DNA of 64,000 nt from Sulfurovum indicum (GTDB taxonomy: Bacteria > Campylobacterota > Campylobacteria > Campylobacterales > Sulfurovaceae), in assembly GCF_014931715.1 (NCBI RefSeq), contig NZ_CP063164.1, positions 1,426,001-1,490,000 on the forward strand, in the 5' to 3' direction. The number at the start of each line of letters is the position of its first letter. The stretch's first letter is position 1. Below the pieces are notes generated by a model. That model saw only the letters and a list, made by a program, of their open reading frames with translations. It was not told where the DNA came from and made no database searches. The position numbers were made by a program, and so were the translations under genes. Positions 1 through 64,000 of the stretch are shown in pieces.

Positions 1-1516
1 TGACCTCTTTGCCCTCTTCTGATTTTTTGATGAGAAGTCTTGCTTTGACCAGCTCTTCAAGAACAGCATATGCTTTTGCGGGCAGTTCTTCCCACAGGGC
101 GATCCTTTTGATATATTCATTTTTACTGTTCACACGAACCAGATGGGGAATAAATGCTTCCTTCAGAGCACGCATGGTTTCCGCATCTTCACGGAACCCT
201 TTTATTGCCTCTTCTGCTTTCTGCTGGATGATATGCTCCAACGGATTCTCTTCGCCTCTGGCGAGTGCCTTATAACCTTCCAGCGTAATCTGGCCACTCT
301 TTCCATACTTTTGGTAGAGTTCGCTCATACCAAGCGCAAGCAGAGGGAGTGCATCAGTAGTCTGCATATCCTCCTTGATCTTCTCTATCAGCCTCTCATC
401 GATATCTATTCCCGCTACCACAGCTGGATCTTTAATGATGGAAGAGACATTTTCCTTTCGCAAAGGCGTAAGTGCAAACAGTTCCATGGTCTTGCAGATA
501 GGTTTGAGTGCTTTATCTGCCTGAAACTCTTTGAGGAAATCAGCTCTGAGTGTCCATATGGCAAAGAAGTGTTCCTTCTCCTTCAGAAGGTAGTAAAGAG
601 AACGGAAAAACTGCTCTTTTTCATCTTTCTCTGCAAGAGAGTAGAGCTCTTCTGCCTGATCCACCGGAAACAAAATGGCACTTTGGGGGGAGACAAACTC
701 TATCTCCGATACCAGGTCATCCAGCACCTCTTGGTAGTTCTCCTGCCAAAGTGCTTCATAAATGCTTTTATACTCTTGTTCTTTGTTTAAAAAAGCTGCC
801 AAGTTCTTAGCAAATGCATACAGTGGTCTTCTGGTAGGTCTCTGTACAGGCAGCACAATCCACCTGTCGCTGTAGGAGCGCTTAAGCTGCGGAATAATGC
901 CCGCTTTCAAAAAAGAGGATTTCCCCATCCCCGAAGCTGCAACAATATTGAGAAACTTTGGGGCATTTCGGTTTCTCATTGCATTAAGTTTTTCTATGAC
1001 CTCCAGAGTATCATCTTCTCTTCCGAAGAAAATAGCTGCATCCTCCTCTTCAAAAGACATCATACCCGGATAGGGAGAACGGTGTCTGTCCCATTCAAAA
1101 CCACGCTGTGTATGGACAGATATCTCCTTAAGTCTGCTGATCACCCTGCTTAAATCATGCTGATCCTTGGATATGTCACTTTTCTGTAAAAAACCATCTA
1201 TCCATTGATCTACTTCATTATCGATACCATGGTCGATCACAACAGGAATGATCTCTTTCCCTAAAGCTTTGGCCTGTGTATACTCTGCAAAACACCATTT
1301 GGAGTCTATCCATGCCGGAGAGAGTATCAGCAGCATTGCATGGGTTCTTTTGATCTCACGGTAAAGCCGTTGTTCCCAATGCTCCCCTGTTTTGATCCCT
1401 TTTAACTTATCATGATCCAAAAAAATAGAGTCAAATCCTTGAAGTCTAATAGCTTCAACAATCTCATTTACCTTATCTTTATCTTTGGATGAATGCGAAA
1501 TAAAAACTACTGCCAC
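1..1516 (-). CDS. TIR domain plus STAND NTPase protein, C-terminus beyond the window
   Basis: The reading frame is open from a GTG at 1516 to the left edge (505 codons seen). The GTG is chosen because a GGGGGAG ribosome site ends about 8 nt upstream and a stop lies just before it. Residues 1-135 form a TIR domain: FISHSSKD at 5-12 and WCFAE with Glu78 at the position of the catalytic Glu of NAD-cleaving TIR domains. Near residue 160 comes a PYPG...EEEDAAIFFGRE stretch, typical of novel STAND NTPases, then a Walker A GMGKSS near 194 and a Walker-B-like ILFPVDQAEELY near 285. Established knowledge: TIR-STAND proteins are often antiphage or cell-death sensors, with a C-terminal sensor that would lie off the window. 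It diverges from the AAA+ gene at 1641, with 124 bp between them. The defence role is inference. Confidence 0.85.
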   Translation of the reverse strand, partial: MAVVFISHSSKDKDKVNEIVEAIRLQGFDSIFLDHDKLKGIKTGEHWEQRLYREIKRTHAMLLILSPAWIDSKWCFAEYTQAKALGKEIIPVVIDHGIDNEVDQWIDGFLQKSDISKDQHDLSRVISRLKEISVHTQRGFEWDRHRSPYPGMMSFEEEDAAIFFGREDDTLEVIEKLNAMRNRNAPKFLNIVAASGMGKSSFLKAGIIPQLKRSYSDRWIVLPVQRPTRRPLYAFAKNLAAFLNKEQEYKSIYEALWQENYQEVLDDLVSEIEFVSPQSAILFPVDQAEELYSLAEKDEKEQFFRSLYYLLKEKEHFFAIWTLRADFLKEFQADKALKPICKTMELFALTPLRKENVSSIIKDPAVVAGIDIDERLIEKIKEDMQTTDALPLLALGMSELYQKYGKSGQITLEGYKALARGEENPLEHIIQQKAEEAIKGFREDAETMRALKEAFIPHLVRVNSKNEYIKRIALWEELPAKAYAVLEELVKARLLIKKSEEGKEV

Positions 1517-1640
1517 AACCCATCTCCCCCGCTATTATAGAAAAGTATATCGAATAGAAGTTGAAATCCTTTTGTATCGTCTAAAATATCCAATTCCAGT
1601 CAGTTACCCTCAATCAACACACATAAAAAAAGGAGAAAAG

Positions 1641-3218
1641 ATGTCATTACATAATGATAAAATAAAAAAGTCTGATACAAAATGGATGAATGCATTTGAA
1701 AATACTGTCTGGTCTAAACTGAAGCGTAAACAAAAGCGTAAACTCTGTAAAAGATTTGGGCTTCTCTATATGAAAGACACCACACTTGATATGCTGACAG
1801 AACAGATAGAAGTGCCTGCTCTTCCTCTTGCATTTTGTATCGCTGCTATGCATAAACTCAAGCAATGGGATGTAAAGTTACTGCAAAGCAACCCATATAA
1901 ACAGTTGTGGATAGAAAAGCTCACCTATGATCAAGACAGATGGGGGATCAGGCGCACACATACGCATACATATGGGATCTATGAGAATACCCCACTCTCT
2001 TATGAACAGCAACATTATCTGGAACAGCTGCTCAAAAGCTCTGTCTCTTTGGATAAAAGCAATAAAATAGATGTATTGACCTCGACGGAAACTCTCAGTG
2101 AGTTCCAGCTGTCAATGCTTATAGAAACGTTTGAAAGTGAGATGAATACCTTTGCGCTGCAATATATGAGTGACTCTGACAAAAATATCAAAAAACTTGT
2201 TCAAAAAGCTGAAGAGGAGTGGCTCGAGATAGAACAAAATCTAAGCTACTATGTATCAGGAAAAAACCATCCTGAAATTATCCTCGATAAACAAAAAAAC
2301 CTTGTTCCAAGATCTATCAGATCCCACATAGAAAAAACGATCAAGGGACAAGAAGATGCAGTCAAAAAAATAGCCTCCCTGCTCTACTATCAGCAAAAAA
2401 TATACCGGTCACATACCCACAAAAAGAAGATCCCGTTTGAGCCGCTTGACCCGGTGCTCATTAGTGGAAGTACCGGATCAGGAAAATCTTTTCTGCTTGA
2501 AGTCTCCTGCAATATGACAGGACTTCCCTACATTCATGCAGATTGCAGTACACTTGTCTCAGAAGGCATCAGAGGATACACGCTGAATGATATGCTGAAA
2601 GATCTTCTAAGAAAAACACATTATCGACAAAAAGAGGCTGAAGCAGCCGTTGTCATTTTCGATGAAGTGGACAAACTGCTTACACACCATGACGGGCAGG
2701 CCATCCTCTACCAGCTTCTGCGTATTGTTGAAGGTGCTGATGTAAGCATCAGCAAATCATACGGTGAAGAGAAAGAGTTTTCGAAGATCTCGACGATCTC
2801 TACACGAAAAATGCTTTTTTTCTTTGCAGGTTCATTTCAGGGAGTTATTGAAGAGAAAAAAAACCGCACCGGTTTCATTAGACCGGTAGACTCTACAACA
2901 GAGAAACCGCTACAAAGTAATGAGATCGAAAAAACAGAGCTCCCAAAAGAGCTTTTGGGAAGGATCAATGATATCATTATTCTCAACAGGCTGAGCAGGG
3001 AGGATTACAGGGAAATACTCCTGGAAAGCAAACACTCTCCTCTTAAAAAATATCAAAAGATGCTGCTGCTTAACGATAGGCATCTGGAACTCTCTCCTGA
3101 ACAGATAGAAGAAATACTCGATCAGGCGGAACAAAGTCCCTATGGTGCCAGATCCCTCAACAAGATCATTAAAAACTATTTTGAAAAAGCACTCTATGAA
3201 GCACCGGACCCCCAGTAA
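1641..3218 (+). CDS. ClpX-like AAA+ ATPase (AAA_2 fold)
   Basis: 525 residues. ATG at 1641 follows AGGAGAAAAG; an upstream in-frame ATG at 1485 would lie inside the opposing TIR gene and is rejected. The first 230 residues are helical and unrecognised. The ATPase core has Walker A GSTGSGKS near residue 275, Walker B VVIFDEVDKL near 338 and a ClpX-like LLGRINDIIILN near 439, ending in a small domain with SPYGARSLNKII. The ClpX zinc-binding domain and the pore-loop GYVG are not visible, so this is not housekeeping clpX. The divergent TIR-STAND gene suggests it is part of a defence or stress module, but no partner is proven. A terminator hairpin begins within its stop codon. Confidence 0.8.
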   Translation: MSLHNDKIKKSDTKWMNAFENTVWSKLKRKQKRKLCKRFGLLYMKDTTLDMLTEQIEVPALPLAFCIAAMHKLKQWDVKLLQSNPYKQLWIEKLTYDQDRWGIRRTHTHTYGIYENTPLSYEQQHYLEQLLKSSVSLDKSNKIDVLTSTETLSEFQLSMLIETFESEMNTFALQYMSDSDKNIKKLVQKAEEEWLEIEQNLSYYVSGKNHPEIILDKQKNLVPRSIRSHIEKTIKGQEDAVKKIASLLYYQQKIYRSHTHKKKIPFEPLDPVLISGSTGSGKSFLLEVSCNMTGLPYIHADCSTLVSEGIRGYTLNDMLKDLLRKTHYRQKEAEAAVVIFDEVDKLLTHHDGQAILYQLLRIVEGADVSISKSYGEEKEFSKISTISTRKMLFFFAGSFQGVIEEKKNRTGFIRPVDSTTEKPLQSNEIEKTELPKELLGRINDIIILNRLSREDYREILLESKHSPLKKYQKMLLLNDRHLELSPEQIEEILDQAEQSPYGARSLNKIIKNYFEKALYEAPDPQ

Positions 3219-3233
3219 TCACTGGGGATTTTT
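3210..3233 (+). terminator. Rho-independent terminator of the ClpX-like gene
   Basis: Perfect 7-bp stem CCCCAGT / ACTGGGG with an AATC loop, followed by ATTTTT. The stem overlaps the TAA stop. There is no U-run on the minus strand, so it serves the plus-strand gene rather than psrC, which converges on it. Confidence 0.8.
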
Positions 3234-3234
3234 A

Positions 3235-4506
3235 TCAGGGTTCTCTCATCATCGAAACAGAAAAAAACAAATTGATGACCCTGTAAACGAAAATAATAAT
3301 ACCCAATGATCCGATAACAATGGCCGCTTCGCCCCATGACGGCATGAAGAAAACAATCTCTTTTACAGCTTCATACTCTCCGTATTTCTCAAAACCAATA
3401 CCAAAACGGTCACTCATAGGATAGGCATTTCCTCCATATACAAAAATAATGCGTCCCAAATAGGTTCCTATAATAATGGAAACTGAAGCGATAACCTTTG
3501 CCAATTTGCTGCTCCGCTCTTTAAAAAGGAGTACAAAAGGTATTGCAACTGCCAATAGCAGATAGGCATAGAAGTAGAATTTAAAATCTCCAAACAAAAT
3601 AATTCCTGCCCACTTTTTATCGATAAAGAGGTAGGCAGTTGCTTCATATGAACCTAAGGCAATAACAGAGTAGAGTGTGATTTTTTTGACAAGATCCATC
3701 ATCGCTGCACACTTTGTTCTATCGGTGTTACGGTAAACAAGGAATGTATACAGCATCATCACTGCTGCAGATGCAGTAAATGCAGATATCATAAAGTAGA
3801 ACGTTAAAAGAGGATACGTCGTCCATAAATGGCGTGCTGAATTCATATCGAAAAGTTTGGCTTGAACATAGAACTCCAAAAACTCTACCGCAAGACTCAT
3901 AAGCAGTATCGGCAATGCCAGTTTTTTTGCCAAATTGGTATGATGGCTGAGTATCAGGTATATCTCAAGGACAATAAGAGGAATATATATGATATAAAGA
4001 GGCAGCATCAGCCACATACCGGAGTTGTATCGGGGAGAAAGCAGCATCCAGTGCAGATGAAGGATATTGAGGTCCACCAGGATCGTAAAGAGACCGGCAA
4101 GTATCATTCCAAGCCCCAGTGTCAGAAATCCGGCTGCTGCCCTTTTAATAAGCGTAATATTGAAAAGTTCTGCAAGTGCTACCAGAAATACAATACCGGA
4201 GCCTACATAGATCATATACATATAGTTGACAATATAGAGTGACCATGGTGCTTCCCTTTTGACCTCTCCCCCGGAACCGAAAACAGCTTCTTTCATCGCT
4301 GCAGCAACCTCTCTGTTGCCAGGGAAAAGACCGGCATCAAAAGCAGTAGCAGATACAAGAAAGTAACGATCCCAAAAGACATCTATCATTCCGATAAGAG
4401 CAAAAACCAAAAACCCGTATGCAATATAGATGACTTTGTCACCAAGCAACAGGTTCTTCAAAGAAACCCGGTTGACTTCTACCCCTGCTATTGTATATCT
4501 TGCCAC
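3235..4506 (-). CDS. psrC: PsrC/NrfD-type membrane subunit of polysulfide/thiosulfate reductase
   Basis: 423 residues, very hydrophobic, with about nine predicted transmembrane helices in the NrfD pattern (for example residues 28-48, 93-118, 130-150, 255-285, 330-350, 395-415). It is the quinol-oxidising membrane anchor that passes electrons to PsrB. The start overlaps psrB by 19 nt, so translation is probably coupled. A large periplasmic loop near residues 55-85 follows the first helix. Family membership is well supported by the psrA-psrB-psrC order. Whether the substrate is polysulfide, thiosulfate or another sulfur compound cannot be read from the sequence. Confidence 0.85.
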   Translation of the reverse strand: MARYTIAGVEVNRVSLKNLLLGDKVIYIAYGFLVFALIGMIDVFWDRYFLVSATAFDAGLFPGNREVAAAMKEAVFGSGGEVKREAPWSLYIVNYMYMIYVGSGIVFLVALAELFNITLIKRAAAGFLTLGLGMILAGLFTILVDLNILHLHWMLLSPRYNSGMWLMLPLYIIYIPLIVLEIYLILSHHTNLAKKLALPILLMSLAVEFLEFYVQAKLFDMNSARHLWTTYPLLTFYFMISAFTASAAVMMLYTFLVYRNTDRTKCAAMMDLVKKITLYSVIALGSYEATAYLFIDKKWAGIILFGDFKFYFYAYLLLAVAIPFVLLFKERSSKLAKVIASVSIIIGTYLGRIIFVYGGNAYPMSDRFGIGFEKYGEYEAVKEIVFFMPSWGEAAIVIGSLGIIIFVYRVINLFFSVSMMREP

Positions 4507-5165
4507 TGGGAGCTCCTTTTTGTTTTTGCTTTTTCAATAAGAGGTTTAAATTCATCCCATGTATAGATATTGGTTTCCTCATTTACGGAATTCATGGCAT
4601 AGTTCATATCATGCTCCGGCAGCAGATAAAAGAGTTTTGGGACCGTACCTTCATTCTCCTTGAGAACATAGAATTTTCTATGTTTAAGCAGCTGTACCAG
4701 TTCACCCTCTTCATCATCCAGGTCACCAAAGAGTCTTACTTTCGTAGGACAGGTAGCCTGGCATGCGGTGGTCATCTCTCCCTTAACGATACGTGTGTCA
4801 TAGCAAAAAGTACATTTGTCTACAGCTACATGGGTGTCATCAACAAAACGTGCATCATAAGGGCAGGCTTCCATACATCCTCTGCATAAGATACAGGTCT
4901 CTTTGTTGCTCATAACAATACCGCCTATGGCAAAATAGCTTGCGCCGGTAGGACAGACATCCACACAGGGTGCATCCTGACAGTGGTTGCACTGTGAAGG
5001 GTGCAGTACTACAAAAGGTTCCCCAAAAATACTTTTTTCAGACTGTGTCACCCATATACGCTGTTTGTCAGCACCAAGCTGCACACCATTCTCTTCTTTG
5101 CAGGCGACTTCACACGCCTTGCAGTCGATACAGCTTTGATAGTCAAGTGCCATTGCAAAATTCAT
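4488..5165 (-). CDS. psrB: PsrB-type four-cluster iron-sulfur subunit
   Basis: 225 residues. Four ferredoxin-type cysteine groups are visible in order: CIDCKACEVAC, CNHCQDAPCVDVC, CILCRGCMEAC, and CTFC with a later ACQATC. This is the DmsB/PsrB/NrfC arrangement, which wires a molybdopterin subunit to the NrfD-type anchor. There is no signal peptide; export would occur with TAT-bearing PsrA. It starts 10 bp after psrA ends and overlaps psrC, so the three genes form one operon. Confidence 0.9.
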   Translation of the reverse strand: MNFAMALDYQSCIDCKACEVACKEENGVQLGADKQRIWVTQSEKSIFGEPFVVLHPSQCNHCQDAPCVDVCPTGASYFAIGGIVMSNKETCILCRGCMEACPYDARFVDDTHVAVDKCTFCYDTRIVKGEMTTACQATCPTKVRLFGDLDDEEGELVQLLKHRKFYVLKENEGTVPKLFYLLPEHDMNYAMNSVNEETNIYTWDEFKPLIEKAKTKRSSQWQDIQ

Positions 5166-5175
5166 ATGATCCCCT

Positions 5176-7596
5176 TTATACCTTTCTCACTTCTACCAGT
5201 GTTTCATGCATCGCTGCCGATCCGAAGACAGACTCAATCTTGTCTTCGATGATCATATTGTCACTGGCGCCATTCCTGTAGCCGAAAGTAAGTCCGGTTG
5301 ATTCCTGACCGAAACCATGCACATAAAAAACGACATCTTTAATGATCTTTATTGTAGGATAGGCTTTGATATAGATGACACCTGCAGCGCTTTTCACCTC
5401 CACAACATCTCCATGTTTAATACCTTTCTCCTCTGCCTGCTCTTTATTGATCCATATATAGTTTTCCCGCATGACATCTAAAAGCATGATATTATTGGCA
5501 GTACTGTTCTGCGTCTGCTGAGCATGACGCCCTGTAATAAACTTGAATTTTCCTTTTGGGGTCTTTGTGTAAAGTTCCTCTCTCCATGTAGGCATAGGGT
5601 CTTGTCCGTTTTTGGCCATAGTATCCAGATAACACTCCACTTTTCCGGATTTGGTTCCAAGATTTTTCTTAAGTGCCGCCATCTCTTTTTCATCTATACA
5701 TGTATCCTGTGCATCCAGTTTCTCTCCGCCGGGTGTCGTATAGTATTTTTTATCTTCCGGATAGTACTGGTATTCATTGGTAGAAAGTTGTCTGAAATAG
5801 TCGTCCATATGGGGATAGAACACACCTTTTTCTTTTAGTATCCGGTAAGCTTCTTCTCCATACTCACTGACTATACGCTCTTTATTAATCTCTTCCTGTG
5901 ACTCCTCAAATGCTCTGCTCAGATCAAAATTGTTCTCCTCAAATACCTCTTCAAAACCATCACTCTCTATAGCTTCTTTGAGCTCATCATCATATTTGGC
6001 TGAAATTTCAAAAAGTGGTTTTGAAATTGTTTTGCTTAACCCCTTAAGAATGTCAAACAGTGCCTTGGTCTCATAAAGAGGTTCTATCGTTTTATTTCTG
6101 AGAACAATGGCAGGCTCTGCTCCTGCAAAAGATTTGACAGGGTCTTCACGCTCCAGATAGGTACACTCCGGCAGCACGACATCAGACATCATTACCGTAT
6201 CTGACGGCATTGTGTCTATCGTAACGACCAAGTCCAGATTTTCAAACATTTTACGCGTTTTAGCTATATTTGGTATGGATTGCATGGGGTTCTGTTTATA
6301 TGAAAAAAAAGCACGTAATGGGTAGGGAGTACGCTTTTGGGCTATCATATTCCTAAACCCTATCCATGTACCATTGGGTCCGATAAAAGTAGCCTCATGT
6401 TTGTCTATCCGTTCTTTGACATTGCTGTAAATGGGGTAATCCACAGTATGTTCTTCCAAAGGAAGTTTTTTCCCAAAGACAATGCCTCCTTTGACGTCTA
6501 TTCCTCCGCCAAGCGCAGTAAAGATCGCCTGAGCGCGTCTGAGCTGGAAGTCCTGAAGACTCCAGGCCGTACGCCTGCCCTGGTAATAGATAGCCTTTGG
6601 GGCATGCGCCATAAAATCACGCGCGATCGTCCGAATGGTATGTGCATCTATCCCTGTGATCTTTTCTGCCCATTCCGGTGTGTAATGATGCTCCAGGATA
6701 TGCTTTTTATACCTTTCAAAGTGATTCATATTCTTAGAGACGAATGCTTTGTTATAAAGTACCTCTTTGATCGCCACATAGGTAAGCGCCAGGACAAAAG
6801 CAAGATCGGTACCCACCTTGATCCCAAGCCATTTGTCCGCATGTTGTGCTGTATTGGTATAACGCGGATCGACCACGATCAGTTTAAGACCTCTTCCTCT
6901 GGTACGCTTGAACATATCCATTGTATCCGGGGTCATTATAGCTTCTGCTCTGTTCGCACCGGCCATAATGACATAAGAGGCATTTTCCATATCTGCTTTT
7001 CCATAGGCTCCCAAAGTGAGAGCATAACCTGCTGTCGTGGTCTTCAGACAGATAGAAGAGTGGTTTACAAAATTGGTAGAGCCCAGCATATCACCCATAA
7101 ACTGTCTAAAGGTATGCTCTCCCATCCCTTCACCTGCACAGTAACCCAACGCAGAACGGTTATCTTTTTCTTCATCCAGTATCTGTTTAAGCCCTTTGAA
7201 TTTCTCTGTACCATTGAGTATGGCCTCATAAGCCTCCTCCCATGTTGCACGCTTAAATCTGCCGTCACCCTTTTCTCCTATTCGTATAAGAGGATATTTG
7301 AGTCTGTCCGGATCGTAAAGAGCATGTATGCCTGCATCACCTCTGGCACAAAGCATATTCCTGGATTTCGGAAAGTGGGGGTTGGGATCAAGTTTTTTAA
7401 CAATACCCTCTTCTACACGAGCAAAAACTGTACACTTGTTGACACACATTTCACACACAGTGGCAACTTTCATATTCGTATGCGAAACACGCTTCTCCTC
7501 AGCCAAAAGAGTACTCAGGGAAGCTGTACTTCCTCCTATGACACTCAACGCCACAGAACCCTGTAAAAATTTTCTTCGCGATATCTCAACTTTCAT
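5176..7596 (-). CDS. psrA: PsrA/PhsA-type molybdopterin oxidoreductase, catalytic subunit
   Basis: 806 residues. A twin-arginine signal (SRRKFLQG at residues 6-13) points to a periplasmic enzyme. Cys48, Cys51, Cys55 and Cys83 bind the proximal [4Fe-4S] cluster. Cys183 in NHSSICLKTT is the expected Mo/W ligand, as in PsrA and PhsA, so this one does not use selenocysteine. The C-terminal molybdopterin-binding domain spans roughly 690-800. Ribosome site GGAGGG sits 5 nt before the ATG. It is likely to reduce polysulfide, thiosulfate or tetrathionate in sulfur respiration; the exact substrate is open. A PAS sensor gene lies 67 bp upstream in the same direction. Confidence 0.88.
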   Translation of the reverse strand: MKVEISRRKFLQGSVALSVIGGSTASLSTLLAEEKRVSHTNMKVATVCEMCVNKCTVFARVEEGIVKKLDPNPHFPKSRNMLCARGDAGIHALYDPDRLKYPLIRIGEKGDGRFKRATWEEAYEAILNGTEKFKGLKQILDEEKDNRSALGYCAGEGMGEHTFRQFMGDMLGSTNFVNHSSICLKTTTAGYALTLGAYGKADMENASYVIMAGANRAEAIMTPDTMDMFKRTRGRGLKLIVVDPRYTNTAQHADKWLGIKVGTDLAFVLALTYVAIKEVLYNKAFVSKNMNHFERYKKHILEHHYTPEWAEKITGIDAHTIRTIARDFMAHAPKAIYYQGRRTAWSLQDFQLRRAQAIFTALGGGIDVKGGIVFGKKLPLEEHTVDYPIYSNVKERIDKHEATFIGPNGTWIGFRNMIAQKRTPYPLRAFFSYKQNPMQSIPNIAKTRKMFENLDLVVTIDTMPSDTVMMSDVVLPECTYLEREDPVKSFAGAEPAIVLRNKTIEPLYETKALFDILKGLSKTISKPLFEISAKYDDELKEAIESDGFEEVFEENNFDLSRAFEESQEEINKERIVSEYGEEAYRILKEKGVFYPHMDDYFRQLSTNEYQYYPEDKKYYTTPGGEKLDAQDTCIDEKEMAALKKNLGTKSGKVECYLDTMAKNGQDPMPTWREELYTKTPKGKFKFITGRHAQQTQNSTANNIMLLDVMRENYIWINKEQAEEKGIKHGDVVEVKSAAGVIYIKAYPTIKIIKDVVFYVHGFGQESTGLTFGYRNGASDNMIIEDKIESVFGSAAMHETLVEVRKV

Positions 7597-7663
7597 TTAT
7601 CCCTCCGGTATAAGAACACACTGTCAAACTCATATATATTTTATAAGGTATGATACAAAAAAA

Positions 7664-8221
7664 TTATACAGAAGAGCTTCCGAACAGTTTTCTGGCCATA
7701 AAAAAGCCGGTTTTAAACAATCCGGTTCCGTCCAAAAATGTTTTCACATATTCATCAAATGTAACACCTCTGAATGCAAGATACTCCTCAAGGTATTTTT
7801 CAGATGCTTCGATACCGCCTTTTTTCTCTTCTTCAAGCAGTGTTGCATAGAGTTTTGTCATGCAGTGACGCGCCCGTGGCGACATAGGTGACTTATATGA
7901 AAAATATTTGCATCCTCCATCTTTATCTCTTGAAAAGAGGTAGACTCTGTTCGCAAACCAGTAGTAGCCGCCATCTTTCGCATGGTTAAAAATAAAACCG
8001 ATAAACTCTTCCCCGTTCTCAAGTGCATCCCACATCTTCTTAAATATGATTTTCGGCATATCCGGATGCCGGACAATATTGTGGTTCTTTCCAATTAATT
8101 CAGACTTTGTATAACCTGATATTTTTTCAAAGTCCGCACTTACTGAGACAATAATACCGTCCTGGTTGGTACTTGTAGAGTAACTGCCATCTTCCGATAC
8201 CTTAAGTTCTTTGGTCAACAT
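7664..8221 (-). CDS. Single PAS-domain sensor protein (Aer/CetB-like)
   Basis: 185 residues, cytoplasmic, with no kinase, HAMP or methyl-accepting domain. Residues 18-125 match an Aer-type PAS: VSADFEKISGYTKSELIGKN, then NIVRHPDMP, then the GGYYWFANRVY strand. The RHPDMP motif is typical of FAD-binding energy-taxis PAS proteins. In Campylobacterota such stand-alone PAS proteins (CetB family) signal redox state to chemoreceptors. Start chosen by GGAGG 8 nt before the ATG. It sits 67 bp upstream of psrA on the same strand, so it may be co-transcribed and report on sulfur respiration (inference). Confidence 0.8.
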   Translation of the reverse strand: MLTKELKVSEDGSYSTSTNQDGIIVSVSADFEKISGYTKSELIGKNHNIVRHPDMPKIIFKKMWDALENGEEFIGFIFNHAKDGGYYWFANRVYLFSRDKDGGCKYFSYKSPMSPRARHCMTKLYATLLEEEKKGGIEASEKYLEEYLAFRGVTFDEYVKTFLDGTGLFKTGFFMARKLFGSSSV

Positions 8222-8735
8222 GATTCATCCTCCAGATTTGTTCACTGCACAGTCAGATAAATTTTGGGAACTATATGATACTACATCGTTCAATTCTAAA
8301 TATGTAAAACCCCAATGGACAGAAAATATCTGACTGTACACTAAACAACTACTATGGTAAATATTTGAACTCTCTTCTCAGTAGATCAGATAGTAGTATA
8401 CGGCTATGTCTATAATGCAACGTAAAATAAGGAGTAATATGAAGTTTATATTCCAGCCATATACTAAAATCCAACCTTGCGAGCATCATCAATGAATACT
8501 CATTCATTATTATAATCTATGCTAGCTTAAATATTTATATAAATATATTTTATTTCTTTGTTAAATTTAAGTCTATAATATATTATAAATCAAATTATAA
8601 TATTTTATGGACAAAAGATACTTTTTTTCTCATCTATAATAAAACAACAAAGCGCTTTAATGCTCTGCAGAATCATACCCTCAGTACAGTTCACCTTTTT
8701 TCAGTTTTTGCCAGAAAAAGAATTCTTGCCCGATG
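8222..8735. other. Intergenic, AT-rich, with inverted repeat and a possible 18-residue ORF
   Basis: Holds a separated inverted repeat of 14 bp (13 matching) at 8246-8259 and 8327-8340, core ACAGTCAGATA. A TATAAT box at 8411-8416 and AAGGAG at about 8429-8434 precede an 18-codon ORF at 8439-8495 on the plus strand, which has no plus-strand gene after it. AATGAAT-N4-ATTCATT forms a dyad at 8491-8508. The rest is AT-rich with no recognisable gene. Confidence 0.5.
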
Positions 8736-10325
8736 TCACACCGATTGTAATGACGCTATAAAGTCTGCATTGTTCATATTCTCTTTTAAAAACCTGGTCA
8801 AGCCTTTTCGTTCACTCCCAAGATACTGTTCTATGATATTCTCAAATGTACGGTGAATATCTTTTGGCAATATTTTGATTCCGGTCTTAAGACCGAAATT
8901 TGAATTTTCTCCTTCAAGGTTCCCTCCCAAGATAATTTCAAACCCTGCAACAGTATTTCCCTCCTCATCTTTAAATTTTATACCTGACAATCCTATATCG
9001 ACAATATGCGGGTGGGCACAGGAATTTGGACAACCGTTAAGGGATATTGATACATTTTCACTAAAATCAGGAAACCTTTTTTCCAAATATGACGCCAGCT
9101 TTATTGCTTCATCTTTTGTTTCAACAAGTGCGAACTTACAGAACTTGATTCCTGTACACGACAGTGTTCTGGCCTTGAACGGACTTGGATTTACTTCAAT
9201 ATTGATATCAAGCAGATCTTTGGCCAGTTTATCCGTATTCTGTTCCGGTACATCCAAAATAATAAAATTTTGCGTATTTGTTGCTTTAATGGTCGTTGCA
9301 CGATGCTTCTCCAATATGTCAGCCAGATCAGATAGCCCATCAGCCCCAATATGCCCTCCATTGACAGCACAGCCTACATATGACTCCCCTTCTATCAGTG
9401 ATCTATGTATGCCAAAATGCTCTCTTTGTGCATAAGGCGTAGCTTTGAAAAGCGGCTTGTCTATAAACTTAAATCCCAGTTTCTCTTCCGTATATGCTTT
9501 AAACTTCTCAAGTCCCCATTCATCGATCAGATGACCTAAACGTGCTTTTTTTCTGCTCTTTCTTAATCCATGGTCTCTATAGACAGCCGTAACTGTTTTG
9601 ACGACATCAAGTACATTTTTCTCTCTTACATATCCCAAATGAAGTGCTATTTTTTTATTCGAACCCAATCCTCCGCCGACATTGACTGCGAACAATACAC
9701 CATCATCCGTATGAACTGCAGTGAACGACAGATCCTGTATCTCATGTCCCATACAATGCTTGCCGCAACCAGATATACCTATTTTATATTTTCTCGGCAG
9801 ATTGACAAAATCGGGATTACCTCTTAGGTAATTATTGATCTCATGCACCAGGAAAGTAGTATCATAGATTTCATCCTGATCTATGCCGCTCACAGGACAG
9901 GTAACAATATTTCTTGGTACATCCCCTGCTGCGAATACCGAACTCAGTCCGACACTCTTGAGTCTCTCAAAGATTTCAGGCAGATCCGCTACCTTTATAA
10001 AGTGAAACTGTATATCTTGTCTTGTTGTAAAGTCTGCCGTAGATCTTCCGAAATCGCTTGATATTTTTGAGAGACATCTTAACTGTTCTACATTGATAAC
10101 ACCTTGTTCCAGCTTTACTCTTAACATAAAATAGAGTGTAGTGTCATCTTCATCCTGTAAATTTTTATTTTGTGTGTAGAGTCCATACCATTTAAATCTG
10201 TCAATATCCTCAGGCTCAATCTCTTTATTACCTTTGGCATACTCATAAATATCAGCCAATACAGACAAACCGTCTTTTTCAACTTTAATTCTTTCTATAC
10301 GCTGCGCTGCTGTTTCTTTAGCCAT
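8736..10325 (-). CDS. sir: Ferredoxin-type assimilatory sulfite (nitrite) reductase
   Basis: 529 residues, containing two ferredoxin-like half domains and two siroheme domains as in the SiR/NirA family. The siroheme-[4Fe-4S] cysteines appear as CTGIKFC and GCPNSC near the C-terminus, with an earlier PVSGIDQDE block. Sequence alone does not separate sulfite from nitrite reductase. Its position 10 bp after cysN as last gene of the sulfate-assimilation operon favours reduction of sulfite to sulfide with six electrons from ferredoxin. Confidence 0.85.
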   Translation of the reverse strand: MAKETAAQRIERIKVEKDGLSVLADIYEYAKGNKEIEPEDIDRFKWYGLYTQNKNLQDEDDTTLYFMLRVKLEQGVINVEQLRCLSKISSDFGRSTADFTTRQDIQFHFIKVADLPEIFERLKSVGLSSVFAAGDVPRNIVTCPVSGIDQDEIYDTTFLVHEINNYLRGNPDFVNLPRKYKIGISGCGKHCMGHEIQDLSFTAVHTDDGVLFAVNVGGGLGSNKKIALHLGYVREKNVLDVVKTVTAVYRDHGLRKSRKKARLGHLIDEWGLEKFKAYTEEKLGFKFIDKPLFKATPYAQREHFGIHRSLIEGESYVGCAVNGGHIGADGLSDLADILEKHRATTIKATNTQNFIILDVPEQNTDKLAKDLLDINIEVNPSPFKARTLSCTGIKFCKFALVETKDEAIKLASYLEKRFPDFSENVSISLNGCPNSCAHPHIVDIGLSGIKFKDEEGNTVAGFEIILGGNLEGENSNFGLKTGIKILPKDIHRTFENIIEQYLGSERKGLTRFLKENMNNADFIASLQSV

Positions 10326-10334
10326 AACCTTATC

Positions 10335-11744
10335 CTATGTGATAATTTTACTTTCCCAGTGAGGAAAGTGCTTTCTTACCAGTGCATTGAACTCTATCTC
10401 AAAATCAGAATATGGTGTCTCTTTTTTACCTTGATCTTCTGATTTGTTCCGTATCATTCCTGCACCGACAGTATTGTTCGTAATTCTGTCAATAATAATA
10501 AATGACCCCATTGCCTTATTATGATCGTAAGGGTCAAATGCTATGCTTTGTTCCAGATCCAGTTTTGCTCTTGCAATTTCATTAAGCTTGAGCATATTCG
10601 TACTCGACTCTACCAGGGTGTTTACATCTGTTTTATAGTAAAAGTGATCTATCGTACCAACGGTTTGTGTTGAGGCTCTTTTGATAAAATAGCGTTTACC
10701 CTTGATAAGAGGCTCTTCACCCATCCACACAATATCTACATCCAGACTGGATGCATTGTCAGGCTGTTCATCACTTTTTACTATTACATCTCCTCTTGAT
10801 ATATCTATCTCATCATTAAGTGTGAGTGTAACAGCCTGTTGTGCCTGGGCATATTCTGGGTTTCCCTCATAAGTCACTATCTCTTTTACTGTTGAGCTTT
10901 TTCCGGAGGGCAATACTGTTACTGCATCTCCTTTTTTGATAACACCGGACGCAACCGTTCCGCAAAAACCTCTAAAATCAAGATGGGGTCTGTTGACATA
11001 CTGTACCGGCATTCTGAAATGCGTCAGATCCTGATCCTGGTCTATTTTGATAGTTTCAAGAATATACATGAGTGTCTCACCTGTATACCAGGGAGACTGC
11101 TCGCTCAGTGTCACGACATTGTCGCCATTAAGTGCAGAGATCGGTACGATCGTTATATCTTCAGTCAACCCTACCTCCTGTGCAAATGTCAAATAGTCTC
11201 TTGATATCTCATCATATCTCTGTTGTGAGAAATCTACCAGATCCATCTTGTTCACAGCAACCACGATATGTTTGATACCAAGCAGTTTGGCAATGAACGA
11301 GTGTCTTCTTGTCTGTGTCTGTACACCATATCTGGCATCAATAAGTATGATCGCCAGATCCGCAGTAGAGGCACCCGTTGCCATGTTCCTTGTATACTGT
11401 TCATGTCCAGGCGTATCCGCAATGATAAACTTTCGTTTATCAGTCGTAAAGTACCTATAGGCAACATCAATGGTAATGCCCTGTTCACGTTCACTCTGCA
11501 AGCCGTCCACAAGCAGTGAAAGATCAAATTCCCCGTCACTGCTGCCGGATTTTCTGCTCTCTTTTTTGATGCTTGCGAGTTGATCTTCAAAGATCATTTT
11601 GGAGTCATGCAGGAGTCTGCCAATAAGTGTAGACTTTCCATCATCAACTGATCCGCAGGTAATAAACCGCAATAACTGTTTGTTTTCATGCTCTTTTAAA
11701 TAGCTTTCTATATCTGTAGCTATTTTTGTTTCTTGTTCAGACAT
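10335..11744 (-). CDS. cysN: Sulfate adenylyltransferase subunit 1 (GTPase)
   Basis: 469 residues. Translation-factor GTPase motifs: P-loop [21 protein letters not shown] and NKMD. It drives ATP sulfurylase CysD by GTP hydrolysis, forming adenylylsulfate from sulfate and ATP. There is no C-terminal APS kinase, so this is CysN and not a CysNC fusion. It begins 1 bp after cysD ends. The downstream use of APS fits the APS-type CysH genes in the same operon. Confidence 0.95.
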
Positions 11745-11745
11745 T

Positions 11746-12657
11746 TTAAAAGTACCCCTCTATTTTTTTCTTTTCCATTGAACCTGCCGAGTCATTGTCT
11801 ATGACCCTGCCCTGTCTCTCACTTGTTTTTGCAAGAAGCATCTCTTGAATGATCTCCGGCAATGTTGTTGCCGTTGACTCAACTGCACCGGTAAGAGGAT
11901 AACACCCAAGCGTTCTGAAACGTACCATCTCCTCTCTGATGACATCCCCTTTCTCTATAGGCATTCTCTCATCATCCACCATGATCTTTACACCATCCTT
12001 TTCCACTACCGGTCTTTTTGCAGCAAAGTAGAGTGGTACAATAGGTATGCTTTCAAGATAGATGTACTGCCATATATCCAGTTCTGTCCAGTTGGAAAGA
12101 GGAAACACCCTGATAGACTCACCCTTATGTACTCTTGCATTGTAAATATTCCAAAGTTCCGGTCTCTGGTTTTTGGGGTCCCATCTATGGTTTTTGTCCC
12201 TAAAAGAGAATATTCTCTCTTTCGCTCTGGACTTCTCTTCATCTCTTCTTGCACCTCCAAATACCGCATCGAACTTATACTTGTCCAGTGCCTGTTTGAG
12301 CGCCTGTGTTTTCATCACATCTGTATGTACTGCCGAACCGTGTGTAAAGGGGCCAATATTTTTTTCTATACCTTCCGGGTTTGTATAGACTAAAAGTTCA
12401 AACCCCTCTTCTTTCGCACGTTTGTCCCTGAACTCTATCATCTCTTTAAATTTCCACTTGGTATCTACATGAAGCAGAGGAAAAGGAAGTTTTGCCGGAG
12501 CAAATGCCTTAAGTGCCAAATGCAGCATAACCGCAGAGTCTTTTCCTACAGAGTACATCATCACCGGATTGTCAAACTCTGCCACCACTTCTCTCATAAT
12601 ATGTATCGACTCGGCTTCAAGCAGTTTCAAATGTGTCAATCGTTCTGTACTTATCAT
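11746..12657 (-). CDS. cysD: Sulfate adenylyltransferase subunit 2
   Basis: 303 residues of the adenine-nucleotide alpha-hydrolase fold; the PP-loop SVGKDS lies near residues 37-42 and the family block [15 protein letters not shown] near 135-150. It forms APS from sulfate and ATP with CysN. Full length, ending in the usual GYF. It follows the second cysH by 9 bp and precedes cysN by 1 bp. Confidence 0.96.
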
Positions 12658-12666
12658 CTTTTTCTC

Positions 12667-13371
12667 CTAATGTTTCGTGTGCAGTCCGCACTCTTTGTGT
12701 TCAGGGCTTTCCCACCACCATCTTCCTGATCGTATATCTTCACCCTCTTCAACGGCTCTGGTACAGGGTGCGCATCCTATGCTCGGGAAACCCTGGTCAT
12801 GCAGTTTGTTATAGGGGACATTGTGTTCCTTAATATACTCCCAGACCTCTTTTTCACTCCACGCTATAAGCGGATTGACCTTGATGACTTTAAACTTCTC
12901 GTCATATTCGACCAAGGGCATCTGTTGTCTTGTAACGCTTTGTTCGCTGCGTAGACCCGTGATCCAGACATCCACATCTTTCAGTGCCCTCTTAAGGGGT
13001 TCTACCTTTCTTATGTAACAGCAGTTTTTTCGTTTCTCTATACTTTCATAATGACCATTTACACCTTGCGTTCGGTAAAGCTCCTGAACACTTGACTCTT
13101 TTGGAAAATACACAGCAATTTTGGTGTTGTATTTTAAATTTGTCGCATCCAGTACATCATAGGTTTCAGGATACAGTCTTCCGGTATCCAGAGTGAAAAT
13201 ATATGCATTGGGATCTATTTTCAAGATCATATCTGTCAGAACCTGTCCCGCCGTACCTGTACTCGAGGAGAGTCCGACTCTATTTTTATACTTTTGTAAA
13301 AGATATGTCAGAATTTCATGAGCAGAAGCATTTTGAAGTTGTCTGTTCAACTCATCTATCTCTTTTTGCAT
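12667..13371 (-). CDS. cysH: APS reductase CysH, second tandem copy
   Basis: 234 residues from the ATG at 13371, which has GGAG 7 nt upstream. A longer frame reaching 13458 is rejected because it runs back through the end of the preceding cysH. Cys pairs KNCC and CAPC are the [4Fe-4S] ligands that mark APS-reducing (not PAPS-reducing) enzymes; the catalytic Cys is in ECGLH. No cysC is present, which agrees with direct APS reduction. The P-loop region reads SSSTGTAGQ, whereas the first copy reads SSSFGAEDQ. That is a change at the substrate site, so function may be altered. The last 310 bp are almost identical to the other copy. Confidence 0.85.
   Translation of the reverse strand: MQKEIDELNRQLQNASAHEILTYLLQKYKNRVGLSSSTGTAGQVLTDMILKIDPNAYIFTLDTGRLYPETYDVLDATNLKYNTKIAVYFPKESSVQELYRTQGVNGHYESIEKRKNCCYIRKVEPLKRALKDVDVWITGLRSEQSVTRQQMPLVEYDEKFKVIKVNPLIAWSEKEVWEYIKEHNVPYNKLHDQGFPSIGCAPCTRAVEEGEDIRSGRWWWESPEHKECGLHTKH
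12681..12992 (-). repeat. Homogenised 3' segment of cysH copy 2 (partner 13387-13698)
   Basis: About 312 bp match 13387-13698 at a constant offset of 706 bp, with four mismatches by eye. The 5' parts of the two genes differ far more. This abrupt change in identity indicates recent gene conversion or partial duplication. Confidence 0.9.
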
Positions 13372-14077
13372 GCTTGTCTCCTTTGTGCAGTCCACACTCT
13401 TTGTGTTCAGGGCTTTCCCACCACCATCTTCCTGATCGTATATCTTCACCCTCTTCAACGGCTCTGGTACAGGGTGCGCATCCTATGCTCGGGAAACCCT
13501 GGTCATGCAGTTTGTTATAGGGGACATTGTGTTCCTTAATGTACTCCCAGACCTCTTTTTCACTCCACGCTATCAGCGGATTGACCTTGATGACTTTGAA
13601 CTTCTCGTCATATTCGACCAAGGGCATCTGTTGTCTTGTAACGCTTTGTTCGCTGCGTAGACCCGTGATCCAGACATCCACATCTTTCAGTGCCCTCTGC
13701 AAAGGCTCTATCTTCCTTACAAAACAACAATGTTTTCTTTTTTCAATACTTTCATAATGTCCGTTGACCCCCTGCGTTCTATAGAGTGCTTCCACATTTG
13801 AAGCTTCTGGAAAATACACAGCAATTTTGGTGTTGTATTTTAAATTGGTTGCATCCATCACATCATAGGTTTCAGGATGCAGCCGCCCGGTATCAAGCGT
13901 AAATATATGCGTATCCGCATCTATATTCAATATCAGATCTGTCAAAACCTGATCTTCTGCACCAAAACTTGATGAGAGTGATACTCTATCTTTATACTTT
14001 TCCAAAAAATACTTCAGTACCTCATGCACTGAAGCATTCTGAAGTTCTTTATTAATACCTTCTATCTGTAACTGCAT
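13352..14077 (-). CDS. cysH: APS reductase CysH, first tandem copy
   Basis: 241 residues. The substrate site SSSFGAEDQ, the iron-sulfur cysteines KHCC and CAPC, and the catalytic ECGLH are intact. It reduces adenylylsulfate to sulfite with thioredoxin-type donors. The C-terminus carries ten extra residues after ECGLH because translation runs 20 nt into the second cysH, so the two frames overlap. It lies 8 bp after the DUF2061 gene in the sulfate-assimilation operon. Confidence 0.92.
   Translation of the reverse strand: MQLQIEGINKELQNASVHEVLKYFLEKYKDRVSLSSSFGAEDQVLTDLILNIDADTHIFTLDTGRLHPETYDVMDATNLKYNTKIAVYFPEASNVEALYRTQGVNGHYESIEKRKHCCFVRKIEPLQRALKDVDVWITGLRSEQSVTRQQMPLVEYDEKFKVIKVNPLIAWSEKEVWEYIKEHNVPYNKLHDQGFPSIGCAPCTRAVEEGEDIRSGRWWWESPEHKECGLHKGDKHAKRDR
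13387..13698 (-). repeat. Homogenised 3' segment of cysH copy 1 (partner 12681-12992)
   Basis: Second half of the near-identical pair, covering the shared residues from about ALKDVDVW to ECGLH. Identity drops sharply upstream of 13698. Confidence 0.9.
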
Positions 14078-14085
14078 CTTTTCTC

Positions 14086-14316
14086 CTATATCACATAATC
14101 ATCTTTGGTCGGCTTGTATTTACCCAGGCTGATTTTGTTCCATGCTCTTTCATGGTAATAATATAAAATCATCTTGGTAACCAACTCAATTGACCCGATC
14201 GAAGCTGCCATGGTCAGATTACCGGTAACAAGGTATGAAATAACAATTGTGTCCAATGTACCCAACGCTCTCCAGGAGACCGTTTTGACAATGGATCTAT
14301 ACGCTTTCTCTTTCAA
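14086..14316 (-). CDS. DUF2061 small membrane protein
   Basis: 76 residues matching the DUF2061 pattern: RSIVKTVSWRALGTLDT, then two hydrophobic segments (about 20-38 and 42-55), then YYHERAWNKI. The function is unknown. DUF2061 genes are often found beside cysD/cysN/cysH, and here it sits 8 bp upstream of cysH on the same strand. A role in sulfate or sulfite handling at the membrane is a guess from context. Confidence 0.85.
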   Translation of the reverse strand: MKEKAYRSIVKTVSWRALGTLDTIVISYLVTGNLTMAASIGSIELVTKMILYYYHERAWNKISLGKYKPTKDDYVI

Positions 14317-14352
14317 TGTTGACCCTTACTTATTTAATCTATATTTTAAAAT

Positions 14353-14790
14353 TCACAATGAGACTATTTCAATTCCTTTTTTCCAGACAAACTCATATAG
14401 TTTGCAGCCAAAACAGATATTTCTGCAAACTTCAAAGCTTTTCCAGACCAACAATAAAAAAACAGACATATATCCCAGACCGGAATGACCATACAACTCC
14501 AGAATCAGAGAGAGACTTGTCAATAAAAGTGCCAGATGTGCTGCGAACTCCTTCTGCGAATCTTCACTACTGTTACTTTGATAATTTGATACATAACCTG
14601 CCATGAACTCCAAAGGGCTGAACAGAGGACTTATATACAACCGAACAAAAAAATGATAAGTCAATAATATCAACAGAGATATATAGCCAGACAACAGATA
14701 GGCCATGACAGTCATCACAACAAACACCGCAACAATTCGTGTATGACCTTTAGCTTCAAATCCGTATTCTCTATGTGTAATACTGTTCAT
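14353..14790 (-). CDS. DUF4395-like membrane protein
   Basis: 145 residues from the ATG at 14790 (AAGGA upstream); an ATG at 14832 gives 14 more residues but no good ribosome site. Hydrophobic segments at about 20-45, 90-110 and 115-130. The C-terminal CRNICFGCKLYEFVWK fits the DUF4395 pattern of a cysteine-containing tail. It is the first gene of the sulfate-assimilation operon, 36 bp before DUF2061. A thiol or sulfur-related membrane role is possible but unproven. Confidence 0.7.
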   Translation of the reverse strand: MNSITHREYGFEAKGHTRIVAVFVVMTVMAYLLSGYISLLILLTYHFFVRLYISPLFSPLEFMAGYVSNYQSNSSEDSQKEFAAHLALLLTSLSLILELYGHSGLGYMSVFLLLVWKSFEVCRNICFGCKLYEFVWKKGIEIVSL

Positions 14791-15390
14791 ATTAAATCCT
14801 TGAATTAAATTTAGCAGTGAATAAATAATCATTCATTATATGCCTGCTTCAATCGAATAGTAGCATGTAAATTTTTATTTGTCAAGTAAATCTATAGTTT
14901 TTATCAACATTAGATCCTGGCACACTTCTTTTTTATAGTCCATTATTCAAAAAACAGAATACTCATCCTTCTTGGGAACATTTAACAGATACACTTATGC
15001 ACAGCAGAAATATCAAATCGGGTATCAGCTCCCAGAAGGTCGCAGACAGGAGGTTGGAAAAGAGACTAACGCAGGTATGGCTTGCAGTTTTTTGTCAGTG
15101 ATCATACGAAAAACAGACAGAAGTTCAAATAGAGTTGCAGTTACTGTTGGTTCTATATGGAACATTCACGGATATGTGCCATGGCAGAAGAGTAGGTTTT
15201 AAAACAGAAAAGTGAGATAAAGCTGCCCATCGAACAGCAGCAGTATCATGACAACTATAAACAGCCACACGGTTCTGTGGACAGCCAACCGTCATCAAAG
15301 ATCTCAGGCAGACACAATACTGCCTGATATACAGTTAAACCAAAACTTTTGGAATAAGGGAATTGTTCCCAGGAGTTGTTTTGTCCGCTC
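14791..15390. other. Intergenic region between sulfate operon and sensor kinase
   Basis: Contains the promoter region of the leftward sulfate operon, including TGAAT-N8-ATTCA at 14818-14835. A 76-codon plus-strand frame (14972-15202) lacks a ribosome site and resembles nothing, so it is not called. Minus-strand frames are interrupted. Nothing else is recognised. Confidence 0.5.
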
Positions 15391-16719
15391 TCAGAGAACA
15401 ATATGGACTGTTGTACCCTCATTTAATACAGAAGCGATATGCATTTCTCCGTTATGCAGTTCAACACTCTTCTTGACAAGAGAAAGCCCCAGTCCAAATC
15501 CTTTGATCTTTTTGTTTCTTGAACTGTCGACCCTGTAGAACCTGTCGGTTACTTTTGACACTTTTTCTTTGGAAATTCCTATGCCTTCATCCTTAATGAT
15601 GAAATGTATCCTGTTGTCTTTCCTGTAAAGTGAGATCGAAACACTCTTTCGGTTTGGTGTATATTTCAGTGCATTGTCTATAAGGTTTGTGAAAATGATC
15701 GATAAAAGTATGGAACTTGCTTCTGTTGCAACCGGTTCAAGTATTTGTATGTTGAGTTCCAACTCTTTTGCTTTAAGTAGGGCATCATACTTTTCCAGTA
15801 CGTTCAATACCATAGCATCAAGATGGCACAGTTCAAATGTCTGATCAATGTTCTCTTTCGTGTATTTGGTAAGCAGCAGTAAATTCTCTACAATATGCTC
15901 TATCTGCTCTGCCTCATATGCTATGCTCTGTAGACTCTGAATATATTCATCAGGCTCACGCAGTTTACGAAGGGTTATCTCTATTTCCCCTTTGATCGCG
16001 GTCAGCGGTGTTCTCAGTTCATGTGAAACATCACTGTTGAAACGGTTTAGGTTTTCAACTCCCTCTTTCAATCTGACGATCATCTCATTAAATGCTTCAA
16101 CCAGTGCTTTGATCTCATCTTCTTTGTCAGGAAGGGCAATGGTTCCGGAAAAATTGTTGACACTGATCTCATTTGCTGTTTTGGTAATATGTCTGAGAGG
16201 CACCAGGATCTTGTCGATCAATTTACTTCCCAAAAACAGAAGTATTAAAAGAAGTACAGGTATCAGTGCAAGTAGCGTATCTATAATATCTTCGATCGTA
16301 TTATTGATCTCATGGGTTGTTACGATCAATTTGCCAATAAAAGGTTTTGACAGTGTTAAGACATAGACTCCTTTGAGATATTTCTCAGATTTAAGCATCA
16401 CAAACCGATCAGTGTAATCCAGATAGAATTCAGGGTTTTTCAGATGAAAGTTTCTACTTTTCCCAATCAGTTTACCTTCTCTGAATACCGCTGCTTCATA
16501 ACCCTGCATCAACTCTTTCTGTAAGAGATGATCTATGGACTCTCCTGCTGTCAGTTTATCTTCTGCTTGAATGGCCTGCTTGTAAAGTTGATTCTGTATT
16601 TTTAATGTAATGCTCTGTTCAACAACATAATAAAAAGAAAAACTGAACAGTATTAACAATACAGCACTCACACCACCAAACCAAAACAACACCCTTCTCT
16701 TTAAGCTATTGGCTTTCAA
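15391..16719 (-). CDS. Membrane sensor histidine kinase (CusS-like)
   Basis: 442 residues: TM1 about 10-32, periplasmic sensor of about 115 residues, TM2 about 148-170, HAMP, HisKA with VSHELRTPLTAIKGE (phospho-His near 240), then HATPase_c with a FTNLIDNALKYTP N-box and a GFGLGLSLVKK G-box. It overlaps the response regulator by 14 nt. Architecture and partner resemble the heavy-metal/CusS group, but the short periplasmic region gives no ligand. No efflux genes adjoin it. Confidence 0.9.
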   Translation of the reverse strand: MKANSLKRRVLFWFGGVSAVLLILFSFSFYYVVEQSITLKIQNQLYKQAIQAEDKLTAGESIDHLLQKELMQGYEAAVFREGKLIGKSRNFHLKNPEFYLDYTDRFVMLKSEKYLKGVYVLTLSKPFIGKLIVTTHEINNTIEDIIDTLLALIPVLLLILLFLGSKLIDKILVPLRHITKTANEISVNNFSGTIALPDKEDEIKALVEAFNEMIVRLKEGVENLNRFNSDVSHELRTPLTAIKGEIEITLRKLREPDEYIQSLQSIAYEAEQIEHIVENLLLLTKYTKENIDQTFELCHLDAMVLNVLEKYDALLKAKELELNIQILEPVATEASSILLSIIFTNLIDNALKYTPNRKSVSISLYRKDNRIHFIIKDEGIGISKEKVSKVTDRFYRVDSSRNKKIKGFGLGLSLVKKSVELHNGEMHIASVLNEGTTVHIVL

Positions 16720-17365
16720 TTTTATATCCCAACCCCCTGAAACTTTTGATCAGGTGCTTCCCTATTTTTTTTCTCAAGTGATAAACCGTTACCTGTATGA
16801 CATTGCTGTTGATGACTGTATCACTGCTCCAAAGCTGCTCTTCAATCATGGCATTGGTTACCATATTGTTCTTATGTTTGACAAGAAAAAGCAAGAGCTC
16901 AAACTCTTTTTGACTCAAAGTAATTGTTTCACCCTCTTTGTAAACGGTTTTTGCATCAAGATCAAGTGTTATATCCTGGATACTAATGGTATTACTGCCC
17001 TCCATAGCACTTCTTCTATACAATGCACCTACTCTTGCCAGCAGTTCTTCATAGGCAAAAGGTTTCACCAGATAATCATCTGCACCTGCTGTCAGAACTG
17101 CTACCTTCTCTTCTGTTTCACCCTTTGCAGTAAGCATAATAACCGGTGTTTTTATCTGCTTATTTCGTAAGCTATGCAAGATTTCAAGCCCATTTTTACC
17201 AGGCAGCATCCAGTCAAGTATAATGATGTCATAACGATTCGTACTCGACATATACTCACCCTCTTCACCATCCATACTGCTCTCCACAAGATGCCCGTCC
17301 TCACGAAATCCTCTTGTCAAAAAAGAAAGAATATGCTCCTCATCTTCTACGATCAATATCTTCAT
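16706..17365 (-). CDS. OmpR-family response regulator
   Basis: 219 residues. Receiver domain with acidic pair ED at 7-8, phospho-acceptor in IIILDWMLPG (Asp about 52) and Lys about 102 in YLVKPF. C-terminal winged helix with LSQKEFELLLFLVKHKNNMVT and the wing FRGLGYKIE. It transcribes upstream of, and overlaps, its kinase. The target genes are not evident nearby. Confidence 0.93.
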   Translation of the reverse strand: MKILIVEDEEHILSFLTRGFREDGHLVESSMDGEEGEYMSSTNRYDIIILDWMLPGKNGLEILHSLRNKQIKTPVIMLTAKGETEEKVAVLTAGADDYLVKPFAYEELLARVGALYRRSAMEGSNTISIQDITLDLDAKTVYKEGETITLSQKEFELLLFLVKHKNNMVTNAMIEEQLWSSDTVINSNVIQVTVYHLRKKIGKHLIKSFRGLGYKIESQ

Positions 17366-17629
17366 TTATTTTACTGTGGCCTCTATCTTATTTTCTTAAT
17401 TATAACCATAAAAACATTACTATCATTTGTTTGCTGACCTGCTCTCAGAAACTTACCCCAAAGCCAGACTCAAACTATCAAATCACTACTACAAAAGGGC
17501 AAGATTAGAAATTGTTCAGCAAAGAACAGACCGTAAAGATTCTGCAAATGAATACTTTATTTTAATAAAAAAAGAGATGAGATGCCCCTGCTGTCTATCA
17601 TTTAGAGAATATCTCTATCAGAACAATAG

Positions 17630-19873
17630 CTATCTCGGTATTTCAGATGGTTCTGAAAAGTAGTAGCCCTGAGAATACTCAATACCCAGCTCTTCAACCA
17701 CTTTCTGTATTGCAGCATTGTGTACAAACTCTGCAATACAGGGTATATTACTTTGCTTTGCAAAAAAAGCAATACTTTTAGCAACATTGTAACTACGTTG
17801 ATTAACATCTATATCTTTGATGTATTTTGCATCAATTTTAATAAAATCAACATCAAGTTCAAGTGTTCTTTCAAAATTGGAGTATTCAGCACCAAAATCA
17901 TCTATTGCCAGGGAATACCCCTCCCTTTTAAGTTGTTCCAGCTGTCGTATATTGTCTTGTTGTCCAGTGGCACTCATCCCTTCAAGGATCTCTAAAATAA
18001 CACGTTCGGGTTTAATACCATATTGTTTGGATTTCTCATTAAGATATACACATAAATAGTTTCTACTTAGATCATCTTCCGTAATGTTAATTGAAAAAGA
18101 GTAGTCGTTTTCAGCCATCATTTTAAAACTTTTGTCAATCATTACTTTGGTTATATTTGGTAAAAATCCCGATAACTGTGCTGCTTCCAAAAACTGGTTT
18201 GGAGATATTAGTTGATCATCATTTTCAATACGTGCCAGTACTTCAAATTTTGTAATTGTATTTCTTTTATTGTTCCAGATACCCTGAAAATATGGAACAA
18301 TTTTATCTTTCTCCAGTGCTTCACATAACAGATTATGCATTGAGATAAAGGCTTCACGCTTCGTATAGTCAATGCTATCCCTTTTTTCATAAAAAATATA
18401 GTATCTGTCTTTTCCCCGTTCTTTTGATTTCTTTAGTGCCAACGTAGTATTTCGGATTACTTTATCCCTGTCATAGGCAGCACCGTATGAAAATGATAGA
18501 TGAAGCGTAATCGTCTCAATTTGAATTGTATTATTGTGAAAATAGTTTTGAATTTGTTTTATTTTTTCTTTAAAGTCGATCTCTTCATTAAAAAGCAAAG
18601 CAAACTCATCAGAGTATAAACGATAAGCGGAGTGTGCATCAAAAGCTTCTTTTAGAATATCAGCTACTTTGACCAACAGTTTGTCTCCAATTTCAAAACC
18701 GTAAGACATATTAATATAGCTGAAGTTATTGATATCCAACATAATAATAGAAAATGATTTTTCTGTGCTTACTACTTCTTCCAAATAGGTACGGTTGAAA
18801 AGTTTGGTCAATTTGTCATGATAAGCATGATATTCGACCTGCTTTAAGAGTGCATCTTTTGCTTCTTTCTCCTGACGTAATTTTTTGTTGGTTCTATATT
18901 CACGGATAAAAGAGAGAAGGAGTACAACCATGAAGAGCAGCAAAATGAAAAAAATAACTTCTTCATTCTGCTTAACCCACTTTTGAAGAACTTCAGATTT
19001 TAAGTCTGCATAATAGCCGATTTCCAATCTCTTCATCAACTCTTTTACTTTTTGGTAATTATATGGTGCCGTCCAGTGATAGGGAGAATCTGAGTTTTTG
19101 GTAATATCACTATTTTTAGGAAGGGATAAAAGTGTAAGAACAACTTTTTTGGCAATATCGTTATGCACATGTTTTGTTCGTGCAAAAGCCCATTCCGGAT
19201 ATAATTCAGTGCTGCAAAGGAAAGGAAAGTTTTTATGTATAAGTTGATGTAAAACAGTGATTTTATTTAAGTCAACCTCTTTTTCTGATTGCAATTTTTC
19301 CAAAATCCCTGTTCGAACAATTCCAATATCTGCTTTATTATCAAGTATAGCTTTGACAATCTTTTCCTGTGTACCCAAAAACTCAACATCTTTTTCATTC
19401 AATGGTATATGATGATATTTTAATATCTCATAACCTATTAGCCAACCGCCAAATCCAAATGGTGCAATTGCAGCTATTCTGGTATTATTGTCTATTTGAG
19501 ACAAGCTGGTTATATTAGATGATCTATGAGTAAAAATTACAGATCCAAATTGGGTAACATTGTTCTCTTTTGCCAAAGTGAGCATTTTGGAAGCACCTAC
19601 TGTTAATTCCAGTTCAACATACATTGCAGGCGGAGAGATAATAAAGTCTATTGTGCCGGCCCTTACCTCTTCTTTTAACTTGGGGAACTGAGTTGGAAGA
19701 AACGGAACAAGTTGAAAATGGTGTTCTGGGATTTTTTCATTCAAGTAGGTAATGGTAGGCATCCAGTCTTTTTCTGCCTGATCTATACCGTGATGGGCAA
19801 CTACGGCAATTTTTATATTCTGTGCACTTAAAAGTATTGGTAAAAACAGTAAAAAAATACGCATAAAACTCAT
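17630..19873 (-). CDS. Periplasmic-binding-domain GGDEF/EAL c-di-GMP protein
   Basis: 747 residues: signal peptide, a PhnD/TtrS-like binding domain at about 20-300 (GTIDFIISPPAMYVELE; FGFGGWLIGYEIL), one TM at about 312-332, a GGDEF domain at about 345-500 and an EAL domain at about 510-747. The cyclase signature reads YSDEF, not GGDEF, so cyclase activity is doubtful. The EAL domain keeps FEVLAR, the catalytic-Glu ILEGMS and AIDDFGAEYSN, so it may be an active c-di-GMP phosphodiesterase. The binding-domain class senses oxyanions such as tetrathionate or phosphonates in relatives; the ligand here is unknown. Confidence 0.88.
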   Translation of the reverse strand: MSFMRIFLLFLPILLSAQNIKIAVVAHHGIDQAEKDWMPTITYLNEKIPEHHFQLVPFLPTQFPKLKEEVRAGTIDFIISPPAMYVELELTVGASKMLTLAKENNVTQFGSVIFTHRSSNITSLSQIDNNTRIAAIAPFGFGGWLIGYEILKYHHIPLNEKDVEFLGTQEKIVKAILDNKADIGIVRTGILEKLQSEKEVDLNKITVLHQLIHKNFPFLCSTELYPEWAFARTKHVHNDIAKKVVLTLLSLPKNSDITKNSDSPYHWTAPYNYQKVKELMKRLEIGYYADLKSEVLQKWVKQNEEVIFFILLLFMVVLLLSFIREYRTNKKLRQEKEAKDALLKQVEYHAYHDKLTKLFNRTYLEEVVSTEKSFSIIMLDINNFSYINMSYGFEIGDKLLVKVADILKEAFDAHSAYRLYSDEFALLFNEEIDFKEKIKQIQNYFHNNTIQIETITLHLSFSYGAAYDRDKVIRNTTLALKKSKERGKDRYYIFYEKRDSIDYTKREAFISMHNLLCEALEKDKIVPYFQGIWNNKRNTITKFEVLARIENDDQLISPNQFLEAAQLSGFLPNITKVMIDKSFKMMAENDYSFSINITEDDLSRNYLCVYLNEKSKQYGIKPERVILEILEGMSATGQQDNIRQLEQLKREGYSLAIDDFGAEYSNFERTLELDVDFIKIDAKYIKDIDVNQRSYNVAKSIAFFAKQSNIPCIAEFVHNAAIQKVVEELGIEYSQGYYFSEPSEIPR

Positions 19874-20218
19874 ACTTAACCCTATTTTTTATAGTAAATG
19901 AATCAAAATTCAAAATTATACTAATTTAAAACATTTTGTTTTATTAAAACTTGATCATTTGAACGTTTTACACTACTCTTTTATGCTGCTCTAGCAGTAC
20001 ACAAGCTACCTGGAGAGAGTATCAATAGTTAATTTGGAGATTTTCAATCTTCTACAAAATGATTTTACAACTGTTTTTATGACGAAGAAGCAGCAAGAAC
20101 TTCCCTGCCATCAGCAGCAACATCAGTATGATACAAGGAAGTTTTAAATCTTTGTATCATTAAATCTGCTATAGCTTTTTCATCATCGATGACAAGAAGT
20201 CTGTTTTTTATGTGCTAT
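19874..20218. other. Gap between GGDEF/EAL gene and cytochrome P460 gene
   Basis: Apart from the response-regulator relic, the stretch 19874-19970 is AT-rich and probably carries the promoter of the GGDEF/EAL gene. No intact ORF is seen. Confidence 0.5.
20077..20214 (-). pseudogene. Response-regulator receiver-domain relic
   Basis: A minus-strand frame with no start codon reads RLLVIDDEKAIADLMIQRF and then DVAADGREVLAASSS before a TAA at 20077-20079. This is the first third of a receiver domain, without the phospho-acceptor region. It is preceded directly by a TAG. Further along the same strand (about 20062-19972) a broken frame reads SLQVACVLLEQHKRVV, reminiscent of the winged helix of OmpR regulators. 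Together they look like a decayed regulator with an internal deletion, possibly once the partner of a neighbouring sensor. Confidence 0.65.
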
Positions 20219-20752
20219 TTAAAAAGTTTTTTGAAAATGAGTAAAGAGATAATCATCATTTTTTACACTCGCATGGCACGAGATACACCCCTGTGCTCCT
20301 TTAGCCCAGGGTTTGTAGCCATCCTTGGTTTTGACAAAACGGGCATAGCCCCAGTGATCACCATTGTGGTTGAATTTTTTACTATCCTTCAGCATATACT
20401 CAACTCTTTGTATTTTATCTGCTTCAAGTGCACCCGGCCATGTTGGCATTTTTTTAACACTCCATCCTATTTTAACAATTTTACTCCCCTCTGGCATAAT
20501 CTTCTCATGCTGTGTAAGAGCATTATATGCAACAGGATTTGCTAAAACATATCGTATTTCATTTTTATCTGTTCTAAAATGTGTAGCTACAATTTTATAG
20601 TTTTGATACCCTTCTATCCCTTTGAAAGGCAATTTGTTATCTGGCATTTTTAAATCCGGTACCCTGGAGTTGTTTGTTAAATAGACATCAGATTGCGCGA
20701 ACAAACCTGAAACTAAAACTGTTGAGAGTAAAACTTTTGTTACTGTTTTCAT
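20219..20752 (-). CDS. Periplasmic cytochrome P460-type c-heme protein
   Basis: 177 residues with a Sec signal peptide (about 1-20). A single CxxCH heme motif, CISCH, lies near residue 160. The layout (N-terminal NNSRVPDLKMP, GSKIVKIGW, a Lys-rich centre, then WGYARF...GAQGCISCH) fits the P460 family, which carries c-type heme and can oxidise hydroxylamine or bind NO. It may protect against nitrogen oxides or donate electrons. It lies 80 bp downstream of the TehA-like transporter on the same strand. Confidence 0.8.
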   Translation of the reverse strand: MKTVTKVLLSTVLVSGLFAQSDVYLTNNSRVPDLKMPDNKLPFKGIEGYQNYKIVATHFRTDKNEIRYVLANPVAYNALTQHEKIMPEGSKIVKIGWSVKKMPTWPGALEADKIQRVEYMLKDSKKFNHNGDHWGYARFVKTKDGYKPWAKGAQGCISCHASVKNDDYLFTHFQKTF

Positions 20753-20832
20753 AAAATACTTCCTTGTTTTAAAATATATAGTATTGTACAGAACAATTAT
20801 AGAGATTGTCCAAAGATCACATTAATCTTATA

Positions 20833-22023
20833 CTATTTTCCATCAGATCTCTTTTTGGCAAACTTTTCACACTCTTCTTCCGGCTTTGGAAGTCCGGTCT
20901 CAGGAGAGAGACAAGGTGCCTGAAAAAGATATCCGCTCCACATGCCTTTCAGTGTTTTTATAAATACCAGGATCCAAAATACAGCAAGCTGAATGGCAAA
21001 TAATATACCAAGCAGTTTAAACACTTCATAGTCAGTAGCCTTCCATAACTGCAGAGTTGCTGCCGTAAAGACTCCAACCGGAAATGTAAATCCCCACCAT
21101 CCCATGTTAAAAGGAAGCCCCTCTTTAAAATACTTTAATGTAATGATCCATGCCATGACATACCACCACAAACCATATCCCCAAAGAAGCAACCCGACTA
21201 TAAATCCAAATGAATATAAAAACTCTGCAACATTTTCCAGTCCTGTACCCATCAATACTGTCCGAGAAGCATTTCCAAGCAAAAGAAGACCTAATGCCCC
21301 TGTTCCAAGCGGCCCCAATGTTAACCAGCTGGTAACTGCCAATGCTTTTTCGGGCAGTTTATGTGATACAAGTCTCAAAAATAGAATAACCAGTACAGAG
21401 AGTGCCAACGGTACAGAAAATGCCCATAAAATATAACTGGTGACCAACATGGTTTCAGCTGTTGCAGCAGAAAAATATGGAGCAAGCATTCCACCGGCAG
21501 AAGCTGTAACCTCTGATGCCACAATAGGTAAAAGCCATACTGCTGTCATATTTTCAAGCTTATGCTCTTTTTGTATAGTAAACATAAAATAGGGAAGAAG
21601 CCAACCGACACCTGCTGCTAACAATGCATCGAACCACCACAAATAAAGAGAAATATCTAAAGCCATATCACCAAGTAAAGAAGGCCCAAAGATAGCGAAT
21701 CCTTCCAGTATGGGGACAAGTGCCATAGGAATAGCCCCCAAAAACATTGATTGGACGGGGTGTTTGAACATCAATTTAACAGCTTCCGGATAAAAAACTA
21801 TTCTTGCAATAAATAATACTGAAAACAACACAAAGAAAAAGATGTCAACAAGCCAAAGTATCTCACCCCAAAACATCTGAGAAGCAAATAAGTTTGCTTT
21901 TATATTGTGCAACGTTAAAAAAGCGATACCCGTACCCATATTCAAGGTAAACCAGTTTGGTGTAAAGTTTCGAACAACTTCGCTGAGACTATTGTGTGTT
22001 AATGGTTTTATCCCCATATGCAT
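20833..22023 (-). CDS. TehA/SLAC1-family (TDT) anion transporter
   Basis: 396 residues, about ten TM helices. The N-terminal FTPNWFTLNMGTGIAF is the hallmark of the tellurite-resistance/dicarboxylate transporter family, which includes TehA, plant SLAC1 and the fungal sulfite exporter Ssu1. Two starts are possible: 22023 or, with better spacing from GAGGAG, 22017. Likely an anion channel or exporter. Sulfite export is attractive given the sulfur genes nearby, but substrate cannot be decided here. Confidence 0.85.
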   Translation of the reverse strand: MHMGIKPLTHNSLSEVVRNFTPNWFTLNMGTGIAFLTLHNIKANLFASQMFWGEILWLVDIFFFVLFSVLFIARIVFYPEAVKLMFKHPVQSMFLGAIPMALVPILEGFAIFGPSLLGDMALDISLYLWWFDALLAAGVGWLLPYFMFTIQKEHKLENMTAVWLLPIVASEVTASAGGMLAPYFSAATAETMLVTSYILWAFSVPLALSVLVILFLRLVSHKLPEKALAVTSWLTLGPLGTGALGLLLLGNASRTVLMGTGLENVAEFLYSFGFIVGLLLWGYGLWWYVMAWIITLKYFKEGLPFNMGWWGFTFPVGVFTAATLQLWKATDYEVFKLLGILFAIQLAVFWILVFIKTLKGMWSGYLFQAPCLSPETGLPKPEEECEKFAKKRSDGK

Positions 22024-22402
22024 TTCTCCTCTTATCTGTTAATCCATGAAGATTCTAGTTACCGTATCAATTTAGATAAAAATATACCTCTACAGGATCT
22101 ATCATAATCAAGACAGCTACTTAATGGCCAACTTTGCTGTCAAAGACCATAGCTTCTCTATACTATTTTGATACTGAATTATATAATAGAACAGTTGATT
22201 TGAAAAATATATTAAATTTAATAAAATATTTTAAATATTCAATAAGTAATAATACAGTGTGTTATCTTTAACACTATTTCTGATAGAATAAGCATAATTA
22301 ATACATATGCATATGGCTCAAGGTTTGAGCTGACATAAATATTGCTATTATTTTCTGCAAAATTTATAGTCCTATTTTTATGCAAAATAGGAGATATCAT
22401 CA
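22024..22402. promoter_or_regulatory. Divergent promoter region with several dyads
   Basis: Between the leftward transporter and the rightward transglutaminase operon. GTGTTA-TCTT-TAACAC at 22259-22274 is a CRP/FNR-type dyad. GCTCAA-GGT-TTGAGC at 22316-22330 is a perfect 15-bp palindrome. CCTATTTT-TATGC-AAAATAGG at 22371-22391 is an 8-bp hairpin whose 3' arm includes part of the AGGAG ribosome site of the gene at 22403. Confidence 0.6.
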
Positions 22403-23506
22403 ATGAACAGACGAAACTTTATCAAAACGTCAACTGCTACTTTTTTAAGTATGTCAGCTCTACCTAACCTATTGCTCTCTGGCGAAGAGAAGCATAAAAG
22501 CAGAAGCTTTAGACTATTGTATACATTTGACATACAATCAGACCAAAAAGTGTTTCCTGCAAGACTCTGGAATCCTTTGCCTTTACATAATATGTATCAA
22601 AAAGTAAAATTTTTCAAATATAGTGGAAACTTTGATGCGAGTCATATAAATAGAAAAAATATTTATGATGCTCAAATACTTTATGCACAATGGCATGCAA
22701 GTGACACATCAAAACAGTTAACCATTGAAATGGAGATCGAGACACTTGACAGAAGTGTCTCCTTAAAGAAGATAAAAAAGGCAAGTCAAGCAAACCTTCC
22801 TGTACCAGAGGATGTCAGGCTCTATTTACAGCCAACCACACATATACCTACAGATGGAAAAGTGGCACTTAAAACCATGGAAATCACAAAAGGGATAACA
22901 GACAGGTTTCAGAAAGTTGAGGCTATTTACAATTGGATAACTGAAACAACCTTTCGAGACCCATCAATTGTGGGATGTGGTGTCGGTCATGCCGGAAAAA
23001 TGATAGAAAGTGGCTATTTTGGCGGAAAATGTACAGATATCAGTTCACTTTTTGTCGCATTTTTACGCTCAGCCGGTATTCCGGCCAGAGAGGTATTTGG
23101 AATTAGAGTTGGCAAATCACATTTTTCAAAAATATTAGGCAAATCAGACAAACATGGATTTGCAGATATCTCTACATGGCAACATTGTCGCGTAGAGTAC
23201 TATATTCCTGGCGCAGGATGGATACCAAGTGACCCTGCAGATATTACAAAACTGGAGTTGGGAGAGGGGTTGAAGTATAGTGATCAAAGAGTACAGGAAC
23301 TCAAAAAAAGATATCTGCACTCATGGGAGATGAATTGGATCGGGTTTAATCATGGACGAGACTTTGTACTCTATCCTGAGCCTGAGCAGTATCCTCTTAA
23401 TATGCTTGGATATCCTTATGGTGAAATAGAGGATGAAGTGTTGGACTACTATTCTCCCAAACATTTTTCCTATCGTATCACTTCTCAAGAACTGGGGTTG
23501 AAATGA
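22403..23506 (+). CDS. TAT-exported transglutaminase-like protein
   Basis: 367 residues. Twin-arginine-like signal NRRNFIKTS at 2-10 with a hydrophobic stretch to about 27. The transglutaminase-like core holds the Cys of GKCTDISSLFVAFLRSAGIPAR, the His of TWQHCRVEYY and the Asp of SDPAD, the expected Cys-His-Asp triad, so it is probably a peptidase or amidase in the periplasm. The ATG is 9 nt after AGGAG. Its TGA overlaps the ATG of the MerT-like gene, so the three genes at 22403-24114 form an operon. Confidence 0.85.
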   Translation: MNRRNFIKTSTATFLSMSALPNLLLSGEEKHKSRSFRLLYTFDIQSDQKVFPARLWNPLPLHNMYQKVKFFKYSGNFDASHINRKNIYDAQILYAQWHASDTSKQLTIEMEIETLDRSVSLKKIKKASQANLPVPEDVRLYLQPTTHIPTDGKVALKTMEITKGITDRFQKVEAIYNWITETTFRDPSIVGCGVGHAGKMIESGYFGGKCTDISSLFVAFLRSAGIPAREVFGIRVGKSHFSKILGKSDKHGFADISTWQHCRVEYYIPGAGWIPSDPADITKLELGEGLKYSDQRVQELKKRYLHSWEMNWIGFNHGRDFVLYPEPEQYPLNMLGYPYGEIEDEVLDYYSPKHFSYRITSQELGLK

Positions 23507-23844
23507 ATGAGAAAAAAACATTTTATACCCTCATAGCGGGGTCTCTCCTATCTGCTGTTTTGGCAGGAAGCTGCTGTTTGGCCCCTTTTCTCTTTTTGGT
23601 ATTTGGTGTAAGTATGAGCTCTCTATCATTTCTACAAATTTTTGCACCCTATCAAAACTATTTTATCTTTTTTTCAATGATAAGTATCCTCTATCTCTGG
23701 TATGACTACTTCAAGAGAAAAAGAAGAAGTGCCATCTGTACCGATAGACTTTGCAGCCACTATCTACACTATCTGCTCATTGGATCTGTCATTGTACCTG
23801 TGTTGATAACATACCCCTACTGGGCAACTTATATTTTGGAGTAA
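23503..23844 (+). CDS. MerT-like metal transport membrane protein
   Basis: 113 residues with three TM segments (about 8-36, 46-63, 85-105). The AGSCCLAPFLF pair of cysteines in the first helix and a second cytoplasmic pair (CTDRLC) match MerT, which passes Hg(II) inward. There is no MerA or MerR here, so the metal is uncertain. ATGA overlap with the upstream gene; 3 bp to the MerP-like gene. Confidence 0.82.
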   Translation: MNEKKTFYTLIAGSLLSAVLAGSCCLAPFLFLVFGVSMSSLSFLQIFAPYQNYFIFFSMISILYLWYDYFKRKRRSAICTDRLCSHYLHYLLIGSVIVPVLITYPYWATYILE

Positions 23845-23847
23845 ATC

Positions 23848-24114
23848 ATGAAAATATTGTTAGTATTCATCATCCATTTTACTCTTTTTGCTGAAGATAA
23901 AACAGCTTTAATCAAAGTGACAGGGATGACCTGTCCTATGTGTACAACAGCAATTAAAAAAAGTTTAAAAAAAGTAGATGGTGTGATTAAAGCAAAAGTA
24001 AAACTCAATACAGCAGTCGCAACCGTAACCTTTCGGGAAAAAGTCACACAAGGACAGCTGCTTAAAGCCATAGCTGATGTGGGATACAAAGGAGAATTTA
24101 TCTCCGTAAAGTAG
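23848..24114 (+). CDS. MerP-like periplasmic metal-binding protein (HMA domain)
   Basis: 88 residues: short signal peptide to about residue 15, then an HMA domain with GMTCPMC (metal-binding CxxC) and DVGYKGE at the end. It would hand a soft metal ion to the MerT-like protein. Its 3' end overlaps the converging HAD gene by 17 bp. Confidence 0.87.
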   Translation: MKILLVFIIHFTLFAEDKTALIKVTGMTCPMCTTAIKKSLKKVDGVIKAKVKLNTAVATVTFREKVTQGQLLKAIADVGYKGEFISVK

Positions 24115-24562
24115 CGGTTAAACGTTTAGGATACAAAAGTAGACCCATTGCATCAATAATACTTTTACAGACAATATCTGAAGCTAAAAGTGTCTCTTTG
24201 GCACATCCCTCATCTCCTAAAATAGCGATTGAGATCACAGCAGACTTTAACATATCAACATCATTGTTTCCATTACCAAGGGCGATAGTTCTTTCCCTGT
24301 CCAAGCTTTTAAGAAATATTTCTTTCTCCTTTGTATGATTGTCACTCGTTAAAACAACCACTTCCAAATCAAAATCTTTAAGCTCTTCATGAACACTTCC
24401 AAAAGTATCGGCAGTAATGACATAGACGTTATACTGTTTGCATATCTTTTGGAGCAGGGATCTTCTTTTTTTACCTACTTTTCCATTTTTTGCCAATGTT
24501 CCATTGTAATCAAAAAGAATATTTTTAATCTCAACATTTTTGAAGTTTGGTATTTTTATCAT
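24098..24562 (-). CDS. Soluble HAD-family phosphatase (COG4087-like) coupled to selD
   Basis: 154 residues from the ATG at 24562, chosen because it makes a 4-bp ATGA overlap with the selD stop; an upstream ATG would sit deep in selD. HAD motif I reads FDYNGTLA, with Asn in place of the usual second Asp, as in the 'soluble P-type ATPase' group. Motif II is ITAD and motif III/IV is ALGNGNNDVDM. Probably a small-molecule phosphatase. Coupling to selD suggests, but does not show, a role in selenium or phosphate-ester handling. Confidence 0.8.
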   Translation of the reverse strand: MIKIPNFKNVEIKNILFDYNGTLAKNGKVGKKRRSLLQKICKQYNVYVITADTFGSVHEELKDFDLEVVVLTSDNHTKEKEIFLKSLDRERTIALGNGNNDVDMLKSAVISIAILGDEGCAKETLLASDIVCKSIIDAMGLLLYPKRLTATLRR

Positions 24563-25593
24563 GTGACAACTATGGGAAGTGCTTCTTTTTGACATACTTC
24601 TGCAACAATGGCACTATATCCATACCCTTCGTTTTTCAGTCTCTCTACAAGTGCATCGGCATCTTTTTCTGCCACTGCAATGAGCAGTCCACCTGAAGTT
24701 TGTGCATCAAAAAGTAAAATATCTTTTTGGGTTTGAAATACTACTCTCTCCTCCAGATACTTCTGATTACTTTTACTTCCTCCCGGGATAACTCCTTGCG
24801 CAGCAAAGGTTTTTGCTTCTTCCATAACAGGAATAGCATGATGGTTAAATTTAAGTGTGACACGATTGTCTGCCATCTCCATAGCATGCCCCATAAGACC
24901 AAACCCTGTAATATCTGTACAAGCACTTACATCAAAATCCTGCATCGCTACAGAAGCTTTGTAGTTCAGTTGTGCAAGGATGTTCACTACATTCATTATC
25001 TTCTGCTTATCTAACTTGTCTGCCTTAATAGCTGTGGTCAAAATACCCATGCCCAAAGGTTTGGTTAAAACAAGCAGGTCTCCTACTCTAGGTTTGTTGT
25101 TATGATAAATTCTGTCTGGATCCACCCTGCCCATAACACTCAGCCCATAAAGCATCTCAGGCGTTTTGATAGTATGCCCACCGACAATAGAGCCTCCACA
25201 CTCCTTTATCTTACTCTCACCCCCTCGAAGTATCTCCTGGAGTACATCAGGAGTCTGGTTACACGCATCAAACCCTACAATGTTAAGTGCCGTCAGTGCT
25301 TTACCGCCCATGGCGAAGATATCACTAAGAGAGTTTGCAGCAGCAATTTGACCATAGTAGAAAGGGTCATCAACCACAGGGGTAATAATATCTACTGTTT
25401 GCACTATCGCAGTATGTTCATCTATTTTATATACAGATGCATCATCACTGCTGTTTAAATCTATCAAAACATTTTCATCGTTACAGCTCAGCTTACCAAT
25501 AGCATGTGACAGCTCCCCCGGAGCCAATTTGGCAGCTCAACCGGCAGCTTGAACATATTTTGTTAGTTTTGCTTTGTTATCTAAATCTTTCAA
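24559..25593 (-). CDS. selD: Selenophosphate synthetase SelD, itself a selenoprotein
   Basis: 344 residues if the in-frame TGA at 25537-25539 is read as selenocysteine. The frame starts at TTG 25593; a stop lies three codons upstream and no ATG is available. The N-terminus reads KYVQAAG-U-AAKLAPGEL; Sec19 and Lys22 correspond to catalytic Cys17 and Lys20 of E. coli SelD. Downstream: DDASVYKID, a Gly-rich GGHTIKTPE and the C-terminal SGGLLIAV. It makes selenophosphate from selenide and ATP. Standard gene callers would start it late at 25527. It lies 24 nt after the tRNA-Sec gene, so selC and selD are probably co-transcribed. Confidence 0.93.
25512..25524 (-). promoter_or_regulatory. Putative SECIS hairpin of selD
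   Basis: Hairpin GCUCC-GGG-GGAGC (5-bp stem), starting 12 nt after the UGA Sec codon, inside the coding region. UGA-to-loop distance is 17 nt, close to the 18 nt seen in fdhA. It is the expected recognition site for SelB. Confidence 0.65.
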
Positions 25594-25617
25594 GTTATTT
25601 CTTTATTGTTTAATGTA

Positions 25618-25716
25618 TGGCGAGAGGGTGTAGGAATCGAACCTACCTTCAGACAGTCAACTGCCCAAACATCGGGTTTGAAGCCCGTGATGCCCACCAG
25701 GGTCATATACCCCCCG
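25618..25716 (-). tRNA. selC: tRNA-Sec (anticodon UCA)
   Basis: About 99 nt on the minus strand with encoded CCA. Anticodon loop CTTCAAA (UCA at the centre) is closed by CGGG/CCCG. T arm: GTAGG-TTCGATT-CCTAC. The variable arm is long, as in class II tRNAs, and the discriminator is G. The acceptor 3' strand ACCCTCTC pairs with CGGGGGGT through several G-U pairs and a mismatch at position 1, so the exact 5' end is uncertain by a base. It serves UGA decoding in selD and fdhA. Confidence 0.93.
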
Positions 25717-25740
25717 TAGAGTGTATGTTATTTTATCTAA

Positions 25741-25768
25741 ATAAAGGTAAATGGATGTTTACCTTTAT
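25741..25768. promoter_or_regulatory. GGTAAA-N6-TTTACC palindrome upstream of selC-selD
   Basis: 11-bp inverted repeat ATAAAGGTAAA/TTTACCTTTAT with a 6-nt spacer; core 25746-25763. It lies between the end of the Mo/W oxidoreductase operon and tRNA-Sec. It could be an operator of the shared regulon, or a hairpin that ends the upstream transcript. The U-run on the minus strand is weak. Confidence 0.65.
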
Positions 25769-25772
25769 CATT

Positions 25773-28301
25773 TTAGACTTTGTGTATTGTGCATATCGTG
25801 TCGTTCCAGGCTTGCATACCTACTAGTGGTGCCGGATTTATAGGTATGAGAGTATTGGGGTTGAAACCATTACCCGTACCTCCTTTGCTCTTATCCCACC
25901 AGATATTTCCACGGAGATCCAAGTCTTCATAAGCAGAAAAACCGATTGTCTCTTTTTTCCTACCATTTGAAGCTTTTGGCACTCTTCCCCCGTAATTCAT
26001 ACCCAAAGAGTTGCTAACAGCTACTACCTTCGGATGGATTCCCTGTGTTACAAAAGCTTTTATTTTCATACTGCCTACCACCTCATTATGTAGAGATGCC
26101 CTAAACCCACTTTTGGGTCTATAGCTTGTAATCTCTACAATATCACCATTTTTTATCTTTAGTTTTTTTGCAGTTGTAGTATTTATCCAGACAGGATTGT
26201 CATGTATAATTTCACTCAAATATTTTTGAGGAGCCGTTCTGGCTTGTGTGTGAACATTCCATTTAAATGTTGTAAGAACAAACTCATGTTCAGATATTTC
26301 CTTTAAAGATTTTGGCATTTCAAAATGGGGAAAGCCATCATCTTTTATCTGAAGTGCTTTGGCTGTTTGAGAGATAGTACTTGAATAGATTTCAAATTTT
26401 CTTGAGGGTGTTTTAAAACCTCTTTTTGCCACACCATTTTGCATAATACCTATAGCTTTTCCTTTTTTACTATAGATAATTCCATCTTTTATAAAAGAGT
26501 CTTTTAGTTTTTCAGGGCTTAGTACCTTATTGTATGATTCATAATTTTTCTCTTTATCTTCCACCCAGACACCATACTTTTTCATATACTCAAACCCACT
26601 TAAACCTTCCCTTCTGGGCAAAGTATCCAGTCTAAGTTTTATAAACTCTTCATAAGAGTCAAAATCAAAATACTGTGCAACAGGTTTCCCTAGTCTCTTA
26701 GCGATCTTTATAAGTGTATCGGCAAAATTTTCACAATCGTAAGGTGGGTTGACCGCAGGCTGTCTCAATGCAAAATAAGGTACAAGTTCATAGGCATTAC
26801 GACCTTCTAAAGTATACCTTTCAAAATAAGTAGCATCAGGAAGAATCAAGTCGGCATAGTGAGCCATTTCAGAATATACCACATCAGAACAGGCATGAAA
26901 ACCTATCATCTCTTCATCTTTTAAAGTTTCTACAGTGAGTGTTGGTCCTTCTGGCCAGGTTTGAGGAGCAGAAATAGTATAAGAGAGATATACATCAAGT
27001 TTTTGATTTGTATTTTTCAATTTGTCAAAGACCAAATGGCTTACTCTCATTTTTTGCCATTTGTTAGCAAGAGGGTACAACCTTGGATCTTCAAGGTCAG
27101 TTGTAAATCCAGGTTTTGGCGGGATAGGTTTTGGCATAGGAAATGATGTATTCCCTTTATTTTTTGACCCACCGAAAGTATAACCTCCTTTTTGACCAAT
27201 ACTTCCTACCAATGCATTCAGCATAATCACAGCCCTGTCATTATTCAAACCATTTTGATGAGCTTGTGAACCTCTGTTTGTAAACGCAGCACAGGCCGGT
27301 GCACAGGAAGCAAACTCTGTGGCAATACGAATGATATCTTTTTCATCTATGCCGCTCAGTTTTGAGGCGTATTGTGGTGTATATGGTTTTAGAAATATTT
27401 GAATCTCCTCTAAAGAAGTATTACTCCATTCTTTAATAAAGTTTTCATCATAAAGCCCCTTCTTTACAATCACATGTGCCATTGCCAAGGCAACAGCTCC
27501 TTCTGTTGAGGGGAAGGGAGCAAACCATTCATCACTTCTCCCTGCTGTATTGGAGAGTCTTACATCAAAAGTGACTAATTTCGCACCATTGTTTCGTGCT
27601 TTCACAAATCGTTTAAGTAGCGGAAGTCCTCCTTGATGTGTTTCAAAGAAGTTTGAACCAAAGTTTAAAAAATATTTACAGTTTACCGCATCCACTGTCT
27701 CCCAGCTGGTATCTCCAATGGTTGTGTAGTTTGCTGCTCTTTTGTTAGAAGAGCATAGACCTCTGTGATTTAATATGACTGGAGAGCCTATGGCATTCAT
27801 GAAGCGGTTGGTAATATCTCCCATTTTGTTTCGTCCAAAATGTAATGCTACCTTTTCCGGTTCACCTGCATCAAGATTTTTTTTGATACGTGTGGCAATC
27901 ATAGCATAAGCCTCGTCCATACTAATCCTCTGCCATAATCCATCACCCCTTTTTCCAACCCTTTTTAAGGGGTATACAATACGTTCAGGATAATCCACAG
28001 CAGCAACACCGCCATGTGCCTTTGCACAGAGTTTCCCTTGTGAGTTTGGATCAAGAGGATTTCCCTCTACCCCTAATATTTTTCCATCTTTTACTAAAAC
28101 ATTCATGCCGCAGACCGTTGAACAATTCAGACAGACACTGGGTACTTTTTCTACAGATTTAATATTTTGAGCAAGTGTTTTTTCTGCTTGTAACAGTTGT
28201 ATCTCAGTTGCTTCTGTTTTGGGAGATAAAGCAATAATACCACCAAGTTGCAATGTTGCCATTGAAACAGCACTTTTTTGCATAAAGGTTCTTCTATCCA
28301 T
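25773..28301 (-). CDS. Periplasmic molybdopterin oxidoreductase of uncertain substrate
   Basis: 842 residues. TAT signal DRRTFMQK at 2-9. Cys57, Cys60, Cys64 and Cys92 bind a [4Fe-4S] cluster; Cys183 in NHRGLCSSN is the likely Mo/W ligand. It belongs to the PsrA/PhsA/SoeA/SrrA-like branch of the DMSO reductase family. Substrate could be a sulfur, selenium or arsenic oxyanion; the sequence alone does not decide. It overlaps its iron-sulfur partner by 8 nt. Unlike psrABC, no NrfD membrane anchor follows. Instead selC and selD come next. Confidence 0.85.
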   Translation of the reverse strand: MDRRTFMQKSAVSMATLQLGGIIALSPKTEATEIQLLQAEKTLAQNIKSVEKVPSVCLNCSTVCGMNVLVKDGKILGVEGNPLDPNSQGKLCAKAHGGVAAVDYPERIVYPLKRVGKRGDGLWQRISMDEAYAMIATRIKKNLDAGEPEKVALHFGRNKMGDITNRFMNAIGSPVILNHRGLCSSNKRAANYTTIGDTSWETVDAVNCKYFLNFGSNFFETHQGGLPLLKRFVKARNNGAKLVTFDVRLSNTAGRSDEWFAPFPSTEGAVALAMAHVIVKKGLYDENFIKEWSNTSLEEIQIFLKPYTPQYASKLSGIDEKDIIRIATEFASCAPACAAFTNRGSQAHQNGLNNDRAVIMLNALVGSIGQKGGYTFGGSKNKGNTSFPMPKPIPPKPGFTTDLEDPRLYPLANKWQKMRVSHLVFDKLKNTNQKLDVYLSYTISAPQTWPEGPTLTVETLKDEEMIGFHACSDVVYSEMAHYADLILPDATYFERYTLEGRNAYELVPYFALRQPAVNPPYDCENFADTLIKIAKRLGKPVAQYFDFDSYEEFIKLRLDTLPRREGLSGFEYMKKYGVWVEDKEKNYESYNKVLSPEKLKDSFIKDGIIYSKKGKAIGIMQNGVAKRGFKTPSRKFEIYSSTISQTAKALQIKDDGFPHFEMPKSLKEISEHEFVLTTFKWNVHTQARTAPQKYLSEIIHDNPVWINTTTAKKLKIKNGDIVEITSYRPKSGFRASLHNEVVGSMKIKAFVTQGIHPKVVAVSNSLGMNYGGRVPKASNGRKKETIGFSAYEDLDLRGNIWWDKSKGGTGNGFNPNTLIPINPAPLVGMQAWNDTICTIHKV

Positions 28302-28899
28302 GATATTCAGCCTCCCAGTTTTCTATTTCATAATTCAAGGGGGAAAAAGGATGTCCTGCTTTGAGTTTTTGTTTCATGAGCGGATTTGCACCAATATGCA
28401 GTGTATGAGGTTTATCTTTTTCATCATTTTTAAAAGGTAAAGCATTTGAAGGAATACAATGGTCACCTTCCACAAGAGTAAGTGCTTCAGAAATACACGT
28501 CTCAACACAAGCAGGCTGCATACCTGCCTCCAAACGATGAGAACACAAATTACACTTTTCGGCTATATGCGTTAAGGGGTTTAGGTAGATTGCTCCAATC
28601 GAGCAGGCTTTCACACAGTCACCACAACCATTACATTTGGATTCATCTACATGAACAATACCATTTTTACGAAAAAGTGCTTCTTGTGTACATACACTTA
28701 CGCATGAAGCATCTTCACATTGTCTACACATCAAAGGTAGAAATTCTCTTTTAACTTTAGGGTACTCTCCTGTATCCAAATAGAGTGTAACCGTACGAAA
28801 AAATCCTAAAGGTGCAGAAAACTCTTGTTTACAAGCCACTTCACATGCATGGCACCCTACACATTTATTGGCATCAATAACCATACGATAATGTTTCAT
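28294..28899 (-). CDS. Iron-sulfur subunit partner of the 25.8-28.3 kb oxidoreductase
   Basis: 201 residues with four cysteine clusters: CVGCHACEVAC, CRQCEDASCVSVC, CNGCGDCVKAC and CNLCSHRLEAG with ACVETC. DmsB/PsrB-like electron-transfer subunit. It is the first gene of the two-gene unit, and palindromes at 29036 and 29217 lie upstream. With no anchor gene, electrons may come from a soluble periplasmic cytochrome or from a quinol module encoded elsewhere. Confidence 0.88.
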   Translation of the reverse strand: MKHYRMVIDANKCVGCHACEVACKQEFSAPLGFFRTVTLYLDTGEYPKVKREFLPLMCRQCEDASCVSVCTQEALFRKNGIVHVDESKCNGCGDCVKACSIGAIYLNPLTHIAEKCNLCSHRLEAGMQPACVETCISEALTLVEGDHCIPSNALPFKNDEKDKPHTLHIGANPLMKQKLKAGHPFSPLNYEIENWEAEYHG

Positions 28900-29035
28900 A
28901 GTATTATCCTGACGATATTAAAATATTTTGATTCTATAATGTGGTAAAGAAAGAAGAAATTAACACATATGCTTGATCCTCAAGCCTTTTCAATAAAAAC
29001 ATTATATCAAATAAGAGATAAAAAAATATTTAATA

Positions 29036-29053
29036 GGTAAATATGAATTTACC
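29036..29053. promoter_or_regulatory. GGTAAA-N6-TTTACC operator candidate
   Basis: Perfect 18-bp palindromic frame, extended to TAGGTAAAT / ATTTACCTA. About 140 bp upstream of the iron-sulfur subunit gene starting at 28899. Confidence 0.65.
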
Positions 29054-29216
29054 TATTTTTCATATTAAGAAGGTGTACTGAATGGTTTGCGGCCAAGGGA
29101 TCATATACTACCCTATATAGAGCCTATTTACTTTGTCTACAGTAATAACAACTTTGAGATTTTAAACTAAACAAATTTAACTTGTCTAACAATATATTGC
29201 ATTTTTAAAAACAAAA

Positions 29217-29234
29217 GGTAAAAAAATATTTACT
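29217..29234. promoter_or_regulatory. GGTAAA-N6-TTTACT operator candidate
   Basis: Same layout with one mismatch in the second arm. About 180 bp from the site at 29036, so the two could cooperate or serve opposite promoters. Confidence 0.5.
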
Positions 29235-29271
29235 TAAAATTGACAAATATATAAAATTTAACTATACTAAT

Positions 29272-29391
29272 ATGTTTAATCTGATTATAATGATATGTTG
29301 TGGGTTAGTGTGTCTAATATTATCCTTACAATATAGTATTTATAGAAGTAAAATATCCAAAACATATTTTACAAGATTACTCAAGGAGTGA
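29272..29391 (+). CDS. Possible 39-residue single-span membrane peptide
   Basis: The frame encodes a hydrophobic N-terminal segment (MFNLIIMICCGLVCLILSL) and a basic tail (RSKISKTYFTR). No clear ribosome site precedes the ATG. It ends 41 bp before the SOR-like gene on the same strand. It could be a small membrane protein or chance in AT-rich DNA. Confidence 0.3.
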   Translation: MFNLIIMICCGLVCLILSLQYSIYRSKISKTYFTRLLKE

Positions 29392-29432
29392 TTACTTCGT
29401 ACTTAATATAAAATTCACAAAAGGATAAAACG

Positions 29433-29855
29433 ATGAAAAGAAGAACCGCAATAAAACTGTCTCTGATATCATTAGCATCCAGTTATGCAATGGCGTATGA
29501 CAAGAGTAAAATTGTAAACACAATAAAAATGAAGAAAAAAGACCCTGAAAAACCTGAAAAAGGTGAACTCAAACATACACCGGATATCACAGTAGGCGAG
29601 GTAGATGCAAAAGGGTATATCAGTGTAGAAGTGAATGTGGGTCAGGAGGGAATTATTCATCCCAGTACGGAAGATCACTGGATATATAAAATAGAACTTT
29701 ATGCTAATGGGGAAAAGGTTGCACAGGTAGATTTGGAACCTTCGATTTCAAGAGGATACCTGGCAACAAAAGTGAAAAAAAATGGTTTAAACGAGTTAAG
29801 GGCGATTTCATGCTGTAATCTGCATGGAGATTGGGAAAACGTGCTTAAAGTATAA
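29433..29855 (+). CDS. Exported superoxide reductase-like (desulfoferrodoxin family) protein
   Basis: 140 residues. An RR-containing signal peptide spans about 1-21. The catalytic motifs of superoxide reductase are visible: ELKHTPDI (Lys47, His48), HPSTEDHWI (His76, His82) and CNLHGDW (Cys128, His131), giving the four-His one-Cys iron site. It reduces superoxide to peroxide without making oxygen. The rubredoxin-like N-terminal domain of long desulfoferrodoxins is absent. Export is unusual because most family members are cytoplasmic. The RR could be a TAT signal, since the iron site may need cytoplasmic folding. Confidence 0.78.
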   Translation: MKRRTAIKLSLISLASSYAMAYDKSKIVNTIKMKKKDPEKPEKGELKHTPDITVGEVDAKGYISVEVNVGQEGIIHPSTEDHWIYKIELYANGEKVAQVDLEPSISRGYLATKVKKNGLNELRAISCCNLHGDWENVLKV

Positions 29856-29862
29856 AAGCTAT

Positions 29863-29892
29863 AATATGGAGTAACATCCGTTACTTCATATT
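29863..29892. terminator. Hairpin between convergent genes
   Basis: 13-bp stem with one G-U pair (AATATGGAGTAAC / GTTACTTCATATT, loop ATCC). The right arm contains the stop of the 60-residue minus-strand gene. Probably a two-way terminator. Confidence 0.6.
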
Positions 29893-30063
29893 ATCTTCAA
29901 TCCATTTGATAGCTGCTTTTGCTGTTTTAAACTTTTGAGACTTTGCTACAATGGTAGTACCTTCATAGAAGTGTATTCTAATTTCATCTTTAATCTCAGC
30001 AACTTTTACACGGGTGATTTTATCTGTGTTTAAAAACACTCTATTATTCAGTTTTACGAACAT
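29881..30063 (-). CDS. Conserved-looking 60-residue protein of unknown function
   Basis: Soluble, basic, beta-rich start (FVKLNNRVFLNTDKITRVK) and a helical end (FKTAKAAIKWIEDNM). I do not recognise the family with certainty. The ATG at 30063 has AGGAT upstream. A TATG-N9-CATA dyad (30124-30140) lies 61 bp upstream, between it and wtpB, so it may have its own metal-controlled promoter. Confidence 0.65.
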   Translation of the reverse strand: MFVKLNNRVFLNTDKITRVKVAEIKDEIRIHFYEGTTIVAKSQKFKTAKAAIKWIEDNMK

Positions 30064-30123
30064 ATTTTATCCTTTATTAAAATGATTTCCAATAGTAGCA
30101 CACTCTGTCTTTATGTTAATTAT

Positions 30124-30140
30124 TATGCAAAATTTACATA
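30124..30140. promoter_or_regulatory. TATG-N9-CATA dyad, ModE-type operator candidate
   Basis: TATGCAAAATTTACATA. The same layout occurs at 37587-37603 before fdhD, and a variant with N11 occurs at 34725-34743. Confidence 0.5.
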
Positions 30141-30147
30141 TTTTGGG

Positions 30148-30927
30148 TTATCTCTGGTTGAATCGGTTATTGATAAGTCTAATGGCAAAAAAGACACTAA
30201 TGGAAACCAATATCATCGATGCCGCAACAGGTGCAGAGTAACTTAATCCAAAATTTGTAAACCTATCATAGATAAGTACCGGTGCAACCATAGGATGATA
30301 CGCGATGATCACAACCGCTCCAAACTCTCCAAGTCCACGACTCCACATCATTAATGCACCATTTAAAATATCATTACGTGCATTTGGAAGGACAATGGCA
30401 AAAAAAGTACTAAGACGGCTTGCTCCAAGTGTTCTAGCCATATGTTCATATTTCACATCTACTTTTTTAAACCCCTCTTTTGCACCATTGATAAGAAATG
30501 GTGCTGAGAGAAACATCATAGCAAACATAATACCTGTAGTAGTATCCATAAACTCCAACCCCAAATCAGCAAAAAATTCACCAATCTCTCCATTACCAAA
30601 GGTCACAAGCAATGCGATACCTGCAGCGGTATGAGGCACCATCACCGGTACATCCAGCAAAGACTCAATCACAGACTTTCCCCAAAAATCATATCTAGCA
30701 ATCAGATAAGCCAAAGGGACTCCTGTAAACAATACAAACATAACGGCATAAAAAGATGTTTTCAGTGTCAAAAATATACTCTCATAAACCTCTTTATCCT
30801 GTAGGGTAGAAGCAATTTTAAATATGCCTACATTAAAAAAAAGCTGCACCAAAGGTACAAGCAGAAAAAGAGCAATTACTGCAGCCAAAAAAATAAAAAT
30901 AGTTAAAAACCCTCTGTCTTGTATCAT
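30148..30927 (-). CDS. wtpB: Tungstate/molybdate ABC transporter permease
   Basis: 259 residues with about six TM helices. The permease EAA-type loop reads ARTLGASRLSTFFAIVLPNAR near residues 165-185, as in ModB/WtpB. It forms the channel with WtpC and receives oxyanion from WtpA. The first four bases overlap wtpC (ATGA), showing translational coupling. The WtpA type of the binding protein argues for WtpB rather than classic ModB. Confidence 0.88.
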   Translation of the reverse strand: MIQDRGFLTIFIFLAAVIALFLLVPLVQLFFNVGIFKIASTLQDKEVYESIFLTLKTSFYAVMFVLFTGVPLAYLIARYDFWGKSVIESLLDVPVMVPHTAAGIALLVTFGNGEIGEFFADLGLEFMDTTTGIMFAMMFLSAPFLINGAKEGFKKVDVKYEHMARTLGASRLSTFFAIVLPNARNDILNGALMMWSRGLGEFGAVVIIAYHPMVAPVLIYDRFTNFGLSYSAPVAASMILVSISVFFAIRLINNRFNQR

Positions 30928-31901
30928 ATGAATATTACATCCTTTTTATGCATACATAAATAACACATCAGCCCTTCTTTTAATCCCAGCTTGTCAAACA
31001 TAGTTTTTGATACCTTTGCAAAAAAAGTAACATCTTGTACATGTGCAAATACTTTATAGTGATCTGTGACACCCATAACCTCATCTATACGGCAAGCAAA
31101 ACAATATTCGGTAGTGGATGAAAAGTGTGAAAAAAGTATGGCACTGGGATCAATAGAAAAAAACTTTTTATCATGTTGTGGTTCTATCATCCCGGAAGGA
31201 CATATGTTTTTATAGCCTAAAAATGTAGCCACCTCCATCGTTTTGGGATGGTTTAAAACTTCATAGGCATTGCCTACTTGAAGAATGGACCCATCTATCA
31301 TCACAGCGATCTTATCAGCTAAATATGAAGCTTCTCTAAAGTTATGCGTGACATGAATAATAGTTGTATCATAGCGTTTAACAATCTCTTTGAGTGACTT
31401 CATAATAGTATTTCTGAATGTAGGATCTACCGCGCTGAGTGGTTCATCAAGAAGTAAAAGTTTTGGTCTGGCATAAATAGCTCTTGCTATAGCAACTCTT
31501 TGTTTTTCTCCCCCACTTAAATGTTTGATACGCCTCTTTAAGAGTGGTTTGATCTCTAAAAATGTGATTACATCTTCATAAAGTTCTGACGCATTTTCTA
31601 TTTTTTTATACCGTGAAGCAAAAACAATATTTTCTTTTACCGTCATGTTTGGGAAAAGCACAAAATCCTGATAAACAAAACCAAACCCTCGTTTCTCTGG
31701 AGAAAAGTTTGTTATTTTTTTACCATCAAATACAATCTCACCTTTTATTTTTTGTATACCCGCGAGAGACTCCAATAACATGGTCTTACCACTCCCGGTT
31801 CTGCCAAGTATCACAAAGTAGGAATTCTTTTTCACCTCAAAAGAGAGATTTTTTAAAGAAAAATCTTCTTTTTTGAGATATAGCTTTTCAACATGTAACA
31901 T
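30924..31901 (-). CDS. wtpC: Tungstate/molybdate ABC transporter ATPase
   Basis: 325 residues. Walker A GRTGSGKT at about 33-40, signature LSGGEKQR, Walker B LLLLDEPLSAVDP, H-loop HVTHNF. The C-terminal 90 residues may be a regulatory domain of the MOP type. The ATG overlaps the wtpA stop by one base (TAATG). Confidence 0.88.
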   Translation of the reverse strand: MLHVEKLYLKKEDFSLKNLSFEVKKNSYFVILGRTGSGKTMLLESLAGIQKIKGEIVFDGKKITNFSPEKRGFGFVYQDFVLFPNMTVKENIVFASRYKKIENASELYEDVITFLEIKPLLKRRIKHLSGGEKQRVAIARAIYARPKLLLLDEPLSAVDPTFRNTIMKSLKEIVKRYDTTIIHVTHNFREASYLADKIAVMIDGSILQVGNAYEVLNHPKTMEVATFLGYKNICPSGMIEPQHDKKFFSIDPSAILFSHFSSTTEYCFACRIDEVMGVTDHYKVFAHVQDVTFFAKVSKTMFDKLGLKEGLMCYLCMHKKDVIFI

Positions 31902-32854
31902 TATCTGCCTAATATACTTGCATCACCTGTGATTACCGGAGGGGTTATAACACCTTGTCCGTTTCTCTTCATGATATCTTGTCCTTCAGGTGAGAGTACA
32001 AAGTTCACAAACTTCACAGCACCCTCTCTATTTTTTGGCAACCCCTCTTTTTCATTTTCAACTACAGTAATACCATAAACCATAGCTGAACCTTTTTTTG
32101 TAATGTAGCTTCCTGGTTTTTTACCTGTAATCTTAAATGTTGCACCTTTGTATGAATCACTAAACTTTTTATCTTGCAAACTGACTTCAGGTGGAAGTAC
32201 AATATATTTCAGTCCATGTTGTTCAGCAACCGATTTGTAGATGTAAAGATAATCATATACTCCTGCTTCTATCAACCCAAGCAGGTCTGTCTCTTTTGGT
32301 CTTACAATGACTTTCTCTTTACGCTCTTCTCCATTTTCATATGACTCACCGTACCCCATAAGCTTATTGTAAAAACCATCTTGTTTATAGTACTTCTCAG
32401 CTATCTTTGTGACCAAGATACTTCTATATCCACAAGGATCCATATTTGGATTGGAGTGCCCTACTTTGACACCTTCTCTTAAAAAAATATCTGTCCAGTT
32501 CTTCTCGTTGATCTCATTGGCATACTTTGATTTTGGAGTGTAGGCTATTGCCATCTCATTGGTAACAAAGTGCACATTAAACTTTGCATAATTTGGAATT
32601 AGCAAATTGTCAATCACTTTATATGCTGCACTTGCCATCACATCAGCAGGCTTGTGGATATCTGTGATTTTTCTGGCACACGCCCTGCTGCCTGCTGCTT
32701 CTCTTACCACATCATACTGAGGGTATTTTGCCTCAAATGCTTTTTCCATATCTGAAAAAGGAACTGCCAAACTTCCGGCATGAAGGACCACTACTTTCTC
32801 TTTTGCCAACCCTATGTTGGCAACCAGACTTAATGCTAATAGTACTTTTTTCAT
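31901..32854 (-). CDS. wtpA: Tungstate/molybdate-binding protein WtpA
   Basis: 317 residues with a signal peptide (1-17). HAGSLAVPF near 25-33, NPNMDPCGYRS and a YDYLYIYKS block match the WtpA family, which binds tungstate and molybdate with six-coordinate geometry. The first eight codons have been copied into a chimeric ORF by the adjacent 339-bp duplication. It would supply the metal for FdhA and the other oxidoreductases here. Confidence 0.87.
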   Translation of the reverse strand: MKKVLLALSLVANIGLAKEKVVVLHAGSLAVPFSDMEKAFEAKYPQYDVVREAAGSRACARKITDIHKPADVMASAAYKVIDNLLIPNYAKFNVHFVTNEMAIAYTPKSKYANEINEKNWTDIFLREGVKVGHSNPNMDPCGYRSILVTKIAEKYYKQDGFYNKLMGYGESYENGEERKEKVIVRPKETDLLGLIEAGVYDYLYIYKSVAEQHGLKYIVLPPEVSLQDKKFSDSYKGATFKITGKKPGSYITKKGSAMVYGITVVENEKEGLPKNREGAVKFVNFVLSPEGQDIMKRNGQGVITPPVITGDASILGR

Positions 32855-33169
32855 ATTTCTCTCCTAAAACTGGTAGTTAACTTCAAAACGCGTATCAAGT
32901 CCATCTGCATCAACCTTTTCTGTATCCTGATACCCGATTCTAAAACGTACTTGCATGCTGTCTAAACTCGGAAAGTTTTTAACAAACCCTGCATAATAGT
33001 ACATTTCATCAAAATATCCTTTACTCTCATCCGCATCAGTATAGAGTACAGACATTTGCGTGTACAAATTGTTGTAAATTCCTTTAGAGTTCCCATTACG
33101 AACAACTTCCAAACGATAACTTTTTGTATTTGCCATCCAGTTATATCGTGCCATAGAACGTGTATATCC
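32831..33169 (-). repeat. 339-bp tandem duplication, unit 1
   Basis: By eye identical to 33170-33508. It contains the first eight codons and ribosome site of wtpA, plus the last 100-odd codons of the porin gene. Confidence 0.93.
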
Positions 33170-33193
33170 TAATGCTAATAGTACTTTTTTCAT
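32864..33193 (-). pseudogene. Chimeric ORF: wtpA start fused to porin C-terminus
   Basis: 109 codons. It begins MKKVLLAL, exactly as wtpA, then continues GYTRSMARYNW to the terminal NYQF of the porin at 33203-34708. It keeps a ribosome site copied from wtpA. The product would have a half signal peptide followed by about five beta strands, so it is probably nonfunctional. It lies 9 bp after the porin stop and 9 bp before wtpA, the spacing produced by the duplication. Confidence 0.9.
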
Positions 33194-33508
33194 ATTTCTC
33201 TCCTAAAACTGGTAGTTAACTTCAAAACGCGTATCAAGTCCATCTGCATCAACCTTTTCTGTATCCTGATACCCGATTCTAAAACGTACTTGCATGCTGT
33301 CTAAACTCGGAAAGTTTTTAACAAACCCTGCATAATAGTACATTTCATCAAAATATCCTTTACTCTCATCCGCATCAGTATAGAGTACAGACATTTGCGT
33401 GTACAAATTGTTGTAAATTCCTTTAGAGTTCCCATTACGAACAACTTCCAAACGATAACTTTTTGTATTTGCCATCCAGTTATATCGTGCCATAGAACGT
33501 GTATATCC
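33170..33508 (-). repeat. 339-bp tandem duplication, unit 2
   Basis: Direct, abutting copy of 32831-33169. The length is a multiple of three (113 codons). The breakpoint shows about 1 bp of microhomology. Confidence 0.93.
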
Positions 33509-34708
33509 TGATGTTGGAAATGCTCTCCAGGGAGTAATAAGGTCAGCTTCATCCAAGACATAGGAGTAACCAAGATTGACCTTATAGTTATCTATCTTTG
33601 TTACGATTCTCGCTGCAATCATTTGTGATTCAAGTGAGGAAGCATCCTTATATCCTTGGTATGCACCTGTATGTCCGGCAAGTTGACCTCTATAGGCAGC
33701 ACCACCTATCTCTCCTGCACCATTATCAAACTGTTTAATATATCGAACACCCGGAGTAATAGAAAAACCATCCAGTTGTATTTTATAATTGGCTTCAGTC
33801 ATAACAGAAGAGAGCAGATCAGGTACTGCATAAAAAGAGGCATTGAGTTTTAGATTGGCTATAGATTTGTTTTGAATATCTCCAAGAATGAGTGGCGCAT
33901 CTGGATCTACACCCGCAGCTTTAAGTCTACTGTAGGTCAATCCTTTATGCATAGCCGTGTCATCATTTTCACTCCACTGTGGGTTGTCTGATGTTGTTGA
34001 ATTTGCATCACCTACTGCCAATACGGAATGGGCAGTACTGTGATCACGTAACTTTTGTTCATACAAATAACCCAAACGGATTTTGGTATCCGGTAGTACC
34101 TTTGTATCCATCACTACCCCATCAAAAGTATTTGGAATCATTTTTGTATCATTTGATTTTGCAAAAAAGCTTTCTACTATTTGGCGCCCTATCTTAATAT
34201 TTGTCTTCTCTATCCCTGTATATCTTAAATAGGCTTGACCAAGAACAGCTAGATTTTTACTTCCTGTATTGGTATAGTCAAAACGGCTCAAAACATCTTT
34301 CCCGGCTTTTAGTCTGTTTACAGGATCGCTATCTTCATCAAAAAATCCTCTGCTGTAATAACCGGCTAAAGTAAAATCGAAATTGGCAAAATTAGCACTT
34401 TTGAAAACCAGTGATCCTCCCAAACCAGAGACTAAATGAGAGTTTTGCTTTGGTGTTTCTGCTTCCCATTTAAAATAGAAGGTATTTGAACGTAAACGTC
34501 CATAAAACATTCCTTTACTAAAGATCTCTGAAAACCTATCTACCTTTCCCGGTAGTTGATTGTAGACTACCTGATAGTTACTTTTTAATGTATGTTTTGG
34601 CACAGTACGTTCAATCTCTTTTACTGTTATTGATTCCGCAGGTTTTATATTACCCCCTGCCATCATCATTGTTCCTGTTATGGTTGACAACACTATTATT
34701 TTTTTCAT
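33203..34708 (-). CDS. OprD-like outer-membrane porin
   Basis: 501 residues with a signal peptide (about 1-17). Alternating beta strands run throughout and the last residue is Phe (EVNYQF), as needed for outer-membrane insertion. An OprD-type block RLRSNTFYFKWE and KIGRQIVESFFAKSNDTKMIPNTFDG are visible. It heads the wtpABC genes and lies after moeA, so it may admit tungstate, molybdate or formate. This is inference from context. A TATG...CATA dyad lies upstream at 34725-34743. Confidence 0.82.
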   Translation of the reverse strand: MKKIIVLSTITGTMMMAGGNIKPAESITVKEIERTVPKHTLKSNYQVVYNQLPGKVDRFSEIFSKGMFYGRLRSNTFYFKWEAETPKQNSHLVSGLGGSLVFKSANFANFDFTLAGYYSRGFFDEDSDPVNRLKAGKDVLSRFDYTNTGSKNLAVLGQAYLRYTGIEKTNIKIGRQIVESFFAKSNDTKMIPNTFDGVVMDTKVLPDTKIRLGYLYEQKLRDHSTAHSVLAVGDANSTTSDNPQWSENDDTAMHKGLTYSRLKAAGVDPDAPLILGDIQNKSIANLKLNASFYAVPDLLSSVMTEANYKIQLDGFSITPGVRYIKQFDNGAGEIGGAAYRGQLAGHTGAYQGYKDASSLESQMIAARIVTKIDNYKVNLGYSYVLDEADLITPWRAFPTSGYTRSMARYNWMANTKSYRLEVVRNGNSKGIYNNLYTQMSVLYTDADESKGYFDEMYYYAGFVKNFPSLDSMQVRFRIGYQDTEKVDADGLDTRFEVNYQF

Positions 34709-34724
34709 TCTTCTTCCTTTTTAA

Positions 34725-34743
34725 TATGTGTGAAATTTGCATA
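34725..34743. promoter_or_regulatory. TATG-N11-CATA dyad upstream of porin-wtpABC
   Basis: Longer spacer than the two N9 sites, 17 bp before the porin start. It could be an operator for the Mo/W-dependent regulator. Confidence 0.4.
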
Positions 34744-34799
34744 TTTATTTTGACTGATACATTGGTTTTTCATAAGAACACTACATCCCTACCCCTTTT

Positions 34800-36044
34800 T
34801 TATGTATTGGTATTCATACTGTCATATGTTGCAGCTGCAGGAAAACTGTCAAACAAAATAATTTTGATCATTTGATTTTCTTCTACTACTGAAACACTTT
34901 GATCAAAAACAGCCAAAGCATTACTCTCTACAATAGGCGTAAGCATACCTGAGCCATATTTGTTGTTTCTTGTTACGGTAAAGACTCCCTCATGAAGATG
35001 ACCTAACACCACATTGGCTCTACCTGGTCTTGTTTGAAAGGTTTTACAGTTTTTTGCATAGACATAAGAGTGGTGATACCTGTTATTCCCTTGCATTTTA
35101 GCAAGGATCGGTACAGAGAGAAGGATCGTATTGACCATTGCAGTCAATGGATTACCGGGCATTGCCATTACAAAGGTATTGTCCATCAGTCCCATCATGG
35201 TTGGACGACCAGGTTTTACATCGATACCATGAAAAAGCTCTCGATTTCCATTTTTAGAAAATGCTTCTGATAAAAAATCAGCATCCCCCATACTGATACC
35301 GCCTGTTGTTATAATGACGTCATAAGATTTTAGCTTGGATATAAAAGAGATGCTCTTTTCCAGACTGTCTGGCACAGAACCGACATAAGAGGCACTAAAA
35401 CCATACCCTTTAAGCAATGAGGTAACAGCAAAAGCATTGGCATTATAGATCTCATCTTCACTTGCCTCCTCCCAAGGCTCTTTTATCTCATCTCCTGATG
35501 AAACCACAGCTATTTGCAGTGGCTTATAGACTGTAGTGGCAATGATTCCCTGTGCTGAAAGCAATGCAATATGCCCGGCAGTAACTCGTTCACCTTTTTT
35601 AAACAGAATATTACCTGCTTTTTGCTCTTCACCTTTGGGTCGGAAAGCATTGCCCTCTTTTATATTTTCCGGAATCGTAACGCTATTCTCTGTTACTTTA
35701 GTACAATCTTCAATAGGTACAACAGTATCTGCATCGCCAGGCACCTGGGCTCCTGTCATGATCTTGTAGCACTCGCCTTTTTTCAGTATGGGCGAGGGTA
35801 CATCTCCTGCAAAAATAGTACCGGCAATGTTAAGCGTTTTACCTCGTTCACAGTGTTTAAAAGCAAAACCATCCATAGCAGAGTTATCAAATGAGGGCAG
35901 ATTCTTTTTAACGATAATATCTTCAGCCAAAACAGCATGTAGTGTCTGACCTAACGTAATAACTTGTGTACTTTGCTGTACCGGTGCATTTTTGAGTGCA
36001 AGGTCATAGGCCTTGGTTAAGGACAGAAAAGTAAATTTTTTCAT
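34800..36044 (-). CDS. moeA: Molybdopterin molybdenumtransferase MoeA
   Basis: 414 residues. Typical blocks: LPSFDNSAMDGFAF near 50-63, MTGAQVPGDADTVVPIE, ITTGGISMGDADF and AMPGNPLTAMVN. It inserts Mo or W into molybdopterin-AMP, the last step of cofactor synthesis. ATGA overlap of 4 bp with the regulator gene upstream, so fdhD, the regulator and moeA are one operon. Confidence 0.94.
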   Translation of the reverse strand: MKKFTFLSLTKAYDLALKNAPVQQSTQVITLGQTLHAVLAEDIIVKKNLPSFDNSAMDGFAFKHCERGKTLNIAGTIFAGDVPSPILKKGECYKIMTGAQVPGDADTVVPIEDCTKVTENSVTIPENIKEGNAFRPKGEEQKAGNILFKKGERVTAGHIALLSAQGIIATTVYKPLQIAVVSSGDEIKEPWEEASEDEIYNANAFAVTSLLKGYGFSASYVGSVPDSLEKSISFISKLKSYDVIITTGGISMGDADFLSEAFSKNGNRELFHGIDVKPGRPTMMGLMDNTFVMAMPGNPLTAMVNTILLSVPILAKMQGNNRYHHSYVYAKNCKTFQTRPGRANVVLGHLHEGVFTVTRNNKYGSGMLTPIVESNALAVFDQSVSVVEENQMIKIILFDSFPAAATYDSMNTNT

Positions 36045-36772
36045 TTTTTTGCTCCCCTGTCTTTTAGAAACAACTCTTTAAAACGTTCATTTGCATACGC
36101 TTCTATATCATCCTGCAACTGTTTGTACTTGCTGATATACTCATCTGCTTTGGGCGTTAGATGGGTTCCTCCTTCTTCACCTCTTCCTTTATGACTCTCT
36201 ACAAGGACATCATCAAGGTTTTTTTGCAGTATCTTAATGTGTGTCCACGCCTTTTTATAGCTCATACCAAGTATTTCGGCCGCTTTCGAGATAGAGCCAT
36301 GCTCTTTGATAAGCTCAAGTATTTCTGTTTTTCCTTTACCAAAAAGAAGATCTTTATTTTGATTTTCTATCCATGTTTTGGTTTTTACATACAAACGTGT
36401 TCTTTTCTTTTCTGCAAAACATCCAAGCTCACAATAAATCACATCCAGTCCACCTTTTAAAATAGCTGTACGGACAGACTTAAGATTGGATTTTCTGGCC
36501 AACTCCCTTGCATCTTTACAATAGACTCTGTCTCGATCATCTGCTATAAATTTAAGATCTTCAAAGACAACATCTTTAAACTCTCCTAGAGGCTGATTTC
36601 CAAACTGACCTAAGTCACATGCGGAAATACGCACATCCAAATCTTTTGCTCTGGTACCTACTTCCATTGCTGTCAAACGAAGTTTTGAAGCAACTTTAAA
36701 GGCATTGGCACAGGTAAGCTTTCCATCATCACCCCTGTACTTCTCTATCATTTCATCCAATTGACTAGACAT
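36041..36772 (-). CDS. modE: ModE-type transcriptional regulator with an extra N-terminal domain
   Basis: 243 residues. The DNA-binding region is at about 145-215: LIKEHGSISKAAEILGMSYKKAWTHI is the ModE/LysR-type winged helix. The first 130 residues are not a TOBE/MOP molybdate domain as in E. coli; they include CELGCFAEKK and are unrecognised. In family terms it would sense Mo or W status and control transport and cofactor genes. It overlaps fdhD by 8 nt and moeA by 4 nt. It is a candidate binder of the TATG-N9-CATA dyads. Confidence 0.75.
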   Translation of the reverse strand: MSSQLDEMIEKYRGDDGKLTCANAFKVASKLRLTAMEVGTRAKDLDVRISACDLGQFGNQPLGEFKDVVFEDLKFIADDRDRVYCKDARELARKSNLKSVRTAILKGGLDVIYCELGCFAEKKRTRLYVKTKTWIENQNKDLLFGKGKTEILELIKEHGSISKAAEILGMSYKKAWTHIKILQKNLDDVLVESHKGRGEEGGTHLTPKADEYISKYKQLQDDIEAYANERFKELFLKDRGAKK

Positions 36773-37562
36773 TGATCCTCCTTGGGTTTCTATAGATATT
36801 CATTCTTTCACCTCTGACAAAACCTATAAGCGTTAAGCCAAACTTGTCTGCTATATTCACACCTCTACAGGTTGAGGCTGTCCTTGAAGCAAGAATAGGG
36901 ATTTGGTGCATCACTGCTTTTGCAACCATTTCTGAACTAAGTCGTCCACTTACCATCAAGAAACACTTACTTACATCAATGCCCGCAAGCCTGGCTTTTC
37001 CTACTGCTTTGTCTATGGTATTATGTTGGGCTATATCTTCTCCTATAAAGTAAGTCTCTTCATCAAAATAAACTTTGGCAGTATGTACACAACCTGTCTG
37101 TTCATAAAGAGGGCATTGCCCATAAAACTTGCTCATCTCTTTAAAAAGCAAACTTGCCTCTATACTGAAATCGTCTCGCATGACCTGAGCATCAATAGCT
37201 ACAGGTGATATATGCGTACTTGCACCTCTTCCGCAGCCACTAACGATAACACCTTCCAGGTCCAATCTATCCAAACTCTCATCAATGACCTCTGCCTGAA
37301 CTATTGCTTCAAAATTTTTCTGTTCACCATCTTTATCAATAATCTCTAGCTTTGATATATCCTGTACATCTGTGATAATGTTTTCACTGATCAGATAACC
37401 AACTGTCAATTCTTTTAGATCAACAGGTACGGACATCATTGCACCGATTCTTTTTTGATTGACAAAAATTGTGAGTTTGACTTCGCGGATCACTTCATCT
37501 TTGGAAGTAAACTTTTTGCCATCTTTTATCTTTGTTACTTCGGTCTCAAAAATTGTCCACAT
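36765..37562 (-). CDS. fdhD: Formate dehydrogenase sulfurtransferase FdhD
   Basis: 265 residues. The family core is present: LTVGYLISENII, VSGCGRGAS, VHTAKVYF, GEDIAQHNTIDKAVG and SGRLSSEMVAKA. FdhD passes sulfur from IscS to the molybdopterin of formate dehydrogenase. In E. coli the active loop is CxxC; here it reads CGRG, so only the first Cys remains. First gene of the fdhD-modE-moeA operon. Confidence 0.92.
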   Translation of the reverse strand: MWTIFETEVTKIKDGKKFTSKDEVIREVKLTIFVNQKRIGAMMSVPVDLKELTVGYLISENIITDVQDISKLEIIDKDGEQKNFEAIVQAEVIDESLDRLDLEGVIVSGCGRGASTHISPVAIDAQVMRDDFSIEASLLFKEMSKFYGQCPLYEQTGCVHTAKVYFDEETYFIGEDIAQHNTIDKAVGKARLAGIDVSKCFLMVSGRLSSEMVAKAVMHQIPILASRTASTCRGVNIADKFGLTLIGFVRGERMNIYRNPRRINV

Positions 37563-37586
37563 TTTTCATTCTCCAGTTTCAATAAA

Positions 37587-37603
37587 TATGTAAAATTAGC
37601 ATA
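37587..37603. promoter_or_regulatory. TATG-N9-CATA dyad upstream of fdhD
   Basis: TATGTAAAATTAGCATA, 25 bp before the fdhD start codon. Same form as the site at 30124. Confidence 0.5.
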
Positions 37604-37704
37604 TTTGGTAAATATTGACATTTGATAATTTAAATATGTTTGCATAACAAAATATCATATATTTGTCATAGTATAGGGGAATATTTATAAATAAAATCTT
37701 AAAA

Positions 37705-37722
37705 GGTAAAATATTTTTTACC
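37705..37722. promoter_or_regulatory. GGTAAA-N6-TTTACC operator candidate
   Basis: Perfect palindrome arms, 143 bp upstream of fdhD and just after the end of the fdh operon. Confidence 0.65.
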
Positions 37723-37803
37723 AAAAAAATATATTTTTTTAATGAGGCTTTTGAAAGTTTGTAGTATTTTTATATAATGCCACCCTCTCGAAAGGGGTAG
37801 ACA

Positions 37804-38769
37804 TTACTTCTTTTCGTTTTTAATCTCTTCCAAGACATCCGGACGAAACTCTTCCAGATATTCTCTTGGTACTCTTCCTGTAATCACACCCGGTAAATAA
37901 CCCTTAACCGATACCACATAGGAGTAAATCGTCTCAAATATAAAAAATGAGATGATCGCACTTCCCATAAAATGTTGAAAGAGTACAAGTCTTTTAAACT
38001 GAATGACTTGTGCATGTGTTTTGGGATCAGGAAATAGATACCAGAGTATAAAACCACTCAAAACCAATAAAAAACCAAAAGCTACATAGGCTAGATAGTT
38101 TATTCTATACATTGGCTTATAAGTACCTCTAAGAAAAATCTTATTCCAAAATTTTGAACTTGGACGAATAAAAAACTTGTGATCTTTAAACGCAATAATG
38201 GTCAATATTAGCCAAACTGGAATCCATGCAAGACCGACTACTTCATGTGTCCATCTCATAAACCTTGCTATACTTCCACCACCTGTTATATTTCCAAACG
38301 TAATTGAAAAACCTGTAATAAACAGATATATCATAATCAAAATATTCAGTAGTATAACAAACCGTTGAAACAGAGAGTATACCTGAACAGTATCTTCCGG
38401 TCTGGTTATATTGGCCTTCTTTCTGCCACCCATTGCAAAAAATGCGATCGTAAAAGCAGTAAACTCAACCATGAAAACATATGGCAGCAAAACCTGTCGC
38501 TCTTCATATGCTCTAATGACTTCAGGGGCAATGGTATTGTATGGTCCCCCAAAAACACCTGCTTCCATCTGCTGATACTTTGTCATAGACTCAAGAGGAA
38601 CAAGCTGGCCAGAAATATCCCCTTGCAATATACGAAGTGTAAACTTGTATACATAGTCCAAATCAGCAATAGTTGCCAGCCAAAAATACCAATAGGTAAG
38701 TGCCATAAAGCCCAGGCCTACAAGAATGTAGGCCTTATTTTGACTAAAAAAACTTTTATTTGTTTCCAT
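37804..38769 (-). CDS. fdhC: Formate dehydrogenase cytochrome b subunit (gamma)
   Basis: 321 residues from the ATG at 38769; an earlier ATG at 38808 lies deeper within fdhB. Four main TM helices plus an N-terminal one. Histidines for two b hemes lie in MRWTHEVVGLAW and LFQHFMGSAI. It takes electrons from FdhB and reduces menaquinone. It overlaps fdhB by 14 nt and ends the fdh operon. The unusual length against E. coli FdnI (217) is shared by the epsilonproteobacterial type. Confidence 0.87.
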   Translation of the reverse strand: METNKSFFSQNKAYILVGLGFMALTYWYFWLATIADLDYVYKFTLRILQGDISGQLVPLESMTKYQQMEAGVFGGPYNTIAPEVIRAYEERQVLLPYVFMVEFTAFTIAFFAMGGRKKANITRPEDTVQVYSLFQRFVILLNILIMIYLFITGFSITFGNITGGGSIARFMRWTHEVVGLAWIPVWLILTIIAFKDHKFFIRPSSKFWNKIFLRGTYKPMYRINYLAYVAFGFLLVLSGFILWYLFPDPKTHAQVIQFKRLVLFQHFMGSAIISFFIFETIYSYVVSVKGYLPGVITGRVPREYLEEFRPDVLEEIKNEKK

Positions 38770-39364
38770 AAGCTGTATCCCAACCATATGGGGCAGATTG
38801 AACACCATGTCCTCTTGACATAACTCTTTCTCTATAGACTTTCGCTACATCTTCTGAATCACCTACAAGAAGTGCTTTGGTTGAACACATAGCCGCACAA
38901 ACTGGTACTTTGCCCTCTGCAATTCTATTTTGTCCGTACAGTTCTCTCTCTTTAACAGAGTTTGTTTCTTCCGGTCCACCGGCACACATGGTACATTTGT
39001 CCATCGCACCCTTGGTTCCAAATGCTCCGTCTTGTGGAAACTGTGGTGCACCAAACGGACATGCAAAAAGACAATATCCACATCCGATACAAATATCTTT
39101 ATCGTGAAGCACGATACCATCTTCCCTTATATAGAAACAATCCACAGGACACACTTGTTCACAAGGTGCATCTGTACAGTGCATACAAGCTACAGACATA
39201 GAAAACTCTTTGCCTTCAACACCTTCATTTAAAGTTACAACTTTTCTTCTACTGATCCCTACAGGAAGTTCATGTGCTTCTGCACATGAGACTGTACATC
39301 CGTCACACTGGATACATCTGCTTTCATCACAATAGAATTTCATTCTTGCATAATAATCACTCAT
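38756..39364 (-). CDS. fdhB: Formate dehydrogenase iron-sulfur subunit (beta)
   Basis: 202 residues. Cysteine groups CIQCDGCTVSC, CMHCTDAPCEQVC, CIGCGYCLFAC and CTMCAGG with CAAMC give four [4Fe-4S] clusters. AGGAGGTGAGAG precedes the ATG. It follows fdhA by 10 bp and has no C-terminal TM helix, so anchoring is left to FdhC. Confidence 0.92.
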   Translation of the reverse strand: MSDYYARMKFYCDESRCIQCDGCTVSCAEAHELPVGISRRKVVTLNEGVEGKEFSMSVACMHCTDAPCEQVCPVDCFYIREDGIVLHDKDICIGCGYCLFACPFGAPQFPQDGAFGTKGAMDKCTMCAGGPEETNSVKERELYGQNRIAEGKVPVCAAMCSTKALLVGDSEDVAKVYRERVMSRGHGVQSAPYGWDTAYGNK

Positions 39365-39374
39365 CTCTCACCTC

Positions 39375-42227
39375 CTACGCTTTTTCTATGCGGCATAATC
39401 CGCCTTTAGTTTCAGGGATTTGAGTGATAATATCGTAACCATAGTTGGTTACAGTGTTTGCACTTTCTCCATTAGCATATGGCTTGGTCCCTTCCGGAAA
39501 GTTCCCCGTTCTATCTTCACCCTGGAAATATCCTGCAAAGTGCATCGGTATAAAGATATGATCTTCACTCACGGAGTGAGAATATTTTGCTTTTACTTTA
39601 ATCTTCGTACCTTCTGGAGAATGTATCCACATCATTTCACCATCTCTAATACCATAAGTTGCAGCAAGACCCGGATTGATGTCACAGAACATTTCCGGTG
39701 TTAATTTCGCCAGGTATTTGGATGCTCTGGTTTCTACCCCTGCACCATTCATATTAACCAGACGCCCGGTAATAAGGTTGACAGGGAACTCTTTACTCCA
39801 GTTTTTCTCTGTTTGCTTGGAAATATACTGTGTATCAACCCTGTAATGGTTTGGTTTATCTGCATACGTCGGATACTCTTTCACCAAATCTTCTCTAGGA
39901 GAGTGCAATGGTTCTCTATGCATAGGTATTTGATCCGGGAATGTCCATACTTTTGCTCTGGCTTTTGCATTTCCATAAGGTGCGACACCTGCTTCCATTG
40001 CTTTTTGTGCAATGATACCACTCGTGTCCACTTTCCAGTTTTTACCAATACGCTTCTTCTCTTCCGCTGTAAGTGTAATACCTAAAACCTTTTCGATATT
40101 CTCAGCAGTAAGTTCAGGATATCCACCTTCAACTTTGGAACCTTTTACTGTAATGCCTGCAAGCTGACTTACACCATCATGCTCAAGACCGAACCTGTTT
40201 CTAAAGCCCATTCCACCTTCAGCGACAGACCTGTTTGTATTGTAAAGTATAGGACTTCCACAATGCTCTTCTGTCCAACAAGGCCAAGGCAACCCATAGT
40301 ATTCACCCTTCATTGGACCATGTCCTCTACCACTTACAGGATCAAACATATGCCAATTTTCAGAATGTTTCTTAATACGTTTTGCGGTCCAACCGGTCAA
40401 TCCGATCGTTTTAATAATTCTTGCTATCTCATCGGTAGCATCTTCAGGCCATTGGAATTTGTCTTTTACCTGTACCGGTTTTGCGGTTTTTGGATCATCT
40501 TTTAAAAGCATCCCTTTGGTAAACTCATCATAGAAACCTAGTCTTTTAGCTAGTTCAAACATAATATCATGGTCTGTTTTACTCTCGTAAAGGGGGTCAA
40601 CCACTTTGTTTCTCCATTGGGCTGAACGGTTTGTAGCCGTCACCGAACCACTGGTTTCAAATTGGGTTGCCGCAGGTAATATAAAGACATCATTCTGCTT
40701 ATCCGTCAATACTGCTGCTTCATTCACAAATGGATCAGCCAATACAATTAATTCCAGATTATCTAATGCCTCTTTAACTTTTGCCTGCTGTGCAATAGCA
40801 GTAATACCATTACCCATTACAACAAGCGCTTTAAGATTGGTACCGCCATTTTTGATTTTATCTTCACCTGGCTTGCCTGCCAATACACCGGCATACCATC
40901 TTGCCAATGTAAATCCTTTGGCACCCATCATCTCTTCAGATTTAAAACGACCTTTAAGCCAGTCATAGTCAACACCCCATGATCTTGCAAAGTATTGCCA
41001 CGAACCTTTACTAAGTCCGTAATATCCCGGTAATGTATGTGATAGACAACACATATCTGTTGCACCCTGAACATTATCATGACCTCTCAGAATATTACAT
41101 CCACCACCTTCTACCCCCATATTGCCAAGAGCAAGTTGAAGTATTGGTGCCATTCTGGTATTTGATGATCCAATAGAGTGCTGTGTAAGTCCCATCGCCC
41201 AAATAAGTGTACCTGGTGTTGACCTTGCATACGCTCTTGTAATCTGAATAAGTGTATCAGCAGGCACACCTGTAACATCTGCCACTTTTTCTGGAGTCCA
41301 CTTTTTGGCCTCTTCCATCACTTCATCCATACCATAGACACGATTATCGACAAAACCTTGATCATGCCATCCATTCTTAAAAATGAGATGTAACATACCG
41401 TACATGAACGGAATATCGGTACCTGGTCTGATCTGTGCATACAAATCTGCTTTTGCAGCTGTTTTGGTATAACGTGGGTCCACTACAATAATTTGTGCGT
41501 TATTACGCTCTTTTGCCTTTAAAAAGTGTTGAAAACCAACTGGGTGATTGACCGCGGGATTTGCACCGAATATAATAATAGCTTTCGCATTCTGAATATC
41601 TCCAAGTGAGTTTGTCATAGCTCCATAACCCCATGTATTCGCCACACCGGCGACTGTTGAGCTGTGTCAAATTCTAGCTTGGTGATCTATATTGTTTGTT
41701 CCATACATTGCAGCAAATTTTCTAAAGTAATATGACTGCTCCGTACCAAATTTTGCTGAACCCAAAAACATTGTAGAGTCTGGTCCTGCTGTTGTTCTTA
41801 AATTTTCCAACTTTTTAGAAATTCTGTCAAGTGCAGTATCCCAACTGATACGTTTCCATTGACCATTTTCTTTTACCATCGGGTATTTAAGTCTTCTTTC
41901 TGATCTGACCAAATCAATCATATCAGCACCTTTACAACAGTGTCCACCCAAACTTACAGGATGGTCCTGTGCTACCTCTTGTCTGACCCATACGCCATTT
42001 TGAACCTCTGCAATAACACCACAACCTACTGAACATGATGTACAGATAGTTTTGACTTGCTTAGATCCAGGAAAAGGGTTTTTAATCTCTTCTTCCGTCG
42101 CTTTTCTTGTTACATTGGATGTTGCAAATGCGCTTGTAGCACCAAATGCACCAGCGATTGCCGCCATTCTAAGGAATGAACGTCTACCAATTTTTGACGA
42201 AAGAGCATTTTGAGTATTTGTTTCCAT
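39375..42227 (-). CDS. fdhA: Selenocysteine-containing formate dehydrogenase catalytic subunit
   Basis: 950 residues when the in-frame TGA at 41667-41669 is read as Sec187. TAT signal GRRSFLRM at 14-21. Cys62, Cys65 and Cys69 plus a later Cys in GGHCCKG bind [4Fe-4S]. Around the Sec the protein reads DHQARI-U-HSSTVAGVAN, the standard FDH active site, followed by NTWGYGAMTNS. It oxidises formate to CO2 in the periplasm. Without recoding it would be annotated as two ORFs (41667-42227 and 39375-41645). selA, selB, selC and selD in this window supply the machinery. Mo or W is not distinguished. Confidence 0.97.
41640..41652 (-). promoter_or_regulatory. SECIS hairpin of fdhA
   Basis: CGCC-GGUGU-GGCG starting 14 nt after the UGA, extendable by one U-A pair. 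The GGU in the loop matches the GGUCU loop of E. coli fdhF. UGA-to-loop distance 18 nt fits bacterial SECIS geometry. Confidence 0.8.
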
Positions 42228-42254
42228 ACTAAAATCTCCTATTATGTATTCATT

Positions 42255-42467
42255 TTATTTGGCTGAATTCAAGTATTCATTCCAGATTGCTGTTTTGTGA
42301 TAGATAATCTCTTTTTTCTTTGATTTACCTATGACTACACCATTACTGTCTGCAGTATAGCTGCGTTTATGTCCACTATTGGCAAATGCTACTGTGGTAC
42401 CTGCTACTGCGGCGGCCGCACCTGCTTTACCAAGTCTCTTTAAAAAACCTCTACGCTCTTCAATCAT
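42255..42467 (-). CDS. Formate-dehydrogenase-region TAT peptide
   Basis: 70 residues. ERRGFLKRLGKAGAAAAVAGTTVAFA is cleavable-looking TAT signal; the short mature part (HKRSYTADSNGVVIGKSKKK) is basic. It matches the small TAT-target family found only beside fdh operons (TIGR02811 type). Role unknown, perhaps assisting FdhA export. It lies 27 bp upstream of fdhA. Confidence 0.85.
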   Translation of the reverse strand: MIEERRGFLKRLGKAGAAAAVAGTTVAFANSGHKRSYTADSNGVVIGKSKKKEIIYHKTAIWNEYLNSAK

Positions 42468-42500
42468 ATTATCCTCCTTTCATAAATTACCACTTTATCC

Positions 42501-42544
42501 AAGTGGCTAAACAAATAAATTACTATTTACTTGCCTAGCCACTT
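42501..42544. promoter_or_regulatory. 9-bp inverted repeat between torD-like gene and TAT peptide gene
   Basis: AAGTGGCTA (42501-42509) and TAGCCACTT (42536-42544), perfect arms with a 26-nt loop, within the fdh operon. It may be a processing or attenuation hairpin. Confidence 0.5.
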
Positions 42545-42553
42545 CATCATGGC

Positions 42554-43318
42554 TTAGTCTGTATGATATTTTTCGAAATATTCATCTTCCAGTGCACAAC
42601 TTTGCTGCAGGGATGCTACAGATTTTTCAATTCTGTTTCGCATTCTTCTTTCAGCCTCTTCATCACTGACAGACTCACAGCTTATCGCTTCCTCTTTCAC
42701 ACGTGGCTGAGGCTTTTTAACATCAAAATAGAGTCTTTCAAATGCGATAAAAGCATTCAGTACCACTGCCACAGACTTATAGATGTTAGAGTGTTCTGTT
42801 GCATATAAATCTTCAATGAACTCATCTATGAATTCATTAATCACTTCTACATAAAGACAATGTTGTACCGTACTGTAAGACTCTTCTCCCATGATAATAA
42901 GTTCAATGAGCTCATACATGAAGGTCATTAAAAAACCTACACTGTCTTCAGGCTCTTTGAAGGTCGCTTCATTTCTTCGTATTTTTGTTTTAGCTAAGAA
43001 ATTTCTTACCTCAAGTGTTTTTTTACCACTCTCTACTCCATCACAATAGATAGAGGCTGTTGTTCTTACCACGTCCCCTACAGGATCATTGAAAATTACA
43101 TCATACTCTTTTATAAATGCTTCTTCTCCACCTGTGTTATAGAAGTCCAATATCTCTTTTAGTGCCTCCCCGGAATTATTGTCCATAGGATTTTCTATCA
43201 AGATCTTTAATATCTCGTCCAACCCTTCATATCTGTTTTCGTTTGTAGTAAAAACAAACAACTTGCTAAATAGTCCATAATAAAGTGCTCTTGCCGGGTT
43301 CAATTCTCTTTTATTCAT
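42554..43318 (-). CDS. TorD/DmsD-family redox-enzyme chaperone
   Basis: 254 residues, all-helical and acidic. The family block IFNDPVGDVVRTTASIY corresponds to the conserved E(Y)xxLF...P region of TorD-like proteins. It would bind the TAT signal of FdhA until the cofactor is in place. A charged C-terminal extension (residues 205-254) is longer than in TorD. ATGA overlap of 4 bp with the upstream iron-sulfur gene. Confidence 0.82.
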   Translation of the reverse strand: MNKRELNPARALYYGLFSKLFVFTTNENRYEGLDEILKILIENPMDNNSGEALKEILDFYNTGGEEAFIKEYDVIFNDPVGDVVRTTASIYCDGVESGKKTLEVRNFLAKTKIRRNEATFKEPEDSVGFLMTFMYELIELIIMGEESYSTVQHCLYVEVINEFIDEFIEDLYATEHSNIYKSVAVVLNAFIAFERLYFDVKKPQPRVKEEAISCESVSDEEAERRMRNRIEKSVASLQQSCALEDEYFEKYHTD

Positions 43319-44994
43319 ACGTTCTCTCTTTTATTTTTTAGATCCATAAATGCTTGCATAGTCACTTTGGGCTTACAGTCTGCACAACAATATAAAGATT
43401 TTTTCTTTGCCTCGTCACTTCCAAATACAGGCAGCATCATTGCAGCTATTTTCTCAATAGATTTTGTTGTTGCAAATTCTATACCACACTCTACACAGGC
43501 GAACAGAGTATCTGTCGCCATAATATTTCTTTTAAAATAGTTTTGATCTAAAGCCATCTCATCATATACTACTTCCAAACAATCTTTCTCCGGACAGACA
43601 AATTCACAATAACCACAGTTCGTACACATAGAAGGGTTAAACCTTAAACTATTATCTTCAGCGTGAGCGGTCAATGCCTTCACATTACACGCACCTACAC
43701 AACTCAAACAGAGCGTACAGGTATCTTGGTTGATGATCAAATTTCCATAATGAATGTGTTCTTTGGTCTTCACTACACCCAAATCATCTTCTCCAACCAG
43801 GTGTGCAAGTCGATATGTAAATATCTCTCTTTTCATCATCCCCTCATCTACCATGTTGAACTTACACTCCGGTATAGAGACTGCTTCTTTAAAAGCAGAC
43901 AATAATGCTTCACGGTTTTCACAAATAAAAATAGCCTGTTTATTGTATTTTCTTTTAAAAATATCATTAAGCAGATCTATAGCATCCCCTGTACCCTTGG
44001 AGATAAAATCGGTATAAAAAATAATAGGGTTTCCACTCTTTTGCAACAGAGTTAAAAGGTGAACTTCATGAAGATATTTCTCTCCCTCTATAGGGAAAGG
44101 AAGAACATTTTCCCTAAGTGCAAGATCTAACTTTTCAAGTTGCATCTTACGAGGGATAATAAGTGGTATTCTGTCTGCATAAAAAGAAGCAATTTCAGAA
44201 AATGAGTCTCTGTTCATTTGGGTATAATCCAATGCACCTGATGGACATACAGAAATACACCCGCCACAGCCATGACAGTCAATATCTGAAAACCCTAAAT
44301 GTTTTTTGTCATCTATCTTGACTATAGCCACAGAAGGACATACTTCTGCACATTTTCCACAGATTTCAGTTTGTCGTTCATGGTACTGACAAATGGTAGA
44401 GTCATATTTAATAAAATTTTTATAATTAAATTCTCCACAATTATCTTTGACTCTTTTGCAGGCCTCCTCAAAACCTATATCATTTGGATCATACACACCA
44501 CTCTGTTTTATAGCAAAATATGGAGCATCGAACCATAATATCTGATCTGTTTCAACCTTGACTTTCGTATTACCTTTTTTACCTGAAACGATAAGCTTTC
44601 CTATATGTCCGTTGACATCGATTATTTGTGACGGATGTAGTGCAATGGCTGTAAATCCTTCACTTTCAAACTTCTCGACCAATGCCTCCTCTTTTTTGTC
44701 AGAGACAATAATCAGTTTACTTCCTACAGGTGCTGTATAGTCAAAATCTTCAGCTGCTTCATACGCAGTCAACCTGATATCATAAAGTGTTTTTACATTT
44801 TTAATTTTATCAGCCAATGAATCATTACTGTGATTTATATAAAAATTTATTTCAGGTGCATATACTTCTGCATAAGGTGTTTCAATATTTGAAACAATAT
44901 AATTTCCACTTTCTACCTTCGTAACAGTTTCAATACTTTCATCCAAAGGAAATTCCATTGCATCACTATAACCAAACAGATACTCTTTTTCCAT
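43315..44994 (-). CDS. Multi-cluster ferredoxin-like protein of the fdh operon
   Basis: 559 residues, cytoplasmic. Two 4Fe-4S pairs: CGKCAEVC plus CHGCGGCISVC (about 215-260) and CTLCLSCVGAC plus CTNCGYCEFVC (about 425-475). A C-terminal CVEC...CCADC resembles a zinc ribbon. The middle part (280-400) lacks motifs but resembles an HdrA/coenzyme-F420-hydrogenase-like region. It is first in the operon; relatives occur in fdh loci of Campylobacter and Wolinella. The function is unproven; it may transfer electrons during FDH maturation or use cytoplasmic reductant. Confidence 0.8.
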   Translation of the reverse strand: MEKEYLFGYSDAMEFPLDESIETVTKVESGNYIVSNIETPYAEVYAPEINFYINHSNDSLADKIKNVKTLYDIRLTAYEAAEDFDYTAPVGSKLIIVSDKKEEALVEKFESEGFTAIALHPSQIIDVNGHIGKLIVSGKKGNTKVKVETDQILWFDAPYFAIKQSGVYDPNDIGFEEACKRVKDNCGEFNYKNFIKYDSTICQYHERQTEICGKCAEVCPSVAIVKIDDKKHLGFSDIDCHGCGGCISVCPSGALDYTQMNRDSFSEIASFYADRIPLIIPRKMQLEKLDLALRENVLPFPIEGEKYLHEVHLLTLLQKSGNPIIFYTDFISKGTGDAIDLLNDIFKRKYNKQAIFICENREALLSAFKEAVSIPECKFNMVDEGMMKREIFTYRLAHLVGEDDLGVVKTKEHIHYGNLIINQDTCTLCLSCVGACNVKALTAHAEDNSLRFNPSMCTNCGYCEFVCPEKDCLEVVYDEMALDQNYFKRNIMATDTLFACVECGIEFATTKSIEKIAAMMLPVFGSDEAKKKSLYCCADCKPKVTMQAFMDLKNKRENV

Positions 44995-45011
44995 GCGTAC
45001 TACTCCAAAGT

Positions 45012-45029
45012 GTTAAAATATATTTTACC
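45012..45029. promoter_or_regulatory. GGTAAA-N6-TTTAAC operator candidate before fdh operon
   Basis: Minus-strand reading GGTAAA-ATATAT-TTTAAC, one mismatch, 18 bp before the first fdh gene. It faces the divergent three-component system. Confidence 0.6.
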
Positions 45030-45189
45030 AATTTTAACTGTCTAATCTTAATTTATCTTGAAATAAATTATAAAAGAAATATTCGTTTTTTGCACATTTG
45101 TTATTATAGGGGCTTTAGTAACATTATATAAAAGAGTTATGCGTAACGATATAATTAGCTTCTTGTTTTAATTTTGTTATAATAGTATT

Positions 45190-45207
45190 GGTTAAACAAT
45201 ATTAACT
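45190..45207. promoter_or_regulatory. Variant dyad GGTTAA-N6-TTAACT before the sensory system
   Basis: Same total length of 18 bp, arms GTTAA/TTAAC. About 57 bp upstream of the binding-protein gene at 45264. It could be a divergent version of the same operator. Confidence 0.4.
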
Positions 45208-45263
45208 GGTGTAATAGAACTATATTGATTTTACCACTTAGTGTAACATGCAAAAGGAGTTAT

Positions 45264-46403
45264 ATGATTAAGCTTGTTCTGTCTCTGTTCGCTGCATTGG
45301 GCTTAGTCATTTCATACTATACCTTTGAACATAAAACCTATAACGAAAAGGTCATAAAACTTGGACTTTCTCTTCCAAAAAGTGGTATTATGCGTGCCTG
45401 GGGTCAAGGTGTCTATGCCGGGGCAAATGCTTATTTTACATATGCCAACGAAAATCACCTGCTTGACAAAAAAATAAAACTTATTATTTATGATGACAAA
45501 TATGAACCTGAACTAACACTTGATAATACAAAAAAGCTTATCAAAGAGAATGTCTTTTCTTTTTTCGGATATGTAGGGACACCAACAACTAAAAAAATAT
45601 TACCTCTATTACAGGAAAGCAATATTCCACTCATTGCACCTTTTACAGGAGCATCGTTTTTACGTAAAAATACAAATATTATCAATTTCAGATCCTCTTA
45701 CAAGGAAGAGATAGAAACTATTGTTGACTATCTCTATCGAACAAAAGGTATCATAAAGTTTGCCGTTTTTTATCAAAATGATGATTATGGTGAAGAGGGT
45801 TACATAGCTTTGCTTGAAGCACTCAAAAAAAGAAAATTGACCCTTTATGGTGAAGGAACGTATAAAAGAAATACACTCTCTATAAAACATGCTTTTCATG
45901 AAATAAAAAATGCTGATCCTGATGCGATTTTAATGATAGGTGCATACCAGGCAAATGCTCTTTTTATAAATAGAGCAAGAAAAAACAATGATTTCACAAA
46001 TACAGTTTTTTGTAATATATCTTTTAGCAATGCCGATGAAATCATCAAAGAACTTGACCATCATACAGAGAACCTGCTCTTTTCGCAAGTTGTACCTAAT
46101 TATCAAGACTCTCAAAAACCAGTTGTACTGGAATACAAAAAAATCATGCGCCAATATGCTCCAAATCAACCTTTAGGGTTTATTTCATTGGAATCTTTTC
46201 TGGCAGCAAAAACCGTCGTTGCCGCATTACAGAGGATAAAAGGTTCCACTACACAAGAAAACTTTATTAAAACACTTACTACTCTTCCTCATAATACCCT
46301 GCATGGTCTAAAACTGCAGTTTAAAAACAGACAACTACACAATCATATTTATCTTTTTACCTATAAAAACAATGCCTTTGAAGAGATTAACTATGAATAT
46401 TAA
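45264..46403 (+). CDS. Branched-chain-type periplasmic binding protein of a three-component system
   Basis: 379 residues from the ATG at 45264 (AAGGAG upstream); the longer frame from 45225 lacks a ribosome site. Signal segment 1-20. The Peripla_BP_6 fold is shown by IKLGLSLPKSG, VFSFFGYVGTPTTKK, NIPLIAPFTGASFLR and FAVFYQNDDYGEEGY. No permease or ATPase genes follow; a kinase and regulator do, so it is a sensor accessory rather than a transporter. Ligand unknown; the fdh locus next door suggests a small carboxylate such as formate (inference). Confidence 0.85.
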   Translation: MIKLVLSLFAALGLVISYYTFEHKTYNEKVIKLGLSLPKSGIMRAWGQGVYAGANAYFTYANENHLLDKKIKLIIYDDKYEPELTLDNTKKLIKENVFSFFGYVGTPTTKKILPLLQESNIPLIAPFTGASFLRKNTNIINFRSSYKEEIETIVDYLYRTKGIIKFAVFYQNDDYGEEGYIALLEALKKRKLTLYGEGTYKRNTLSIKHAFHEIKNADPDAILMIGAYQANALFINRARKNNDFTNTVFCNISFSNADEIIKELDHHTENLLFSQVVPNYQDSQKPVVLEYKKIMRQYAPNQPLGFISLESFLAAKTVVAALQRIKGSTTQENFIKTLTTLPHNTLHGLKLQFKNRQLHNHIYLFTYKNNAFEEINYEY

Positions 46404-47985
46404 AAAAATGTTACAGACGATCGATCAGATATCATTTGCTTATAAAAGTGCTTTTTTACTTTTCATCATTATGGGAGGAATGATCTCTATCATCGTTTTA
46501 TCCCAACTTTCAAACTATATCATCAAAAATGACTTTGAACTTCTTTTTGAAAAAAGAACAAAGTCTATTATTAAACTTGAAACGATTAAGGATATCTATA
46601 TTGTAAATATCAAAGATACGCTTCAAGATATTTATCATAATGATATATCACAAAAACAGGCCAAAGAGGTTATTTTACTTGCAAAACAATTAATTAAAAA
46701 AGAGTGGTCCAACTACTTGAATATTATATCTTCAAAAGACTATCACACATCATTTATAAATAACTTTATAAAAAAAAATTTTATCGCCAATGAGCAAATA
46801 CCCAATACTTTATTACAAAAAAGAATCATCGAGAACATCAAGAGAAGAAAAAATAAAATTGATACTCTTTTAAATAAAATTTTTAATCAATTAAAAAATA
46901 ATTACAAGAATACCTCCACACTTCTTGATGAAATAAATTATGAAATTGACTCCATCACCATTTATCTCACCAACTTGACAAATTATGACTTGAATTTGGC
47001 GATTCAAGAAAAACGTGATACAGATAAAGAAATTCGTATTCTTTCACTTATTCTTAATGCATCCATTGTTTTGGTATTTGTCTTTTCTGCACTACTTTCC
47101 TTTCTCATTATTTCAAACTTTAAAAAACTGCACTTTGCCCTTAAAGGTGATATATTGGAAAAAACTGAAGCCCTGCAACGCTTAAATAAATCTCTGGAGC
47201 TCCGCATAAAAAAAGAGGTGGCCAATACAAAGAAAAAAGAGCTCATCATGTTTCAACAAGCCAGACTTGCCAGTATGGGAGAGATGATTGCCAATATTGC
47301 ACACCAGTGGAGACAACCGCTGGGATCTATTATGATCATAGTACAGGGCTTACAAGCTAAAATGGAACTGGGTAAACTCTCCCCTGATATCCTTAAAGAA
47401 AAAGTAGAAGACGCTTTACTTTTAGGTGAAAATATGTCTGACACACTTGAAAACTTTCAAAATTTTTTTAGGCCAACTACAGCCAAAGAGTCTTTCTTGC
47501 TAAAAGAGTGTATAGAACACTCTTTTAGACTATCCAAATACATATTAGACAAACATCACATACAGATACGTATAAAAGTTTCAGACAAGATAAGGTTGCA
47601 CAGTTACTATAATGAACTTTCACATGTCTTTTTAAATATCATTTCAAATGCTGAAGATGCATTAGCCACTGTTTCCGGTGAAAAATTTATTGAAATCATT
47701 GCAAAAGAACTGAAAGAGAAGATCTATATTTATATAGTCGACAGCGGCGGAGGCATTAAGGAAGAAATCCTGCCTCATATCTTCGAACCATATTTTACTA
47801 CCAAATATAAAAGTTCCGGTACAGGGCTAGGACTGTACATGTCTCAACAGATCATTGAAAAACATATCGGTGGCACAATTAGATGCAAGAATGTCTGTTA
47901 TACAATAGGGGATAAAAAATTTAAACATTGCACCCTGTTTACTATTATCATACCAAATAAAAAGAGCGAACAACATGTTAACTGA
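46393..47985 (+). CDS. Membrane histidine kinase of the three-component system
   Basis: 530 residues from the ATG at 46393, which overlaps the previous stop by 11 nt and has GAAGAG upstream. TM1 about 15-38, a helical periplasmic domain of about 175 residues, TM2 about 215-240, a coiled coil, then HisKA with MIANIAHQWRQPL (phospho-His about 305) and HATPase with NIISNAEDAL and SGTGLGLYMS. The HQWRQPL type is common in Campylobacterota. Overlaps the regulator by 11 nt. Confidence 0.9.
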   Translation: MNIKKMLQTIDQISFAYKSAFLLFIIMGGMISIIVLSQLSNYIIKNDFELLFEKRTKSIIKLETIKDIYIVNIKDTLQDIYHNDISQKQAKEVILLAKQLIKKEWSNYLNIISSKDYHTSFINNFIKKNFIANEQIPNTLLQKRIIENIKRRKNKIDTLLNKIFNQLKNNYKNTSTLLDEINYEIDSITIYLTNLTNYDLNLAIQEKRDTDKEIRILSLILNASIVLVFVFSALLSFLIISNFKKLHFALKGDILEKTEALQRLNKSLELRIKKEVANTKKKELIMFQQARLASMGEMIANIAHQWRQPLGSIMIIVQGLQAKMELGKLSPDILKEKVEDALLLGENMSDTLENFQNFFRPTTAKESFLLKECIEHSFRLSKYILDKHHIQIRIKVSDKIRLHSYYNELSHVFLNIISNAEDALATVSGEKFIEIIAKELKEKIYIYIVDSGGGIKEEILPHIFEPYFTTKYKSSGTGLGLYMSQQIIEKHIGGTIRCKNVCYTIGDKKFKHCTLFTIIIPNKKSEQHVN

Positions 47986-48640
47986 AAACTTAGATATACT
48001 TCATGACTTCAACATACTCTACATCGAAGATGATCCTTCTTTACTTAAACAAACCAAAGATGTACTTGATGACTTTATGCAACATACTTTTATAGCAACA
48101 AACTCCAAAGAAGCACTGGAAGTTTTAAATACCCACAAGGTTGATCTTATTCTTTCGGACATTTTACTGGAAGATGAAAACGGTATTGATTTTCTTAAAT
48201 CGCTGAAGGAGAGTCATTATGGAAAGATTCCAACCATTTTAATCACTGCACATACAGATACGCCATATTTATTGGAAGCAATAAAACTAAAGGTAGAAAG
48301 CTACATTGTCAAGCCTATCAATCTAAAAGAGTTACTGACATCCATTCATAACATAGTCTTACCCATCAGCCAACAGAAAGAAGCAAAAAAAGCCTCTAAT
48401 CTCATCAAACTTATTTCCGAAGTAAGTGAGGGGAAACAGATAGATGTGATTAAATATATCATACAGAACCTTGATAACGAAAATAAAATCCATACTTCTT
48501 ACACGGAGATTATGTCACAAATAGATATATCAAAGCCGACCCTTGTAAAACTGTTTAAAAAACTGAGCGATAAAAACATTTTAACCAATATATCGCATAA
48601 AGTGTACCAATTTAATCAAGAGGTCTTAGACAGTCTATAG
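47975..48640 (+). CDS. Response regulator with unusual winged-helix output
   Basis: 221 residues. Receiver 1-125: EDD at 18-20, Asp62 in LILSDILLEDENG, Lys in YIVKPI. The C-terminal 80 residues (KLISEVSEGKQIDVIKYI; SQIDISKPTLVKLFKKLSDKNIL) form a helix-turn-helix of a winged type unlike OmpR or NarL outputs. It is a candidate binder of the GGTAAA palindromes because it diverges from the fdh operon. Its 3' end overlaps the converging gene by 25 bp. Confidence 0.88.
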   Translation: MLTENLDILHDFNILYIEDDPSLLKQTKDVLDDFMQHTFIATNSKEALEVLNTHKVDLILSDILLEDENGIDFLKSLKESHYGKIPTILITAHTDTPYLLEAIKLKVESYIVKPINLKELLTSIHNIVLPISQQKEAKKASNLIKLISEVSEGKQIDVIKYIIQNLDNENKIHTSYTEIMSQIDISKPTLVKLFKKLSDKNILTNISHKVYQFNQEVLDSL

Positions 48641-49302
48641 GCGATCACCAAATTAAAACAGAGTTCACTCAACATCATAAGTTCCCACAACGAGATAACT
48701 TCTAAAAATGGTGTATTGTTATTTAGGTTTTGAAAATTGATTGTACATTTAAAACCATACTCCGGTGCAGGTGACTGTATCTCCTCCAAATCCCTGCTAT
48801 AGAGAAAATCAAAATGAACATTGGGATCTCGCCTGCATCTCAGTATACGCTTTAAAGTACCTTCATAATCTTTTTCGTCCAGATAAATATCTGCATGTAT
48901 GTTATGAGACAACACATTTCTTACAAATGATATGATGTCAACAAAACTATCAAATTGATGGGCCAGTTTTTCTTGCAAAAAATGTTTAAACCCTCTCTCA
49001 AGTTTCAAAGCTTCTACCATCGCCATACATATACCCCTAAAGGCATTCATCTCGACAAAGTATTCAAAAAGTATCGTCTCTTCTTTAGATGATTCTTTTG
49101 CATTCTCCAATACCTGTCTAATGATATTTTCATTAAACCTGTACACTTGTGCTTTATCAAACTCTTTAATAATTTGGAGGTTGCAACTGTGACTGAGATT
49201 GTACTCTTTGGAAAGTGTTGTAAAAAACGCACCCGTTTGAAGAAAATAAAAATTTTGCTCTACTAACAGCAGCGCATCCTCTTCTAAATATTTTTCTCTC
49301 AT
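48616..49302 (-). CDS. Unrecognised helical protein in the selAB operon, HEPN-like motif
   Basis: 228 residues, mainly helical, with no signal or TM segments. ATGA overlap of 4 bp with selB shows it belongs to the selenocysteine operon. I do not recognise a named family. The stretch FVRNVLSHN (Arg128 to His133) has the Rx4H spacing and RNxxxH form of HEPN ribonucleases. An RNase or RNA-binding role in Sec-tRNA or mRNA handling is only a hypothesis. A chance match cannot be excluded. Confidence 0.7.
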   Translation of the reverse strand: MREKYLEEDALLLVEQNFYFLQTGAFFTTLSKEYNLSHSCNLQIIKEFDKAQVYRFNENIIRQVLENAKESSKEETILFEYFVEMNAFRGICMAMVEALKLERGFKHFLQEKLAHQFDSFVDIISFVRNVLSHNIHADIYLDEKDYEGTLKRILRCRRDPNVHFDFLYSRDLEEIQSPAPEYGFKCTINFQNLNNNTPFLEVISLWELMMLSELCFNLVIAYRLSKTS

Positions 49303-51131
49303 ATAAACACTCTTTTGAGTCCTTCTTTTCTTATTGTGGGATAAGTATCCAGATACTCCAAATAGGCAATCAGATATTTACGGCTGAGATTTGGATAATA
49401 TACCTTAAATAAAGCTATGTCAATATAGCCTTCGTTTTTTATGATCTGTTGTAAATGTGTCATAAGTTGTATCAGGCTCTCAAAAGGCACAAAAAGATTG
49501 TGTTGTAACCTTTTTACCTTTTTGGCACTTGTTAATTTTTTAAGTACTCTATCTCCCATTTTTCTATCTATATCCAATGCATCATAAATATTATACGGTG
49601 CTTTAGGTGTCACACCTTCATCTAAAAGCATACTAAAGATTTTCGTCTGTATCACTGTTTGTACATCTTTTACATCAATATTTGGATCTCTGTAAATACC
49701 ATTGTCCAAAAGAAGCCTGTTTTCTTTGGAGAGTTTTTCCAATATGTCAGAAATCAGTGTTTCACTTGCCCAGGTTTCTTTAAGACAGAGTGATTTGGCT
49801 GAAAGCATGGCATATTTGTTTTTTTTATAAATATCCATGATCTTCTCTTCCAACTCCCTTTTGACGCTTATGTCATAAAGAACCAAACCCTTCTCATCTA
49901 TAAAAATATGCTCCATCTCCTTGGCTAACAGCAGTGCCTTTTCATGCCCTATTCCAAATCTTTGATTTGAGGAGATAAGGCCAAAGCCTCTTTTATGCAT
50001 CGTAACCAATATCTTAAATGCTGCAGAAAAATCGCTCTTTGCTAGACTCTTTAAAAGTGGAAGCTTTAGCCTCTTTTTTATAGGATCATTCACAGGATTC
50101 AGCACCATGCCTCCTGCTACAACTCTACCCGAAAGGCTTAAAATAAAGGGTTCATTAAATACCGTATATATCTTCTGCCCAAATTGCAACTTGGCAAAAC
50201 CGCGTATTTGTGCATCTTCTTCATACAGTAATACCTTTACTTCTATCTGTTTTGTACCTATAAATATCATCATCTGGGTATTATGCTCTATCTTTTGTCC
50301 AGAAATAGAGTCAAACCATACATCGATTTGTGTAAATCCTTTGATATATCCTTTTGTTGTCAAGAGCAAGCCGCGGGAGAGTGTCTGTTTTGGATTTTGT
50401 AAATTGAGTGCAGCTCTTTGTGAAGTGTAGGCACAAGGGACATCTTTTTCATGCACCTGTATATTTCTGACGATAAGTTCTTGGTTCTGCTCTGCAACAA
50501 ATACTTTATCCCCTGCTTTTACCTCTCCATCCAATATCGTACCAGTGACTACAGTACCGATTCCCGGAAGAGAAAAAGCTCTGTCAACATAATAACGGAA
50601 AAGTCCGTTACTTTTTTTTTGAACAATGGGGAGTCCAAACAGTTCCTCTTTAAGCAAAGCTATACTTTTGGGCAAATAGATACTTACAGGAACAATCGCT
50701 TTAAGTTTTAGATGCGCAAAAGTATCTATATAAGTTTTTATCTCTGATACTCTATCATTTATTTTCTCTTGACTGACCAAATCACACTTGGTTAGCGCAA
50801 TAATAATATAAGGGACCTTTAATAGATTAAGTATCTCTAAGTGCTCATTGGTTTGAGGCATCACACCCTCTCTGGCATCGATCACAACTAAAGTCGCATC
50901 AAAACCAAATGCACCTGCTATCATGTTTTTAATCAGCTTTTCATGCCCCGGAACATCCACAAATGCGATATTCGTATTCTGGTCCTGCATATGAGAAAAA
51001 CTCAAATCAATGGTGATTCCTCTTTTTTTCTCTTCTCCTAGTGTATCCCCTTCAAATCCGTTAAGTGCTTTAATAAGTGCTGTTTTCCCATGGTCTACAT
51101 GCCCTGCTGTCCCTACTACCAGATGTCTCAT
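49299..51131 (-). CDS. selB: Selenocysteine-specific elongation factor
   Basis: 610 residues. GTPase motifs [11 protein letters not shown] at 7-17, DVPGHEK and TKCD, then the two beta-barrel domains and C-terminal winged-helix repeats (about 370-610) that bind SECIS hairpins. It brings Sec-tRNA to UGA in fdhA and selD. Starts directly after selA. Confidence 0.95.
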
Positions 51132-52466
51132 TTATACTACTATCTCTTTTATAATTTGGCAGAGTTCATTCTCCAGCTCTTCCTGTACGGTTCTAAAATC
51201 AAGTAAAAAACAATTTTCCTCAATTCTACCGATAACACCTTTTTCTCTAAAAGCTTTTTCCAGTCTTGTTGCTTTTCCTTTAATGTACAACGCAATTGAA
51301 GGGAACTCTTTATTGGGTAAAGTACCTCCACCCATAACCGTTTTTGTCTCGATTACCTCACACTTATCGCAACCTACTTTTTCTCTCATCTCTTCTGCTC
51401 TTTGTTTTAGGACCTCTACATCTACAAAAAGCATTTTAAGTGTGGGGATCAGATCATACTTCTCTTCAAGGTAGGCTTTTATAGTCTCTTCCAATATGCT
51501 TAAAGTTATTTTATCAACCCTCAACATTCTTAATAACTGGTTTTTTTTCAGTCTTGCTATGAGTTCACGTTTACCTGCGATAATCCCTGCTTGCACAGAT
51601 CCAAAAAGTTTATCTCCACTGAAACTAATAAGAGATGGATTTAACTCTAAGATTTTACCTAAAGGCAGCTCCCTGTTTGCAAGATTATACGGTAATGGTG
51701 CGATATACCCACTCCCTAAATCATAATAGTCCAAAAGTTCATGCTCCTCTGCCAATGCGCGAATATCCGCAAAATCCACATCTTCACTGAAACCTTCTAT
51801 CGTAAAGTTGGATTGATGTACTTTCATCAGCATGGCGCTGTTATCACAAATAGCATTTTTATAGTCACTAAGCTTTGTCTTGTTTGTTGCACCCACCTCT
51901 TTAAGAAGAGCACCACTCTGGCTCATCACTTCAGGTATACGAAAACTTCCTCCTATCTCTACAAGCTCACCGCGTGAGACAATGACTTCTTTGTTTTTTG
52001 CAAAGGTGTTCAGAACTAAAAAAACTGCCGAGGCATTATTGTTCACTACAATGACATCTTCAACTCCCAATAGTCTTTTAAGGTGTCCGCTCACATGTTC
52101 ATACCGTTCTCCACGGCATCCTTTTTCTTGATCATATTCCAAGTTGGAGTAGTTACAAATCACATAAGATGCACGTTCTAAAATCTCTTTAGAGATAAGA
52201 CTTCTACCCATATTTGTATGTAAAATAACTCCTGTAGCATTAATAAGAGGTCTTAATGAAGGGCTCAAGGCTGCAGCATACCCCTCTTTAATTTCTTTGA
52301 TTAAAACAGACTCATCAACACGCTCTATCTCTTTATTAAGTATTTTTTTTCTTAACGTATCTATATGATCTCTAATAATGCTCGTAAGAAGCGTATGGTT
52401 CAATCCAGTAAATGTATCATGAAAAATAAGTTTATCAACTTTGGGTATCTGTTGTAATAATTGCAT
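51132..52466 (-). CDS. selA: Selenocysteine synthase
   Basis: 444 residues of the PLP-dependent SelA family: LINATGVILHTNMGRSLIS near 85-103, an NNNASAVFLVLN block and the PLP lysine in FSGDKLFG near 285. It converts seryl-tRNA-Sec to selenocysteyl-tRNA using selenophosphate from SelD. First gene of selA-selB-48616 operon. Confidence 0.96.
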   Translation of the reverse strand: MQLLQQIPKVDKLIFHDTFTGLNHTLLTSIIRDHIDTLRKKILNKEIERVDESVLIKEIKEGYAAALSPSLRPLINATGVILHTNMGRSLISKEILERASYVICNYSNLEYDQEKGCRGERYEHVSGHLKRLLGVEDVIVVNNNASAVFLVLNTFAKNKEVIVSRGELVEIGGSFRIPEVMSQSGALLKEVGATNKTKLSDYKNAICDNSAMLMKVHQSNFTIEGFSEDVDFADIRALAEEHELLDYYDLGSGYIAPLPYNLANRELPLGKILELNPSLISFSGDKLFGSVQAGIIAGKRELIARLKKNQLLRMLRVDKITLSILEETIKAYLEEKYDLIPTLKMLFVDVEVLKQRAEEMREKVGCDKCEVIETKTVMGGGTLPNKEFPSIALYIKGKATRLEKAFREKGVIGRIEENCFLLDFRTVQEELENELCQIIKEIVV

Positions 52467-52947
52467 TGTTTACCTTTAAAGGCTTTATTTTATCAAAAGA
52501 TTCGTTTATCTCTATTAATGCAATAGAAGTATTTCAGCCTCCTGCTTCATAAAAAGCAAAACTTGAAATACACTCTTTGCCAGCTCTCTCTTCACTCCAA
52601 CAATTTTCTTTTCACAGTGTATACATTACTTCAAACTTTGCTACTATTAAAATGAATATCCAGTACATCATATTGATTTTGAAGTAAATAGGCGAAGGCT
52701 TCACATTTCTATTTATCCTCATCTTCTATCGTATAGACGAGAGGAAGAATCGTAATGAAAGCCTGCCTTCTTTTTTTAACACATACCACATACTGGCAAC
52801 TACAGAATTTCAATTCACTTTTCCATTGTAAGTATTTTGTTTAACTTATCAGGTATACTTACCTTGGTTTCTGTCGATACTAAACCAACCGGTCCTAAAA
52901 ACTCTATTTTGGCCACCTGTCATCCATGCGCTTTCTGTCTATAATTT
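52467..52947. other. Intergenic region with moaD-like relic
   Basis: Upstream of selA and downstream of the porin gene. Minus-strand fragments resemble molybdopterin synthase small subunit (52700-52916). 52467-52690 has no clean ORF; fragments such as CEAFAYLLQNQYDVLDIHF are interrupted by stops. Confidence 0.5.
52785..52916 (-). pseudogene. Decayed MoaD-like gene
   Basis: From GTG at 52916 the frame reads AKIEFLGPVGLVSTETK to a stop at 52815 (33 codons). This matches the MoaD start (VEFLGP). Just after, another piece reads LPVCG (52785-52799), like the MoaD tail LLPPVCGG, which normally ends in the thiocarboxylate-forming GG. The middle 35-40 residues are missing and stops intervene. Beyond it, AFITILPLVYTIEDED could be a remnant of moaE. 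The working moaD must be elsewhere. Confidence 0.5.
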
Positions 52948-54270
52948 TTAAAACTTGTAGTTTACGATAAAGCGATACTCTTTCCAATCCAGTCCTGGAG
53001 CGAAATCTGTAGGAAAGTTTCCTCTCAGTCTTAAATTAAGTGCTTTTGTTGCCTGATACTTGATATCAAATCCTGCTTCTTTTGCCGTCCAGGATTGTCC
53101 AGGCTTATATGTATTGGTTGCACCAATATCAAAATTTACATAGTATCCTGTCGCTTTTAACTTCAAACCTGTCATATTTTCCAGATTATAGGTTGATGCC
53201 ACTTTCCATGTATCAGTACCTGCAAAGAACATATGTCTGGTGACCATACCCTGTGTAAAGGCTGGCATACCGCCCCATGGTGTTAAGACACCGCCATTCA
53301 TTGCTGATCCCGAATTATCCGAGGTTTGAGAATATGCCACATATCCACTTAGGTCACCAAAACTTGTTCCTGCTTTTACTGCCCAGTAACTGCTGTCTAC
53401 ATTACCTGCAAGCCTACCTCCTACATCACTCTCATTAATATACTGTGCTGAAAGTTTTACCGCTGATAATTTATAGTCTGCCTGAAGATATAGTGCATTG
53501 AGAATGTCATGCGCAAAGTAGTCCCATACTTGTAGTGAAAGATTATCAATCCCTTTATAGATTACGGCTCCTGCTGTCACACCACTAGTATCTGTACCCG
53601 CTCCAAGAGCGATTACTCCCATATCTGCAAACTTTCCACTAGTACCCTCTTTGAACCCAAGTCCATAACCGCTTTGTAATGAAAGTGCACCAGGGGTATA
53701 AACATTACCAAATGTTCCTACTGACTCCTTTGTCACATGTGCAAGAATGAGTGTTGTATCTGCAATGTCAGTATTACTCAAGACTGCTGCTTCAAAAAGA
53801 CTTGGAAGCATTCTTGCGTCATCTGCCCCAGCCAAAGGAGTATCAAGCCTTTGTCGACCTACTTTTAGATTTGTATTACCCATTTTATAGTTTAAATAAG
53901 CTTCACCTATAAAACCATAGCTTTCAAAGTTATCACCATATAACGAAGGATCATAACTCGCTGTGCTATAGGGATCAGAATGTATTTTTACACCTTCTGT
54001 TACATAAAATTTCGTACCAAAGCTTAAACCGTTCCATTCAGGACTGTCATATCCAATCCATCCACCAACATTCAATGAATTACGATTATTATTTATCGTA
54101 CCGGAATATGTACGATCTATATAAAAAGCTCTAAGTTGTCCAGACACTTCACCTTCTGATTCAACCACTACAGGTGTAGGTTCGGATACTTCTGGTTCTA
54201 CAGCCTTAATATCACCCCCCGCCATAATTGCTACGGATGCAGCAATTGATAAAATTACAGTCTTTTTCAT
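52948..54270 (-). CDS. OprD-like outer-membrane porin (second)
   Basis: 440 residues, signal peptide 1-17 (MAGGD site). Beta-barrel strands, KVGRQRLDTPLAGADDARMLPSLFEA in OprD fashion and a terminal EYRFIVNYKF. Two GGTAAA palindromes (54341, 54471) lie upstream, linking it to the fdh regulon. Possibly a channel for formate or another small anion (inference). Confidence 0.83.
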   Translation of the reverse strand: MKKTVILSIAASVAIMAGGDIKAVEPEVSEPTPVVVESEGEVSGQLRAFYIDRTYSGTINNNRNSLNVGGWIGYDSPEWNGLSFGTKFYVTEGVKIHSDPYSTASYDPSLYGDNFESYGFIGEAYLNYKMGNTNLKVGRQRLDTPLAGADDARMLPSLFEAAVLSNTDIADTTLILAHVTKESVGTFGNVYTPGALSLQSGYGLGFKEGTSGKFADMGVIALGAGTDTSGVTAGAVIYKGIDNLSLQVWDYFAHDILNALYLQADYKLSAVKLSAQYINESDVGGRLAGNVDSSYWAVKAGTSFGDLSGYVAYSQTSDNSGSAMNGGVLTPWGGMPAFTQGMVTRHMFFAGTDTWKVASTYNLENMTGLKLKATGYYVNFDIGATNTYKPGQSWTAKEAGFDIKYQATKALNLRLRGNFPTDFAPGLDWKEYRFIVNYKF

Positions 54271-54340
54271 TTTTTTCTCCTTGTATTAAAATAGTCTGCA
54301 CTTTTAATTATACATAAATATATAGATATACAATAAATAT

Positions 54341-54358
54341 GGTAAAAATAAATTTACC
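54341..54358. promoter_or_regulatory. GGTAAA-N6-TTTACC operator candidate
   Basis: GGTAAA-AATAAA-TTTACC, perfect arms, 71 bp before the porin start at 54270. Confidence 0.65.
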
Positions 54359-54470
54359 GTATTTTAATATGTTACCAATTGTGTCATATGGGCATATAAT
54401 ATGCATATATCGCATATTACTTGCTTTAATTTTATATTAATTTAATTTTCTATTTCAATAAATTTATATG

Positions 54471-54488
54471 GGTAAATATTTATTTACT
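54471..54488. promoter_or_regulatory. GGTAAA-N6-TTTACT operator candidate
   Basis: GGTAAA-TATTTA-TTTACT, one mismatch, 130 bp (about 12 helical turns) beyond the site at 54341. Confidence 0.55.
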
Positions 54489-54930
54489 ATTTTTTAGAAA
54501 AATTGATCGACACTTACAATGTAATACAAACCCAGAGTGAGACTATAGTATCAAGACAATATAGGGTGTCGGAGAAAGCAAATACTCCTAAAGAGAGACC
54601 ATTCATATATACAATATCTGTGGGCATATATAAAGAGAAACCGTACTTATAAAGGTTTCAGACAGAAAGAATAGTGTCTGAAATGCAATTAACCCCAATT
54701 CTGACAATAAAACTTTTTTGGGCAAGGTTATGAAGAGTATAAATCATAAATAAAACTATAGTATATTTGAGAGAAGAGCAGTATACTATCTGTTATAGCA
54801 TACTTAGGCGGGGTTATGGTTATTCACAGGCAATAGTATAAAATAGAAAATGATGTCAGACAGATATGCATATCTTTTTTTTGAAGAAAAGTCCTTAAGC
54901 ACTTTTTGGACTTATCTTCTCAGCTTCAGG

Positions 54931-55511
54931 CTATAAATGCGGTATAGCTGATACTATTGTAGAAGGTGTTTGAAACTTGAACTTATTTATGACATGCAAT
55001 GTGGAATCATTGATCATTTTTGATTGCCTGCTAATCAATTCTTCTGTATAGACAATACGGTCAGCCATTACACCGATACGATCAGCCATGATACCTATAT
55101 CATCACTCAATCGCAGGGTTGTATCCGTTAAAGTTTTCAATGTTCTCAAATAAGAGCCATTGGAATTAGTCGATGTCTTATCTACCAATAATATAACGGC
55201 ACCGGTAAGGTCCAAAGTACCCTGAGACAGTGCTTCTGCTTTGTTTAGAAATGCTTTAACCTCAACGGGCTCACTGCTTTTAAGCTCCGTAGACTTGATA
55301 AAGGACGCTAGCTCTTTTTCATAAGATTCAAGCTTGGCCTACAATTGATTAAGATAAGCATCCGATTCCAATCCTTTGATTGTCTTCTCTTTAAGAACTG
55401 TTTCCACCTCTTTTGCATCCGAGATCAGATCATTCATTTCAGAAAGATAAGTATCAGCCCCTGCAAAAGTGATAGAACACCCGAGTATTACAGATAATAG
55501 TTTTTTTTCAT
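54931..55511 (-). pseudogene. Frameshifted putative lipoprotein gene
   Basis: AAAGGAG and ATG at 55511 are followed by eight A residues, which put the frame into a stop after six codons. Skipping the shift gives KLLSVILGCSITFAGADTYL, a lipoprotein-like signal, then a coiled-coil helical protein. A TAG at 55339-55341 interrupts it again. The end (from 55215) carries near-repeats IMADRIGVMADRIVY. I do not know the family. Two independent lesions suggest decay. The poly-A tract could also be a slippage site. Confidence 0.65.
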
Positions 55512-55744
55512 AAATCTCCTTTAAATTTTTTGTTAGTATTATAACTACTGCATCACCAGATAACCGTATGATAGATAGTTAACTCTGTTATTAATAAACA
55601 AAGTCACTTTTTACTATAACACTTTTCTGCATAAAATGCACCAAATTTATGATCTCTTCCCTCTTTATACTCCTCTCCTGAATAATTTTGTAAAATATAT
55701 AAAAACTGATATAATCATTTATATTATCAATATGTGAGGCAGCT

Positions 55745-56635
55745 ATGACACTGAAGGAACTGGAGTTGTTCTATTACTTATCAGAGAATCCACATATTTC
55801 ACAACTGGCAAAACAGATCGGAATGAGCCAGTCTGCCATCTCACTGGCTATCAAGTCACTGGAAAAAAAACTCTCAGAGCCACTTTTTGACAGAGTTGGC
55901 AAAAAACTTGTATTAAATGAACGAGGGAGACTCTTTAAAGAGAAAACCCATCCATACTTTTTGGCACTTAAAGATGCAGAAAACTTTTTTCAAAAAGATA
56001 AGTTGTCAGGTATATTGCATGTTGCTTCGAGTAAAACCATCGGTGACTTTATCATGCCTCAAATCATGTTTGATTTTCTATCCTTGTATCCCAGTGTTAC
56101 AATAGAAAAAGAGATCAGAAACTCTTCAGAGATTATTCAAAAAATTTTGGATGGTACCATAGATATTGGATTTGTTGAATCAGTGTGCAACGAGCCCAGT
56201 ATAATAAAAGAGACCATAGGCTGTGATCAATTGATAGTTGTTTCAAGCAACAAAGAACTATCCAAAAAAATATTTTATATTGATCAACTATTTTCAAAAA
56301 AATGGCTTCTAAGAGAAAAAGGGTCGGGTACAAGAGAAGTTTTTTTAAACAAACTTGGAGATCTGGCAAAAGAAGTCAATATTTTTATGGAGTTTTCAGA
56401 GTTTGAGGAGGTCAAAATGCTTCTTGAAAAAAATCCGGAAGTAATTACCTGTGTTTCCAGAGTTTCTGTCAAAAAAGAGTTACAAAGAGAGGAGTTGTTT
56501 GAAGTGAAATTAAAAAACTTCATATTTGAAAGAGAACTTCACCTTGTATATCATAAAAATAAATACAAAAGTAAACTCTTTGAAGAGTTCAAAGCATTTT
56601 CAAAACAGTTTTTTGAAAATATTTTAGGGAAATAG
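55745..56635 (+). CDS. LysR-family transcriptional regulator
   Basis: 296 residues. Helix-turn-helix at 15-50 (HISQLAKQIGMSQSAISLAIKSLEKKL), then the two-lobed effector domain with SSKTIGDFIMP and EKEIRNSSEII. Divergent from the decayed lipoprotein gene. Targets and ligand unknown. Confidence 0.9.
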   Translation: MTLKELELFYYLSENPHISQLAKQIGMSQSAISLAIKSLEKKLSEPLFDRVGKKLVLNERGRLFKEKTHPYFLALKDAENFFQKDKLSGILHVASSKTIGDFIMPQIMFDFLSLYPSVTIEKEIRNSSEIIQKILDGTIDIGFVESVCNEPSIIKETIGCDQLIVVSSNKELSKKIFYIDQLFSKKWLLREKGSGTREVFLNKLGDLAKEVNIFMEFSEFEEVKMLLEKNPEVITCVSRVSVKKELQREELFEVKLKNFIFERELHLVYHKNKYKSKLFEEFKAFSKQFFENILGK

Positions 56636-56731
56636 TCGACCAATATAATTACCTGAATCCCATACTCTCTTTTCATTTTCATTTCATTTTCATTATTCAT
56701 AATAAAGGAAAACCCTACAAGGATTCTTATT

Positions 56732-56881
56732 ATGAAAGAGAGATATCTTCTCTTACACTTGACTATTTTACTGTTTTTATCGACCAATTCACCTCATCGA
56801 GCACTTCAACGAATAAGCTGCGAGAAAGAAGCAAAAGAAGGATACGAGAAGAGTTTTAAGCATAACAGGAAACAGAAATGA
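56732..56881 (+). CDS. 49-residue protein coupled to the efflux operon
   Basis: The frame starts with AAGGA 8 nt before the ATG and ends with TGA overlapping the start of the TolC-like gene by 4 bp (ATGA). The N-terminal half is hydrophobic (YLLLHLTILLFLSTNS); the rest is strongly basic (CEKEAKEGYEKSFKHNRKQK). No family recognised. Overlap and ribosome site argue it is translated and couples to the downstream gene. It could be a small membrane protein or a leader. Confidence 0.55.
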   Translation: MKERYLLLHLTILLFLSTNSPHRALQRISCEKEAKEGYEKSFKHNRKQK

Positions 56882-58077
56882 CAGGTAAGTTTTTTTTCCT
56901 GGTATCTGTATTACTAACCCTGACAAATGCCGATAACAGTATTATCCCCTTCTACAAAGAAGCCCTCAAAACACTCTCTTATCAAAATATATATATCCTG
57001 CAGCAAAAGTCCAGAACATTAAGTATAGAGGCAAAAAAGAAACAACAGTATCTCAATCTTGATACAGGGATCATGTACGGTTCAACCAGTGCAAAGCTTT
57101 TGAACCATCACTTCAACAATACAGATATAGGTATAACAGATACTATTGATCTTTTTGGGAAAAGTGTAGAAGAGATTCGCCTGATACAGCTTCAGATGAA
57201 AGAGGACAGACTCCTGTTACAGGTGCAAAAAGAGAAACTATTTCTCTCCCTGCTCAGCATGATCACTGCCTACAGAGCCAGTGAAGAAAAACTGCATATC
57301 TACAGAAAGCTCTATCAGACACAATATACTCTGCTTAATGCTGTAAGATCTGCTGTCAAAGCAGGTGATATGAGTATGATTGAACTTACCAGACTGGAAA
57401 ATACTATCGCTTTGGCAAAATCCCAAATGGATCAGGAGAAAGAAACTGTGACTGTCATGAAAGAACAACTGAAACTTTTCAGCCCCCATCATACTATACC
57501 CCGGCCTGTTTCTTCCACACTCCATAGCAGTCTCCATCGTTTTATTGCCAATAGCCCGCAACTCAAGCTCAATGATAACCGGGCAAAGCAGAGCTTACAA
57601 AAAATAAAGCGCCTTGAACAGAGCTGGATACCTGATGCCGTCATCAGTGCCAATCAGCAATTTAACGATGACCCTACCGCCTATGGTAACAACTATACTT
57701 TGAGTATGGGGCTAAATATGCACTTTGACGGAAGTATATCTTCTATTGTAGAGAAGCAAAAAGTCGAAGCACTGAAAATAAAGAGTCAGAAAAAATCTTT
57801 GGAGATAGAGAGAAAAATACAGTATATAACATGGAAAAACCAATATGAAACAGCCAAAAAGTCATTTACTTCACTCTCAAAAACCCTCAAAGAAGCCAAT
57901 ATTACATTAAAAAATATGCGGACTGCCTACCTTAAACACTATATTGACCTCAATACTTATCTGCAGACCATCGAAGGAAGCCTTGCTGTTCATGAGGCAC
58001 AGATAAATGCCAAATACAAAATGATACGTAATGCTCTGATTTTAAATACGCTTTCGAATGGAGTTATTTATGAGTAG
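56878..58077 (+). CDS. TolC-like outer-membrane efflux protein
   Basis: 399 residues, signal peptide 1-17. Two long helical hairpins with repeats in residues 90-200 and 290-390, as in TolC/OprM/CusC. It forms the exit channel for the RND pump encoded downstream. AGGAAACAGAA precedes the ATG. Its stop overlaps the adaptor start by 8 nt. Confidence 0.82.
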   Translation: MTGKFFFLVSVLLTLTNADNSIIPFYKEALKTLSYQNIYILQQKSRTLSIEAKKKQQYLNLDTGIMYGSTSAKLLNHHFNNTDIGITDTIDLFGKSVEEIRLIQLQMKEDRLLLQVQKEKLFLSLLSMITAYRASEEKLHIYRKLYQTQYTLLNAVRSAVKAGDMSMIELTRLENTIALAKSQMDQEKETVTVMKEQLKLFSPHHTIPRPVSSTLHSSLHRFIANSPQLKLNDNRAKQSLQKIKRLEQSWIPDAVISANQQFNDDPTAYGNNYTLSMGLNMHFDGSISSIVEKQKVEALKIKSQKKSLEIERKIQYITWKNQYETAKKSFTSLSKTLKEANITLKNMRTAYLKHYIDLNTYLQTIEGSLAVHEAQINAKYKMIRNALILNTLSNGVIYE

Positions 58078-59134
58078 GCATTTTTTTTTGATCTTGAGTT
58101 TTTTACTGCTTTTTAGCTCTTCTCTTTTCTCTTTCTTTGAGGATAATGGTAAAGAGATAGCAAAAACACTTCAGTATCCCAAACAGAAACATTATGTGAA
58201 GGTAAGTGTCATCAATCCGAAACTTGCAAATATACCTATAAGTCAAACCGTAACCGGTATTACAGAGCTACATCGGAAGATCACGGTCAACACACTATCA
58301 GAAGGTATTCTGCATGTAAAAAGTTTTAATGGGCAATTGATTAAAAAAGATGATATTATCGCAACTGTCAGTAACGCCCAACGAAAGAATACCATTACCA
58401 TGCTAAAGTCAAATATCGGGCTTTTACACAAACAGGTTTTGGCTCAAAAAAGTAAATTTAAAAGTGCTAAAGAGATGATGCAACTCGGTATCCTCTCAAA
58501 AAACCGGCTTTTGGATCAACAAAATCTTTTGGAGGAAACAAACATTGCCCTCAATAAGGCAAAAAGAGAACTGGGTAAACTGGAACTTCAAGAGAGTTCT
58601 TCCCTTGTAAAAGCACCGGTAGATGGATATGTTGACTCCCTGATTCCGGACGGAAGTTATGTTGCCTATGGACAAACTCTTTGCAGGATCATAGATACCC
58701 ATGTACAAATACGGCTTTTTGTCCCACCTTTGTTTGCAAAAGAGCTCTATATCGGTCAAAAAGTAAAACTAAAAGAGCAAGGAAGTGTAACTGATGCCAA
58801 AATTGTAGCCATACTGCCTCAAAGCAGTGACAATCTGCTGAATGTCATAGCTCTTCCTTCACAAACTCTACCGATTGGGATGCATATAGAAGCCCAGATA
58901 CAAACGGCTCAGACCAGAGGCTGGATTGTTCCCAAAGATGCTGTTGTCATAGTACAAAACCATCCGGCAGTATATATCATAAAAAAGAACAAAGCTACAC
59001 TTCACTTTATTACTGTAGAAAAAGATATGATAGACAAAGTTCTGCTCACAGATCATCTGCAGGCAGAAGACCATATTGTTTTTAAAAATGCCTATATGCT
59101 TCATGACGGAGCCATCGTAGAGGTTCTGAAATGA
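58070..59134 (+). CDS. RND efflux periplasmic adaptor
   Basis: 354 residues from the ATG at 58070 (GGAG upstream); the ATG at 58058 is less likely. Signal peptide about 1-22, lipoyl-like halves (INTLSEGILHVKSFNGQLIKKDDIIATV and LVKAPVDGYVDSLIPDGSYV) flanking a coiled-coil hairpin (110-165). It joins the RND pump to the TolC-like channel. Ends in an ATGA overlap with the pump gene. Confidence 0.88.
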   Translation: MSRHFFLILSFLLLFSSSLFSFFEDNGKEIAKTLQYPKQKHYVKVSVINPKLANIPISQTVTGITELHRKITVNTLSEGILHVKSFNGQLIKKDDIIATVSNAQRKNTITMLKSNIGLLHKQVLAQKSKFKSAKEMMQLGILSKNRLLDQQNLLEETNIALNKAKRELGKLELQESSSLVKAPVDGYVDSLIPDGSYVAYGQTLCRIIDTHVQIRLFVPPLFAKELYIGQKVKLKEQGSVTDAKIVAILPQSSDNLLNVIALPSQTLPIGMHIEAQIQTAQTRGWIVPKDAVVIVQNHPAVYIIKKNKATLHFITVEKDMIDKVLLTDHLQAEDHIVFKNAYMLHDGAIVEVLK

Positions 59135-62100
59135 AAGATCAGAAAGGTTTTTTTCTCTATGTTCTAAAAAATAAATTAGCAATTTTTATCGTTGTTTTTT
59201 TACTGGCTGCTGTCGGATATAAACTATCGTTTTCTATTCCAAAAGGTGTTTTTCCAAATGTCTTTTTTCCCCGTATTGAGGTAAGTATTGAGAATGGCTA
59301 TGCACCTATAGAACAGATGCTTTTTTCCATAACGAAACCTAGTGAAGAGGCTCTTAAAACTGTACAGGATGTAGAAAAGATAGTCTCTTCTACCTCTATT
59401 GGCTCTACAGACATCAGTCTCTATTTCAACTGGAATGTAGACCCCTATTTGGCATACCAACTCGTTCAGGCACGTATAGCAGATATCAAAAATCAAATCC
59501 CTGCCTCCGCTTCCATCACCATTCGTCAGGCTACTCCGAGTATATATCCTGTCTCTATCTATGCTATTGGTTCCAACTCCTTGTCTCGCGCAAAACTTAC
59601 AGAGAAGCTTTACTATGAACTTAAACCTGTACTTCTTTCCATTCCCGGAGTATACGATATAGAGATAAAAGCACCGGCATGGAGTGAATATAAGCTACTG
59701 CTCAATGCCAAAAAAGTAAGAGCTTACGGGTTGGATCTACAGAAGATCATCAACCAGCTCAAAGCCCAGAATATGATCAGGTTTATGGGGCTTATAGAAG
59801 ACTACCATAAACAGTATGTTCTTTCTCTCTACCAAAAAAGTGAAGATGCTTCAAAGTTATTGGATATTGATATCGCACTGCCAGATAATAAGTCCGTAAA
59901 GATAGGGGATATCGCGTTACTCATAGAAAGGGAAAATCCTGTCAAAGCCACAAGTGCTGCTACAGGATTTAAAAATGCTGTTGTTTTCAACCTCTTAAGA
60001 CAACCCAATGCCAATGCCATCGATGTCGCAAAAAAGTTTAATGAAAAATTAAAGGAACTGGCACCTGCACTTCAAAAAGAAAATATCCAAATCGTTAACT
60101 ACTATGACGGTACCGATTTTATCAAAGAAGCAGTCAACAGCGTAAGGGATGCTATCATTCTCGGTGGCATTATCGCTGTTTTGGTAATATTTTTCTTTTT
60201 GAGGCAAGTAACACTTTCACTGATCTCTTTACTTGTCATTCCTGTTACATTTCTTATTACCATGGTAGGTATGAAGCTTGGAGGTATTGATTTCAATATC
60301 TTTTCACTTGGAGGTATGGCTGCGGCACTTGGCGGTTTGATAGATCAGATGATCATCGTAATTGAAAACATTGAAAGACACTTTAAAAAAGGGGTTTCCA
60401 AACAAGAAGCCGTGATCCGAGGTGCCAGAGAGATCTTGCCTATCATGGCAACAGCAACACTGCTTGCTACATTGATATTTGTACCCCTTTTAATGGTAAG
60501 CGGTGTCGTAGGACTCTTTTTTAAGCAGCTGGCTTTTGTACTGGTAATCACCTATGTGATTTCTCAGATAATCGCTGTTTTCCTTACACCTATCATTGCC
60601 TTTGTAGCACTTCCGAATGAACCAAAAAAAAGAAAAGATTTTATGGAGCCTATAGTAGAGAAATACAAACGCTTTTTGACAAAGATGATGAACCATGCCT
60701 GGATATCTTTACCTATCTTACTCTCTGCCTTTGCTTTGAGTTTTTTTCTTTACAAAACCATTCCTTCTACTTTTCTGCCTAAATGGGATGAAGGAAATAT
60801 CGTTGTAGATATAGTCCTGCCTCCTGGAACTTCACTGAAACAGAGCAGAGATGAGTTTATGTCCGTAGGCAGGATCCTTGATAATACTCCTGAAGTCAAA
60901 GGATGGACACTCCGTATCGGAACCTCTTTAGGGCAAGTCTCTACACAATCCAATCAGGGAGACTTTTTAGTTACACTCAAAAAGAAACGAAGCAGAAGTG
61001 CTTTTGAAGTAATCGAAAAGCTACGTCACGAGATAGAGACAGCTGTACCAAACATGGAAGAACTTGGACTTTCCCAGGTCCTTGAGGACAGACTTGGAGA
61101 CATTATGGGTGCAGATGCACCTATATCGATACATCTTTTTGGCCCCAACCCTGATGATCTGATACAACACGGGTATCGTCTTAAAAAGATGCTTAAATCT
61201 ATCAAAGATATAGAAGAAGTCAATGTCCTTACTTCGTATGCTTCACCTGCCATCAATGTACGACTTAAAAATAATGCCTATGCATTATATGGTATTGATG
61301 AACAGACGCTGTCCACACAGATTAGAACTATGTATTATGGCAGTGTGGTAGCATCTGTAGCACAGGGGGAAAAACTTATAGATATTCGTCTCTTTATGGA
61401 ACGCCCAAGGGTTGATCCTATTGACTATCTTAAAAAAGAGTTATCTGTTTTTTCACCCAAACTCAATAAAAACATACCGTTAAGTTATGTTGCTACAATC
61501 ACCTATAAAAGCAAAGTAGCTGAGATTACACACTACAACCTCTCTCCTGTCTGTATCCTTGGGATTAGATTTTCAGGCAATAATATGTCCGCTGTAGTCA
61601 GTCACATCAAAGACACCCTTGTTTCAGCCAAACTGCCAAACAATATTACCGCAGATATCAGCGGTTTCTATAAAGAGCAACAGCAATCGTTTAAAGAGAT
61701 GGGATATGTTATTTTATTTGCTGTTATCATTATTTTCACCGGTTTGCTTTTTAATTTCAGCTCCATTCGTATTTCATTTTCCATACTTATAGCACTTTTA
61801 ATGACATTGACAGGCGTTTTCCTTGCACTGAAACTTACCGGAAAACCTCTGGATATTACTGCATTTATGGGTATGCTCATAGTACTTAGTATTGTAATCA
61901 ACAATAATGTACTGATTTATGATTTCTATCATATGAACGTAACCGGTAATAGCAATGAGAAAAAACGCATAGTCGATGCCATTGCTGTGAGAATGCGTCC
62001 TGTCCTGATGACCATGTTTTCAAATGCCTTTGCCCTGCTGCCTATCGCATTGGCAATAGGCAGCGGTACACAGATCATTCAGGATATGGCAATCGCGATC

Positions 62101-62208
62101 ATGGGTGGACTCTTTTTTGCTATTGGCGTAAATCTGTTTGTAATACCGTTGTTTTTTTATTGGCTATACAAATTACAGGACAAAAGCTTGATAGCCTCCA
62201 AAAAATAA
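59131..62208 (+). CDS. RND-family inner-membrane efflux pump
   Basis: 1025 residues with the 12-TM RND layout: TM1 near 15-32, TM2-6 at about 335-490, TM7 near 527, TM8-12 at about 870-1020. Large periplasmic loops lie between. FSLGGMAAALGGLIDQMIIVIENIERH corresponds to the TM4 proton-relay region, but with GG..DQ rather than the DD of AcrB. Substrates are not readable; hydrophobic drugs or metals are possible. Confidence 0.9.
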   Translation: MKDQKGFFLYVLKNKLAIFIVVFLLAAVGYKLSFSIPKGVFPNVFFPRIEVSIENGYAPIEQMLFSITKPSEEALKTVQDVEKIVSSTSIGSTDISLYFNWNVDPYLAYQLVQARIADIKNQIPASASITIRQATPSIYPVSIYAIGSNSLSRAKLTEKLYYELKPVLLSIPGVYDIEIKAPAWSEYKLLLNAKKVRAYGLDLQKIINQLKAQNMIRFMGLIEDYHKQYVLSLYQKSEDASKLLDIDIALPDNKSVKIGDIALLIERENPVKATSAATGFKNAVVFNLLRQPNANAIDVAKKFNEKLKELAPALQKENIQIVNYYDGTDFIKEAVNSVRDAIILGGIIAVLVIFFFLRQVTLSLISLLVIPVTFLITMVGMKLGGIDFNIFSLGGMAAALGGLIDQMIIVIENIERHFKKGVSKQEAVIRGAREILPIMATATLLATLIFVPLLMVSGVVGLFFKQLAFVLVITYVISQIIAVFLTPIIAFVALPNEPKKRKDFMEPIVEKYKRFLTKMMNHAWISLPILLSAFALSFFLYKTIPSTFLPKWDEGNIVVDIVLPPGTSLKQSRDEFMSVGRILDNTPEVKGWTLRIGTSLGQVSTQSNQGDFLVTLKKKRSRSAFEVIEKLRHEIETAVPNMEELGLSQVLEDRLGDIMGADAPISIHLFGPNPDDLIQHGYRLKKMLKSIKDIEEVNVLTSYASPAINVRLKNNAYALYGIDEQTLSTQIRTMYYGSVVASVAQGEKLIDIRLFMERPRVDPIDYLKKELSVFSPKLNKNIPLSYVATITYKSKVAEITHYNLSPVCILGIRFSGNNMSAVVSHIKDTLVSAKLPNNITADISGFYKEQQQSFKEMGYVILFAVIIIFTGLLFNFSSIRISFSILIALLMTLTGVFLALKLTGKPLDITAFMGMLIVLSIVINNNVLIYDFYHMNVTGNSNEKKRIVDAIAVRMRPVLMTMFSNAFALLPIALAIGSGTQIIQDMAIAIMGGLFFAIGVNLFVIPLFFYWLYKLQDKSLIASKK

Positions 62209-62315
62209 AAATAGACAGTTTTGATTCTTTTCAGATCGTCTATTCTGTAATAGGTACAGCCAGTGGAGGAAAAACATATATTATTGAGCAACAATATACT
62301 CTTTTTCCTTACAGC

Positions 62316-64000
62316 TTATCTCAACTTCTCTCTTAGCAGATTATGCTTGTAGAGATAACTTGCGCTCTGATAGTAGGTAACCGTGTCCTTGACATCTGCC
62401 TCTGACGGTTTTTCTTCTGTATATTCCACACGGTAGAGTGTCTGCTTCTTTACCTTATAGTTTTGTACACTTTTATCCGGAGAGAGCACTGTAAGTGTAT
62501 TGTTTCTGAAAAGGCCGAGTTTTTGATAGTTCCCTATGAATGCTCTCTCCTGATGGTCTTCTTTCAAGATATCATCTCCATAGAATTTAGCTTCATAACT
62601 CTGACCAATGATCCCCAAAAGTGTAGGCACAATATCTACCTGTGAGGCAAGTTTACTGACAACCTTTGGCTCGATAAGTTTTGGTGCATAAATGAAAAGG
62701 GGTATTCTGTAACGCCAGACCGGCAAAGCAGTTTTTCCTGCACTTCCGCCGTTATGGTCTGCAACAATCACAAAGAGCGTGTTGTCAAACCACGGTTTTT
62801 TGGAAGCTTCTTTAAGAAATTTGTCGATGGCGTAATCTGTATATTTCACCCCGCCGTTGCGTCCTGTATGGGAAGGAATATCGATCTTGCCATCCGGATA
62901 AGTGTAGGGTCTGTGGTTGGAGGTGGTCATGACAAAACTGAAGAAGGGTTTCTCTTTCGCATAAGATTTATCAGCCTCTTTGCTGACCTTGTTTAAGAGA
63001 TCTTCATCACAAACACCCCACACATTGGAAAATGTCACTTCGTCATCTTTAAAATCAAACCTGTCCACCACTTCAAATCCGTTGTTGGAAAAAAAGTAGT
63101 TCATATTGTCGAAATATCCATGACCGGCATAGATGAATTTACTCTCATAGCCTAATTTCCCGAACACGAAACCTGCCGAGTTCATGTTCTGGCAGTCAGG
63201 TCTTTTCACAATGCTTCTGCCGGGTGTCGGGGGTAGAGAAAGCGTGACCGCTTCCATACCTCTGACCGTTCTTGTACCTGTCGCATAGAGATTGTTGAAA
63301 AAGAGAGATCTTTTTGCCAGTTCATCCAGATGAGGGGTCAATCCGCGCTTGTCACCGAATACTCCCATATATTCTGCACTGAGACTCTCCACCATGATCA
63401 ATACAATATTATACCGGTGTGCCGGTCCGTCATTTTTGACCACTCTGGTAATATCATGAATATCATTCGTCTTAAAAGTTGTACTCTCCCTCTTCAAAAG
63501 CATACGCAGTCTTTTAAAGACACTGGTTTCATCAAGTGTTTTATAAAACTCATCATACTCCAGCTCATTATGTCTGAAGGCACTGAAAAGAGAATAAAAA
63601 CCGTTCTTTGCCAACTCCTGATCGAACTTGTTGGGGCAATTCTCAGTCAGGGTCTGCTTATCCAGAAATATAAAGAAGAGCAGAGGCAAGGCAAGATAGA
63701 TACTTCCGATCTTCAACCGTTTTGAAAACGGCATGTCACAGTTGAACGCGTCACAGTGAAACGTAGTCTTTTTATGATTGTAGAAAAAAATGAAACCCGT
63801 AATTACCAGTATGATCCCCACAAGAAGAGGTATAGGGTAGGACTCAAGGATGTTATGTACCACTTCATGCGTGTAGACCAGGTAATCAACAGCAATAAAA
63901 TTGAAGCGTTTTCCAAACTCTTCCCAGAAAAAGTACTCACTGAAACCGTTAAATACCACCGAATAGATCACCGCAAAATAGATCAGAAGGCTGACGATCT
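62316..64000 (-). CDS. Sulfatase-type phosphoglycerol transferase (LTA synthase-like), N-terminus beyond the window
   Basis: The frame is open to the right edge; a GTG at 63971 is internal, not a start. The visible part has TM segments near the edge and near 63640-63850, then the alkaline-phosphatase-like domain: IMVESLSAEYMG (metal site), the nucleophile Thr in ATGTRTVRGME, SFVMTTSNHRPY and VVADHNGG. Family members transfer glycerol phosphate or phosphoethanolamine to envelope glycans. The exact substrate in a Gram-negative is uncertain. Confidence 0.83.
   Translation of the reverse strand, partial: IVSLLIYFAVIYSVVFNGFSEYFFWEEFGKRFNFIAVDYLVYTHEVVHNILESYPIPLLVGIILVITGFIFFYNHKKTTFHCDAFNCDMPFSKRLKIGSIYLALPLLFFIFLDKQTLTENCPNKFDQELAKNGFYSLFSAFRHNELEYDEFYKTLDETSVFKRLRMLLKRESTTFKTNDIHDITRVVKNDGPAHRYNIVLIMVESLSAEYMGVFGDKRGLTPHLDELAKRSLFFNNLYATGTRTVRGMEAVTLSLPPTPGRSIVKRPDCQNMNSAGFVFGKLGYESKFIYAGHGYFDNMNYFFSNNGFEVVDRFDFKDDEVTFSNVWGVCDEDLLNKVSKEADKSYAKEKPFFSFVMTTSNHRPYTYPDGKIDIPSHTGRNGGVKYTDYAIDKFLKEASKKPWFDNTLFVIVADHNGGSAGKTALPVWRYRIPLFIYAPKLIEPKVVSKLASQVDIVPTLLGIIGQSYEAKFYGDDILKEDHQERAFIGNYQKLGLFRNNTLTVLSPDKSVQNYKVKKQTLYRVEYTEEKPSEADVKDTVTYYQSASYLYKHNLLREKLR

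Follow-up and report, generated by a model that had tools for sequence, protein, structure and literature searches.

Template switching is one of the non-homologous routes by which a stretch of DNA can be duplicated. Once formed, tandem repeats of a few hundred base pairs can recombine, and homologous recombination can reverse the duplication. Strand slippage or gyrase have been put forward as likely non-homologous routes (PMC11721125), and in the Acinetobacter baylyi system most duplications are described as having 0–5 bp at the joint (PMC9997567). The verified duplications of a Salmonella study had at least 11 bp at the joint, and its candidates with 7 and 9 bp and one with 17 bp were not verified; these candidates had been picked for longer microhomology, and the study therefore has little bearing on joints of 0–5 bp (PMC3411829). 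A repeat may also come from assembly, as an overlap between the start and the end of a circular contig is a known assembler fault (PMC4699355, PMC6966772).

Here we describe a 339-bp tandem repeat in a 64,000-nucleotide stretch of the genome of Sulfurovum indicum, referred to below as the window. As in the A. baylyi cat amplifications (PMC9997567) and the Salmonella rearrangements (PMC3411829), so far as those reports set them out, the copies are direct and homology at the joint is short or absent. The A. baylyi amplicons, however, span 12–290 kb and were selected (PMC9997567), whereas the repeat here is 339 bp long, includes no complete gene and is not known to be under selection, and its joint has 1 bp where the verified Salmonella duplications have 11 bp or more (PMC3411829). 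With the start-end overlap errors described for circular assemblies (PMC4699355, PMC6966772) it shares a tandem copy, arbitrary endpoints and a contig with a dnaA-like gene at its start, a likeness that is not proof. The feature is ordinary in kind.

The host genome is a single contig of 2,209,694 bases and is 99.98% complete. Direct comparison within the window bears out the preliminary description of two abutting, identical units: each is 339 bp long, they are 100% identical, and the identical tract is 340 nt at period 339, the match going no further on the left and 1 bp further on the right. This full identity fits the earlier view that the repeat reflects either a very recent event or an assembly error, and an exact abutting repeat of 339 bases cannot arise by chance. 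A scan of the window (periods 20–2999, runs of at least 40 nt) found the 339-bp pair as its sole exact abutting direct repeat. The features of the locus are listed in Table 1.

Table 1. Position of the repeat units, their joint and the surrounding genes in the window.
Feature	Position	Strand	Basis or content
wtpB-like permease	30148..30927	-	best NCBIfam model WtpB, below its cut-off
wtpC-like ATP-binding protein	30924..31901	-	best NCBIfam model WtpC, below its cut-off
wtpA, intact, tungstate ABC transporter substrate-binding protein, 317 aa	31901..32854	-	NCBIfam
Tandem unit 1 (wtpA side)	32831..33169		exact repeat; porin codons 401-501 with the stop, a 9-nt spacer that carries the ribosome site, and wtpA codons 1-8
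Chimeric ORF, 109 aa: MKKVLLAL and porin 401-501	32864..33193	-	ORF translation
New joint, porin codon 401 / wtpA codon 8, 1-bp microhomology	33169..33170		
Tandem unit 2 (porin side), same sequence as unit 1	33170..33508		exact repeat
Porin, intact, 501 aa, OprD-type	33203..34708	-	weak Pfam OprD match
moeA	34800..36044	-	Pfam MoeA domains over cut-off; NCBIfam MoeA models below cut-off
modE-like regulator	36041..36772	-	NCBIfam ModE domain, below cut-off
fdhD	36765..37562	-	Pfam and NCBIfam

The repeat unit spans the end of the porin gene and the start of wtpA, in a cluster that reads on the minus strand fdhD, modE-like, moeA, porin, chimera, wtpA, wtpC-like and wtpB-like. WtpA lies above the cut-off of both NCBIfam WtpA models, and the match of the porin to Pfam OprD is weak (6.4e-07, 29.2 bits against a cut-off of 25). 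Both parent genes are complete despite the duplication. The ribosome site (TAGGAG) overlaps the stop codon of the porin, TAG, and this stop is followed by 9 nt and then an ATG; the same arrangement recurs at the end of the chimera, before wtpA.

The chimeric ORF joins WtpA residues 1–8 in frame to porin residues G401–F501 and is preceded by the copied wtpA ribosome site, so the fusion that had been proposed for this position stands. As an in-frame joint is expected by chance in one case in three, the frame itself is no evidence of anything. The 109-aa product had no Pfam or NCBIfam match at E 0.001. It retains the C-terminal Phe of the porin but turns polar after MKKVLLAL, with a best 10-residue hydropathy at the N-terminus of 0.98 vs 2.32 for WtpA and 1.82 for the porin. 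Judged by hydropathy only, the chimera has no evident signal peptide, most of one being missing, and its export is therefore unlikely.

The single-copy state, which the preliminary description had proposed looking for in relatives, is present in each of the three loci that have a porin between moeA and wtpA. WtpA is held by five of the 78 genus genomes searched, S. indicum among them, and among the other four, G007 alone carries a porin between these two genes, moeA and wtpA, in one copy. A scan of named genomes found 173 relatives, from which the best 80 loci were kept; the porin lies directly before wtpA in at least three of these best 80 of 173 (L032, L033 and L034, with L033 taken as the same contig as G007), a lower bound since the sequence available upstream of wtpA is short at some of the 80. 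Each of the three has a single copy, its porin stop and wtpA start lying 8 or 9 nt apart, and the 339-bp repeat is absent from all of them. In silico removal of one unit from the S. indicum sequence restores intact ORFs of 501 and 317 aa, 9 nt apart. The single copy in these relatives indicates that it is the ancestral state and the duplication derived. Origin from another porin copy was rejected, the next best paralogue in the genome being 42% identical. Porins of this type recur in tungstate/molybdate clusters, between moeA and wtpA in the window and in L032–L034, and directly after wtpB in two further loci (L042 and L055), where they are about 40% identical; such porins may serve as an outer-membrane channel for the oxyanion, a function that we infer from this setting.

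Microhomology at the joint is 1 bp. As 0 or 1 bp is found at 81% of positions in the same region at this spacing, which is chance level, homology did not guide the joint. A 1-bp joint also fits an artificial join and does not separate a real duplication from an artefact. Longer homology at the endpoints was considered and dropped: the longest word shared within 25 nt of both ends, ATGTTGG, is out of register by 19 nt, and 2000 random draws, in which those closer than 60 nt were scored as misses, equalled it 319 times. Ku-type end joining was rejected as a cause because a search for Ku (PF02735) gave no match in the S. indicum genome, with a positive in one of 14 control genomes (Bacillus subtilis). 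With a joint that is not homology-guided and no Ku found, non-homologous routes such as slippage or template switching remain. A joint of 1 bp falls inside the range described for A. baylyi (PMC9997567); the longer joints of the verified Salmonella duplications speak against such a route, subject to the choice of candidates in that study (PMC3411829).

We favour, with moderate confidence, a genuine tandem duplication, a two-copy event of 339 bp that is very recent, arose by illegitimate recombination and is near neutral. The locus has abutting direct copies, intact parent flanks, a single-copy ancestor and short or no homology at the joint, as a tandem duplication does, and a real event is also supported by the exactness of the repeat in a genome assembled as one contig and by the intact state of both parent genes. 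The parent state, as the relatives show, was porin, 9 nt, wtpA. Illegitimate recombination between sister strands, for example by strand slippage or template switching, with 1 bp common to the joint ends, would then have inserted a second porin tail and wtpA start between two intact genes. The chimeric ORF would be a by-product, translatable from the copied ribosome site; with the hydrophobic core cut after eight residues, the peptide would probably not be exported and would be degraded. It is probably meaningless and non-functional. The effect should be near neutral, since wtpA keeps its own start and coupling, and if the repeat is present in the cell, RecA recombination between the copies should collapse it.

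How often such repeats occur bears on whether this one is real. Background counts took exact abutting copies with a period of 50–2999 whose run reached 40 nt or more and no less than 0.9 of the period, a rule that misses diverged tandem copies. By this rule there were none in 400 kb of the S. indicum genome outside the window, and none in 826,273 bases of the best 80 of the 173 relative loci, which are mostly draft or metagenome assemblies prone to collapse tandem copies. Three single-contig genus genomes yielded one exact abutting repeat in 1.2 Mb, inside a repeat adhesin: a 588-bp exact repeat of period 606 in a 2086-aa Ig/cadherin-repeat adhesin ORF (L144 13784–14977, G001). Left out of the counts were the 7-bp arrays of L116 and L166 and a period 21 array (L162), as well as repeats that are non-abutting by the rule (among them the imperfect 82-bp array of L123, the repeat at spacing 910 of L125, and L158, L168, L171, L176 and L192).

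Other repeats were seen in the S. indicum genome. Near position 504,626 (L116 4626–4711) there are about 12 copies of a 7-bp repeat of CTTAACT type, located between what we take to be a Lon-like protease ORF and a response-regulator-like ORF. At about 1,201,785 (L123 1785–1994) lies a tandem array of period 82, imperfect but with stretches of 46–60 nt that match exactly, and at about 1,508,990 (L125 8990–9221) a direct repeat at spacing 910, made of exact blocks of 161 and 70 bp with one mismatch between them. Within the window, two neighbouring minus-strand ORFs with PAPS-reductase domains (12667–13458 and 13352–14077) have exact blocks of 146 and 100 bp in common at spacing 706 and differ in their 5' parts; the pair looks like tandem paralogues whose 3' parts were homogenised by gene conversion.

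That exact events are rare outside repeat genes in the sampled sequence brings the odds of an assembly artefact near those of a real event. We regard an artefact as almost as likely, a serious possibility a little short of an even chance. The 339 bp would in that case be an overlap kept when contig ends were joined, for example a circularisation overlap left untrimmed before rotation to dnaA, or the overlap of two joined contigs. The contig starts 78 bases before an ORF that is presumed to be dnaA because of its sequence and because dnaN-like and pyrG-like ORFs follow it; the contig was therefore probably rotated, and the scar of circularisation might be at any position. The first and last 8 kb of the present contig do not overlap; together with the dnaA-like start, this makes rotation likely without placing the old ends at the repeat. 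As in an untrimmed overlap, the copy is exact and its endpoints are unrelated to genes or repeats; they ignore gene borders, microhomology is at chance, and a lone event, with none else in the 400 kb outside the window, fits a single scar. Against an artefact, the copies are identical over 340 nt, whereas PMC4699355 describes near-identical overlaps and contig ends of low quality, and the region is otherwise without signs of misassembly, its seven cluster genes being open.

Were the duplication real but selected, the extra copy or the chimeric peptide would be kept for altered expression of wtpABC or the porin, a reading that we consider very unlikely. The tungstate/molybdate setting and an in-frame chimera with a good ribosome site speak for it, but the repeat is seen in the S. 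indicum genome and is missing from all three relatives that share its gene order, the odds of an in-frame fusion are as given above, the peptide lacks an evident signal peptide by hydropathy, and copies identical over 339 bp are too young to show a signal of selection. The context upstream of wtpA is also unchanged. The gene retains its own ribosome site, its start is as far from the preceding stop as before, and the 339 bp upstream of it are the same; with spacing and ribosome site unaltered, a large effect on wtpABC is not predicted, and the suggestion in the preliminary description that wtpABC expression might change is left without support. In the copied sequence, nothing but weak promoter-like matches resembles a regulatory element; between 32700 and 36100 such matches number 13 vs 9.5 ± 3.0 expected and are thus not above chance. 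Terminator-like matches over the same interval are above chance (6 vs 1.9 ± 1.3), with none inside either repeat unit, and a copied promoter or terminator was rejected on these grounds. A fainter prospect still, hardly to be credited, is that the chimera is a newly born gene, in which a porin tail that keeps the C-terminal aromatic residue has come under the ribosome site of a metal transporter; if partly periplasmic, it could engage the machinery of outer-membrane assembly and reduce the amount of porin, and it would also space the porin from wtpA in the operon. Phase variation, in which copy number would switch wtpA or the porin on or off, is practically negligible as an explanation. Repeats of this size can recombine, and the genome holds a 7-bp tandem array elsewhere, but judged by frame, either copy number leaves the porin and WtpA whole and in frame, and the state in the three relatives is a single copy.

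For the annotation of S. indicum, the 109-aa ORF should not be treated as a genuine gene family, and the repeat site in the genome deserves a check for an assembly scar. If real, the repeat would be a clean case of a short duplication that makes an in-frame fusion ORF and leaves its parent genes unharmed.
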